Under the pieces are notes generated by a model. That model searched no databases and was not told the DNA's origin. It saw only the letters and a program-made list of their open reading frames with translations. A program made the position numbers and the translations under genes. A DNA stretch of 31,736 nt from Streptosporangiaceae bacterium (GTDB taxonomy: Bacteria > Actinomycetota > Actinomycetes > Streptosporangiales > Streptosporangiaceae), in assembly GCA_030040475.1 (NCBI GenBank), contig JASHTQ010000084.1, positions 1 through 31,736 on the forward strand, given 5' to 3'. Position 1 is the first letter of the stretch, and the number at the start of each line of letters is the position of its first letter. Shown here one piece after another: positions 1-31,736 of the stretch.

Positions 1-189
1 AATCGGCCGCTGGCAGAAACCGGCGATGGGGGCCTTGCCAGAGCCTGGGCACATGCGATCGGGGATCTGGAGCCCTGACCCTGCGGGCTGCTCGAACGTA
101 GTGAAGCACGCCCCCAAACCGCGAAGGGCCGCCCCGGGACCACTTGCGGTCACCTGGCGTTGTAGGTAAGTTTACCGGAGGTTTTCCCT
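1..189. other. Upstream region, no gene supported
   Basis: No gene can be supported here. Frame 1 is open from the window edge to a TGA at 76-78 and frame 2 to a TAA at 167-169, so the tail of an upstream gene may be present. Third-position GC in both frames is well below that of the real genes in this window, so neither is called. The right end holds a candidate promoter and a small palindrome ahead of the transporter operon. Confidence 0.4.
144..176 (+). promoter_or_regulatory. Candidate promoter with overlapping palindrome for the sulfonate/nitrate-type ABC operon
   Basis: A TTGCGG hexamer (144-149) and a TAAGTT hexamer (167-172) are separated by 17 bp, as in an SigA-like promoter. The -10 lies inside the interrupted palindrome GGTAA-GT-TTACC (165-176), which could be an operator. 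Transcription would start near 179, about 50 nt before the chosen start codon. This is inferred from sequence form only. Confidence 0.35.
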
Positions 190-228
190 ATGTTAACGGT
201 AGAGATACCCAGATTTAAGGGTGTGAGA

Positions 229-1278
229 ATGCGACGTCTCATGGTTGCCGCGATGATCGCCGCCGTCGGCCTGGCGCTGGCGGGTTGCTCTTCGTCGTCC
301 TCGTCATCGGGGACGACGGGTTCCGGCACGAGCACCGCGAGCGCTGCCGCGGCGGCACCGGTGACCGTCAGGCTGGGCTTCCTTGAGAACATCACCCACG
401 CCTCCGCGCTTGTCGGGCTCAAGGAGGGCTTCTTCACCAAGGACCTCGGCTCGGCGGGGACGCTGAAGCCCACCGCGTTCAGTACCGGAACCGAGGAGAC
501 GACGGCACTGCTGGCAGGCCAGCTTGACGTTGCCTACGTCGGGCCGAACCCGGCGATCAACGCCTGGCAGAAGTCCAACGGCTCGGCCATCAAGATCATC
601 TCCGGGGCCGCCACCGGCGGCGCCTCGATCGTGGTCGCCAAGGGCATCACCTCGGCCGCTCAGCTCAAGGGCAAGACGCTGGCTACCCCGTCGCTCGGCA
701 ACACCCAGGACGTGGCGCTGCGCTACTGGCTGAAGCAGAACGGGCTTACCACCACCGCGACCGGCGGCGGTGACGTCTTCGTCAAGCCGACGACGCCCAA
801 CTCGGCCGCCGTCCTGGAGTTCGAGTCCGGGCAGATAGCCGGCGGATCCGAGCCCGCGCCCTATGACGTCGAGATGGTCAAGGACGGCGGCACCGTCCTG
901 CTCACCGAGACCGGCGTGACCACCCTGCTGGTCGTGACGCAGACGTTCCTTTCCGCGCATCCCGCGATCGTGGCCGACCTTCTCAAGGCCCAGATCCAGG
1001 CGAACGACTTCATCAAGAACAACCCGACCACGGCGCAGGCGGACGCGAACGCCGAGCTGGCCGAGTACACAGGGAAGGCGCTGAAGGCGAGCATCGTGAC
1101 GGCGGCGTGGAAGGAGATCACGTTCACCGACGACCCGGACGCCGCATCGCTGACCTCTGACGCGTCGGAAGCCCAGGCGCTTGGCCTGCTCAAGCCGGTC
1201 AACCTGAGCGGCATCTTCGACCTCGGGCCGCTCAACACGGCGCTGGCGGCGGCCGGCGAAGCACAGGTCAGTTCCTAG
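229..1278 (+). CDS. ABC transporter substrate-binding lipoprotein (sulfonate/nitrate/taurine type)
   Basis: Extracytoplasmic binding protein of an SsuA/TauA/NMT1-like importer, 349 aa. It starts with a lipoprotein signal (MRRLMVAAMIAAVGLALAGC); the lipobox LAGC puts the acylated cysteine near residue 20, followed by a Ser/Thr/Gly linker. The mature part has the family pattern: a first strand VRLGFLENITHASALVGLKE, then a segment ending LLAGQLDVAYVGPNPAINAW that resembles the ligand-contacting loop of SsuA-like proteins. An in-frame ATG at 190 has a good GGAGG, but the 13 codons between 190 and 229 include TTA, ATA, AGA and TTT, unlike the rest of the gene. ATG 229 is preceded by AAGG at 8 nt and is preferred. 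The ATPase and permease follow directly. The substrate cannot be told from sequence; aliphatic sulfonate, taurine, nitrate or a pyrimidine precursor are all possible. Confidence 0.88.
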   Translation: MRRLMVAAMIAAVGLALAGCSSSSSSSGTTGSGTSTASAAAAAPVTVRLGFLENITHASALVGLKEGFFTKDLGSAGTLKPTAFSTGTEETTALLAGQLDVAYVGPNPAINAWQKSNGSAIKIISGAATGGASIVVAKGITSAAQLKGKTLATPSLGNTQDVALRYWLKQNGLTTTATGGGDVFVKPTTPNSAAVLEFESGQIAGGSEPAPYDVEMVKDGGTVLLTETGVTTLLVVTQTFLSAHPAIVADLLKAQIQANDFIKNNPTTAQADANAELAEYTGKALKASIVTAAWKEITFTDDPDAASLTSDASEAQALGLLKPVNLSGIFDLGPLNTALAAAGEAQVSS

Positions 1279-1293
1279 AGCGAGGTGAGTTCC

Positions 1294-2073
1294 ATGGCGG
1301 TGACCGGTCGGCGTACGGCCACGGCCACGACCGCCGCGGCGGTGCGGCTGACGGCCGTGTCCAAGGTGTTCGGCCGCGGTGCCTCGGCGGTCCACGCGCT
1401 CGACGAGATATCGCTCGATGTCGCTCCGGGAGAGTTCACCTGCCTGATCGGCGCCTCGGGCTGCGGCAAGTCCACGCTGCTGTCCCTGGTCGCCGGCCTG
1501 GAGCAACCCACGGCGGGCAAGGTCGCGGTGTCCGGGCGGGTGGCGTTCATGTTCCAAGAGCCCGCGTTGTTCCCCTGGCTGACGGCCGCCGGCAACGTGG
1601 AGCTGGCCCTGCGGGCCGTCGGCGCGGGCCGGGCGGAGCGCAGGCAGCGGACCGCGGAACTGCTTGACGCGGTGCACCTCGGCGGGTTCGGCGGGAAGCG
1701 GCCGCATGAGCTTTCCGGCGGCATGCGGCAGCGGGTCGCGCTTGCCCGGGCGCTCGCCCAGGATGCCGACATCCTGCTCATGGACGAGCCCTTCGGCGCC
1801 CTCGACGCCATGACAAGGGATCTGCTGCACGACGAGCTCGACCGCGTCTGCGCCGACCGGCAGCTCACCGTCGTATTCGTCACCCACAACGTGCAGGAGG
1901 CGGTGCGGCTCGGCGACCGGGTGGTTGTGCTATCCAGCCGTCCGGGCCGGGTGATCGACGAGTTCGAGGTGCCGATCGAACGGCCTCGGCGGATCGACTC
2001 GGCACCGGTGGCAGAGCTGGCCGCGACGATCACCGACCGGCTGCGCGAGGAGATGAGCGGCAATGGCCGCTGA
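1294..2073 (+). CDS. ABC transporter ATP-binding protein (SsuB/TauB type)
   Basis: Cytoplasmic ATPase of the importer, 259 aa. All nucleotide-binding motifs are present: Walker A GASGCGKST (residues 53-61), Q-loop FMFQEPALFPW (about 86-96), signature LSGGMRQRVALARALA (about 140-155), Walker B ILLMDEPFGALD (about 160-171) and switch histidine VFVTHNVQEA. The PALFPW and EPFGALDAMTR forms are typical of the nitrate/sulfonate/taurine subfamily. ATG 1294 is chosen because GAGG lies 8 nt upstream; GTG 1285 has no spaced ribosome site. The end overlaps the permease start by 11 nt, which suggests translational coupling. Confidence 0.93.
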   Translation: MAVTGRRTATATTAAAVRLTAVSKVFGRGASAVHALDEISLDVAPGEFTCLIGASGCGKSTLLSLVAGLEQPTAGKVAVSGRVAFMFQEPALFPWLTAAGNVELALRAVGAGRAERRQRTAELLDAVHLGGFGGKRPHELSGGMRQRVALARALAQDADILLMDEPFGALDAMTRDLLHDELDRVCADRQLTVVFVTHNVQEAVRLGDRVVVLSSRPGRVIDEFEVPIERPRRIDSAPVAELAATITDRLREEMSGNGR

Positions 2074-2944
2074 CAACCGGGGGTCCGTGCCCGAGTACGC
2101 GGAGAAGCTGGCCTGGCTTGAGGCGCAGGAGGCTCCGGACGCTTCCGGCGGCCGGGCCGCAGGTGGCTGGACGGCACGCGCCTGGGCGACGCTGTGGCCC
2201 AAGGCCCTCGCGATAGCCATCGTGCTCGTGGTGTGGGAGCTGGTTCACCTCAGCGGCTGGAAGAAGGAGATCTTCCCCGGGCCCGGCGTCACCCTGTCCA
2301 ACCTGTGGGGCCAGCTCGGCACCGGCCTGCTCTGGCACGCCATCGCCACCACCCTGCAGCGCGCCGTGATCGGGTTCGGCCTGGCCGTCCTGATCGGCGC
2401 CGTCGTCGGCGCGCTCGTCTCGCGCGTCAAGCCGCTGCGGGCTGGCGTCGGGTCGCTGATCACCGGGCTGCAGACGATGCCGTCGATCGCGTGGTTCCCG
2501 TTCGCCATCATCCTGTTCGGGATCTCGACGCCGACCATCCTGTTCGTGATCATCCTCGGCGCCGCCCCGTCGATCGCCAACGGCCTGATCGCCGGCGTGG
2601 ACTACACCCCGCCACTGCTGATCCGGGCGGGCAAGATGATGGGCCTGCGGCGGCTGTCGCTCTACCGGTACCTGATCCTGCCCGCCTCGCTTCCCGCGGT
2701 CGTGGCCGGGCTCAGGCAGGGCTGGGCGTTTGCCTGGCGCAGCCTGATGGCCGGCGAACTGCTCGTCATCATCGCGAACCAGCCCTCGCTCGGAGTGCTG
2801 CTTTCCACCGATCAGGATCAGGCCGATATGGCAAGCGCGACCGCGATCATCATCGTGATCCTGATCATCGGCATCATCGTGCACACGCTGTTCGGCCTGG
2901 CCGACCGCACGATCAGGCAGCGCTGGGGCCTGACCGGAGGCTAG
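2063..2944 (+). CDS. ABC transporter permease (SsuC/TauC type)
   Basis: Inner-membrane permease of the same importer, 293 aa, BPD_transp_1 fold. A hydrophilic N-terminal stretch of about 45 residues precedes the first membrane segment (ALAIAIVLVVWELVHL); five to six further hydrophobic segments follow. The coupling-helix (EAA-like) loop that docks on the ATPase is seen in KMMGLRRLSLYRYLILPASL. It ends in an amphipathic basic tail after a final helix rich in Ile (ATAIIIVILIIGIIVHTLFG). The start overlaps the ATPase gene. Its TAG stop shares a CTAG with the stop of the convergent isomerase gene, so no spacer or terminator separates the two operons. Confidence 0.92.
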   Translation: MAADNRGSVPEYAEKLAWLEAQEAPDASGGRAAGGWTARAWATLWPKALAIAIVLVVWELVHLSGWKKEIFPGPGVTLSNLWGQLGTGLLWHAIATTLQRAVIGFGLAVLIGAVVGALVSRVKPLRAGVGSLITGLQTMPSIAWFPFAIILFGISTPTILFVIILGAAPSIANGLIAGVDYTPPLLIRAGKMMGLRRLSLYRYLILPASLPAVVAGLRQGWAFAWRSLMAGELLVIIANQPSLGVLLSTDQDQADMASATAIIIVILIIGIIVHTLFGLADRTIRQRWGLTGG

Positions 2945-3771
2945 GACCAGGAGATCGCCAGCTCCTCCAGGATGGATTTGAGCGCCTGCGACGCGCGCCG
3001 GAACTCCGCCGGGCCGCTGAAGCCGCCGCAGCGTCCGCCCCGCGCCAGGTGCGGCTCGAGCGAGACGAAGCCCTCGAAGCCCGAATCGCGCAGCGCGGCC
3101 AGCGTCTCGCGCATCTGCCCGTCGCCCAGGCCGGCGGGCCTCACCTCGCCCGTCGCCGCGAGCGCGTCCTTGACCTGCAGGTAGACCAGGTACGGCCGGA
3201 GCAGGGGATAGGCGCCGGTGAACGGCCGTACGCCGCACTGGACGAAGTTCGCCGCGTCGAACGTCGCGCGCAGCGCGGGGGAGCCCACCGCGGCGATCAG
3301 GTCGGCGCACCGTTCGGGGACGTCGCCGTAGATCTCCTTCTCGTTCTCGTGGGCCAGGACGAGCCCGCGGTCCTCGGCGATCCGGGCCAGCGCGCCCATC
3401 CGGTCGATGACCTCGGCCCGGTACCGCCCGGGCTGCTCGCCGGCCGGGACGAAGAAGGAGAACACCCGCACGATCCAGGTACCGAGTTCGGCGGCGATGT
3501 CGGCGACGCGGCGCATCCGGTCAAGCTCGGGTAGCAGCGGCGCGGCGACGGGGATCTTCCCGATGGGAGAGCCGATCGCCGACACCCGGGTCCCGGCGCC
3601 CTCCAGCGCCGCGCGGAAGGCGGTGACCTGCGCGCCGGTGAAGTCGGCGACGTTGACCGACCAGGCGCCGCGCAGCTCGAGGTGGCTGATGCCCTCGGCG
3701 GCGAGCGTCGCGAGCTGCGCGGCCGGATCGGGCGAGATCTCGTCCGCGAACCCGCTCAGCGTGACCGTCAT
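2941..3771 (-). CDS. Sugar phosphate isomerase/epimerase-like TIM-barrel protein
   Basis: Xylose-isomerase-like TIM barrel (AP_endonuc_2 fold), 276 aa, cytoplasmic. The first strand is MTVTLSGFADEISPD and the second ends HLELRGAW. Four segments carry the usual divalent-metal ligands of the family: HENEKEIYG (Glu), ATFDAANF (Asp), YLQVKDAL (His/Lys position) and FVSLEPH (Glu). Family members isomerise, epimerise or eliminate from sugars, keto-sugars and inositols; the exact reaction cannot be read from sequence. The start ATG overlaps the stop of the dehydrogenase gene as ATGA (3768-3771), so the two are translationally coupled. It is the last gene of a three-gene operon. Confidence 0.85.
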   Translation of the reverse strand: MTVTLSGFADEISPDPAAQLATLAAEGISHLELRGAWSVNVADFTGAQVTAFRAALEGAGTRVSAIGSPIGKIPVAAPLLPELDRMRRVADIAAELGTWIVRVFSFFVPAGEQPGRYRAEVIDRMGALARIAEDRGLVLAHENEKEIYGDVPERCADLIAAVGSPALRATFDAANFVQCGVRPFTGAYPLLRPYLVYLQVKDALAATGEVRPAGLGDGQMRETLAALRDSGFEGFVSLEPHLARGGRCGGFSGPAEFRRASQALKSILEELAISWS

Positions 3772-4817
3772 ATGAGGACCGGACGGCCGCAGCGCGCCGA
3801 CTCGTAGACGGCCAGGACGATCTCGAGTGCGGCGCGGCCGTCCGCCCCGGTAACCGCGGGCTCGCGACCCTCCTCGACCGCGGCCAGCAGGTCGGCGATC
3901 TGCGCGGCGTGGCTGGCCACCCCCACCGCCGCCGGATCCGAAGCCGGCGCCGGATCCGAAGCCGCCGCGGCGGCGCCCCCGGTGCTCCCGGCGGCGGCCG
4001 GAGAGCCGCGAAGGGCGCAGTCGGCCATCCGGCCGTCCTCGATCGTTACGGTGCCCTCGGTCCCGGTAATCTCCAGCCGCTGCGGGAAACCGGGGAAGGC
4101 GGCGGTACTCGACAGGATCGTGCCGACAGCGCCGGAGGCGAACCTCACGATCGCCAGCGAGGTGTCCTCGACCTCGATCCGGTGGGTCTGGGTGGAGCAG
4201 ACCGCGGTAACCTCCGCGACCGGCCCCATGCACCAGCGGAGCAGGTCGACGTAGTGAACGCCCTGGTTCATCAGCGACCCGCCGTCCATCGCGTAGGTGC
4301 CGCGCCACGGCGCGCTGTCGTAGTACTGCTGAGCGCGGTACCACTTGGTGCTGGCCTCGCCGAGCACGAGCCGGCCCAGGGCGCCCTCGTCGAGCAGGCG
4401 CCTGGCCTCGACGAGGCCCGCGTCGAAGCGGTGCTGCGAGATCACCGTCATGGCGACACCTGCCGCCCGCGCCGCCTCGATGAGCCGGTCTGCGGCCTCC
4501 AGCGTGACATCGATCGGCTTCTCCACCACGAGGTGCTTGCCCGCCTTCGCGGCGCGGACGCCGACCTCCGCGTGCAGGCCGCTCGGCACGCACACCGCGA
4601 CCGCGCCGACGTCCGGGCGGGCGAGCAGCGCGTCCAGATCGGGCTCTGCCGCGCAGCCGCGTGCCGCCGCGAACGCCCCGGCTGCGGACCCCACGACGTC
4701 GGTGACCGCAACCAGACCGGCCGACGCCGGTTCGGCGGATGACAGCAGGGCGAGCGCGTCCGCGTGGATCGCCGCGATCACCCCGGTTCCGACGATCCCG
4801 AAACCAACGGTCACCAC
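3768..4817 (-). CDS. Gfo/Idh/MocA-family NAD(P)-dependent oxidoreductase
   Basis: Sugar or inositol dehydrogenase family protein of about 349 aa. The N-terminal Rossmann domain begins VGFGIVGTGVIAAIHADAL (the G-x-G-x-x-A/G dinucleotide site). The family signature follows: AVCVPSGLHAEVGVRAAKAGKHLVVEKPIDV, written here in two parts as the CVPSGLH loop and the catalytic EKP triplet. The C-terminal alpha/beta domain carries YDSAPWRGTYAMDGGSLMNQ and GVHYVDLLRW, whose Asp/His are at the substrate-binding position. A low-complexity Ala/Ser/Pro insert (AAAAASDPAPASDPAA) lies near residue 285. Adjacent GTG codons at 4817 and 4814 could both start the protein; 4814 has better spacing from GAGGAGG. The gene lies between two TIM-barrel isomerases, a setting seen in oxidation-isomerisation routes for sugars, inositols and glycosides. 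Confidence 0.88.
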   Translation of the reverse strand: MVTVGFGIVGTGVIAAIHADALALLSSAEPASAGLVAVTDVVGSAAGAFAAARGCAAEPDLDALLARPDVGAVAVCVPSGLHAEVGVRAAKAGKHLVVEKPIDVTLEAADRLIEAARAAGVAMTVISQHRFDAGLVEARRLLDEGALGRLVLGEASTKWYRAQQYYDSAPWRGTYAMDGGSLMNQGVHYVDLLRWCMGPVAEVTAVCSTQTHRIEVEDTSLAIVRFASGAVGTILSSTAAFPGFPQRLEITGTEGTVTIEDGRMADCALRGSPAAAGSTGGAAAAASDPAPASDPAAVGVASHAAQIADLLAAVEEGREPAVTGADGRAALEIVLAVYESARCGRPVLI

Positions 4818-4823
4818 GCCTCC

Positions 4824-5654
4824 TCAGCCAGTCGGCATCCATTCACGCAGCAGGTCCAGGTGCTGGGGCAGGGCGACCTCGGGCGGCTCGATCTCGGGAT
4901 GCCAGCGCTTCTCCCACTCGACCGAGATCCAGTGCGGGTAGCCGCCGGCCGCGAGCAGGCCGAGCATCTCCCTGACCGGGACCTCGCCCTCGCCGAGCAG
5001 GACCAGCCGCCATCCGTCGGGAGGCACCCGGCGGGCGTCCTTGACCTGCGCGAGCAGGATACGCCCGCCGAGGTTCGCGTAGACCTGTGCGGGGGTCTCT
5101 CCCACCCGGTGCGGATGATGGCTGTCCCATACCGCGCCGATCCAGGGCGAGTCGACCATGGCCAGCAGCTCGGCGACGACGGAGGAGGCGGCAAAGTCGT
5201 CGTGCGTTTCCACGCCGATCGCGACGCCGAGCCGCGCAGCCAGCGGAACGCACGCAGACAGGACCCCGGCGGCGGCCAGGAGCCGCTCCCGCCGGCCAAC
5301 CCCGCCGGCAACCCCGCCGGCATTCCCGCCGGGGGCGAGCGCGCCGCCGAAGACGCGCACGAGCGGCGCGGACCAGTCGCTGGCCAGCTCGAGAAACCGG
5401 CGCAGTTGGGGACCCGGGTCGTCGTCGGTCAGCCGGATGGAGCTGTCCACCGCGATGGCAGGAAGGCCCGACCGGGACAGGATGCGCCTGATCCGGGCAC
5501 GCTCCCCGGCCGGCATCGAAGGGTCGATGAGCTCGCCATCGACGAGCCGGAGTTCCACGCCCGCGTACCCCCAGCCGCGGCCGAGTGACACTGCCGAGGC
5601 CAGAGTGGCGTCAGGGAATGCGAGCGTGCTGAACGAGACGCGCGGCGCCGTCAC
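4824..5654 (-). CDS. Sugar phosphate isomerase/epimerase-like TIM-barrel protein (second paralogue)
   Basis: Second xylose-isomerase-like TIM barrel. With a GTG start at 5654 it is 276 aa, the same length as its neighbour at 2941-3771. The first strand reads RVSFSTLAFPDA and the second GYAGVELRLVDG. Metal-ligand segments are GVETHDDF (Glu), GAVWDSHHPHR (Asp, His), LLAQVKDAR and WISVEWEKRWHPE (Glu). An in-frame ATG at 5723 would add 23 residues, but those codons have poor third-position GC and that ATG sits 10 nt from a strong hairpin with no ribosome site between. GTG 5654 is therefore preferred, although its own ribosome site is weak. The gene is distantly related to its partner, so different substrates or steps are likely. 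Confidence 0.82.
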   Translation of the reverse strand: MTAPRVSFSTLAFPDATLASAVSLGRGWGYAGVELRLVDGELIDPSMPAGERARIRRILSRSGLPAIAVDSSIRLTDDDPGPQLRRFLELASDWSAPLVRVFGGALAPGGNAGGVAGGVGRRERLLAAAGVLSACVPLAARLGVAIGVETHDDFAASSVVAELLAMVDSPWIGAVWDSHHPHRVGETPAQVYANLGGRILLAQVKDARRVPPDGWRLVLLGEGEVPVREMLGLLAAGGYPHWISVEWEKRWHPEIEPPEVALPQHLDLLREWMPTG

Positions 5655-5732
5655 CGCACGCAACCCAGGTGAACAGCTCGTTTCCTTCGTGGCTCCTAGG
5701 GTGCTAGCTGGGATAATGTTCATTTGGGGTGT

Positions 5733-5772
5733 GGCCCGCCCCAGAGCAGAAGTGGTTTGCCTGGGGCGGGCC
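5733..5772 (-). terminator. Hairpin terminator after the first Opp-type importer operon
   Basis: A perfect 12-bp inverted repeat, GGCCCGCCCCAG (5733-5744) and CTGGGGCGGGCC (5761-5772), with a 16-nt loop. It lies just beyond the stop of the binding-protein gene at 5800. There is no clear U-run, which is common for actinobacterial terminators. It separates the importer operon from the TIM-barrel/dehydrogenase genes on the same strand and may allow partial read-through. Confidence 0.75.
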
Positions 5773-5799
5773 CGCTTGACCGCGGAGGCCGGGAACCGG

Positions 5800-7506
5800 C
5801 TACGTCCGCGGGGTCAGGTGCAGGATGACTACCTCGTCGGTACCGCTGCTGCCGCCGTTGTTCGACCCTGAGGGCTGGCCGCTCTCATACGGGTTCGACT
5901 GACTCGGCCAGCCGGTGTAGTTCTGCGAGTTGTACTCGAACCAGTCCGACGCGGTCGTGGTCGGGATGATGGGCAGGTTGTCGGCCACGTACGTCGCCAG
6001 CGGGGCGAGCGCCGTGGTCTGCGCGGCGGTGGTCGGCGCCGCGGCCAGCGCGGCCAGGTCGGCATCGATCGCCGGGTCGTTCAGCCGCTCGAAGTCACCG
6101 GTCGCCGCCGAGCCGGTGGCCAGCGAGCTGTCCAGCCAGCCGTCGTACATGTTGTACGGGGTCAGGCCGCCGTTCGACCAGTGCATGGTCATCTGGAAGT
6201 CGCCGTCGGCGACATCGGAGTCCCAGGTGGTGACGGCGATGCCGTCGAACGTGGCGTCGATGCCCGCCGCCCGCAGTTCGCCGGCGACGATGGAGTCGTC
6301 CTCGGCGTAGTCGGTGTAGGCCGCCGGGTCGACGATCGTGAGCGCGACGGTCTTGCCGCCCTTCTGGAAGAAGCCGTTGCTCCCCTTCGTGTAGCCGGCC
6401 TTGGTCAGGATCGCCTCGGCCGCGGCCGCGCTACCTGTTGCCGAGACCGTCATGCTGGCGACCGGCCCGGACCATGCGGCGTACGTGGGCAGCGTGAGGC
6501 CGGTCGCGTTGAGCACCGGGTCCTCCAGGCTCGCCTCTCCCTCCGAGGCAATCAGGCTGCGGTTGATCGCCGCGCTGATCGCCTGCCGGACGGCCAGTTG
6601 GTTGGTCGGCCACTTGTTCAGGTTCGGCATCAGGCTGTTGGTGCCGCCTGGTGCCTCCCAGTAACCGTGTTCGGACGGGTTGGTGTCGACGAAGTCCTTC
6701 TGCAGGCCGGGGATGAAGTTCCCGGTCCAGTCGATCGCCCCGGAGAACAGCGCGGTAAGCGCTCCGGTGTTGGAGGTGTAGACCGGGAAGTAGACCTTCG
6801 GGACCTTGATGTCGGAGGCTTGCCAGTAGCTGGGGTTCTCCTTCAGCGTGAAGCCCTGCGGCGTGAAGCTGTCCAGCACGTAGGGCCCGGTGCCGACCGG
6901 GTTCGGGTCCGTGTAGGTCGCCGGGTTAGCGACCTTGCTCCAGATCGCCTTCGGCACGATCGCGGTCCCTGCGATGTTCTGCAGGTTGGCGTACTGGGCC
7001 GTGGGGAACGTGAGCGTGACGGTGTTGCCGGACGTGGTCACGCTGGTGATCTTCAGGCCGTCGAGGTTAATCGCCGTGTTGCTCTTGAGCATGTTGAACG
7101 TGAACGCGACGTCGGCCGGGGTGAACGGCGTGCCGTTGCTCCACTTCACGCCCGAGCGGATGGTGAACGTGATCGTCTTGCCGCCGTTGGACCACGCGTA
7201 CGACGTGGCGAGCCACGGGTAATACTTCGGCGGCGAGGCCACGTCGAACTGGATCAGCGGCTCGTAGATGAGGCCGTCGGCGCCCATGCCGTAGGCGGCC
7301 TGGGTGGTGACGTACGGGTTGAAGGCCTGGGTGATGGAGGTCTCCGGTGAGCTCTCCATGACCAGGGTCTTCCCGGTGGCTGCGGCGGCGCTCGAGCCCG
7401 AGCTCGCGCTCGAGCCCGAACTCGATCCGCACGCGGCGAGGCCGCCCGCGAGCAGGACGCCGGACGCCAGTGCCAAGAACTGTCTTGGGCTATGCAATCT
7501 CCTCAT
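5800..7506 (-). CDS. Opp/Dpp-family (SBP family 5) substrate-binding lipoprotein, importer 1
   Basis: Extracytoplasmic binding protein of the first importer, 568 aa, normal length for family 5. The signal peptide MRRLHSPRQFLALASGVLLA ends in lipobox LAAC, then a Gly/Ser linker. Family landmarks include LIYEPLIQFD, YPWLATSYAWSNGGKTITFT, a GVKWSNGTPFTPADVAFTF segment and VGTGPYVLDSF, which match the SBP_bac_5 core. GTG 7566 in frame is rejected: the added residues are charged and their codons poor, and ATG 7506 gives a proper signal. It is the last gene of the operon. Its neighbours (LacI regulator, GH1) suggest a beta-linked oligosaccharide rather than a peptide; Opp-type sugar uptake is known, for example for cellobiose in Thermotoga. 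It is a paralogue of the protein at 17272-18951; both end in SNPY..G.PSG and a LHL.P motif. Confidence 0.9.
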   Translation of the reverse strand: MRRLHSPRQFLALASGVLLAGGLAACGSSSGSSASSGSSAAAATGKTLVMESSPETSITQAFNPYVTTQAAYGMGADGLIYEPLIQFDVASPPKYYPWLATSYAWSNGGKTITFTIRSGVKWSNGTPFTPADVAFTFNMLKSNTAINLDGLKITSVTTSGNTVTLTFPTAQYANLQNIAGTAIVPKAIWSKVANPATYTDPNPVGTGPYVLDSFTPQGFTLKENPSYWQASDIKVPKVYFPVYTSNTGALTALFSGAIDWTGNFIPGLQKDFVDTNPSEHGYWEAPGGTNSLMPNLNKWPTNQLAVRQAISAAINRSLIASEGEASLEDPVLNATGLTLPTYAAWSGPVASMTVSATGSAAAAEAILTKAGYTKGSNGFFQKGGKTVALTIVDPAAYTDYAEDDSIVAGELRAAGIDATFDGIAVTTWDSDVADGDFQMTMHWSNGGLTPYNMYDGWLDSSLATGSAATGDFERLNDPAIDADLAALAAAPTTAAQTTALAPLATYVADNLPIIPTTTASDWFEYNSQNYTGWPSQSNPYESGQPSGSNNGGSSGTDEVVILHLTPRT

Positions 7507-7543
7507 AAATCTCGTCTTTCTCTCGGGTTTCTCCTGTTGTGGG

Positions 7544-8614
7544 CTAGTTGGTCGTCGGGTCTTCACCTCCGGCTTGCCCGGAGACGACTTCGGGCGCGGC
7601 TATGTCCAGGTGCCAGCAGGCCGCGGCCCGCGTGGCGGAGACCGGCACGAGAGCCGGATCCTCGCGGCGGCAGAGGTCGTCGGCGAACGGGCATCTGGGG
7701 TTGAACGGGCAGCCGGCCGCCGCCGCGCTCTCCGGCTTCCGTGATCCATTCGGCCGCGCCGCGCCGCCGCCGCCCGCCGCGCCGCCGCGAAGGGCACTGC
7801 CGAGGTTGTCCGGATCCGGAGCCGAGGCGACAAGCAGCTGCGTGTACGGGTGCGCCGGGCGCTGGGTGAGCTCCTCGGCCGGGCCCCGCTCGACGATCTC
7901 CCCGGCGTACATCACCAGGATCTCGTCCGCGAAATAGCGTGCCGAGGCGATGTCGTGGGTGATGTACAGCAGCGCCAGGCTCAGCCGCCTGCGCAGGTCA
8001 TCGAGGAGGCTGAGCATCTCGAGCCTGATCGAGACGTCCAGCATGGACACCGGCTCGTCGGCGAGCAGCACGCTCGGGCGGGCAGCGAGCGCGCGGGCGA
8101 ACGAGACTCTCTGCCGCTGGCCCCCGGACAGCTCGTGCGGGTACTTGGCAAGGAACTGCTTCGCGGGCGTGAGCCGTACCTGCTCAAGCAGCGTGACGAC
8201 TTCGGCGTGCACGTCCGCGGCCCGCTGGTGCAGCTTCACCGGCCGCTCCAGGTGGTAGCGCACGGTGTGCACCGGGTTCAGCGATGCGAACGGGTCCTGG
8301 AAGACGTACTGGACCTGGCTCTTATACCGCGTGAACGCGTGTCGGCTCGACACCTCGACCGGCTGGCCGTCCAGCCTGATCACGCCGGAGGTGAGCCGTT
8401 CCTGCCCGGCGAGCAGCCGCGCGGCCGTGGACTTGCCCGACCCGCTCTCCCCGACCAGGGCGACGACCGCGCCGCGGTAGAGGTTGAAGGAGACGTCCCG
8501 CACCGCGTGCAGCTTCTGGCCGTGGGCGAGCCTGAAGTCCTTGCTGACCGAGACCGCCTCCATGGCCAGCGGCCCGCGTTCGGCCGCCACGGACGTCACC
8601 GTCTGCTCGCTCAT
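7544..8614 (-). CDS. Opp/Dpp-type ABC ATPase (DppF/OppF position), importer 1
   Basis: Second ATPase of importer 1, 356 aa. Walker [10 protein letters not shown] lies at 55-63, Q-loop [12 protein letters not shown] at about 103-114, signature [15 protein letters not shown] from 162 and Walker [13 protein letters not shown] from 182. The C-terminal oligopeptide/dipeptide region has four cysteines (GCPFNPRCPF, LCRRED, ACWH) as in family members reported to bind an Fe-S cluster. The start ATG overlaps the stop of the upstream ATPase as ATGA (8611-8614), fixing the start. [20 protein letters not shown] is almost identical in the importer 2 counterpart, showing a common origin. Confidence 0.92.
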   Translation of the reverse strand: MSEQTVTSVAAERGPLAMEAVSVSKDFRLAHGQKLHAVRDVSFNLYRGAVVALVGESGSGKSTAARLLAGQERLTSGVIRLDGQPVEVSSRHAFTRYKSQVQYVFQDPFASLNPVHTVRYHLERPVKLHQRAADVHAEVVTLLEQVRLTPAKQFLAKYPHELSGGQRQRVSFARALAARPSVLLADEPVSMLDVSIRLEMLSLLDDLRRRLSLALLYITHDIASARYFADEILVMYAGEIVERGPAEELTQRPAHPYTQLLVASAPDPDNLGSALRGGAAGGGGAARPNGSRKPESAAAAGCPFNPRCPFADDLCRREDPALVPVSATRAAACWHLDIAAPEVVSGQAGGEDPTTN

Positions 8615-9705
8615 GATCCTGTCTCCCTGGCGATAAGGTCCAGGCGGGCGTCTCCGGCCGGAGGGGCCGCAGGGGCCGGCGTGCCGGGGAGCACGAACGG
8701 GCACGCCGTCACGTGCCCGGGATCGGAGGACGTGGCCACGGGCAGCAGCCGCATGTCGACCTGGCTGCATTCGGGCCTGCGGTAGGCGCACCGCGGCACG
8801 AACGGGCACCCGGGCGACGGGCGGCGCAGGTCGGGCGGCGAGCCGGGGATGCCCGCCAGCTCGCGGCGCGGCCCGCGAAGCGACGGAAAGGAGTTGAGCA
8901 GGCCTTTGGTGTAGGGGTGGGCCGGCTCGTGGTGGATCTCGCCCGCCGTGCCGATCTCCATGAGCTGACCCGCGTACATCACCGCGATCCGGTCGGCCAG
9001 CTCGAGGAGCAGGGACAGGTCGTGCGTGATGAACAAGATCGAGAACCCGAGGGTCTGTTTGAGCTCGACGATCTGGGCGAGGATGTCGCGCTGCACCACG
9101 ACATCCAGCGCCGTGGTCGGCTCGTCCATGATCACGACCTCCGGCTCCGTGGCCAGGGCCATGGCGATCATCACCCGCTGGCGCATGCCGCCGGACAGCT
9201 CGTGCGGATAGCTGCGCAGCCGCCAGCGCGGGATGCCGACCAGGTCCAGAAGCCAGCTCGTCCGTTCCCGCGCCTCGTCCCTCGGCAGCCTCATGTGGGC
9301 ATGGATGACGTCAAGCAACTGGTCACGGACGGACAGGACCGGGTTGAGCGCGTTCATCGCGCTCTGGAACACGATGGCGATCTCGCGCCAGCGCAGCCGT
9401 CGCAGCTGGTCCGGGCGCATCCGCAGCACGTCGGCTGCCTCGGATCCCTGCGCCAGCCTGCGGCCCTGGTAGCGGACGCTGCCGCCGGTGATGAGCGCGG
9501 GGGCGCGGAGCAGGCGGCATGCGCCGTACGCGAGCGTGGACTTCCCCGATCCGCTCTCGCCTGCCAGGCCGATGACCTCGCCCGCGGCCAGGGAGAGGTT
9601 CACCCGGTCCACGGCGAGCACGTCACCGGCGGGGGTACGGTACGCGACAGAGAAATCCCTGATCTCGAGCACCGGCTCGCCGCCGCCGGCCTGGACCGCG
9701 CTCAT
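8611..9705 (-). CDS. Opp/Dpp-type ABC ATPase (DppD/OppD position), importer 1
   Basis: First ATPase of importer 1, 364 aa. Walker [10 protein letters not shown] is at 49-57, the Q-loop is FQSAMNALNPVLSV (about 113-126), signature [16 protein letters not shown] from 170 and Walker [15 protein letters not shown] from 190. FQSAMNALNP is characteristic of the D-type subunit. The C-terminal region carries the four-cysteine motif (GCPFVPRC, ECS, ACPF). The start overlaps the upstream permease stop as ATGA (9702-9705) and the end overlaps the next ATPase the same way, so all three are translationally coupled. D and F pair as a heterodimer under the two permeases. Confidence 0.92.
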   Translation of the reverse strand: MSAVQAGGGEPVLEIRDFSVAYRTPAGDVLAVDRVNLSLAAGEVIGLAGESGSGKSTLAYGACRLLRAPALITGGSVRYQGRRLAQGSEAADVLRMRPDQLRRLRWREIAIVFQSAMNALNPVLSVRDQLLDVIHAHMRLPRDEARERTSWLLDLVGIPRWRLRSYPHELSGGMRQRVMIAMALATEPEVVIMDEPTTALDVVVQRDILAQIVELKQTLGFSILFITHDLSLLLELADRIAVMYAGQLMEIGTAGEIHHEPAHPYTKGLLNSFPSLRGPRRELAGIPGSPPDLRRPSPGCPFVPRCAYRRPECSQVDMRLLPVATSSDPGHVTACPFVLPGTPAPAAPPAGDARLDLIARETGS

Positions 9706-10772
9706 CGCGCGCCCCCTCCTTCCTCGTCATCGAGCAGTGTCTTATCGAGCAGGGAGCTGCGGGAGAACGAGTGCAGGAACCTGGCCAGCCCGGTGCGGCG
9801 CTGGGCGACCTCGGCCAGGACCGGCGTCGGGTCGGTCGGCCGGAGCCAGCGTCCGGCGATCCTGCTGGCGCTGCTCGCGTCGCGCAGGCGCGGGTTGCCG
9901 AGCTCGTCGATCCCGGTGTTCAGCAGCACGAGGGCGGTTCCCATCAGCGCCACCGCGAGGCCGGGCGGCACGAACCACCACCAGGCACCCAGCTGCAGCG
10001 CCTGCTGGCTTTCGGCCCAGTACAGCATCGTGCCGAGGCTCCAGCTGTTCAGGTCGGCCAGGCCGATGAAGGCCAGCGCCACCGAGGCCCCGATCGCGTA
10101 CAGCACCGTGTTCACGAAGCTCGCCGCGATCAGGCTCACCTCGTTAGGGACGATCTCGAAGGCGATGATCCGCCAGCTGCTCTCGCCCGTTTCCCGTGCG
10201 GCCGAAATAAAGTCGCGATTGCGGATCGCCAGGGTTTGCGCCCGGATCACCCTCGCCCCCCACGGCCAGCCGAGCACGCTGAGCACGACGATCGTGGCCA
10301 GCTGTCCCTTCTGCGGCAGGTAGCCGAGCAGGATGATCAGCAGCGGCAGCGCCGGGATCACGAGGAACACGTTGGAGACGAGCGAGAGCAGCTCGTCCCA
10401 TATCCCGCCGAGGAAGGCGGCCGTCACTCCCACGACGACGGAAAGCGCGGTGGCCACCACGCCGACGATGACGGCGAGCTCGAGGGTGAGCCGTATCCCG
10501 ACCAGGAGCTGGGATAGCACATCCTGGCCGCTCTGCGTGGTGCCGAGCAGGTGAGCCGCGCTCGGCGCGGCCATCGACAGGGCCGGGTTCGGATTCTGGT
10601 ACGAGGGATCGTAGGGCGTGACGAAGGGCCCGATGATGGCCGCCAGGACGAAGAAGCCGAGGAGGACGACGCCCACCTTCGCCTTCGTCGGCATCCGGCG
10701 CCACCGGCCGGGGACGACGTCCTCGGTGGCCAGCGAGGTCACCTCGGCGCTGATCGGCAGCGCGACGGTCAC
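9702..10772 (-). CDS. Opp/Dpp-type ABC permease (DppC/OppC position), importer 1
   Basis: Inner-membrane permease, 356 aa. The N-terminus is cytosolic, then a first helix (VGVVLLGFFVLAAIIGPFVT) is followed by the OppC_N pattern PYDP.YQNP and HLLGTTQSGQDVLSQLL, then five more hydrophobic segments. The ATPase-docking loop is AARETGESSWRIIAFEIVPN. The start is GTG 10772, overlapping the stop of the upstream permease as GTGA (10769-10772). The C-terminal cytosolic extension, about 60 residues after the last helix, is longer than usual and rich in Arg/Ser. Confidence 0.9.
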   Translation of the reverse strand: MTVALPISAEVTSLATEDVVPGRWRRMPTKAKVGVVLLGFFVLAAIIGPFVTPYDPSYQNPNPALSMAAPSAAHLLGTTQSGQDVLSQLLVGIRLTLELAVIVGVVATALSVVVGVTAAFLGGIWDELLSLVSNVFLVIPALPLLIILLGYLPQKGQLATIVVLSVLGWPWGARVIRAQTLAIRNRDFISAARETGESSWRIIAFEIVPNEVSLIAASFVNTVLYAIGASVALAFIGLADLNSWSLGTMLYWAESQQALQLGAWWWFVPPGLAVALMGTALVLLNTGIDELGNPRLRDASSASRIAGRWLRPTDPTPVLAEVAQRRTGLARFLHSFSRSSLLDKTLLDDEEGGGAR

Positions 10773-11755
10773 CGCGTCACCTCCTGCACCCGGGCGCGCG
10801 GATCGGCGAACACGATGATCAGGTCGACGATCAGGTTCGCGAGCAGGACGGCGAAGGTGATCACCAGGAAGATCGCCTGCATCAGCGGGTAGTCGTCCGA
10901 ACTGACGGCGCTCAGCAGCAGCAGGCCGATGCCCGGGTAGGAGAAGACGATCTCCATGACCAGGGCGCCGGACACCACGAAGCCGAGCGCCAGGCCGAAG
11001 CCCTGCAGCTGGGGCAGGAGCGCGTTGCGTGCCGCGTAGGTGAAGATGACCCTGTGGTTGGGCAGGCCTTTCGCCTGGGCCGCGATCACGTAGTCCTCGC
11101 CGAGCGTGGTGATCATGACGTTGCGCATCTGCAGCATCCACCCGGCTATCGAGGTCAGCACGATCGTGAGCGCGGGGAGCAGCGAGTGGTAGATGGCGCT
11201 GCCGATGAACGCCCAGTGCCACCCGGGCACCAGGCCGCCGGCGTACCCCTCGCCGGTGGGGAAGAGGTGGAGCTTGAGCGCGAGCAGCTCGATCAGTATC
11301 AGCGCGAAGAAGAAGTACGGGATCGCCTGCAAGAACATCAGCCCGGGCAGTACCCGGTCGAGCCTGCCGCCGTGCCGCCAGCCGGCCATGATGCCGAGCG
11401 CGGTGCCGACGACGAAGGCGATGACCGTCGCCGTGCCGACCAGGGTGAGCGTCCACGGAATCGTCTCGCCGAGCAGGGTGGAGACCGCGGCCGGGTACTG
11501 GGAGACGTCCGTGCCGAAGTCGAAGTGGGAGACGTCGGCGAGATAGGCCCCGTACTGATGCCAGATCGAGCCGGGGTGCCCTACCCCGAGCATTGCCTCC
11601 AGCGCGCGATAGGCCGAGGGCTGCAAGCTGGGGAACTTCGCCATGATGGCCTCGACCGCGTTCCCCGGCATGGCGCGGGGGATGAAGAAGTTCACCGTCA
11701 GCGCCACCCAGGCCGCGACCACGTAGAAGACCAGGCGGCGGAGGATGAAGGACAT
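10769..11755 (-). CDS. Opp/Dpp-type ABC permease (DppB/OppB position), importer 1
   Basis: Inner-membrane permease, 328 aa, the same length as its importer 2 counterpart. It begins MSFILRRLVFYVVAAWVALT, typical of OppB, followed by NFFIPRAMPGN, which matches the conserved R-x-x-PGDP-like loop. The EAA loop reads AAQAKGLPNHRVIFTYAARN and the end has IVDLIIVFADPRARVQ, the usual C-terminus. AGGAGG lies 4-5 nt upstream of ATG 11755. It follows the LacI gene by only 8 nt, so the regulator is the first gene of the same operon. Confidence 0.92.
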   Translation of the reverse strand: MSFILRRLVFYVVAAWVALTVNFFIPRAMPGNAVEAIMAKFPSLQPSAYRALEAMLGVGHPGSIWHQYGAYLADVSHFDFGTDVSQYPAAVSTLLGETIPWTLTLVGTATVIAFVVGTALGIMAGWRHGGRLDRVLPGLMFLQAIPYFFFALILIELLALKLHLFPTGEGYAGGLVPGWHWAFIGSAIYHSLLPALTIVLTSIAGWMLQMRNVMITTLGEDYVIAAQAKGLPNHRVIFTYAARNALLPQLQGFGLALGFVVSGALVMEIVFSYPGIGLLLLSAVSSDDYPLMQAIFLVITFAVLLANLIVDLIIVFADPRARVQEVTR

Positions 11756-11763
11756 GGCGCCTC

Positions 11764-12858
11764 CTAGCTCGCGGCCCGCGCCAGGAGCCCGGCGACGAAC
11801 GGCTGCACCGGCCTGCGGGTGACGATCCCGGGCGGGCACCCGCAGCTGGCACGGAGTATCAGTTCTGTCGGCAGCAGTTCCACCGCGGGCCGCAGGCTCG
11901 GATCCGCGATGCGCTCCAATATCCGGTCGCAGGCCCGCTCGCCGAGCTTGCGCATCGGCTGGTGGACCGTGGTGAGCGGGGGATCGAACAGGCTGCTCGG
12001 GTAGATGTCGTCGAAGCCGACCACCGCCACGTCCTCGGGAACGCGCACCCCGGCGGGCGCGAAGGCCCGCATCACCCCGATCGCCATCTGGTCGTTGGCG
12101 CACACCACCGCGTCCGGCAGCGCCCCGCGATGCCTGGCCAGCAGGTCCGCCCCGGCACGCTCGCCGCTGCGGACGCTGAAGATCCCCTGCGCCGAGCCGA
12201 CAAGCTGGCAGTCCGGGTTTGCGCGCAGCACGTGCTCGAGGGCGAGCCACCGCTCGTTCGCGTCCGGGGAGTTCGGCGGCCCGCCGACGTGGAACAGGCG
12301 GCGGCGGCCGTGCTCGGCGATCAGGTGGGTGATGATGGCGACCGAGCCGGAGAAGTTGTCGGCCGCCACCACGTCGGCCGCGCGCTCGGCGGGCGTGCCC
12401 GCGATCACCACCACGGGAACCCGTGCCGCCAGCCGCTCGATGTACCTGGAGGCGACGAACCCCTCGCCGATGAGGATCCCGTCGACCTTGCCTGACATCG
12501 AGTCAAGCCGCGGGAAGTCGGGTTCGTCGTCGCCCTGCATGAAGGTCATGAGCAGCAGCCAGTTGTGGTGGCGGATGCGCGCCTCCACCCCGCGCAGCAC
12601 CTCGTCGTAGTACAGCAGGCCGATGTTCTCGATGTCGTACGGCTCGGCCTCGCGCTCGACGCACACGATGCCGATGACGTCCTTGCGCCGCCTGGACAGG
12701 CTCTGCGCCGCGCCGTCCGGCACGTAGCCGAGCTCCTCGATGGCCCGCCTGACCCTGATCCTGGTTTCCTCGCGGACCCGGTCCTGGCCGTGCACGACCC
12801 GGGACACCGTTGCCGTCGAGACGCCGGCCAGGCGCGCGACATCGAAGAGGGTTACCAC
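11764..12858 (-). CDS. LacI-family transcriptional regulator of importer 1 and GH1
   Basis: DNA-binding sugar-responsive repressor, 364 aa. The N-terminal helix-turn-helix is VTLFDVARLAGVSTATVSRV (residues 2-21), followed by a hinge (GAAQSLSRRRKDVIGIV) and a periplasmic-binding-protein-like effector domain with VVAADNFSGS, FHVGGPPNSPDANER and the family closing pattern VVGFDDIYPSSLFDPPLTTV. A Cys-rich tail (RASCGCPPGIV) follows. The GTG start has no good ribosome site of its own; a ten-codon open frame with a better site overlaps it. The gene leads the importer operon and faces GH1 across two palindromes fitting LacI-family operators, so it very likely represses both directions and itself. 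The effector is presumably an imported beta-glycoside or its product (inference). Confidence 0.93.
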   Translation of the reverse strand: MVTLFDVARLAGVSTATVSRVVHGQDRVREETRIRVRRAIEELGYVPDGAAQSLSRRRKDVIGIVCVEREAEPYDIENIGLLYYDEVLRGVEARIRHHNWLLLMTFMQGDDEPDFPRLDSMSGKVDGILIGEGFVASRYIERLAARVPVVVIAGTPAERAADVVAADNFSGSVAIITHLIAEHGRRRLFHVGGPPNSPDANERWLALEHVLRANPDCQLVGSAQGIFSVRSGERAGADLLARHRGALPDAVVCANDQMAIGVMRAFAPAGVRVPEDVAVVGFDDIYPSSLFDPPLTTVHQPMRKLGERACDRILERIADPSLRPAVELLPTELILRASCGCPPGIVTRRPVQPFVAGLLARAAS

Positions 12859-12884
12859 GTTCTGCCGATCAGGGGCATAGCCAT
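12852..12884 (-). CDS. Possible short upstream reading frame overlapping the lacI start
   Basis: ATG at 12884 (or 12878) opens a frame coding MAMPLIGRTW and ending in TAA, which overlaps the GTG start of the LacI gene by a frame shift (GTGGTAA). AAGGGA lies 8 nt before the inner ATG 12878, whereas the LacI GTG has no such site. Translation of the short frame could deliver ribosomes to the regulator start. Too short to prove as a gene. Confidence 0.25.
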   Translation of the reverse strand: MAMPLIGRTW

Positions 12885-12903
12885 CGTCCCTTGCATAAAC
12901 GTA

Positions 12904-12919
12904 ATGTAAACGTTTACAT
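12904..12919. promoter_or_regulatory. LacI-type operator 1 (perfect palindrome)
   Basis: ATGTAAACGTTTACAT is a perfect 16-bp palindrome with the central CG typical of LacI/GalR-family operators. It contains the TTTACA -35 hexamer of the GH1 promoter and lies just downstream of the LacI operon start point. Confidence 0.8.
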
Positions 12920-12941
12920 CGGAAATCTAAGCGCTTACACT
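12913..12941 (+). promoter_or_regulatory. Promoter of the GH1 gene
   Basis: TTTACA (12913-12918) and TACACT (12936-12941) are 17 bp apart, a close match to the SigA-type consensus. The -35 lies within operator 1 and the -10 overlaps operator 2. Start near 12948 gives a leader of about 43 nt. An alternative pair, TTGCAT (12891) and TTACAT (12914), is also spaced by 17 bp. Confidence 0.6.
12926..12939. promoter_or_regulatory. LacI-type operator 2
   Basis: TCTAAGCGCTTACA is a 14-bp palindrome with one mismatch, matching the LacI-family consensus half site TGTAA..CG. Its centre is 21 bp from that of operator 1, two helical turns, so two dimers would bind the same DNA face. It overlaps the -10 elements of both divergent promoters. 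Confidence 0.75.
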
Positions 12942-12965
12942 AACCCTCAGCATTGGACCGGTCAA
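12937..12965 (-). promoter_or_regulatory. Promoter of the LacI/importer 1 operon
   Basis: On the minus strand TTGACC (12965-12960) and TAGTGT (12942-12937) are separated by exactly 17 bp. Transcription would start near 12930, inside the downstream palindrome, so bound repressor should block it. The -10 overlaps the -10 of the opposite GH1 promoter. Confidence 0.65.
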
Positions 12966-12990
12966 GGAGCGTTACACAAGGGAGACGCAG

Positions 12991-14403
12991 ATGACGGGTA
13001 CGGACGGCGCCCTGTATTTTCCGGCCGGATTCGCCTGGGGCGCGGCCACGGCCGCCTACCAAGTCGAGGGCGCGGCGGACGCCGACGGCAGGGGCACGTC
13101 CGTCTGGGATACGTTCAGCCGCACGCCGGGCAAGGTCCGGGGCGGCGACACCGGCGACGTCGCCTGCGACTCCTACCACCGCTACCGCGAGGACGTCGCG
13201 CTGATGGCCGCGCTGGGCCTGAACTCCTACCGCTTCTCGATCTCCTGGCCGCGGGTCCAGCCCGGCGGCCGCGGCCCGGCGAACCAGCGGGGCCTTGACT
13301 ACTACCGGGCGCTGCTCGATGCGCTCGGCGAGCACGGCATCGAGGCCACGGTCACGCTCTACCACTGGGACCTGCCGCAGGAACTCCAGGACGAGGGCGG
13401 CTGGGCCGTGCGCGCCACCGCCGAGCGTTTCGCCGAGTACGCCGCGATCGCCGCCGGGGCGCTCGGCGACCGGGTGGCCCGCTGGATCACGATCAACGAG
13501 CCGCAGGTGATCGTGTCGAACGGCTACCGCCACGGCAGCCATGCCCCGGGCCTGCGGGACCCGCAAGCCGCCGTCGCCGCCACCCATCACGTCCTGCTCG
13601 CCCACGGCCTTGCCAACCGCGTCCTGCGCGATCTCGGCGCGGCCGAGGTCGGCATCACCCTGGACCTGCATCCCGTCCGCGTGCTGCCGAACTCCCTGCT
13701 CGACGGCCTCGAGCACGCCAGGCTGGTCACCGACGCCGCGGCCAACCAGCTGTACCTCGAGCCGGTGCTGCGCGGCCGCTACCCGGCCGAGACCCCGCCG
13801 CACCTGCTGCCGCCCGCCGAGCTCATCGCCGACGGCGACATGGAGACGATCAGCGCGCCGATCGACTTCCTCGGCGTCAACTACTACTCCCCGGTCTTCC
13901 TGCGCGCCGGAGACCCCGCCGACCTCAGGCGGAACGAGGAGCCCGCCAGGTGCGCGGTGCCCGGCGTCGTGGAGTACCGGCCGCAGCAACTCGAGCGCAC
14001 CCCGATGGGCTGGCTCGTCGACCCCGACGGGCTGCACCAGCTGCTGCTCGACCTGTCCAAGCAGGCCCCTGGCCTCCCGCTGTACATCACGGAGAACGGC
14101 CGCGCTGCCGAGGACTACGTGAACCCGCAGGGCGACGTCGACGACGTCGAGCGCGTCAGGTACCTGCACACGCACCTGGAGGCCGCCGCGAGGGCGATCA
14201 GGGACGGCGCCAGCCTGGCCGGCTACTTCGTCTGGTCGCTGCTCGACAACTTCGAGTGGGGCTGGGGCTACCAGAAGCGGTTCGGCATCGTCTTCGTCGA
14301 TTTCGGCACCCAGCGCCGGATCCCCAAGTCCAGCGCCCGTTTCTACGCCGACGTGGTGCGGGCCAACGCGGTGCCCCCGCTGCCGTCCAGCTGGCCGTCC
14401 TGA
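12991..14403 (+). CDS. Beta-glucosidase, glycoside hydrolase family 1
   Basis: Retaining beta-glycosidase that releases sugars from beta-linked disaccharides and small glycosides in the cytoplasm; 470 aa, full length for GH1, without a signal peptide. The N-terminal signature is FPAGFAWGAATAAYQVEGA. The acid/base Glu170 lies in WITINEPQV and the nucleophile Glu368 in YITENGRA. HWDLPQEL (about 125-132) and the aglycone-side DNFEWGWGYQKRFGI are also canonical. AGGGAG sits 6 nt before the ATG. It is divergent from the LacI/importer 1 operon and shares its operators, so cellobiose or another beta-glucoside is the likely substrate (inference). GH1 also contains beta-galactosidases, so the sugar preference is not certain. 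Confidence 0.95.
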   Translation: MTGTDGALYFPAGFAWGAATAAYQVEGAADADGRGTSVWDTFSRTPGKVRGGDTGDVACDSYHRYREDVALMAALGLNSYRFSISWPRVQPGGRGPANQRGLDYYRALLDALGEHGIEATVTLYHWDLPQELQDEGGWAVRATAERFAEYAAIAAGALGDRVARWITINEPQVIVSNGYRHGSHAPGLRDPQAAVAATHHVLLAHGLANRVLRDLGAAEVGITLDLHPVRVLPNSLLDGLEHARLVTDAAANQLYLEPVLRGRYPAETPPHLLPPAELIADGDMETISAPIDFLGVNYYSPVFLRAGDPADLRRNEEPARCAVPGVVEYRPQQLERTPMGWLVDPDGLHQLLLDLSKQAPGLPLYITENGRAAEDYVNPQGDVDDVERVRYLHTHLEAAARAIRDGASLAGYFVWSLLDNFEWGWGYQKRFGIVFVDFGTQRRIPKSSARFYADVVRANAVPPLPSSWPS

Positions 14404-14423
14404 GCCACGACCGCGGACGTGAG

Positions 14424-14475
14424 ACCACCGCCCGTTCGGTAAAAATCATTTGAATTATCCCGAACGAACGGTGGT
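14424..14475 (+). terminator. Hairpin after GH1 (terminator or palindromic element)
   Basis: The arms ACCACCGCCCGTTCGG (14424-14439) and CCGAACGAACGGTGGT (14460-14475) pair over 16 positions with two mismatches, around an AT-rich loop of about 20 nt. It begins 20 nt after the GH1 stop, so termination is the simplest role. A related half-copy occurs at 29549-29585. Confidence 0.65.
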
Positions 14476-14539
14476 GCGTGTCCCGGGCGCCGCCTCACCC
14501 CCCGGGCCGGGTCGGCGTGCGGGCCGGGATACTGGTGGG

Positions 14540-15412
14540 ATGCGCCAGGAGACAGCGGTCGACGGGTTCCGGCTGGCCTACGAGCGGACCGGGGCGGGCC
14601 AGGCCGCGGTGCTGCTGCACGGCTGGCCCGGTGACCGGATCGATTACCGCCAGGTCGTGCCGCTGCTGTCCGGCGCCGAGGTGGTGGTGCCGGACCTGCG
14701 GGGCTTCGGCGAATCCGACAAGCACCAGGCCGATCCGGCCGGCCAGTACAGCGCGGCCGCCCAGGCGCGCAGCGTCGTCGGGCTGATCGACGAGCTTGGG
14801 CTGGACCGCCCGGTCCTCGCCGGCTACGACATCGGCAGCCGGATCGCCCAGGCCATCGCCAGGGACTGGCCGGATCGGGTCCGCGCGCTGGTGATCTCGC
14901 CGCCGCTGCCGGGGATCGGCGACCGGATCCTGTCCCCTGGCGCCCAGCGGGAGTTCTGGTACCAGGCCTTCCACAACCTCGACCTGTGCACCGAGCTCAT
15001 CGACGGCCGCCCGGACGCCGTCCGCTCTTACCTGCGGCACTTCTGGTCCCACTGGTCAGGCCCCGGTTACGAGTTCACCGGCGAGCATCTCGACCACCTG
15101 GTGTCCGGTTACGGGCCACCCGGTGCGTTCGCCGCCTCGATCGCCTGGTACCGGGCGGGCGCCGGGTCCGTGGCCGCCTCCCTCGCCGAACGGGTGCCCG
15201 CGCCGGAGCGAAGGATCGCGGTGCCGACGACCGTGCTGTGGCCCTCGCACGATCCGCTCTTCCCCCGCGAATGGTCCGACCGGGTCGGCGAGTTCTTCGC
15301 CGCCGTCGGGATCATCCCGCTCGACGGCGTCGGCCATTTCGTCCCGTGTGAGGCTCCGGCCGAACTGGCCGCCGCGATCACCGCCGCGATCACTGCGGCG
15401 GCCGGCGCCTAG
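14540..15412 (+). CDS. Alpha/beta hydrolase with Asp nucleophile (epoxide hydrolase-like)
   Basis: Cytoplasmic alpha/beta-hydrolase, 290 aa. The oxyanion-loop motif is HGWPGD (about 27-32). The nucleophile elbow is AGYDIGS with Asp97, not Ser, as in epoxide hydrolases and haloalkane dehalogenases. A likely acid is in WPSHDPLF and the catalytic His in GVGHFVPCEAP. A cap domain with FWYQAFHNLDL and YLRHFWSHWSGPGYEF resembles that of actinobacterial epoxide hydrolases. An in-frame ATG at 14450 lies within a hairpin and is rejected; ATG 14540 has only GGTGGG ahead of it, and GATACT 7 nt upstream suggests a leaderless transcript. Its stop shares CTAG with that of the convergent polymerase gene. 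The substrate is unknown. Confidence 0.85.
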   Translation: MRQETAVDGFRLAYERTGAGQAAVLLHGWPGDRIDYRQVVPLLSGAEVVVPDLRGFGESDKHQADPAGQYSAAAQARSVVGLIDELGLDRPVLAGYDIGSRIAQAIARDWPDRVRALVISPPLPGIGDRILSPGAQREFWYQAFHNLDLCTELIDGRPDAVRSYLRHFWSHWSGPGYEFTGEHLDHLVSGYGPPGAFAASIAWYRAGAGSVAASLAERVPAPERRIAVPTTVLWPSHDPLFPREWSDRVGEFFAAVGIIPLDGVGHFVPCEAPAELAAAITAAITAAAGA

Positions 15413-17175
15413 GCGGGCGCAGCACCGGCCTTCGCGTCCGACCAGGCGCGCACCACGGTGGTATCGGCGATGAAGCGGACCCCGCAGCCCGGCGCCCAGC
15501 GCTGTGCGGCCTCCAGCAGGCATTCGTCGACGATCCGGGCGACCGCCGCGCCGTGCTCGGCGGGGGAGTGCACGAGCAGTTCGTCGTGCAGGCACAGCAC
15601 GATCCGGGCGCCGAGGTGGCCGCACCTGGCCCGCACCGTGACCGCCCACATCTTGAACAGCTCCGCCGCTGCCCCCTGGATCATCGCGTTGCGCGCGTAC
15701 CGGCCGTAGGCGGTGGCGCGGCCGGGACTCCTCGGGCCGTCCGAGGGGGCCAGCACGATCAGCCTGCCGCCGTAGGTCCGCAGGTCCCGGCCGGCCTGAC
15801 CGGCGCGGTCGGCGGCGTCGAGGTAGGCCATGGCGACCGGGTAGGCCGCGTTGAGGCGGCGCAGCGCCGCCGCGCCGTGACCGGTGGTCTGCCCGTACAT
15901 GGCGCCGAGCACCGCGACCTTGGCGGTGGGCCGGTTCACGCGAAGCTGCTCGGCCACCGGAGCGTACATGTCGTCGGCCCGCGCCGCGGCGGCCAGCGCC
16001 CGGTCCCCGGACACCGCGGCGAGCACCCGCGGCTCGATCTGGCCCAGGTCGGCCCGGACGAAGACGTGCCCTTCGGCCGCCACCACCGCCTGGCGCAGCG
16101 CGGACGGCATGTTGTGCAGGCCCGCCGACGCGGTCATCCGGCCCGCCGCGCCGTCGGACCCGGTCCATGCGCCGCGCAGCCTGCCGTCGGCGCCGAGGTG
16201 CTCGTCCAGCCAGGCGTACCCGTAGGTGGTCGCGATCCGTTCCGTCTTCCGCCAGTCAAGCAAGGCGGCCACCAGCGGATGCTCATCGCGGAGCGCGCGC
16301 AGCCGCCAGGCGCGGGTATCGGGAACGTCCACCCCGATCTGGGCGAGCAGCGCCTTGACCTGAGCGGGGCTGCGCAGATCGGCGGTAACGCCGGGCGGCG
16401 CGTGCCGCATCACCTCCGCGTCCCTGGCCGAGCGCGCCGCGGCGGCCTCGGCCTCGCCGCGCGGCCTGGGCCCGATGAACCCGGTAAGCACCCGCTCCGC
16501 CACCGTCAGGTCGACCGGCAGCCCGTCCGCGGACAGCTCCGCGCACAACAGCTCGGCGGTGGACTCCGCGCGGGCGGTGGCCACGGCCATCGGCCGCTCG
16601 GCGAGCGCGGCGAGCGCCGTCTGCTGGAGCCCGGCCACGGCGGCGGCCAGCTCCGCCCATCGCGCGAGGCGCCCGCCGCCTTCCGACCAGCCGCCGCTGA
16701 CCCAGTCCGCCCGCAGGTACCCGTCCGGCCCGACCGGGTCGCCGTCGTCGCCCCCCGACATGCCGAACAGGTCGAGCGGCCCGGCGCCCGGAATCGACTC
16801 GGCGTCCAGCCCGTTCAGCAGCGCCCAGGCCCGTCCCGGGTCGGCCCGCCAGCCGCCGAACAGCAGCCGGTGCCCGGCGGCGATGTCCCAGCACGTCGCC
16901 AGCCGCACGCCGCAGGCCACCAGGCGCGCCGCGGTCTGGCCCGACCACACGGCCCACCGCGGCCGCAGCACCTGATCGGCTCGCCCGACCTCGGCGGCTA
17001 GGTCGGCGTCCGGCATCGCGCCGGCGTCAGGGGGCACGGCCCACCGGTGGCCCGCCGTGGCCACGCCGATCCCGGGACCATGGGGGAGGGCGGGGGAGAA
17101 GGCCAGCCCCACGAGGTCGCCGCGGGCGACCCCGGCCCGGCGCAACGACGTCACGAGGTCCACGCGCCTAACCAT
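15409..17175 (-). CDS. Pol I-like (family A) DNA polymerase, exonuclease domain degenerate
   Basis: Family A polymerase of 588 aa, resembling actinobacterial proteins annotated as bifunctional 3'-5' exonuclease/DNA polymerase. Motif A is VRADLGQIEPRVLAAVSGD with Asp376 and Glu381. Motif B runs RPTAKVAVLGAMYG; Arg415, Lys419 and Tyr427 match E. coli Arg754, Lys758 and Tyr766, but Leu423 replaces Phe762. Motif C is LCLHDELLVHS with Asp531/Glu532. The 5' nuclease domain is absent. The N-terminal 200 residues occupy the proofreading domain position but lack a recognisable DxE metal site, so proofreading is probably lost. The gene stands alone and is not functionally linked to the sugar genes. The start is uncertain: no ribosome site precedes ATG 17175, and GTG 17163 is an alternative. 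A role in repair synthesis is plausible. Confidence 0.88.
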   Translation of the reverse strand: MVRRVDLVTSLRRAGVARGDLVGLAFSPALPHGPGIGVATAGHRWAVPPDAGAMPDADLAAEVGRADQVLRPRWAVWSGQTAARLVACGVRLATCWDIAAGHRLLFGGWRADPGRAWALLNGLDAESIPGAGPLDLFGMSGGDDGDPVGPDGYLRADWVSGGWSEGGGRLARWAELAAAVAGLQQTALAALAERPMAVATARAESTAELLCAELSADGLPVDLTVAERVLTGFIGPRPRGEAEAAAARSARDAEVMRHAPPGVTADLRSPAQVKALLAQIGVDVPDTRAWRLRALRDEHPLVAALLDWRKTERIATTYGYAWLDEHLGADGRLRGAWTGSDGAAGRMTASAGLHNMPSALRQAVVAAEGHVFVRADLGQIEPRVLAAVSGDRALAAAARADDMYAPVAEQLRVNRPTAKVAVLGAMYGQTTGHGAAALRRLNAAYPVAMAYLDAADRAGQAGRDLRTYGGRLIVLAPSDGPRSPGRATAYGRYARNAMIQGAAAELFKMWAVTVRARCGHLGARIVLCLHDELLVHSPAEHGAAVARIVDECLLEAAQRWAPGCGVRFIADTTVVRAWSDAKAGAAPA

Positions 17176-17225
17176 GCCATGGACGACGCGGTCCTGCCGG
17201 GACCGGCACCTCGATGAACGGAACT

Positions 17226-17258
17226 GCCCGGCCGCGACCCAGTGGGCCGCGGCCGGGC
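17226..17258 (-). terminator. Hairpin terminator after importer 2
   Basis: Perfect 11-bp inverted repeat GCCCGGCCGCG (17226-17236) and CGCGGCCGGGC (17248-17258) with an 11-nt loop, starting just after the stop of the importer 2 binding protein. No U-run. It is in the same place relative to its operon as the hairpin at 5733-5772. Confidence 0.75.
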
Positions 17259-17271
17259 CTTGACCTAGCTT

Positions 17272-18951
17272 CTAGCTGACCGGCTTGAGGTGCAGCACGG
17301 TGATCTCGTTGAACGGGCCGGAAGGCTCGCCCGGGGCGTACGGGTTGGACGGCGACGGCCAGCCGGTGAACTTGCTGGTGTTGTACTCGAACCACGCCAC
17401 CCCGTAGAACAGCGGGATGACCGGCAGCTGGGTCGCGACGATCTTCTCCATGCTGACCACGTCGGCAAGCTGAGTCGCGGTGTCGGCGGTGCCGGCGAAC
17501 GACTTCAGGTCGTTCTCGGCCGTGGTGTTGTAGAACCGCTCGTAGTCGCCGGTCGCGGTCTTGCCGATCGGCGCGGTGAGGTCGGTGTCCAGCCAGTTGT
17601 CGTAGAGGTAGTACGGTGTCGGGCCGCCGTTGCCCCAGTGCGCGATCGCCTGGAAGTTACCGGTGGCCAGGTCGGTGGTCCACTTCTGGACCGAGGTGCC
17701 GTTCACGGTCACGTCCATGCCGACCGCCTTCAGTTCCTGCGCCATGATCTGGTCGTCGGTGATGAAGTCGGTGTAGGCGGACGGGTCCTCGATGGAGAAC
17801 GCGAGCGTCTTGCCGTTCAGCTGGAAGTAGCCGTTGCTGCCCATCTTCCAGCCGGCGGCCTCGAGGATCTGCTTGGCCTTGGCGGGGTTATACGTGGCGA
17901 CGTAGCCCGAGGTATCCGGCGTGACGTAGCTCTGGTCGAGCGGCAGCGTGATGCCGGTCAGCGAGCCGGCCCCCTGCACCGGCGGCTGCTGGAAGTCCTC
18001 GCCGACGTTGGAGATCGTGGTCCGGTTGACGCCGTAGGAGATCGCCTCCCGTACGGCGAGGCTGTTCAGCGGGAACACGGTGAGGTTAGGGATCAGCGTC
18101 TCGGTCTGCAGCGGCGCGTCCCAGTAGTGGTTGGTGGTCGGGTCCTTGCCCACGAAGGCTGTCGAGATGTTCTGCACGAAGTTGCCGGCCCAGTCCAGCG
18201 TCCCCTGCTCCAGCGCGAGGTTCGCGCTGGTGTTGGAGTCGTAGGCGGGGAACTCCAGCCTGGATACGCTCGGCGCGCCCTGCCAGTAATTCTTGTTGGC
18301 GGTCAGGATCACGGCCTGCGGCGAGAACGAGGACAGCTCGTAAGGACCGGTGCCGACCGGGTTGGTGTCGGCATAGGTGGCCGGGTTGCCCGCCTTGCTC
18401 CAGATGCCCTCGGGGATCATCGGCGTTTCTGTGATGTAGTACAGCAGCGTGTACACCGGCGAGGTGAAGTTGACCACCAGCGTGGTCGCGTTCGGCGCCG
18501 ACGCGCCGGCCAGCGGCAGCCCGTTGGTGTTGATCGCGGCGTTCGCCTTGATGAGGTTGAACTCCCACGCGGCGTTGCTGGCGTTGAACGCCTCGCCGTC
18601 GGTGAACTTCACGCCGCTGCGCAGCGTGAACGTGATCGTCTTGCCGCCGTTGGACCAGGTGTACGCGGTCGCCAGCCAGGGGTAGGTCACGCCCGGCTTC
18701 AGCAGGTCGAACTGCATCAGCGGGTCGTAGATCATGTTGGTGGCGCCGAGGATGTTGTCCGCGCTGGTGGAGGAGAACGGGTTGAAGTCCCGGCTCACGG
18801 GACCCGACGGGCTGCTCTCCATGACCAGCGTGGAGGTGGTGGAGGTGGTGGATGAGCTGGTCGAGCTCGATGAGCTCGACGAGCTGCACGCGGCCAGCCC
18901 CAGCGCGCTAACGGCGCACAGCATGGCGGCGAGCGTCGCCTTCTTTCTCAT
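17272..18951 (-). CDS. Opp/Dpp-family (SBP family 5) substrate-binding lipoprotein, importer 2
   Basis: Binding protein of the second importer, 559 aa. Signal peptide MRKKATLAAMLCAVSALGLA ends in lipobox LAAC, followed by a long Ser/Thr linker. Core landmarks match importer 1: VMESSPSGPVSRDFNPFSS, IYDPLMQFDLLKPG, YPWLATAYTWSNGGKTITFT, GVKFTDGEAFNASNAAWEF, VGTGPYELSSF and the closing SNPYAPGEPSGP, LHLKPVS. GGAG lies 6 nt before ATG 18951. It is the last gene of its operon, just as in importer 1. The nearby GH3 gene and LacI pair suggest a beta-linked oligosaccharide, perhaps xylo-oligosaccharide or a beta-glucoside (inference). Confidence 0.9.
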   Translation of the reverse strand: MRKKATLAAMLCAVSALGLAACSSSSSSSSTSSSTTSTTSTLVMESSPSGPVSRDFNPFSSTSADNILGATNMIYDPLMQFDLLKPGVTYPWLATAYTWSNGGKTITFTLRSGVKFTDGEAFNASNAAWEFNLIKANAAINTNGLPLAGASAPNATTLVVNFTSPVYTLLYYITETPMIPEGIWSKAGNPATYADTNPVGTGPYELSSFSPQAVILTANKNYWQGAPSVSRLEFPAYDSNTSANLALEQGTLDWAGNFVQNISTAFVGKDPTTNHYWDAPLQTETLIPNLTVFPLNSLAVREAISYGVNRTTISNVGEDFQQPPVQGAGSLTGITLPLDQSYVTPDTSGYVATYNPAKAKQILEAAGWKMGSNGYFQLNGKTLAFSIEDPSAYTDFITDDQIMAQELKAVGMDVTVNGTSVQKWTTDLATGNFQAIAHWGNGGPTPYYLYDNWLDTDLTAPIGKTATGDYERFYNTTAENDLKSFAGTADTATQLADVVSMEKIVATQLPVIPLFYGVAWFEYNTSKFTGWPSPSNPYAPGEPSGPFNEITVLHLKPVS

Positions 18952-18965
18952 GATCGCTCCGCTTG

Positions 18966-20045
18966 TCAGGCCGGCACGTTGCCGGCGGGGGTTGGACTGT
19001 CGGTTGCGTCCTTGTAATCGGCGTGGCGGAGCCAGCAGGCCGCCACATGGCCCTCGCCCACCGATATGTCCGGCGGCTGCTGCTGCGGGCAGATCGGCAT
19101 GGCGTGGGGGCATCGGGGGTGGAACCGGCAGCCCGAGGGCGGTGTGATCAGGCTCGGGGCCGACCCCCGGGCGTCGATCACCTGTGGGCCTGGCCGTTCC
19201 GGATCGGGCGCGGCGTCAAGCAGCAGCTGGGTATAGGGGTGCGCCGGGTTGGCGGTCACTTCCAGACTCGGTCCGGACTCGACCACCCGGCCGGCGTACA
19301 TGACGGTCATCGTGTCGGCGAAGTACCTGGCAGATGCGATGTCGTGGGTGACATAGAGAATGGCCAGGCCCTCAACATCGCGCAGCTCGCCGAGCAGGTT
19401 GAGGACGCCAAGCCGGATCGAGACGTCCAGCATGGAGACCGGCTCGTCGGCGAGCAGCACGGTCGGGCCCGCGGCAAGGGCCCGCGCGATGGCGACTCGC
19501 TGCCGCTGGCCGCCGGACAGCTCGTGCGGCAGCTTGTCCGCGAACCGCGCGGGGGGCTCCAGCTTGACCCGGGACAGCAGGGCCGCTACGGACGCGTCCA
19601 CTTCGCGCTTGCCGCGCGCCCGGTGGTGGATCCGCAGCGGCCGGGACAGGTGATACCGGACGCTATGGATCGGATTCAGCGAGGCGAACGGGTCCTGGAA
19701 CACGATCTGCACCTTGTGGCGGTACTGGTGCAGCCGCCGGCCTGACACCGGCTTGCCGTCCAGCGTGATCGTGCCGCTGGTCGGCTTGATCAGCTGGGCG
19801 AGCATCCGCGCCACCGTGGTCTTGCCGCTTCCGCTCTCGCCCACCACCGCGGTGACCCGGCCGGTCTCGAGGGTCAGGTCCACGTCCTCGCAGGCGTGCA
19901 CGACGCCGCGGATCCGGCTCCTGCCGCGCGCCGCCCGGGAGCGCGCGCGGAAATGCTTGGTGAGCCCGCGCGCTTCCAGGACGGGCGTGCCCGGCGGCCG
20001 GCCGCTGGCCGGCACCGCGGACGTGCCGGTGCTGGTGTCGGTCAT
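18966..20045 (-). CDS. Opp/Dpp-type ABC ATPase (DppF/OppF position), importer 2
   Basis: Second ATPase of importer 2, 359 aa. Walker [10 protein letters not shown] is at 69-77, the Q-loop is [20 protein letters not shown], the signature [16 protein letters not shown] and Walker [15 protein letters not shown]. The four-cysteine C-terminal motif is [15 protein letters not shown] and ACWLR. An Arg-rich insert ([15 protein letters not shown], about 33-47) lies near the N-terminus, absent from the importer 1 paralogue. ATGA overlap (20042-20045) with the upstream ATPase fixes the start; the binding-protein gene follows 14 nt downstream. Confidence 0.92.
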
Positions 20046-21256
20046 CGCGGGCCTCCGGAGGATTCGGGCGCGGCAGGCACCGGCGTGCTGCCGACCAGGC
20101 CAGCACCGTCCGGCTCCGGCGCGGCGAGCTGGTCGGGCAGTTCGCGTTCCTCGTGCAGCCAGCAGGCGACGAGGCGGCGGCCGTCAGCGGGAATCGCCGG
20201 GGCGGTGAGGATCGGGATCTGCTGGGCGCAGCGCGGCAGCGCGTAGCGGCAGCGGGGATGGAAGGCGCAACCGTCCGGCGGCTTGCGCATGTCCGGCGGC
20301 GAGCCGGGGATCCCGGCCATCACCTTGCGCTCGCCGTGCAGCGAGGGGAACGAGTCGAGCAGCGCGGCGCTGTACGGATGGCGCGGCGCCCGGAACAGCC
20401 GCTGCGCGGGAGCCGACTCGACGATCCGCCCGGCGTACATGATCGCGATCGTGTCGGCTATCTCGAGCAGCAACGACAGGTCGTGGGTGATGAACAGGAC
20501 GGAGAAGCCGAGCTGGTCGCGCAGTTCCATGATCTGCTGCAGGATCTGCCGCTGGGTGACGACGTCCAGGGCGGTCGTGGGCTCGTCCATGATCACGATC
20601 TGCGGTTCGAGCGCCAGCGCCATCGCGATCATCACGCGCTGCTTCATGCCGCCGGACAGCTCGTGCGGAAAGCTGCGCAGCCGGTCGGCGCTGATGCCGA
20701 CGAGGCCGAGCAGTTCGGCGGCCCGCTCCCGGCGCTCGCCCTTGCCCGCATGCGGAAGGTGGGCGGCGAGGGTGTCGGTGAGCTGGGCCTGCACGGTCAG
20801 CACCGGATTCAGCGAGTTCATCGCCGACTGGAAGACGATCGCCACGTCGCGCCAGCGCAGGCCGCGCAGGATCGCCGGCGAGGCGTCGAGGATGTCGATG
20901 GCGAAGTCCGGTCGCTCGGCCTCGGGCCGGAACAGCACGCTGCCGCCGGTGATGATGCCCGGCTGGCGGAGCAGCCGGGTCATTCCGTAGGCGAGCGTCG
21001 ACTTCCCGCTCCCGCTCTCGCCGGCCAGGCCGACCACCTCGCCGCGGTGCAGCGTCAGGTCCGCGTCGATCACGGCGTGCACGGCCTGGTCGCCGCGGCC
21101 GTAATCCACGCAGAGCTCGCGGATCTCCAGCACCGGCTGCCCGGCGCCCGCCCGCGCCCCGTTCAGCCCCGTCGTCGCGGCCGGCCCCGTCGTCGCGGCC
21201 GGCCCCGTCGTCCCGGCGGGTCCCGTCGTCCCGGCGGGTCCCGTCGGCGCGCTCAC
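20042..21256 (-). CDS. Opp/Dpp-type ABC ATPase (DppD/OppD position), importer 2
   Basis: First ATPase of importer 2, 404 aa from GTG 21256, which overlaps the upstream permease stop as GTGA and has GGAGG 5 nt upstream. Residues 1-40 form a low-complexity extension built of Thr-Thr-Gly-Pro-Ala-Ala/Gly repeats, encoded by an 18-bp tandem repeat and missing in importer 1. The ABC domain then starts: Walker [10 protein letters not shown] (79-87), Q-loop [14 protein letters not shown], signature [16 protein letters not shown], Walker [15 protein letters not shown]. The C-terminal cysteines are in [15 protein letters not shown] and ACWLHEE. Confidence 0.92.
21167..21245. repeat. 18-bp tandem repeat within the importer 2 ATPase gene
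   Basis: About 4.4 copies of an 18-bp unit. Copies at 21167 and 21185 are identical (CCCCGTCGTCGCGGCCGG); those at 21203 and 21221 read YCCCGTCGTCCCGGCGGG. The length is a multiple of three, so copy number changes would keep the frame and only lengthen or shorten the Thr-Gly-Pro-Ala N-terminal tail. Confidence 0.9.
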
Positions 21257-22278
21257 GTGGGCCTCCGCCGGGAGGTGACCGTATCCGCGCCGGCGGCGGG
21301 CGCCTTGTTCGGCCGGTTCACAAGCACCGGCGTGATGCCCTGCTGCCTGCTGGCGGCGCGCACTTCGCGGCGGCTCAGCCCGGCCGTGCGCAGCCGCGGG
21401 TTGATGAACTCGTCGATGCCGAAGTTCAGCATCACCAGCGAGAGGAGGATGAGGGCGACGGCGAGGCCGGGCGGCACGTACCACCACCAGGCTCCGCTGG
21501 TTATGGCCTCGTTGTTCTCCGCGTAGTAGAGCATGGTTCCCCAGCTCCAGGTGTTGATGTCACCGAAGCCGAGGAAGACGAGCGCGACGTAGAAGGCGAT
21601 GGCGCCGATGACCGTGTAGAAGAAGCTCGTGGCCACGACGGCGATCTCGTTCGGCAGGATCTCGAACAAGATGATGCGCAGGTTGGACTCGCCCGCCGCC
21701 TTGGCCGCCAGCACGAAGTCCTGCTGCCTGAACGCCAGCGTCTGCGCGCGCAGCACCCGCGCGCCCCAGGCCCAGCCGACGACGCTGAGCACGAGCGCGA
21801 TCACCCACGAGCTCGCGTGCGGCACGTAGCTGGTCAGCACGATCAGCAGCGGAAGGCCCGGGATCACCAGGAAGATGTTGGACAGCAGGGACAGCAGTTC
21901 CCCGCCGCTGCCGGCGAAGTAGCCGGCGCTGACGCCCACGATGATCGACAGCACGGTTGCGATCGCGCCCGCCGTGAAGCCGATCACCAGCGTGGGCCCG
22001 GCCCCGACCAGAAGCTGGGACAGCACGTCCTGGCCGGTCTGCGTGGTGCCGAGCCAGTGCGCTGCCGACGGCGGCGACAGCACGGCCGAGGTGATCGCCG
22101 ACGGGTCATAGGGCGCGATCGTCGACCCGAAGATCGCGATGACCACGAAGATGCCGAACAGGATGAGGCCCGCGGTCACCCACCGGGACCTGCCGATCCA
22201 GGCCCACGGCCGGGTCCTGGTGGCCGGCTCCGGCGCGAGCACGCCCAGCTCGGCGCTGGTCTCGAACTGTACAGCCAT
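21253..22278 (-). CDS. Opp/Dpp-type ABC permease (DppC/OppC position), importer 2
   Basis: Inner-membrane permease, 341 aa. The first helix is VTAGLILFGIFVVIAIFGS, followed by IAPYDPSAI and HWLGTTQTGQDVLSQLLVGA, the family landmarks, and five further helices. The ATPase-docking loop is AAKAAGESNLRIILFEILPN, closely matching the importer 1 loop. GGAGG sits 8 nt before ATG 22278. The upstream permease stops 4 nt before this start. The end overlaps the ATPase gene as GTGA. Confidence 0.92.
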   Translation of the reverse strand: MAVQFETSAELGVLAPEPATRTRPWAWIGRSRWVTAGLILFGIFVVIAIFGSTIAPYDPSAITSAVLSPPSAAHWLGTTQTGQDVLSQLLVGAGPTLVIGFTAGAIATVLSIIVGVSAGYFAGSGGELLSLLSNIFLVIPGLPLLIVLTSYVPHASSWVIALVLSVVGWAWGARVLRAQTLAFRQQDFVLAAKAAGESNLRIILFEILPNEIAVVATSFFYTVIGAIAFYVALVFLGFGDINTWSWGTMLYYAENNEAITSGAWWWYVPPGLAVALILLSLVMLNFGIDEFINPRLRTAGLSRREVRAASRQQGITPVLVNRPNKAPAAGADTVTSRRRPT

Positions 22279-22281
22279 CGA

Positions 22282-23268
22282 TCAGGCCTCCTGCCGCGCC
22301 CGCGGATCGAGCAGCACGTAGACGAGGTCGGCGATGAAGTTCGCGGCGAGCACGGCCAGCGTGATGATCAGGAAGATCGCCTCCATCAGCGGGTAATCCT
22401 CGTTGTTCACCGCGCTGAGCAGCACGTAGCCGACGCCGGGATAGGAGAAGACAAGCTCGACGAGCAGCGCGCCGGAGACGACGAGCCCGAGTGCCTGGGC
22501 AAAGCTGGCGAAGTTCGGCAAGATCGCGTTCCGCGCCGCGTACATGATCATGACGCGGCGCTGGGATATGCCCTTGGCCTGCGCGACGAGCACGTAATCC
22601 TGGTCCAGCGTGGTGATCATCACGTTGCGCTGGCCGACCATCCAGCCAGACATGGACGCCACCACGATCGTGGCGGCCGGCAGCAGCGCGTGGTAGCTCG
22701 CGCTGCCCAGGAAGCTGCCGTTGAACCCCGGCGTCAGGCCCGCCGTGTAGCCGCTGGAGATCGGGAACCAGCCGAGCTTCACGGCGAAGATCTGGATCGC
22801 CACGAGCCCGAGCCAGAAGTACGGCAGCGCCTGCAGGAACGCGGTGGTGGGCAGCGCGACGTCCAGCCATGACCCGCGCCGCCAGGCCGCGACGGTGCCG
22901 ATGGCCGTCCCGGCCACGAAGGCGATGATCGTCGCCATCCCGACCAGCCCGATCGTCCACGGCAGCGCGCCCGCGATCACGCTCGTCACGGTGGACGGGT
23001 AATACGTGATCGAGATGCCGAGGTTGCCGTGCGCGAGCTGGCCCCAGTACTGGAAGTACTGCGTCAGCACCGAACTGTTCGTGTTCAGGCCGAACGCAAC
23101 GGCCAGGGCGTGGTACAGGCCCGGCGAGACCGGGCCCTGCGCGGACAGCCTGGACACCAGAAGCTCGACCGGGTTGCCGGGCATCAGGCGCGGGATGAAG
23201 AAGTTCATGGTGATCGCCGCCCATGCGGTCACCAGGTAGAAGCCGAAGCGCCGCGCCAGGAAGATCAT
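22282..23268 (-). CDS. Opp/Dpp-type ABC permease (DppB/OppB position), importer 2
   Basis: Inner-membrane permease, 328 aa, first gene of the importer 2 operon. It begins MIFLARRFGFYLVTAWAAIT and continues with NFFIPRLMPGNPVELLVSRL, as in OppB. The EAA loop reads VAQAKGISQRRVMIMYAARN and the last helix ends in LVYVLLDPRARQEA. An in-frame start 22 codons upstream (23334) is rejected because the extra residues are polar and cysteine-containing and ATG 23268 has AAGGG 7-8 nt ahead. A strong promoter with a neighbouring operator-like site lies 130 bp upstream. Confidence 0.92.
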   Translation of the reverse strand: MIFLARRFGFYLVTAWAAITMNFFIPRLMPGNPVELLVSRLSAQGPVSPGLYHALAVAFGLNTNSSVLTQYFQYWGQLAHGNLGISITYYPSTVTSVIAGALPWTIGLVGMATIIAFVAGTAIGTVAAWRRGSWLDVALPTTAFLQALPYFWLGLVAIQIFAVKLGWFPISSGYTAGLTPGFNGSFLGSASYHALLPAATIVVASMSGWMVGQRNVMITTLDQDYVLVAQAKGISQRRVMIMYAARNAILPNFASFAQALGLVVSGALLVELVFSYPGVGYVLLSAVNNEDYPLMEAIFLIITLAVLAANFIADLVYVLLDPRARQEA

Positions 23269-23379
23269 CTGGCACCCTTCTCCCTTGCAGACCGCGACGG
23301 ATCTCCCGGCCGCTTGGCAAATCGTCCAGGTCAACTCTTGTCCGCGCGATAGGTCATCGAGAAGATCGGCCGCTCACAC

Positions 23380-23391
23380 AGAAAAGTTTCG
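23380..23391. promoter_or_regulatory. Operator-like site A, importer 2 promoter
   Basis: AGAAAAGTTTCG, near-palindromic with GAAA and TTTC arms, located at about +5 to +16 of the importer 2 promoter, where a bound repressor would block transcription. It resembles sites C and D at the LacI promoters and the CGAA-N-TTCG pattern reported for BxlR-type LacI regulators of Streptomyces. Confidence 0.5.
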
Positions 23392-23401
23392 ATGTGCCGA
23401 C

Positions 23402-23430
23402 ATCTTAAAAAGCCCCGTGTTACCGGTCAA
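23402..23430 (-). promoter_or_regulatory. Promoter of the importer 2 operon
   Basis: On the minus strand TTGACC (23430-23425) and TAAGAT (23407-23402) are separated by exactly 17 bp. Predicted start near 23395, just before the operator-like site at 23380-23391. The -35 is the same hexamer as in the importer 1 promoter. Confidence 0.7.
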
Positions 23431-23455
23431 GACTCAAGTTCGCATAGATTTAACT

Positions 23456-23466
23456 CGATAGTTTCA
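23456..23466. promoter_or_regulatory. Operator-like site B, upstream of importer 2 promoter
   Basis: CGATAGTTTCA, an imperfect half-match to the CGAAA-TTTCG pattern, about 65 bp upstream of the predicted importer 2 start point. It could be an auxiliary site shared by the divergent promoters; weak on its own. Confidence 0.3.
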
Positions 23467-23556
23467 GCCGCCGCCCGAAGCGTGCCTATAGTTGCCTGGC
23501 CTTGGCCTTCACATAATCCGTAGGTCTGGTGCATCGCGATCTGCTAACGGCTCGGC

Positions 23557-23581
23557 TACGATAGCCGCACGATAACTTTCG
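23557..23581 (+). promoter_or_regulatory. -10 element and operator-like site C of the first LacI gene
   Basis: TACGAT (23557-23562) fits the actinobacterial -10 consensus. CGATAACTTTCG (23570-23581), near-palindromic, starts 13 bp further on, at the expected start point. The same arrangement recurs at 24820-24846 ahead of the second LacI gene. No convincing -35 is seen. Suggests autorepression. Confidence 0.5.
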
Positions 23582-23652
23582 AGACGGGCTTCCGGCGGCC
23601 TATCCTGCCTCAGGCCGGGCTAGGGAGGTCGGGCTGGGGAGGTGCGGACGAC

Positions 23653-24711
23653 GTGACGCTTTCCGATCGGCGTGACGGGCAAGGCCAGCAGGCGGGGCCA
23701 AGCCGGCGCACCCGGCCGACGCTTGCCGAGATAGCCGCCGAGGCCGGTGTCTCGCTGCCCACGGTCTCCAAGGTCATCAACGGGCACGCCGACGTCGCCG
23801 CCGCCACCAGAGCGCGGGTCGAGCAGCTGCTCGGTGAGCGCCGCTACCGGCGCCCGGGCATCCGCAGGGGCCGGCACGCGGGCCTCATCGACGTGGTCTT
23901 CAACGGGCTGGACAGCCCGTGGGCGGTGGAGATCCTGCGCGGGGTGGAGGAGTGGTGCTCCGCGCACGGCATCGCCGCCGCCGTCTCCTCGGTTCGCCAC
24001 GGCAGCGCCAGGCCCGCCAGCTGGACAAGCGCGCTGGCCAGCCACGCCACCGACGGGGTGCTGCTGGTCACCTCGGAGCTCACCACGGGCCAGCTGCGCC
24101 AGCTGCGTGAGGAAGATATCCCGCTGGTGGTCATCGACCCGGTCAACCTGCCCGATCCTGACCTGCCGGGCGTCGGCGCCACCAACTGGGCAGGCGGTCT
24201 GGTGGCCACCGAGCACCTGCTCGGCCTCGGGCACCGCCGGATCGCCGCGATCGGCGGCCCGGAAAGCTACCTGTGCAGTCATGCCCGCATCGACGGCTAC
24301 CGGTCGGCACTGGAGCGCGCGGGCCTGACGTACGACCCGGGGCTCGTACGGAACGGCGACTTCCACTACGAGGGCGGGTTCTTGCGGGCGCAGTCCCTGC
24401 TCGACCTGGCCGAACCGCCCAGTGCCATCTTCGCGGGCAGCGACCAGCAGGCGCTCGGCGTCTACGAGGCGGCGCGCCAGCGCGGCCTGCGCGTCCCGCA
24501 GGATCTGAGCGTCGTCGGCTTTGATGACCTGCCCATGTCCCGGTGGTCCTCACCGCCGCTGACGACGATCCGCCAGCCGCTTGCCGAGATGGGCAGGCTC
24601 GCGGCCGAGATGCTCAGCACTCTCGTCGAGGGCCTGACGCTGTCCAGCCCCCGGATGGAACTGGCCACCGAACTTGTCGTGCGGGGATCCACGGATCCGC
24701 CGTCCCGATAG
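23653..24711 (+). CDS. LacI-family transcriptional regulator, first of tandem pair
   Basis: Sugar-responsive repressor, 352 aa, GTG start with GGGAGG about 10 nt upstream. An N-terminal tail of about 24 residues precedes the helix-turn-helix LAEIAAEAGVSLPTVSKVIN; the hinge region is RRYRRPGIRRGRHAGLIDVV. The effector domain includes DSPWAVEILRGVEEW, GATNWAGGLVATEHLL, GHRRIAAIGGPESYLCSHAR, IFAGSDQQALGVYEAARQRG and VVGFDDLPMSRWSSPPLTTI. It is a close paralogue of the next gene, with the same recognition helix LPTVSKV. It is divergent from importer 2 and presumably represses it together with its neighbour and the GH3 gene (inference). Confidence 0.92.
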   Translation: MTLSDRRDGQGQQAGPSRRTRPTLAEIAAEAGVSLPTVSKVINGHADVAAATRARVEQLLGERRYRRPGIRRGRHAGLIDVVFNGLDSPWAVEILRGVEEWCSAHGIAAAVSSVRHGSARPASWTSALASHATDGVLLVTSELTTGQLRQLREEDIPLVVIDPVNLPDPDLPGVGATNWAGGLVATEHLLGLGHRRIAAIGGPESYLCSHARIDGYRSALERAGLTYDPGLVRNGDFHYEGGFLRAQSLLDLAEPPSAIFAGSDQQALGVYEAARQRGLRVPQDLSVVGFDDLPMSRWSSPPLTTIRQPLAEMGRLAAEMLSTLVEGLTLSSPRMELATELVVRGSTDPPSR

Positions 24712-24819
24712 CGCCCGGCGCACCGTGCTGTAGGCTCCGGCCTAGCTCCTGCGGCCCGATATGTGACCGAAATAACGATCCGGGCCAAGTTAGTAGATGA
24801 CGAGCGCGGCGCTAGGCGT

Positions 24820-24846
24820 TACGATACCGCTATCGAAATTGTTTCG
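24820..24846 (+). promoter_or_regulatory. -10 element and operator-like site D of the second LacI gene
   Basis: TACGAT (24820-24825) followed by CGAAATTGTTTCG (24834-24846), a palindrome with CGAAA/TTTCG arms and a 3-bp centre. The layout and the sequence TACGATA.CCGC match the control region of the first LacI gene, so the promoter-operator was duplicated with the gene. Confidence 0.55.
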
Positions 24847-24860
24847 GGGAAGGTGACCGG

Positions 24861-25958
24861 GTGCCGTCAAGCAGGGAGCAAGCGCTCGACAGGTCCACGA
24901 CTGCGCCGCCTGTAGGCAGGGAAGACGACTCGCGGCGCATCACTCTCGCCATCATCGCGGCCGAGGCGGGGGTCTCGCTGCCCACCGTGTCCAAGGTCGT
25001 CAACCGGCGCCCCGATGTCGCGGCCGCCACCCGCGCCAGGGTCGAGCGGCTGCTCGACAAGCATCACTACTCGCGGGCAGGGACGCGCCGGCGGCACCGG
25101 TCAGGGCTCATCGACCTCGTGTTCAACGGCCTGGACAGCCCGTGGGCCGTCGAGATCCTGCGCGGGGTAGAGGAATGGGGCGCGGCGCACGAGACCGGCG
25201 TCGCCGTCTCGTCCGTGCGGCACGGCAACGCCCGGCCCGCCAGCTGGACAAGCGCGCTGGCCAGCCACGATACCGACGGCGTGATCCTGGTGACCTCCGA
25301 GCTCACCGAGGATCAGCTCGGCCAGCTGCGCAGCGACGGCATCCCGCTGGTCGTGGTCGACCCGGTCAACCCCCCGCCGCCCGAGCTGGTGAGTGTCGGC
25401 GCCACCAACTGGGCCGGCGGCCTGGCGGCCACCGAGCACCTGCTCAGCCTCGGGCACCGCCGGATCGCGGCCATCGCGGGACCCGAGGATTACCTGTGCA
25501 GCCGGGCCCGGCTCGACGGCTACCGGTCGGCGCTCGAGCGGGCCGGGATCCGGTTCGACCTGGCCCTGATCAGGCACGGCGACTTCTACCACGAGGGCGG
25601 ATTCCTGCGCGGCGGTGAGCTGCTCGACCTGGCTGACCGCCCGACCGCCATCTTCGCCGGCAGCGACCAGCAGGCGCTCGGCGTCTACGAGGCGGCGCGC
25701 CAGCGCGGCCTGCGGATACCGCAGGACCTGAGCGTGGTCGGCTTCGACGATCTTCCGGTGGCCCGGTGGGTCTCGCCGCCGCTGACCACGGTGCGCCAGC
25801 CGCTGGCCGAGATGGGCCGCGTCGCGGCGCAGATGCTCGGCGAGCTCATCGAGGACATGTCGCTGCGCAGCCGGCGGGTGGAGCTGTCGACCGAGCTGAT
25901 CACGCGGGAGTCCACCGGGCCCGCCGACCTCGTGGGCCGGGTGGGAACGTACCGGTGA
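24861..25958 (+). CDS. LacI-family transcriptional regulator, second of tandem pair
   Basis: Repressor of 365 aa with GTG start; GAAGG sits about 7 nt upstream. The helix-turn-helix is LAIIAAEAGVSLPTVSKVVN, then RRPDVAAATRARVERLL. Most of the effector domain matches the first copy word for word (DSPWAVEILRGVEEW, ASWTSALASH, GSDQQALGVYEAARQRG, VVGFDDLP). Differences cluster in the N-terminal tail, the hinge (HHYSRAGTRRRHRS), a Pro-rich loop (VNPPPPELVS) and the C-terminal tail. The last codons overlap the GH3 start as GTGA, so repressor and enzyme are made from one message. The pair may sense different sugars at shared operators. Confidence 0.92.
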   Translation: MPSSREQALDRSTTAPPVGREDDSRRITLAIIAAEAGVSLPTVSKVVNRRPDVAAATRARVERLLDKHHYSRAGTRRRHRSGLIDLVFNGLDSPWAVEILRGVEEWGAAHETGVAVSSVRHGNARPASWTSALASHDTDGVILVTSELTEDQLGQLRSDGIPLVVVDPVNPPPPELVSVGATNWAGGLAATEHLLSLGHRRIAAIAGPEDYLCSRARLDGYRSALERAGIRFDLALIRHGDFYHEGGFLRGGELLDLADRPTAIFAGSDQQALGVYEAARQRGLRIPQDLSVVGFDDLPVARWVSPPLTTVRQPLAEMGRVAAQMLGELIEDMSLRSRRVELSTELITRESTGPADLVGRVGTYR

Positions 25959-28297
25959 GCCATCCCTCAGTGTCCCAGCCTGGTACGGCCGTCACGCAGG
26001 TCTGGCGCGACCCGTCGCGCCCGGCCGCGGAGCGGGCCGAGGACCTGCTGGCCCGGATGACCCTGGAGGAGAAGGCCGCCCAGCTGACCAGCTTCTGGAT
26101 CGGCACCGACACGCGTGACCCGAACGTCGCCCCGATGCAGGACGGCCACGGCGCGAGCCCGCCGCCGCTGGCCGAGGTGATCCGCGACGGCCTCGGCCAG
26201 GTCACCCGGTTCTTCGGCACCCGCCCGGTAGCCCCGGACACGGCCGCCCGCGGGCTGGCCGAGCTCCAGGCCCAGATCGTCGCGGCGAGTCGCTTCGGCA
26301 TCCCCGCAGTCGCGCACGAGGAGTGCCTGACCGGCTTCTCCGCCTGGACCGCCACGGTATTCCCGACCCCGCTTGCCTGGGGCGCCTCCTTCGACCCCGG
26401 GCTGGTGCGGGACATGGCCGAGGCCATCGGGTCCAGCATGCGCGCGGTCGGCATCCACCAGGGCCTCGCGCCGGTGCTCGACGTGACCAGGGACCCGCGC
26501 TGGGGGCGGACCGAGGAGAGCATCGGCGAGGACCCCTACCTGGTCGGCTGCATCGGCACCGGCTACGTGCGCGGCCTGCAGGCTGCCGGGATCCAGGCGA
26601 CGCTGAAGCATTTCGCCGGATACTCTGCCTCCCGCGCGGGGCGCAACCTGGCCCCGGTGGCCATGGGCACGCGCGAGTTCGCGGACGTTCTCGTGCTGCC
26701 GTTCGAGATGGCGATTCGGCTCGGCGGCGCCAGGTCGGTGATGCCGTCCTACACGGACGTGGACGGCGTTCCGGTGAGCGCCGACCGCGGGCTGCTCACC
26801 GGCGTGCTGCGCGACGAACTCGGCTTTGACGGCGTTGTCGTCTCGGACTACTTCGCCATCACCTTCCTGCAGACGCAGCACGGCGTGGCCGGGACCGCGG
26901 CCGACGCCGCGGCGCTGGCCCTTGAGGCGGGCCTGGACGTGGAGCTTCCCAGCGTCTGTTGCTACGGCACGGCGCTTGTGGCCGCGGTGCGCACCGGCCA
27001 GGTGCCGCCCCAGCTCGTCGACCGGGCGGCCGGCCGGGTGCTGCGGCAGAAGCTGGAGCTCGGCCTGCTCGACCCGGGCTGGAGCGCGGCGGCCGGCGAT
27101 CCGGGCGCCGTCATCGACCTGGACCCGCCGGCTCAGCGCAACCTGGCCCGCCGCCTCGCCGAGGAATCCGTGGTCCTGCTCGCAAACCGGGACGCCTCGC
27201 TGCCGCTGCGGCCGGACGCCCGCCTTGCCGTGATCGGGCCGCTCGCCAACGATCCGCTGGCCTTCTTCGGCTGCTACAGCATGGCCCGTCACCTAGGCGG
27301 CAGGTACCCGGAGGCCGCCGAGGGCGTGGCGGTGACCACGCTCCTCGGCGCGCTGCGGGCCGAACTGCCCGAGGCGTCGATCTCGCACGTGCCCGGCTGC
27401 GACGTCCGCGGCGAGGACCGCTCCGGGTTCGCGGCCGCGGCCGAACTCGCCGGCGCCGCCGACGTCGTGCTCGCCGTGCTCGGGGACAAGGCGGGACTGT
27501 TCGGCCGCGGTACCTCTGGCGAGGGCTGCGACGCTGCCGACCTGCGGCTGCCCGGCGTGCAGGAGGACCTGCTGCAGGCGCTGGCCGATACCGGCACGCC
27601 GGTCGTCCTGGTGCTCGTAACCGGCCGCCCCTACGCAATCGGCCCGGCCGTCGGCCGCCTGGCCGCCGCGGTCCAGACGTTCTTCCCCGGCGAGGAGGGC
27701 GGCGCGGCGATCGCCGGCGTGCTGTCCGGACGGGTGGTCCCCAGCGGCCGGCTGCCGGTCGAGATGCCCAGGCTGGCAGGGGCGCAGCCATCCTCGTACC
27801 TGCGCTCCCGGCTGGCCGGCCGGCATCCGGCGAGCTCGATCGACCCGACCCCGCTGTTCGCGTTCGGCCATGGGCTGTCCTACACCGACTTCGAGTACGC
27901 CGACCTGGCCGTCGGCCCGGAGCAGATCGAGACTGACGGCACGGCAGAGATCTCCTGCACTGTGCGTAACACCGGCACCAGGCCGGGTACCGAGGTCGTC
28001 CAGCTCTACCTGAGCGACCCCGTGGCCCAGGTCGTCCGCCCGGTCCGGTGGCTGGCGGGCTTCGCCAGGGTCCCGCTCGATCCGGGGCAGGCCCGCCGGG
28101 TGACGTTCCGGCTGCACGCCGACCGCACCGCGTTCCACGGCACGGCGGGCGTGCGCGTCGTCGAACCGGGCGAGATCGGCGTGGCGGTCGGCGGCGCGTC
28201 GGATCGGCTGCCGCTGACCGGGTCGTTCACCCTGTGCGGCGCCGAGCGCATCGTCGGCGCCGGGCGGGTCCTCGACACCCCCGCCGAGATCCGCTGA
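25955..28297 (+). CDS. Beta-glycosidase, glycoside hydrolase family 3 (beta-glucosidase/beta-xylosidase type)
   Basis: Retaining exo-acting beta-glycosidase, 780 aa, without signal peptide, so cytoplasmic. The (beta/alpha)8 domain starts at ERAEDLLARMTLEEKAAQL and has LAPVLDVTRDPRWGRTEES, LKHFAGYS (Lys218-His219) and the nucleophile Asp298 in GVVVSDYF. The second alpha/beta domain carries the probable acid/base Glu523 in GTSGEGCDAADLRLPG. A C-terminal fibronectin-III-like domain (EISCTVRNTGTRPGTEVVQLYLSDP) closes the protein. KHFAGYSASRAGRNLAPV resembles BxlA-type enzymes of Streptomyces, so beta-xylosidase activity is possible. GTG 25955 overlaps the LacI stop as GTGA; longer in-frame starts lie within the LacI gene and are rejected. 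The stop lies in a 15-bp repeat. Confidence 0.93.
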   Translation: MSHPSVSQPGTAVTQVWRDPSRPAAERAEDLLARMTLEEKAAQLTSFWIGTDTRDPNVAPMQDGHGASPPPLAEVIRDGLGQVTRFFGTRPVAPDTAARGLAELQAQIVAASRFGIPAVAHEECLTGFSAWTATVFPTPLAWGASFDPGLVRDMAEAIGSSMRAVGIHQGLAPVLDVTRDPRWGRTEESIGEDPYLVGCIGTGYVRGLQAAGIQATLKHFAGYSASRAGRNLAPVAMGTREFADVLVLPFEMAIRLGGARSVMPSYTDVDGVPVSADRGLLTGVLRDELGFDGVVVSDYFAITFLQTQHGVAGTAADAAALALEAGLDVELPSVCCYGTALVAAVRTGQVPPQLVDRAAGRVLRQKLELGLLDPGWSAAAGDPGAVIDLDPPAQRNLARRLAEESVVLLANRDASLPLRPDARLAVIGPLANDPLAFFGCYSMARHLGGRYPEAAEGVAVTTLLGALRAELPEASISHVPGCDVRGEDRSGFAAAAELAGAADVVLAVLGDKAGLFGRGTSGEGCDAADLRLPGVQEDLLQALADTGTPVVLVLVTGRPYAIGPAVGRLAAAVQTFFPGEEGGAAIAGVLSGRVVPSGRLPVEMPRLAGAQPSSYLRSRLAGRHPASSIDPTPLFAFGHGLSYTDFEYADLAVGPEQIETDGTAEISCTVRNTGTRPGTEVVQLYLSDPVAQVVRPVRWLAGFARVPLDPGQARRVTFRLHADRTAFHGTAGVRVVEPGEIGVAVGGASDRLPLTGSFTLCGAERIVGAGRVLDTPAEIR

Positions 28298-28328
28298 CCC
28301 GAGATCCGCTGGCCCGAGATCCGCTGGC
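28284..28328. repeat. 15-bp direct repeat, three copies, across the GH3 stop
   Basis: CCGAGATCCGCTGAC (28284-28298), CCGAGATCCGCTGGC (28299-28313) and CCGAGATCCGCTGGC (28314-28328). The first copy holds the GH3 TGA stop; the others have TGG in that place. The repeat fills most of the 42-bp gap before the convergent trpS gene. No hairpin terminator is obvious here. Confidence 0.9.
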
Positions 28329-28339
28329 CGGCCCGGCGG

Positions 28340-29374
28340 TCAGTAGTGCATGCCCATCGCGGCCCGGACCTCGGTCAGCGTCGCCGCGGCGATGTCGTTC
28401 GCCCGCTCGTTGCCGTCCCGCAGCACCTGCCGGACGTAACCGAGGTCCCGCGCATACTCGGCCCGCCGCGCCCTGACCGGGGCCAGCGTCTGGTTGACCG
28501 CGGCGGTGACGGTGTCCTTGAGCGCGGCCGAGCCCCCGGCGCCGACCTCTGCGGCCACCTGCCGCGGGTCGCGGCCCAGGCACAGCGCCGCGAGCAGGAC
28601 CAGGCTGGAGACCTCGGGCCTGGCATCCGGGTCATAGGCGATGTGCCGCTGCGCATCGGTCTTCGCCGCGCGGATCAGCCGCGCCGTCTGGTCCGCGTTC
28701 GCCGACAGCGGGATGGTGTTGCCGCGGCTCTTGCTCATCTTGGTCCCGTCGGTCCCGAGCAGCAGCGGCGCCGCCGACAGCAGCGCGTCGGGCACCGGGA
28801 ACACCGGCGCGTACCTGTCGTTGAACCGCCGCGCGATCGTCCGGGTGACCTCCAGGTGCGGCAGCTGATCCTGGCCCACGGGCACCAGGTTGGCCTTGCA
28901 GAACAGGATGTCCGCGGCCTGGTGCACGGGATAGGTCAGCATCAGGCCGCTGACGGCGGACTGCCTGGAGTGCGCGATCTCGTCCTTGACCGTGGGGTTG
29001 CGGCTGAGCTCGGGCACCGAGACCAGGCTGAGGAACGGCAGCAGCAACTGGTTGAGCGCGGGCACCGCGCTGTGCGCGAAGATCGTGGCCCGGTCGAGCC
29101 CGATCGCCAGGTAGTCGAGCATCATGGCGGTGACATGCTCGTCCAGGCGCTCCGCCGTGTCCCGGTCGGTCAGCACCTGGTAGTCGGCGATCAGCACGAA
29201 GACCTCCGCGCCGAGATCGGCCAGCCTGACCCGGTTCCTCAAGGTGCCGAAATAGTGGCCGAGGTGCAGCGGCCCGGTCGGCCGGTCCCCGGTCAAGATC
29301 CGGAACCGCCCGGCGTCGGCGTCGATCATTGCCTCAAGCTCGGCCGAACGCCGCAGCGCGAGTGCGGTACTCAT
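28340..29374 (-). CDS. trpS: Tryptophanyl-tRNA synthetase, probably the auxiliary (TrpRS-II/TrpRS1) type
   Basis: Class I synthetase that charges tRNA-Trp, 344 aa, cytoplasmic. The HIGH-type motif is TGDRPTGPLHLGHYFG (about 31-46) and the KMSKS loop GTDGTKMSKSRGNTI (about 210-224). ATG 29374 is preceded by AGGAGAGG. Motif wording RPTG.LHLGH..G.L.NRV fits the auxiliary clade that includes Deinococcus TrpRS-II and Streptomyces TrpRS1; members in Streptomyces give resistance to indolmycin. Assignment to that clade is by recall of motifs, not alignment. The upstream leader encodes a peptide with two adjacent Trp codons and a terminator, so expression should rise when charged tRNA-Trp is scarce or the main synthetase is inhibited. 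The gene follows an MFS exporter. Confidence 0.93.
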   Translation of the reverse strand: MSTALALRRSAELEAMIDADAGRFRILTGDRPTGPLHLGHYFGTLRNRVRLADLGAEVFVLIADYQVLTDRDTAERLDEHVTAMMLDYLAIGLDRATIFAHSAVPALNQLLLPFLSLVSVPELSRNPTVKDEIAHSRQSAVSGLMLTYPVHQAADILFCKANLVPVGQDQLPHLEVTRTIARRFNDRYAPVFPVPDALLSAAPLLLGTDGTKMSKSRGNTIPLSANADQTARLIRAAKTDAQRHIAYDPDARPEVSSLVLLAALCLGRDPRQVAAEVGAGGSAALKDTVTAAVNQTLAPVRARRAEYARDLGYVRQVLRDGNERANDIAAATLTEVRAAMGMHY

Positions 29375-29436
29375 CGGTGATCGTCCTCTCCTTAGCGCCC
29401 GGAGGACGGCCACCCCGGCAGGGAAAACGGGGCATG

Positions 29437-29487
29437 AAAAAGGCCGCCCGCCCGGACGGCCCGAACATGGATGCTACAGAGACCGCC
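29437..29487 (-). promoter_or_regulatory. trpS ribosome-mediated transcription attenuator
   Basis: Minus-strand RNA. Segment 2, GGGCGGUC (29487-29480), starts right after the leader stop. It can pair over 8 positions, two of them G-U, with segment 3, GGCCGUCC (29461-29454), as an antiterminator. Segment 3 can instead pair with segment 4, GGGCGGCC (29449-29442), over 8 positions with one G-U and a 4-nt loop, followed by five U (29441-29437): a rho-independent terminator. Within the leader end, GGCCG can pair with CGGUC of segment 2 as a weaker 1:2 helix. A ribosome stalled at the Trp codons would free segment 2 and favour read-through into trpS. Promoter position is not clear. Confidence 0.82.
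29442..29461 (-). terminator. Attenuator/intrinsic terminator ahead of trpS
   Basis: GGCCGTCC-GGGC-GGGCGGCC on the minus strand followed by TTTTT (29441-29437). It is the only hairpin with a clear U-run found in the window. It could also end MFS transcripts; its overlap with an alternative helix argues for conditional termination. Confidence 0.8.
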
Positions 29488-29556
29488 CTACCCGGCCGGC
29501 CACCAAGCACCCAGTACACAACGCATACAGATAAGCATAACAAAGATCAAAATCAT
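29488..29556 (-). CDS. trpS leader peptide with tandem Trp codons
   Basis: A 22-codon frame beginning MILIFVMLIC and ending CVLGAWWPAG, then TAG. Trp18-Trp19 are TGG TGG at 29505-29500. Its start ATG shares one base with the MFS stop (TAATG, 29558-29554), so it may be translated by reinitiation; GGGA upstream is a weak ribosome site. The hydrophobic, AT-rich first half is unlike nearby genes. Role: a sensor for charged tRNA-Trp, with no function expected for the peptide itself. ATG codons 7 and 11 are possible alternative starts; both keep the Trp pair. Confidence 0.75.
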   Translation of the reverse strand: MILIFVMLICMRCVLGAWWPAG

Positions 29557-30866
29557 TATCCCGAACGAGCCGTGGTGCTTGTGCCAGGATCCTTGCTCGG
29601 CCCCGTGGCGGGTCCTCCGCGTTCCGGCTCGGCCGGCTTGGCCGGCTCGGCCACTGCCGATCCGGGTGGTGCCGCGCGGATCGCCCGCCCAGGCCCGGTC
29701 AGCAGGTAGACCGCGGCGGCGCACAGTTCGGTGCCGGCCGCGACCAGCAGGCAGGCGGTCACCGAACGCCCGGCCAGCGGCCCGGCGAGCGCCGCGCCGG
29801 CCGCCAGGCCGGCGATCTTCAGGCTCGCCGCCGTGGTGTAGATCTGCCCTCGCATCTGCTCGGGGGTCTCCCGGTGCCGGATCGCGAACAGCGCGGTCAG
29901 CTGCGGTCCCTCGCCGCCGCCGCCGGCGGCGACCGCGGCCATCGTGAGCCAGCCCGGCGCGACGGCCGCCGCTGCCATGCTTGCCCCGATCAGCAGCGTG
30001 CTGCCGAGGACCCGGACGTCGGGCTCGCCGCGCCACGGGCGGCGGGCCAGGATCGCGTTGGCGACGAGCGAGGCGGCCGCCATCGCGCTGATCAGCAGCG
30101 CGCCGCGTGCCGACCCGCCGAGCCGCTCAGCCCCGAGCACCGGGCAGCAGACGAGGAGCATCCCGATCCCCACGTAGGACACCGCCGACGTCGCGGTGGC
30201 CCGCAGCAGCCTGCGCCGCCGCACGATCGCCGCGAAACCTGCCACGAAGGGCGCAGGGGGCGCAGGGGGCGCAGGACCGCCGGCGGCCATCGGCGGGTAG
30301 CGCGCCAGCGACCATGCCGCCGGCACGGCCAGGGCCACAAGTCCCGCGGCCGCAAGGACCGCGACCCGGGTCCCGAGCCCGGCGGCGATCACCGCCGCGA
30401 GGGCCGGACCGGCCAGGCTGGCCGCGCTGTAGCTGAGCGCGTCCAGCGCCGAGCCCCTGGCCAGCTCCGCTCCGGTCACCAGGCGGGGAAGCTGCGCCGT
30501 CCAGCCTCCCGCCACCGCCGGGTTGAACACCCCGGTGACCAGCGCAAGCGCCACGACAACCGGCATCGGCAGCCGGCCGAGCACGGCCGAGATGACGACG
30601 ATGCCCAGCGCGTAGGCGCCAAGCGTCCCGCCGAGCAGCCTGGCCGGCCGCCTGCTGCGGTCGAGCAGCGCGCCGAAGGCGGGGCCGCCCGCCGCCGCCG
30701 CGACGGTCAGGCTTGCGAGCAGCTCAGACCCGGCCGCCGGCCCGCGCGTCACCGCGAAGCCGAGCAGCAGCAGCGCCGGCCCCGACATCTCGTCCCCCGC
30801 CCTGGCCGCCGCCGCGCCCCCGAGATACCTCCACAGCTTGCGCCACAGGACGTAACGAGAATCCAT
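29556..30866 (-). CDS. MFS transporter (multidrug exporter-like)
   Basis: Membrane protein of 436 aa with about 12 hydrophobic segments in two halves separated by a Pro/Ala-rich loop near residues 196-206 (GGPAPPAPPAPF). The loop after helix 2 is GALLDRSRRPARLLGG, the MFS motif A position (G-x-x-x-D-R). The C-terminal tail is disordered and rich in Ala, Glu, Pro and Gly. It resembles small-molecule efflux members of the MFS_1 type found next to regulators; the substrate is unknown. The start is probably leaderless: TAACGT lies 7 nt before ATG 30866. It is divergent from a CGNR regulator only 23 bp away, which likely controls it, and its stop overlaps the trpS leader start. Confidence 0.85.
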   Translation of the reverse strand: MDSRYVLWRKLWRYLGGAAAARAGDEMSGPALLLLGFAVTRGPAAGSELLASLTVAAAAGGPAFGALLDRSRRPARLLGGTLGAYALGIVVISAVLGRLPMPVVVALALVTGVFNPAVAGGWTAQLPRLVTGAELARGSALDALSYSAASLAGPALAAVIAAGLGTRVAVLAAAGLVALAVPAAWSLARYPPMAAGGPAPPAPPAPFVAGFAAIVRRRRLLRATATSAVSYVGIGMLLVCCPVLGAERLGGSARGALLISAMAAASLVANAILARRPWRGEPDVRVLGSTLLIGASMAAAAVAPGWLTMAAVAAGGGGEGPQLTALFAIRHRETPEQMRGQIYTTAASLKIAGLAAGAALAGPLAGRSVTACLLVAAGTELCAAAVYLLTGPGRAIRAAPPGSAVAEPAKPAEPERGGPATGPSKDPGTSTTARSG

Positions 30867-30882
30867 GAAAACACGTTACAGT
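30852..30882. promoter_or_regulatory. Overlapping divergent promoters with inverted repeat (MFS/CGNR)
   Basis: Plus-strand TACAGT (30877-30882) lies 7 nt before ATG 30890. Minus-strand TAACGT (30878-30873) lies 6 nt before ATG 30866. Both fit a -10 element placed for leaderless transcripts and they overlap by two bases, so the two promoters exclude each other. An inverted repeat GTAACG (30852-30857)/CGTTAC (30874-30879) covers the region and may be the regulator's site. Inferred from sequence form. Confidence 0.45.
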
Positions 30883-30889
30883 GTCGCGT

Positions 30890-31477
30890 ATGGAACGCCC
30901 GAAGGGTTTTCTCGGCGGCAGCGTTCACGACGCCGCGCTGCGCACGGCCGACATCCTCGCCGTCCTGATCCCCTGGCCCGGCAACCGCCTCGCGCCGGGC
31001 ACGGCGGCGGAGCGCGGCCGCCTCATCGAGGTGCTGCGCGACTACGGCGAATCCGAGGCCGCCGACATCTCACCTGCCGATCTCGCCGACCTCCGCCGCG
31101 CCGCCGCCAGGCTGCGTCCCGTATTCGCGGCCGCCGACGCCGCAACCGCCGCAACCCGGATCAACGCCCTGCTCGCCGAGTGCGCCCATCCCCCCAGGCT
31201 GACCGCCCACGGCGGCACGTCCGCCTGGCACCTGCACGTCGACAGCAGCGACGACGCCCCCTGGTCCGAGTGGTTCCTCACCTCATCCTGCCTGGCCCTA
31301 GCCGTCCTGCTGGCCGAGCGTCAGGCCCCGCCCGCCGCCTTCTGCGCCTCCCCGTCCTGCGGCCGCCCCTTCGTCAACGTCGGCCGCGGCCCCGCCCGCC
31401 GCTACTGCTCCCCGGCCTGCGGCACCCGCGAACGCGTCGCCGCCCACCGCGCCGCGATCGGCGCCGTGAAAGGCTAG
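30890..31477 (+). CDS. CGNR zinc-finger protein (ABATE-type putative regulator)
   Basis: A 195-aa cytoplasmic protein with an N-terminal stress-response-type (ABATE) alpha-helical domain, starting FLGGSVHDAALRTADIL, and a C-terminal CGNR zinc finger. The four metal cysteines are Cys152, Cys157, Cys173 and Cys177 in FCASPSCGRPFVN and RRYCSPACGTRERV. CGNR reads CGRP here. Family members are presumed DNA-binding regulators. GTG 30881 is an alternative start, but ATG 30890 with a leaderless -10 is preferred. It is divergent from the MFS exporter, a common pairing of regulator and target. Its effector is unknown. Confidence 0.85.
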   Translation: MERPKGFLGGSVHDAALRTADILAVLIPWPGNRLAPGTAAERGRLIEVLRDYGESEAADISPADLADLRRAAARLRPVFAAADAATAATRINALLAECAHPPRLTAHGGTSAWHLHVDSSDDAPWSEWFLTSSCLALAVLLAERQAPPAAFCASPSCGRPFVNVGRGPARRYCSPACGTRERVAAHRAAIGAVKG

Positions 31478-31481
31478 GCGT

Positions 31482-31736
31482 ATGGAATATACGCATCTGG
31501 GCCGCTCCGGCCTCCGGGTCAGCCGTCTGTGCCTTGGCACGATGAACTTCGGGCCGCTGACCCCGCCAGCCGAGGCGCACGCGATCATGGACCGCGCGCA
31601 CGAGATCGGCATCAACTTCTTCGACACCGCCAACAGGTACGGCGGGCGGCAGAGCCCGCCCGGGCAGATCGCCGAGCAGGAGCCGCACGCCGGCTGGACC
31701 GAGGAGATCATCGGCGACTGGTTCTCCTCCGGCGGC
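31482..31736 (+). CDS. Aldo/keto reductase, 5' part only
   Basis: First 85 codons, cut by the window end. MEYTHLGRSGLRVSRLCLGT is the typical AKR N-terminus (first strand and turn). NFFDTANRYGG holds the catalytic Asp (Asp of FFDTA) and Tyr of the AKR tetrad. The sequence GGRQSPPGQIAEQEPHAGW lengthens the loop after the Tyr, as in actinobacterial AKR11/12-like members. The family reduces carbonyls with NADPH. It begins 4 nt after the CGNR gene stop and is likely co-transcribed with it. Confidence 0.85.
   Translation, partial: MEYTHLGRSGLRVSRLCLGTMNFGPLTPPAEAHAIMDRAHEIGINFFDTANRYGGRQSPPGQIAEQEPHAGWTEEIIGDWFSSGG

Follow-up and report, generated by a model that had tools for sequence, protein, structure and literature searches.

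Does the short reading frame with two adjacent Trp codons that lies between an MFS transporter gene and trpS on the minus strand of this Streptosporangiaceae contig control the synthetase gene, and if so, where does the leader begin and what kind of tryptophanyl-tRNA synthetase (TrpRS) does it serve? The window analysed here is the whole stretch of 31,736 nt from contig JASHTQ010000084.1. We conclude that the Trp-codon attenuator upstream of the auxiliary trpS is real, and we favour ribosome-mediated transcription attenuation of this TrpRS gene, with a leader starting at or near position 29526, at a probability of roughly 0.92. A preliminary description made from the letters alone had already proposed an auxiliary-type trpS under Trp-codon attenuation, and this is now well supported by the match to a covariance model built on relatives, by the helices, and by simulated ribosome stalls. 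Leader, helices, terminator and their conservation are observed in sequence, folding and comparison, as collected in Table 1 and set out below.

Table 1. Features of the trpS attenuator and its surroundings in the window
Feature	Coordinates	Strand	Basis or remark
-10-like hexamer TATGCT	29534..29539	minus	7 nt upstream of ATG 29526
Leader peptide ORF, 12 codons + TAG, MRCVLGAWWPAG	29488..29526	minus	sequence; covariance model aligns from ATG 29526
TAG stop codon of leader	29490-29488	minus	
Regulatory TGG TGG codons	29500..29505	minus	sequence
Outer arm of 1:2 hairpin, inside leader codons	29506..29513	minus	pairs with 29475-29468; folding
Outer helix 3' side, 1:2 hairpin	29468..29475	minus	folding, covariation in relatives
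Segment 1, inner anti-antiterminator arm	29497..29501	minus	pairs with 29485-29481
Segment 2, antiterminator 5' arm	29481..29488	minus	pairs with 29461-29454
Intrinsic terminator hairpin (segments 3:4), 9 pairs, then U run	29441..29462	minus	folding
trpS, 344 aa, motifs GDRPTG / HLGH / KMSKS	28340..29374	minus	ORF, profiles, tree
MFS transporter gene	29556..30866	minus	stop codon ends 16 nt before -10

The in-frame ORF 29556-29488 that had been described, ending in ...GAWWPAG* with TGG TGG at 29505-29500, is present on the minus strand, and so is the terminator, a hairpin at 29462-29441 with its run of U. The antiterminator held in its pairing and in its 3' arm (29461-29454), but its 5' arm had been placed off by one and is 29488-29481. 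A purine-rich stretch lies between the U run and the trpS ATG. Folding of the 91-nt element 29526-29436 (minus strand) gave -45.8 kcal/mol and z = -3.14, a value equalled by 1 of 200 shuffles; for the longer 182-nt stretch that had been put forward for a folding check, the result was weak (z = -1.67, 13 of 200 shuffles equally good). Furthermore, the window has a single instance of a short ORF with TGG TGG ahead of a terminator-like hairpin, and 100 dinucleotide shuffles have none, whereas between 28000 and 31736 one terminator-like site was seen where 0.8 are expected by chance. Thus the terminator is not significant by itself, and the weight of the case rests on the comparative evidence.

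As relatives we took the best 80 of at least 544 confirmed loci, picked by TrpRS similarity only. A Trp leader precedes trpS in 77 of these best 80, with TGG TGG in 76 and a single TGG in one (L020). Scanning revealed 75 of these leaders; L020 was recognised by eye, and L023 by the covariance model, since the start of this leader, 570 nt ahead of the TrpRS match, lies beyond the 450 nt that the scan covered. Neither scan nor covariance model detected a leader in the remaining three (L037, L044, L071), the best score for L037 being 12.8 bits (E 0.55). A GVKPTG-type TrpRS with a WW leader (L105) is present in the same genome as L037. The covariance model (R1) was built from 37 of 71 aligned relatives, with the window, L020, L015 and L023 left out, and its E-values are rough by the tool's own statement. 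It matched the window at full length at 29526-29436 on the minus strand, with 35.2 bits and E 2.2e-6; this was the sole significant match in the window, the next-best having E 0.11. It likewise recovered L023 (97.5 bits), L020 (44.5 bits, E 5.6e-8) and L015 (29.2 bits, E 1.4e-4). The locus closest to the window among the best 80, L020, has a TrpRS 84% identical and the leader MQQAAQMWQAV, with one Trp codon (L020:2849-2933). For the structural comparison, the window and 71 relatives were aligned (alignment A1, 72 sequences), leaving out the identical copies L061 and L069, the longer leaders L062, L076 and L079, L023, which was found later, and the three leader-less loci. At least five of the 72 aligned sequences (L002, L004, L033, L048 and L049) have poor U runs. 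Conservation in relatives of the Trp pair and of the alternative helices, terminator included, which the preliminary description had named as a check, is thus borne out, and leaders of the window type occur in at least six actinomycete families.

Where the leader begins is answered differently from before. The working leader probably comprises 12 codons and starts at the transcript 5' end, as judged from its sequence surroundings: TAnnnT stands 5-7 nt upstream of the start codon in all 78 leaders considered (75 scanned relatives, the window, L020 and L023, the latter two judged by inspection), and in 1.9% of a matched shuffle control that allowed any in-frame start at spacing 5-7. An earlier shuffle control, which allowed a spacing of 5-8 and took a single start codon from each sequence, had given 1.4%; we prefer 1.9% as the better matched. 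Of the 75 relatives, 61 have a spacing of 6, 13 a spacing of 7 and one a spacing of 5, and the first Trp is preceded by 8 codons in 71, 7 in one, 12 in two and 15 in one; the window shows a spacing of 7 and has 7 codons ahead of its first Trp. A -10 box stands at such a distance when transcription starts on the start codon itself. The trinucleotide TGT directly before TATGCT makes it an extended -10 by the usual consensus, and a clear -35 was not found for this promoter candidate on the minus strand of the window. In S. lividans, whose -10 consensus is given as TAnnnT, the leader trpL2 was reported in 2021 to be leaderless (PMC8079986).

The preliminary description had instead read a 22-codon leader. 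In that reading the attenuator would be the same, with the ORF from 29556 as its leader, carried on a longer transcript or coupled to the MFS stop. The frame is indeed open, the MFS stop and ATG 29556 share one base in a TAATG overlap, the MFS-like frame of L020 likewise stops just upstream of its leader (by eye), and in 23 of the 75 relatives another ATG or GTG lies in frame ahead of the point where the short leader starts. Nevertheless, we consider the longer leader unlikely: the promoter-like motif precedes the shorter ORF throughout, the internal ATG 29526 is the one that matches the relatives and the one at which the covariance model begins, in 52 of the 75 relatives the 25 codons leading up to the first Trp contain no other start in frame, and trpL2 provides a leaderless precedent. 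The codons ahead of ATG 29526 fall on the likely promoter, so that the hydrophobic N-terminal half noted earlier very probably represents promoter DNA mistaken for coding sequence, given where TAnnnT is placed; overlap of the extra ten codons, MILIFVMLIC, with the promoter explains their AT-rich and hydrophobic look. The case cautions that promoter DNA can be misread as leader codons.

Starting from the shorter leader, three competing helices are seen in the 72 aligned sequences: an inner 1:2 helix, a 2:3 antiterminator and an outer helix between leader codons 5-6 and the spacer. The outer helix, which RNAalifold proposed unprompted, is 94.4% paired with both-sided changes at all 5 pairs, and its covariation score was reached by none of 500 shuffles. 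The inner 1:2 helix is 94.6% paired in the 72 sequences, with both-sided changes at 4 of 8 pairs and one covariation measure reached by 34 of 500 shuffles. The 2:3 helix is 98.6% paired, with a both-sided change at 1 of 8 pairs (in 16 sequences), and two of its five covariation measures, which count the pairs with both-sided changes and the types of pair, do not stand out, being reached by 494 and 500 of 500 shuffles. Kinship alone can lift sequences above such shuffles without any structure. When cognate arms were compared with non-cognate ones over the whole set, the outer helix was favoured (mean -12.8 versus -9.8 kcal/mol; on average 80% of non-cognate combinations weaker), whereas the test says little for 1:2 (59%) and 2:3 (51%), where the sequences hardly vary. 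Taken by itself, the window had weaker non-cognate partners in 85% of cases for 2:3, in 61% for the outer helix and in only 15% for inner 1:2. Most leaders read Cys at a codon in the covarying helix (A1 columns 14-18 and 69-73), and as the outer helix covers this codon, pairing may explain its conservation.

The window misfits the consensus columns of the 1:2, 2:3 and outer helices unless it is shifted; it retains the four-segment design in a shifted register, with the outer and inner pairings of Table 1. Its antiterminator and terminator are mutually exclusive. With a simulated ribosome stalled with either W1 or W2 in the A site on RNA lacking the terminator 3' arm, the antiterminator formed in six of six folds (-15.5 kcal/mol in five, -11.6 in one), and with the ribosome at the stop codon the terminator formed in three of three. 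On full-length RNA, the same stalls gave the antiterminator in four of six and the terminator in the other two (W1 when 11 nt were covered, W2 when 15 nt were), so the order of synthesis must matter.

We infer the following course of events. RNA polymerase would start at or very near A29526, and a ribosome would initiate on the 5'-terminal AUG and read 12 codons. With ample charged tRNA-Trp, it would reach the stop codon and mask segment 2, leaving the 3:4 terminator to form and trpS off. If charged tRNA-Trp were scarce, whether Trp was limiting or the main TrpRS inhibited, the ribosome would stall at either UGG and cover segment 1, the 2:3 antiterminator would form, and polymerase would proceed into trpS. 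Without any ribosome, the long 1:2 hairpin, together with the outer helix through the leader codons, would keep the gene off by default.

Two further explanations of the locus have to be weighed against ribosome-mediated attenuation. The hairpin might be the plain terminator of the MFS gene, which ends just upstream on the same strand, with the Trp codons a coincidence; a lone terminator-like site is, as noted, expected there about 0.8 times. This we hold to be very improbable, as the leader recurs in 77 of the best 80 relatives while an MFS homolog stands beside trpS only in L020, in flanks of 3 kb for most loci and less than 2 kb in 9 of the 80, and as leader and hairpin never came together in the shuffles. 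Still more improbable is a T-box or a protein-bound leader that no ribosome reads: in Firmicutes many synthetase genes are indeed under T-box control, and Actinobacteria have unusual T-boxes before ileS (PMC1262725), but the tandem TGG and the overlapping helices suit ribosome stalling, and no Rfam family, Trp leader and T-box included, reaches its gathering score anywhere in the window.

The gene under this control encodes a TrpRS by its match to TIGR00233 trpS (222.9 bits, cut-off 176.75) and to Pfam tRNA-synt_1b. At least one other TrpRS match, 31-37% identical, is found in each of the 12 genomes first examined. In a tree of 39 TrpRS proteins (15 window-type and 24 others), the closest companions of the window enzyme are L020 (97/94) and L015 (90/96), within a clade that comprises the 15 GDRPTG proteins and has 100/100 support; the other 24 are housekeeping-type enzymes, L106, L107 and the GVKPTG type found behind the S. 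lividans-type trpL2 leader, the housekeeping-type placement of L102 being unsure on its very long branch. The leaders of L020 and L015 are also unusual. Among solved structures, 1yi8 and 2a4m, both presumably from Deinococcus, come closest, and 2a4m is named TrpRS II; by sequence, the window enzyme is of the TrpRS II-like (GDRPTG) type. The Arg and Gln columns are present in all 81 window-type proteins, the Gln standing where the 18 housekeeping-type enzymes have a His, which on our own reading we take to be His43 of the Bacillus enzyme. Furthermore, six of six genomes that we assume to be of S. griseus-like species have two TrpRS matches, 77-80% and 35-37% identical to that of the window, and three of the latter placed in the tree fall with the housekeeping enzymes. 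In Bacillus TrpRS, exchange of His43 for Asn gives indolmycin resistance (PMC4899734), and S. griseus has two TrpRS genes, of which SGR_3809 is indolmycin-resistant (PMC6804068); the passages of the latter paper on this gene mention no leader. As each of the six genomes holds one window-type TrpRS and one that is 35-37% identical, SGR_3809 is probably window-type. The window TrpRS is thus probably of the SGR_3809 type by sequence and, by analogy, might plausibly be indolmycin-resistant.

How does this attenuator relate to those already known? In mainly open literature, the relevant reports on synthetase attenuation in Actinobacteria were PMC1262725 (2005) and PMC8079986 (2021). In the former, Seliverstov predicted attenuators for trp operons as well as for some trpS genes of Streptomyces; these Corynebacterium and Streptomyces elements, and the S. 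avermitilis trpS2 candidate, share with the window a Trp-codon leader, alternative hairpins and a GC-rich terminator, whereas the trp operon attenuators, compared by description, control biosynthesis genes (PMC1262725). The trpL2-trpS locus of S. lividans TK24 resembles the window in its short Trp leader, reported leaderless there and probably leaderless here, its competing hairpins and its second TrpRS; trpL2 (MMTRTCTQLWRAA), however, has one Trp codon against two, and PMC8079986 reports no uridine-enriched sequence after it, in contrast to the U run of the window. The window-type covariance model matches such loci (L116-L118) weakly (25.8 bits, E 7.4e-4). Orthology to the TrpRS behind them was considered and rejected, identity being 35-36% and a 100/100 branch lying between. 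That enzyme would be of the SCO3334/TrpRS1 kind, and SCO3334 is under WblC control (PMC7157823). The S. coelicolor parallel drawn earlier therefore stands for the mechanism and falls for orthology, the window TrpRS belonging to a separate clade. Leaders before trpS genes of the GDRPTG type in other actinomycetes, for instance L013 (MHLSSCLSWWRSS) and L014 (MTSVPCRNWWRSS), agree with the window in gene type, in the four-segment RNA, in near-identical length and in -10 spacing; in the window, peptide, loop and outer-helix register have diverged. The window attenuator is thus a diverged, probably leaderless addition to the published leaderless Trp attenuators before trpS.

Other TrpRS lineages were scanned for leaders at 15 loci (L093-L107) up to 600 nt upstream, leaving out the weak matches L108-L110. 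WW leaders preceded by TAnnnT were found upstream of trpS at L105 (MTTRALTLDLRWWAA), L106 (VRAMLNMWWAVRGRPSIVVH) and L107 (MHILDLWWCRSRRP), and no such Trp leader at the other 12 of these 15. Attenuation thus seems to be shared by two or more auxiliary lineages that are only distantly related.

The surroundings of the locus also hold, on the plus strand, a LacI-like regulator followed by a glycoside-hydrolase-like gene at 24861-28297 (both by eye) and a CGNR zinc-finger gene (Pfam) at 30881-31477. We tentatively raise the idea, which we think more doubtful than probable, that two or more auxiliary TrpRS lineages of actinomycetes, only distantly related to each other, are guarded by leaderless Trp attenuators, that the Cys codon of the GDRPTG lineage is kept by pairing in an extended 1:2 hairpin rather than by the peptide, and that in the subclade of the window, where the attenuated TrpRS lies behind an MFS transporter, the two could form a self-protection pair against a natural TrpRS inhibitor.

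At this locus a known type of regulator is met again in a second auxiliary TrpRS lineage, in the form of an RNA element unmatched by Rfam. The transcript probably begins with the AUG of the leader. Attenuation here lends itself readily to testing, and a spare tryptophan-charging enzyme appears to be switched on when charged tRNA-Trp runs low.
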